This document shows, in pieces, positions 1 to 6,983 of a DNA stretch of 6,983 bases. The stretch's first letter is position 1. The number at the start of each line of letters is the position of its first letter. A program made the translations under genes and the position numbers. The DNA comes from Candidatus Mcinerneyibacteriota bacterium (GTDB taxonomy: Bacteria > AUK180 > JAQVHJ01), in contig DAOVMD010000158.1 of the NCBI GenBank assembly GCA_030630935.1, forward strand, positions 1-6,983, read 5' to 3'. The notes under the pieces were generated by a model. The model ran no database searches. It saw only the letters and a list, made by a program, of their open reading frames with translations, and was not told where the DNA came from.

Positions 1-5
1 ATAGA

Positions 6-121
6 TTGTCAAGCAATTTCTTAATAATGATGTTACAATATGAAAATGTTAACATTTCTATTTAGTAATTAATGTTAACATTTTCATATTGTAACATCAA
101 AACAAAATATTTCCTTGACAA
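6..121. repeat. Concentric inverted repeat with perfect 29-bp arms
   Basis: The inner arms 28-56 and 71-99 are exact reverse complements over 29 bp and enclose a 14-nt loop. A second pair, TTGTCAAG (6-13) and CTTGACAA (114-121), is exact over 8 bp and shares the same axis at 63.5. The 14 bp between inner and outer arms pair only partly. Each inner arm also contains the small palindrome ATGTTAACAT (46-55 and 72-81), so the element shows dyad symmetry at two scales. The stem is AT-rich and has no following T-run, so it is not a textbook rho-independent terminator. It could be an operator region, a cruciform or hairpin in a leader, or a small mobile palindrome. What is seen is the symmetry; the role is unknown. 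Confidence 0.9.
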
Positions 122-143
122 ATTTTAGAAAATAGTTTAATAT
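115..143 (+). promoter_or_regulatory. Putative sigma70-type promoter for the methyltransferase gene
   Basis: A consensus -35 box TTGACA lies at 115-120. A -10-like TAATAT (4 of 6 matches to TATAAT) follows at 138-143 after a 17-bp spacer. Transcription would start near 150, giving a leader of about 20 nt before the ATG at 169. The -35 box lies within the outer arm of the inverted repeat, so anything binding or folding that palindrome could affect this promoter. AT-rich DNA yields chance -10 boxes easily; the exact -35 and ideal spacing are the main support. Confidence 0.55.
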
Positions 144-156
144 TAATAATAAAAAA

Positions 157-162
157 TTGGAG
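157..162 (+). promoter_or_regulatory. Ribosome binding site that decides the methyltransferase start
   Basis: TTGGAG lies 6 nt before the ATG at 169. The same TTG could be read as an in-frame start four codons earlier, but that would use the Shine-Dalgarno itself as the initiation codon and leave no ribosome site upstream. ATG 169 is therefore preferred. Confidence 0.7.
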
Positions 163-168
163 ATCAAA

Positions 169-771
169 ATGCATCATAATATTGTTAGGAAAGAAGGAGA
201 CAAGTTTATTTTAACTGAGGAAATATTAAATATTACAGGTTCTGTAAGTTTTGAAGAATGTCAATGTTTATTTTCATTAGCTTATCAAGTTTCTGATGGT
301 TGCATTATAGAAATAGGAAGCAGTCAAGGTCGTTCAACAATTGCCTTAGCAATTGGTTCATATCTCTGCAATAAAATACCTCTTTATGCAGTTGAACCGC
401 ACATAGAATTTATTGGGATTTTAGGTGGTAAATTTGGTATAAAAGATAAAATAGGATTCTATAAGAATATGCTTAACTATGAAGTATTAGAAATTGTTAA
501 CTTGTTAAATACAAAATCAGAAATAATTGGAAAGTGCTGGGAAGAAGAAATCTCCTTACTCTGGATTGACGGTGACCACAGTTATGACAGTGTAAAAAAA
601 GATTTTTATATATGGGAAAAGAAATTAATAAAAGGAGGTTTAGTAGCATTCCATGATTCTTTAGATGAAAAGCTCGGACCTTACAAAGTAATTAAAGAAA
701 TTCTTCTAAATAATAGATATTCAAAATGTGAAATAATAAATAGGATCACAATTTTAAAAAAGATTTTATAA
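169..771 (+). CDS. Class I SAM-dependent methyltransferase (Methyltransf_24-like)
   Basis: The product is 200 aa from ATG 169 and is a compact Rossmann-fold methyltransferase. The glycine-rich SAM-binding motif I is IIEIGSSQGRST (residues 46-57). The acidic end of strand 2 is AVEPH (74-78). The later block WIDGDHSYD (132-140) followed by GGLVAFHDS (156-164) is typical of the Methyltransf_24 group and relatives of the CmcI type, in which the Asp/His residues of these two blocks can hold a metal near the active site. There is no signal peptide or membrane segment, so it is expected to be cytosolic. Such enzymes are often found in glycan or natural-product clusters, where they methylate sugars or small molecules; that role here is inference from family and neighbours. 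The gene has its own promoter-like sequence and converges on the sulfatase operon with an 18-bp gap, so it is a separate transcription unit. The acceptor substrate is unknown. Confidence 0.85.
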   Translation: MHHNIVRKEGDKFILTEEILNITGSVSFEECQCLFSLAYQVSDGCIIEIGSSQGRSTIALAIGSYLCNKIPLYAVEPHIEFIGILGGKFGIKDKIGFYKNMLNYEVLEIVNLLNTKSEIIGKCWEEEISLLWIDGDHSYDSVKKDFYIWEKKLIKGGLVAFHDSLDEKLGPYKVIKEILLNNRYSKCEIINRITILKKIL

Positions 772-789
772 TATTAAATTTTCAATATA

Positions 790-1701
790 TTACTTAATAA
801 ATTGTCTCCAAAGTTCAATATTTTCAGGTATTAAAAATATCCACCTGTTCTTACCTGGTCGTTGAATCTTAATATACTTATCTTTATATAATGAGACTTC
901 GAACTCCGGAGAATTCAGGGAAACCTGATACTTTAACCTGCGAAAAGTATATATCCTAATCTCCTGGGAAGTTAAGATAACATAACCCACCCAATTTTTA
1001 ATTTTACCCCGCTGCCTGAAAGAGATCTGCATCGGTCCTTCAATAACCGGAATAATCCCAAGAGACACAATATCTGGAGGTGGCTTACATGAATAATTAA
1101 ATAGAATCAGAACCACAATCATAATTAAGTTAAATGGAACAAACATCAATATCATAAAAAATCTATCAGGCTGCATAAATGAATTAGGAACCTGGGCATC
1201 AATTTTATCAAGCTCCGTAGGATCAAATACATCCGCACCATTATATTTCAGTGACTTTAGAATAGAGATATAGTTCTCAATTGTCTGACGTGATGTTGAG
1301 TTTGAGTATTGTCGGATATAAATTTTATCAATCACCTCACCATCTTGAAGAATCTTAAAATATCCATATATCAAAATTCTTTTACCCTGACGCTGAAGAA
1401 ATATCTCCATTTCACCAAGCTTAGATTCCGGGTGAAAGTTATACTCGGAATAAGACTTTATCCCTTCATAAGTCTTTTGATCTGTATCCATGGTAATTTT
1501 GAACTCGTGCATTTTATATTTCCAAATAATAATATCATTTTCATTGGAAGCAGGAGGTTTTGGCATGCTCATCTCAAAATTACCATAGGTAAACTTACTA
1601 AAGTCCTTTGGATTAAATTGATGTGTAATAAAATAATAAACCGTGCCCATCATGAGATTCATCACTATTATCATAATTATTAAAAGAGATTTTCCTTTCA
1701 T
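790..1701 (-). CDS. Two-helix membrane protein with possible C-terminal PH-like domain
   Basis: I do not recognise this 303-aa protein as a named family. A short basic N-terminus leads into a hydrophobic helix at about residues 5-25. A polar region of about 155 residues follows (26-180), then a second strong hydrophobic helix at about 181-202. A 100-residue basic C-terminal region (203-303) ends the protein. By the positive-inside rule the middle region would be extracytoplasmic and the C-terminus cytoplasmic. The tail alternates beta-strand-like segments (GYVILTSQEIRIYTF, YIKIQ, RWIFLIP) and ends in a helix (ENIELWRQFI), a pattern resembling bacterial PH-like domains; this is inference. It is the last gene of the operon, starting 2 nt after the stop of the 618-aa sulfatase-like gene. 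Its nearest purine-rich site, GGGG, is 11 nt from the ATG, so translational coupling is likely. It looks somewhat richer in G and C than its neighbours. It may anchor or serve the enzymes upstream. Confidence 0.75.
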   Translation of the reverse strand: MKGKSLLIIMIIVMNLMMGTVYYFITHQFNPKDFSKFTYGNFEMSMPKPPASNENDIIIWKYKMHEFKITMDTDQKTYEGIKSYSEYNFHPESKLGEMEIFLQRQGKRILIYGYFKILQDGEVIDKIYIRQYSNSTSRQTIENYISILKSLKYNGADVFDPTELDKIDAQVPNSFMQPDRFFMILMFVPFNLIMIVVLILFNYSCKPPPDIVSLGIIPVIEGPMQISFRQRGKIKNWVGYVILTSQEIRIYTFRRLKYQVSLNSPEFEVSLYKDKYIKIQRPGKNRWIFLIPENIELWRQFIK

Positions 1702-1703
1702 TT

Positions 1704-3560
1704 TTATATATACCCCAATCCTTTTAATGTGTTTTTTAGATCATCACTCAATGATTGATCTTCAGGGAGATATGATTCATCATCCTTCGTAATATAGGTA
1801 CTTAGTCTTATTTTTATCTCCTTCAATAATTCCAGTTTTTGAGATTCATTATAGATATTCTTTAGTTCCTGTGGATCTTTTTTCAGATTATACAACTCCC
1901 AGCTTTTTAATTTTGGGAAATATATTAATTTATAACCTTTATAAATCAATCCAAATTTCGGGAACCAACCCTCCCCTTTAATATAATAATGATGAGTTGC
2001 TAAAAATAGGTCGCGGTCAGATACAGCTTTTAAGATTGAAAGACCGTCAGATTTCTGATTCGTCTTTAATCCGGACAACTCCAGTAAAGATGGAAAGATA
2101 TCAAGAGTTGAATAGAATTCTCTCTCAGGTAAATCTTTAATGTCACCATTTATAATTAACAGGGGAACTCTTGATAATGCTTCATAAAAGCTATAACCGT
2201 GAGCTAAATTTGAATGTTCCATGAACTCCTCACCATGATCTGATAATACCAGGATAATTGTATTATCAAAAACTTTCTCTTTCTTTAAAAAATCAATCAG
2301 CTTTCTCATACTATTATCAAAATACATAACCTGTGCATCATACATTTTCTTTATTTCTTCAAGGACATCGTGGTTGAGATTTTCATTATTACCTTGTTCA
2401 TTAACATCATGAATAATATTTTGAACTATCTCCGGGGATAGGTTTTTCTGTTTTACCTTCAGTTTCTTTAAATAGCGAGCAGGAGCAATATATGGGGTAT
2501 GAGTATCCATACAATGAATATAGGAGAAAAAATTATAATGCTTGAAATATGTAATCCAGTCCTTTATAAAGGGTAAATAATTATCCAGACTAACAAGAGG
2601 AAGTTCCATAAAAAAATCGAACCCTCTATCAAATTGATATTTTCTTTTAATCAATGGATTCGAAGAGAAACAAGAAGTTATATATCCATTTTCTTGAAAT
2701 ATCTCTCCAATCATTTTAACTTTTGGATTCAGTTCATGTTTATCAAACCTGTATATTCCATGTTTAAACGGATAGACTCCGGTTAGAATTGACGGCACTG
2801 ATGGCCAAGTCCAGGGAGCAACTGAATACGATGGAGTTAAATTCTTAATTTCACTCCTCATAGAATTCAGGAATGGTGTGAGTTCCGTAAATACTTTATC
2901 ATATCGAAGTGCATCAGAAAGTACAATTATAATGTTTTTATTTTTTTTATTTATATTCCTGGGACGGTGTATTTGCTTAATAAACTTCAATCGGGTTATA
3001 CCAAATTGAACTGCTTCTTTACATGAGGTATCTTTACTTGAAAAAACAATTTTAATGTTTAATTTTTGATTCAGAAACTTTTTCAACCGCAGAGAATTAT
3101 GCTGCCATGATAATTCGATAAGGTTATCTTTGTATTTATTCTTTCTGAAATAATCCCGAGGATGAATAACCTTTGTTTTGATCTCTTTCTCATTAATTAG
3201 CATTGTAATTTGAAATTTCCTCTTTAAATGATGATTTGGGATTTCGAGAAATCCAAAGTAAAAACTCAAAGAGACTATATCAGAAGGGAAATTAAAATTT
3301 ATTTCAATCGACTTGTTTAATCCAGTTGAATATACCTCATCAAAACCGAAATTGAAAACTTTCTCAAGTGATTTATTTTTAAATCCTGTAATTTCAACCC
3401 CATTAATATTGTCGATGGAATAATATCTATTAATCAAATCCAATTTCTTCTCAAACTTTTGAAATAGTTGAGACCTGTTCCGAAACCACTTATTTCCCTT
3501 TATAAATTTCTTCAGAAATATTAACTTTAATTTAATTTGATTCTTAAAAAATAAATCCAT
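1704..3560 (-). CDS. Sulfatase-like alkaline phosphatase superfamily enzyme with Thr nucleophile (copy B)
   Basis: The product is 618 aa. Residues 1-50 are basic and amphipathic with no clear signal peptide. Residues 55-195 form a strand-rich accessory domain like the beta-sandwich seen upstream of some sulfatase domains. The catalytic domain starts at IIIVLSDALRYD, with metal-ligand candidate D216. The nucleophile loop is APWTWPSVPSILTG, which places Thr251 where sulfatases have the formylglycine Cys/Ser and lacks the x-P-x-Arg signature. IHCMDTHTPY (348-357) matches the mid-domain His block. SDHGEEFMEH (D441, H442) and LAHG (H454) supply the remaining metal ligands. The end carries the sulfatase C-terminal block WELYNLKKDP (554-563) and finishes LKGLGYI. 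It most likely hydrolyses or transfers a sulfo- or phospho-ester group. The substrate is unknown, and without a signal peptide it may act in the cytoplasm. It follows copy A after 12 nt with a good ribosome site and is followed by the membrane protein after 2 nt. Confidence 0.85.
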   Translation of the reverse strand: MDLFFKNQIKLKLIFLKKFIKGNKWFRNRSQLFQKFEKKLDLINRYYSIDNINGVEITGFKNKSLEKVFNFGFDEVYSTGLNKSIEINFNFPSDIVSLSFYFGFLEIPNHHLKRKFQITMLINEKEIKTKVIHPRDYFRKNKYKDNLIELSWQHNSLRLKKFLNQKLNIKIVFSSKDTSCKEAVQFGITRLKFIKQIHRPRNINKKNKNIIIVLSDALRYDKVFTELTPFLNSMRSEIKNLTPSYSVAPWTWPSVPSILTGVYPFKHGIYRFDKHELNPKVKMIGEIFQENGYITSCFSSNPLIKRKYQFDRGFDFFMELPLVSLDNYLPFIKDWITYFKHYNFFSYIHCMDTHTPYIAPARYLKKLKVKQKNLSPEIVQNIIHDVNEQGNNENLNHDVLEEIKKMYDAQVMYFDNSMRKLIDFLKKEKVFDNTIILVLSDHGEEFMEHSNLAHGYSFYEALSRVPLLIINGDIKDLPEREFYSTLDIFPSLLELSGLKTNQKSDGLSILKAVSDRDLFLATHHYYIKGEGWFPKFGLIYKGYKLIYFPKLKSWELYNLKKDPQELKNIYNESQKLELLKEIKIRLSTYITKDDESYLPEDQSLSDDLKNTLKGLGYI

Positions 3561-4560
3561 ATTAATCCCTTATTAAATATACCCCATTCCACGCAGAGTA
3601 TCTTCCAGTTTTTTATCGATTTGTTCAGTTTGCTTTTCTGAAGGAATATCAGATTTCTTTAAATATCCCGCAAATATTGCTTTTACCTTTTTAAATATTT
3701 CTGTATCTTTAACCTCTTCATAAATATTTTTTTTTTCATTGGGATCCTTTTCTAAATTATAGAACTCCCACTCATTAAGAATGGGAAAGTAAATAATTTT
3801 ATAGTCATTAAAAATTAACCCGAACTTTGGATTCCGCCCCCTATTTTTTACAAAACAATTATACGAAGAAATAAATAATTCAAAATCTGAGGTCTTTTTA
3901 TTTAAAGAAGTCCCGTCAAAATTTTCATCTGAATAAAAACCTTCATAATCCAAAAGGGTTGGTAATATATCCATTAGCGAATATTTCATATCCTTCTGAA
4001 TATCCTTAATATCTTTACCTATCACAATTAAAGGAACTTTTAATAATGTATTATAAATATTTTGGTCATGAGTTAAACCACCATGTTCGAGAAACTCTTC
4101 ACCATGATCAGAAAAGATAATTAAGACAGTATCTTCATAAAGATTTTTTACTTTTAACATTTTTACTAATCTCTTCAAATTATTATCAAAATGTAATACC
4201 TCCGCGTTGTACTGCTTCACGATTTTCTCAAGATACTTTTTCTCAATTAATGACGGGTTATTATTATGATTTACATCTTTAGTAAATTGATGGTATTTTT
4301 CGAGTGAATATCGTATCATACTTGCTTTGGCTTTTAATTTGAACTTAAATGGAGCATCATAAGGTTCATGCGTCTCCATTGTATGAATGAACATTAAAAA
4401 GTGATTCTCTTTATATAGTTTTAACCATTTTTTTAGGTAGGGTAAAAAGAAATCAAGAGATAAATAATTACCCGGGTGATAAAAATGATCAAAACCCCGA
4501 TCAAATCCAAATCTTTCAGTAATTAGCGGATTAGATGTAAAACCTATAGTTAAATACCCA
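3250..4560 (-). repeat. Downstream copy of the duplicated A-B module (aligned part)
   Basis: This segment covers the 3' two thirds of copy A, the 12-nt junction and the 5' end of copy B. It aligns with 5673-6983 at a constant offset of 2423 bp: stops 3573/5996, starts 3560/5983 and internal Met codons 4394/6817 all differ by exactly 2423. No net indel is seen across about 1.3 kb. Confidence 0.85.
3566..3571 (-). promoter_or_regulatory. Ribosome binding site of copy B
   Basis: On the minus strand AAGGGA sits 5 nt before the ATG at 3560, in the 12-nt gap just after the TAA stop of copy A (3573-3575). The spacing supports this start. The same arrangement recurs at copy B' (AAGGAA, 5989-5994, 5-nt spacer, same 12-nt gap), which shows that the junction was duplicated as a unit. 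Confidence 0.75.
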
Positions 4561-5489
4561 TTCTCCTGAAAATACTCAGGCAGGGTTTTTACTTTAGAAG
4601 ATATTTTATTCTTATCAAACTTATAGACCTGATGTTTCATAGGGAGCATACCGGTTAAGATTGACGCAGTTGAAGGCCATGTCCAGGAAGCTACAGAATA
4701 AGTCGGGTCAAGCATTATGCAGTCATCCGAAATTGAATTCAAGTACGGAGTTAGTTCAGTAAAAACCTTATCATATCTAAGCGCATCACATAAAACAAGT
4801 ATATAATTTTTACGCTTACCTTCATTCTTTATCCTATTAACTTTAATTTTATTTATTAAATTTATATTTGTCCAGCCAATGGTTACATTCTTATTCTGAA
4901 GGTCTTCATCTGAAGTAATCCGTAACTTTAAATTTATTTTCTTAGCCTTAATATCTCTAAGGGAGACTTTTACTTTTCGCCAACGGAATGAATGAATTTT
5001 CTCTTGTTTTCGCTCCATGAAAAACTCGTCCCGGGAAGGATGACAATTTATTGAAGATACTATTTTATCATTGATATAAATTTCCAATTTAAATATTTTA
5101 CTCATAACTTCTAAAGGAATCCTTATGAAACCATATTGGAATTCTAAATACTCACTATTCTCACACTTCTCGAAAACTACATTAAGATATGTATCATACC
5201 TCGATATGAAAATATCTTCTTTCCCGAATTTGTAGATTTTACAAACTTGTTTTTTTTGATAACCCGAAAAATCGACACCCTCCGTTTCCTGTAAATAAAT
5301 TTTACGAGTTATTGTATTCAATTGGTCTTTATTAAATTTAATTGAATTCAAATGATACATACGATTAATAAACTTTATTATTAATGACCTTCTTTTCAAA
5401 CGTAACAAATTTCTTTTAAAGAAAAAGTCATAGAATTTCCTCAATAATAATTTTATATCAAAAATGTTTTTTTTCTTCTCGTTTGACAT
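3573..5489 (-). CDS. Sulfatase-like alkaline phosphatase superfamily enzyme with Thr nucleophile (copy A)
   Basis: The product is 638 aa. A lysine/arginine-rich N-terminus (1-45) without a clear signal peptide precedes a strand-rich accessory domain (about 70-215) ending in IGWTNINL, reminiscent of the sandwich domain before some sulfatase cores. The catalytic core starts at YILVLCDALRYD (D235). The nucleophile loop is ASWTWPSTASILTG, with Thr270 at the Cys/Ser position and Thr274 where formylglycine sulfatases keep Arg, so activation by formylglycine-generating enzyme is not expected. FIHTMETHEPYDAP (367-380), SDHGEEFLEHG (D461, H462) and LTHD (H474) follow, then WEFYNLEKDP (574-583) and the ending LRGMGYI. 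It is a distant paralogue of copy B and a close one of A'. Its ATG overlaps the stop of B' as TAATG, so translation is probably coupled; the nearest GGG is 9 nt upstream. Its reaction is inferred as ester hydrolysis or group transfer, substrate unknown. Confidence 0.85.
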   Translation of the reverse strand: MSNEKKKNIFDIKLLLRKFYDFFFKRNLLRLKRRSLIIKFINRMYHLNSIKFNKDQLNTITRKIYLQETEGVDFSGYQKKQVCKIYKFGKEDIFISRYDTYLNVVFEKCENSEYLEFQYGFIRIPLEVMSKIFKLEIYINDKIVSSINCHPSRDEFFMERKQEKIHSFRWRKVKVSLRDIKAKKINLKLRITSDEDLQNKNVTIGWTNINLINKIKVNRIKNEGKRKNYILVLCDALRYDKVFTELTPYLNSISDDCIMLDPTYSVASWTWPSTASILTGMLPMKHQVYKFDKNKISSKVKTLPEYFQENGYLTIGFTSNPLITERFGFDRGFDHFYHPGNYLSLDFFLPYLKKWLKLYKENHFLMFIHTMETHEPYDAPFKFKLKAKASMIRYSLEKYHQFTKDVNHNNNPSLIEKKYLEKIVKQYNAEVLHFDNNLKRLVKMLKVKNLYEDTVLIIFSDHGEEFLEHGGLTHDQNIYNTLLKVPLIVIGKDIKDIQKDMKYSLMDILPTLLDYEGFYSDENFDGTSLNKKTSDFELFISSYNCFVKNRGRNPKFGLIFNDYKIIYFPILNEWEFYNLEKDPNEKKNIYEEVKDTEIFKKVKAIFAGYLKKSDIPSEKQTEQIDKKLEDTLRGMGYI

Positions 5490-5983
5490 TATAAATAACC
5501 CAAGCCCTTAAGTTGTTTTAAAACCTTCTCATCTTCTTCACTACCAGATTTACCATTTAATGCGATTTCTTCCTCTGGGTCTAAATTACTTTTCTCAAGC
5601 TTATTATTATTTAAAAATTCATCAGAAAATATTTCCATTGGAACTACCCCATCCATATACTCCGGAATCGTTAAACCAAAATAAATATTTAAACCGATTA
5701 TATCAAATTGATATTTAATGTTTATTTCAATCGGTTTGTTTAATCCAGTTGAATAAAATTCATCAAAACCGAAATGAAATACCTTCTCAAGTGATTTATT
5801 TTTAAATCCTGTAATTTCAACCCAATTAATATTGTCGATGGAATAATATCTATTTATCAAATTTATTTTCTTCTCAAACTTTTGAAATAGTTGAGACCTA
5901 TTCCGAAACCATTTATTTCCATTTATAAATTTCTTCAGAAATATTAATTTTAATTTAATTTTATCCTTTAAAAACATATTCAT
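5489..5983 (-). CDS. Chimeric sulfatase-like protein lacking the catalytic core (copy B')
   Basis: The product is 164 aa. Residues 1 to about 103 match the N-terminus of copy B without gaps and include the nearly invariant stretch from KLKLIFLKKFI through WFRNRSQLFQKFEKK and FKNKSLEKVF. After IYFG the sequence switches to TIPEYMDGVVPMEIFSDEF and an acidic segment ending VLKQLKGLGYL. From family knowledge this resembles the C-terminal end of type I phosphodiesterase-like members of the alkaline phosphatase superfamily (typically PEDMDG followed by a Glu-rich stretch and LGY[IL]). The nucleophile and all metal-ligand motifs, about 500 residues, are absent. The frame is intact across the join, the ribosome site AAGGAA has ideal spacing, and the stop overlaps the start of copy A as TAATG. 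It is either a decaying deletion remnant that stays open by chance or selection for coupling, or a small protein using the N-terminal region alone. Enzymatic activity is not expected. Confidence 0.75.
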   Translation of the reverse strand: MNMFLKDKIKLKLIFLKKFINGNKWFRNRSQLFQKFEKKINLINRYYSIDNINWVEITGFKNKSLEKVFHFGFDEFYSTGLNKPIEINIKYQFDIIGLNIYFGLTIPEYMDGVVPMEIFSDEFLNNNKLEKSNLDPEEEIALNGKSGSEEDEKVLKQLKGLGYL

Positions 5984-5988
5984 ACGAA

Positions 5989-5994
5989 TTCCTT
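5989..5994 (-). promoter_or_regulatory. Ribosome binding site of copy B'
   Basis: AAGGAA on the minus strand lies 5 nt before the ATG at 5983, in the 12-nt gap after the stop of A' (5996-5998). Its preservation suggests the chimeric gene can still be translated. Confidence 0.7.
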
Positions 5995-5995
5995 A

Positions 5996-6983
5996 TTAAA
6001 TATACCCCATTCCACGCAGGATATCTTCCAGTTCTTGGTCGATTTGTTCTGTTTGTTTATCTGAAGGAATATCCGCTTTCTCTAAATACCCGTCAAATAT
6101 TGCTTTTACTTTTTTAAATGTTTCTGTATCATTAACTTCTTCATAAATATTATTTTTTTCATCGGGATCCTTTTCTAAATTATAGAACTCCCACTCATTA
6201 AGAATGGGAAAGTAAATAATTTTATAGTTATTAAAAATTAACCCGAACTTTGGATTCCTGCCTTTATTTTTTACAAAACAATTATACGAAGAAATAAATA
6301 ATTCAAAGTCAGTGGTTTTTTTATTTATAGAAGTCCCGTCAAAATTTTCATCTGAATTAAAGCCTTCATAATCCAAAAGGGTTGGTAATATGTCCATTAG
6401 CGAATATTTTTTATCCTTCTGAAGATACTTAATATCTTTACCTATCATAATTAAAGGAACTTTTAATAATGTATTATAAATATTTTGGGCATGAGTTAAA
6501 CAACCATGTTCGAGAAACTCTTCCCCATGATCAGCAAAAATAATTATGACGGTATCCTCATAAAGATTTTTTGCCTTTAATATTTTTATTAATTTCTTCA
6601 AATTATTATCAAAATGTAATACCTCTGCGTTGTACAGTTTCACCATTTTCTCAAGATACTTTTTCTCAATTAATGACGGGTCATTATTCTGATTTACCCC
6701 CCTATCAAGTTTAAGGAATTTTTCAGCTGAATATCGTATCTTGCCTGCTTTTGCTTTTAATTTGAACCTGAATGGAGCATCATAAGGTCCATGCGTCTCC
6801 ATTGTATGAATGAACATTAAAAAGTGATTCTCTTTATATAACTTTAACCACTTTTTTAGATATGGTAAAAAGAAATCAAGAGATAAATAATTACCCGGAT
6901 GATAAAAATAATCGAAACCCCGTTCAAATCCAAATCTTTCAGTAATTAGCGGATTAGTAGAACACCCAACTGTAAAATATCCA
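5996..6983 (-). CDS. Sulfatase-like enzyme, 5' end beyond the window (copy A', partial)
   Basis: This is the C-terminal 329 codons of a close paralogue of copy A. The reading frame stays open to the right edge. Upstream of the internal Met at 6817 it continues with NPLITERFGFERGFDYF and PYLKKWLKLYKENHFL, matching copy A residue for residue, so 6817 is not the start and the real start lies outside the window. By hand count about 44 of the 273 residues after that Met differ from copy A (roughly 84% identity) with no gaps. Visible catalytic landmarks are FIHTMETHGPYDAP, ADHGEEFLEHG and LTHA, so the DH and His ligands are kept. The nucleophile loop is not in view. It ends LRGMGYI. It is the first gene visible in the operon and is followed after 12 nt by B'. 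The function is the same as for copy A by inference. Confidence 0.85.
   Translation of the reverse strand, partial: GYFTVGCSTNPLITERFGFERGFDYFYHPGNYLSLDFFLPYLKKWLKLYKENHFLMFIHTMETHGPYDAPFRFKLKAKAGKIRYSAEKFLKLDRGVNQNNDPSLIEKKYLEKMVKLYNAEVLHFDNNLKKLIKILKAKNLYEDTVIIIFADHGEEFLEHGCLTHAQNIYNTLLKVPLIMIGKDIKYLQKDKKYSLMDILPTLLDYEGFNSDENFDGTSINKKTTDFELFISSYNCFVKNKGRNPKFGLIFNNYKIIYFPILNEWEFYNLEKDPDEKNNIYEEVNDTETFKKVKAIFDGYLEKADIPSDKQTEQIDQELEDILRGMGYI

Follow-up and report, generated by a model that had tools for sequence, protein, structure and literature searches.

Fusions of neighbouring genes arising from short-junction tandem duplication have been described in S. aureus, where nusG'-'sigH and rplK'-'sigH were formed in this way and the nusG'-'sigH repeat spans 1,210 bp, its seam showing 8 bp of identity (PMC3486894). 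The locus reported here resembles them in its tandem repeat and in that the front of a downstream gene is fused in-frame to the tail of an upstream gene; in S. aureus intact copies of both lie outside (PMC3486894), and here an intact B lies downstream and C would lie upstream. The S. aureus fusion was a fresh, reversible laboratory event that gave an active sigma factor (PMC3486894), whereas here the units have diverged by 10–13% and the fusion is without any catalytic domain. The mechanism is already known in bacteria and knowledge of it is unchanged by this case, which adds a new example, in an uncultured bacterium. It would clearly illustrate, in nature, how the seam of a duplication can give an in-frame gene within an operon. 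The seam ORF has apparently remained open during the 10–13% divergence of the copies, which suggests that translational coupling to the next gene can preserve seam genes.

Layout of the operon and make-up of the chimeric ORF

The window (the whole analysed stretch of 6,983 nucleotides) is contig C438 of a draft MAG of 471 contigs. The genes on its minus strand follow in the order A' (cut by the contig end), a 164-aa ORF, A, B and a 303-aa membrane protein, and the features are as follows.

5996..6983 (-): gene A', first copy, with its 5' part beyond the contig end; 90% nucleotide identity to A
5489..5983 (-): chimeric ORF B'::C', 164 aa, with an AAGGA ribosome site upstream and a TAATG overlap with A
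5675..5983 (-): B-derived part of the chimera, codons 1–103; 87% nucleotide identity to B, no gaps
5489..5679 (-): C-derived tail of the chimera (last ~61 codons of C), including LKGLGYL and the TAATG overlap with A; matches contig C162
3573..5489 (-): gene A, full copy, 638 aa, PF00884 sulfatase-like
1704..3560 (-): gene B, full copy, 618 aa, PF00884 sulfatase-like; paralogous source of the chimera front
790..1701 (-): 303-aa membrane protein, last gene of the operon
3257..5679 (-): second 2,423-bp unit (C' tail – A – B front)

The first unit ends at the junction and would start beyond the right end of the window, on C162. The 164-aa ORF is a genuine chimera of the B front and the C tail; the alignments to B and C agree with the original prediction of an in-frame join between the front of B and the tail of another phosphodiesterase-like gene. 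Codons 1–103 aligned with B without gaps at 87.1% nucleotide and 79.6% amino acid identity, and the chimera front and B form a 300-nt direct repeat with a spacing of exactly 2,423 bp. The switch point with the lowest mismatch was found to lie anywhere within window 5675–5679, close to the predicted position of about 5672, and the TTGG common to B and C at this place gives only a few bases of parental identity. From codon 104 onwards, nothing in A, A' or B matched the chimera except the common C-terminal LKGLGYL. Thus, the tail had rightly been called absent from A, A' and B in its IPEYMDGVV part, but not in LKGLGYL, which is a motif common to A, B and AlkP-superfamily proteins at large; the donor-specific signature of the tail is IPEYMDGVV.MEIFSDEFLNNNKLEKS. 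The reading frame, the ribosome site (AAGGA) and the TAATG coupling to A, all expected to be kept, were found in place. The loss of the catalytic domain was also borne out, as the 164-aa ORF gave no Pfam or NCBIfam domain match and is therefore without the catalytic domain and metal site of PF00884 or PF01663.

Both A and B matched PF00884 (E 1e-33 to 4e-34) and carry the metal-site sequence SDHGEE, so that they have the domain and the metal site of the sulfatase-like AlkP superfamily whereas the chimera has neither. Of the type I phosphodiesterase C (PF01663), the chimera keeps no more than the final ~61 codons, which lie outside the catalytic domain that was matched. Formylglycine sulfatases carry C/S-x-P-x-R. 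The nucleophile region of A and B reads WTWPSxxSxLTG, without this motif, and from these residues A and B are probably not formylglycine sulfatases but Thr-nucleophile phospho-transferases or hydrolases. Among the fetched loci (L028–L106), which had been chosen for AlkP-type genes, 72 of the 73 ORFs of at least 200 aa ending in L..LGY contained DHG. Terminal L..LGY marks AlkP-superfamily ORFs broadly, and a literature search on C-terminal LGY as a named motif or tag returned nothing relevant.

Donor genes and origin of the seam

The gene C in the same genome was located on contig C162 (L009), directly after mltG (YceG). It matched the chimera tail with 87% identity over 97 nt (E 3.4e-27), and with 90% amino acid identity over 30 codons. 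This C matched PF01663 (E 1.7e-36, against E 6e-40 for the C of a relative), in keeping with the predicted nature of the tail as the end of a type I phosphodiesterase. C adjoins mltG on C162 and stops at the contig edge, running off 97 bp into the stretch common with the chimera tail; its place before the first unit is taken from the order in the relative. The adjacency of C162 and C438 is likewise suggested by synteny with one relative, the contigs not being physically joined. If they do adjoin, 1,022 bp are missing between the end of C162 and the window, which makes a coherent gap, and a piece of ~1,022 bp may have been lost in binning because it is so short. A search of the genome gave no further orthologue of A, B or C. 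C-like genes (AlkP-superfamily, PF01663-type) were seen on eight more contigs (C423, C176, C216, C66, C318, C209, C278 and C78), that on C176 sitting among glycosyltransferases; this genome has a sizeable AlkP-superfamily expansion.

A relative of the same family (contig JAQVHJ010000101.1, isolate STE_202) carries a single-copy mltG-C-A-B-membrane protein locus, the membrane protein of 353 aa ending the operon in the same place as the 303-aa protein of the window. The identity between the two genomes was 64% for C and 41–42% for A and B. In the relative, C ends with QLKGLGYI and TAATG and overlaps A by one base in this TAATG, as the chimera overlaps A in the window. Thus, the coupling of the chimera to A is that of C, carried along with the C tail. 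When A and B were used for scanning, the locus of this relative (L027) was the sole close match; the other 79 loci kept showed 21–31% identity, mostly over the AlkP domain. The scan of genome contigs with the chimera as query found no relative, and no homologous 164-aa protein was seen in relatives. Neither A/B nor C was found in five genomes of the same class, so that there is no second relative with which to date the event.

These findings fit an origin in one tandem duplication. From an ancestral order mltG-C-A-B-membrane protein, a 2,423-bp segment would have been tandemly duplicated, taking in the final ~61 codons of C at one end and reaching codon ~103 of B at the other, through recombination between a few bases (TTGG) that happened to be identical. 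The outcome would be C-A'-(B'::C')-A-B: C would remain intact upstream and B downstream, and the chimera would mark the seam, where the first codons of B run in-frame into the C tail. Because the relative has a single C-A-B, and one duplication with its ends inside C and B suffices for both the gene order and the chimera, the deletion in the original prediction (an A'-B'-C-A-B order in which B' was fused to C) is not needed; its other part, that C lay upstream of A in a C-A-B order, agrees with the relative. An A-B-C-A-B order with full-length B and C, for which the prediction would have related genomes searched, was not seen: the only relative with the locus has a single C-A-B. In addition, A' and A are in the same register (6890–6983 matches 4467–4560) with a constant period of 2,423 bp, the intact downstream donor B follows the second unit (618 aa, 1704–3560), and the nucleotide identity is alike in the three repeated pieces (90% for A'/A, 87% for B'/B and 86% for tail/C). 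Taken together, we consider it likely that the chimera is the gene formed at the join of a short-junction tandem duplication, and a single step appears to account for it instead of two. The genome could hold more than two units. A counterpoint to one shared age is that the tail and C differ at 9 of 14 synonymous sites, as against 22% for A'/A; the high tail dS may be noise on 14 sites, or the A copies may have been homogenised, and it is not what one shared age predicts.

The alternative in two steps, a full C-A-B tandem duplication followed by long divergence with six working genes and a recent deletion fusing B' to C', would make the chimera a recent leftover with no function under selection. 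The identical final order does result if C-A'-B'-C'-A-B later underwent a deletion, and this history accounts for the purifying signature without selection on the chimera. The two-step history calls, however, for two rearrangements instead of one, and no full-length B' or C' was found in the genome searches. Differences moreover cluster towards the seam: about 16 of 70 nt differ in the ~25 codons leading up to it, compared with about 11% further in front, a pattern weakly in favour of a long-standing seam. We therefore regard the two-step history as unlikely.

A wrong joining of B and C pieces during assembly was also considered, the genome being a draft MAG of 471 contigs whose contig ends fall in the repeat. 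On either side of the seam the sequence diverges by ~13% from its parent elsewhere in this genome and hence is not copied parental sequence, and nowhere else in the genome matches across the seam. The word shared at the seam is of 4 bases, whereas apparent assembly overlaps are of ~55, and the join is in frame with its coupling conserved. An artefact is thus highly improbable, and misassembly was rejected on the ~13% divergence from the parents, the 4-base seam word and the in-frame join. The end of contig C78 (L143) overlaps window 1–56 by 56 nt. An overlap of this size points to assembly words of ~55, and the contig next to the window on its left side is probably C78.

Age, selection and possible role of the chimera

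The divergence between A' and A gave dS 0.26 and dN/dS 0.27, and that between the B' front and B gave dS 0.36 and a pairwise dN/dS of 0.28. Comparison of the tail with C over 27 codons showed changes at 9 of 14 synonymous sites and at 1 of 67 nonsynonymous sites. With the A'/A divergence as the clock of a neutral simulation, an ORF of this kind was expected to acquire about 3–4 stops, and the probability of no stop was 0.02–0.06; when frameshifts were included, the probability of an intact ORF was about 0.002 or less, depending on the assumed indel rate. Amino acid changes were fewer than under neutrality with P 0.003 at t=0.13 per lineage and 0.1 at t=0.10. Both results rest on the assumption that fusion and duplication are of the same age and that gene conversion played no part. 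On that assumption, neutral drift of the chimera is hard to square with its intact ORF and a dN/dS of about 0.28, and a fresh remnant is disfavoured; if the fusion arose later by deletion, the selection tests say nothing.

The model of B had a mean pLDDT of 76, and its residues 42–198 resemble a beta-sandwich that precedes the AlkP domain. The seam cuts this sandwich in mid-strand (strand 95–106 in the B model), so that the chimera is predicted to hold only part of the N-terminal beta-sandwich of B and no catalytic site. The chimera itself was modelled from a shallow seven-sequence alignment with a mean pLDDT of 37.5 and no confident fold. Neither predicted structure speaks for a stable domain in the chimera. 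The absence of an AlkP domain, the cut sandwich and the pLDDT of 37.5 favour an effect in cis. Translation of the chimera would start at the ribosome site of B and stop at the TAATG inherited from C, and ribosomes would thereby reach the second copy of A at its start, just as they would pass from C to A in the relative. The only visible ribosome-site-like sequence of A is AAGGG, inside the LKGLGYL codons. A translational relay to A, in cis, is the likeliest role that the sequence suggests, although we put it forward tentatively. Such a relay would hold the frame, while the amino acids need not be held.

A selected small protein acting in trans, for example as a partner or decoy of B through its N-terminal helix and C-terminal LKGLGYL, would account for the dN/dS of 0.28 in the front, the single nonsynonymous change in 27 tail codons and the keeping of both parent-protein ends. 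The cut in mid-strand of the beta-sandwich and the low mean pLDDT (37.5, from a shallow alignment) speak against it, as does the lack of a homologous 164-aa protein in relatives, and the constraint may instead stem from coupling or from a recent fusion; such a protein appears doubtful. The fuller proposal, that the seam gene was born in one step and has been kept by selection ever since the duplication as a new, non-enzymatic 164-aa protein regulating or localising the paralogous phosphohydrolases, is held to be improbable.

Dispersed repeat at the left end of the window

Two copies of GTTACAATATGAAAATGTTAACAT were seen at window 32–55 (+) and 72–95 (-), facing each other as an inverted repeat. 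When up to 3 mismatches are allowed, this sequence occurs 19 times in the genome, 11 of these being exact matches, against 0 for a control. It is part of a dispersed repeat of ~125 bp, which starts near the left end of the window and is often found at contig ends. The ~125-bp repeat may be MITE-like or regulatory. About 20 bp outside GTTACAATATGAAAATGTTAACAT lies TTGTCAAG, the reverse of which, CTTGACAA, is -35-like.
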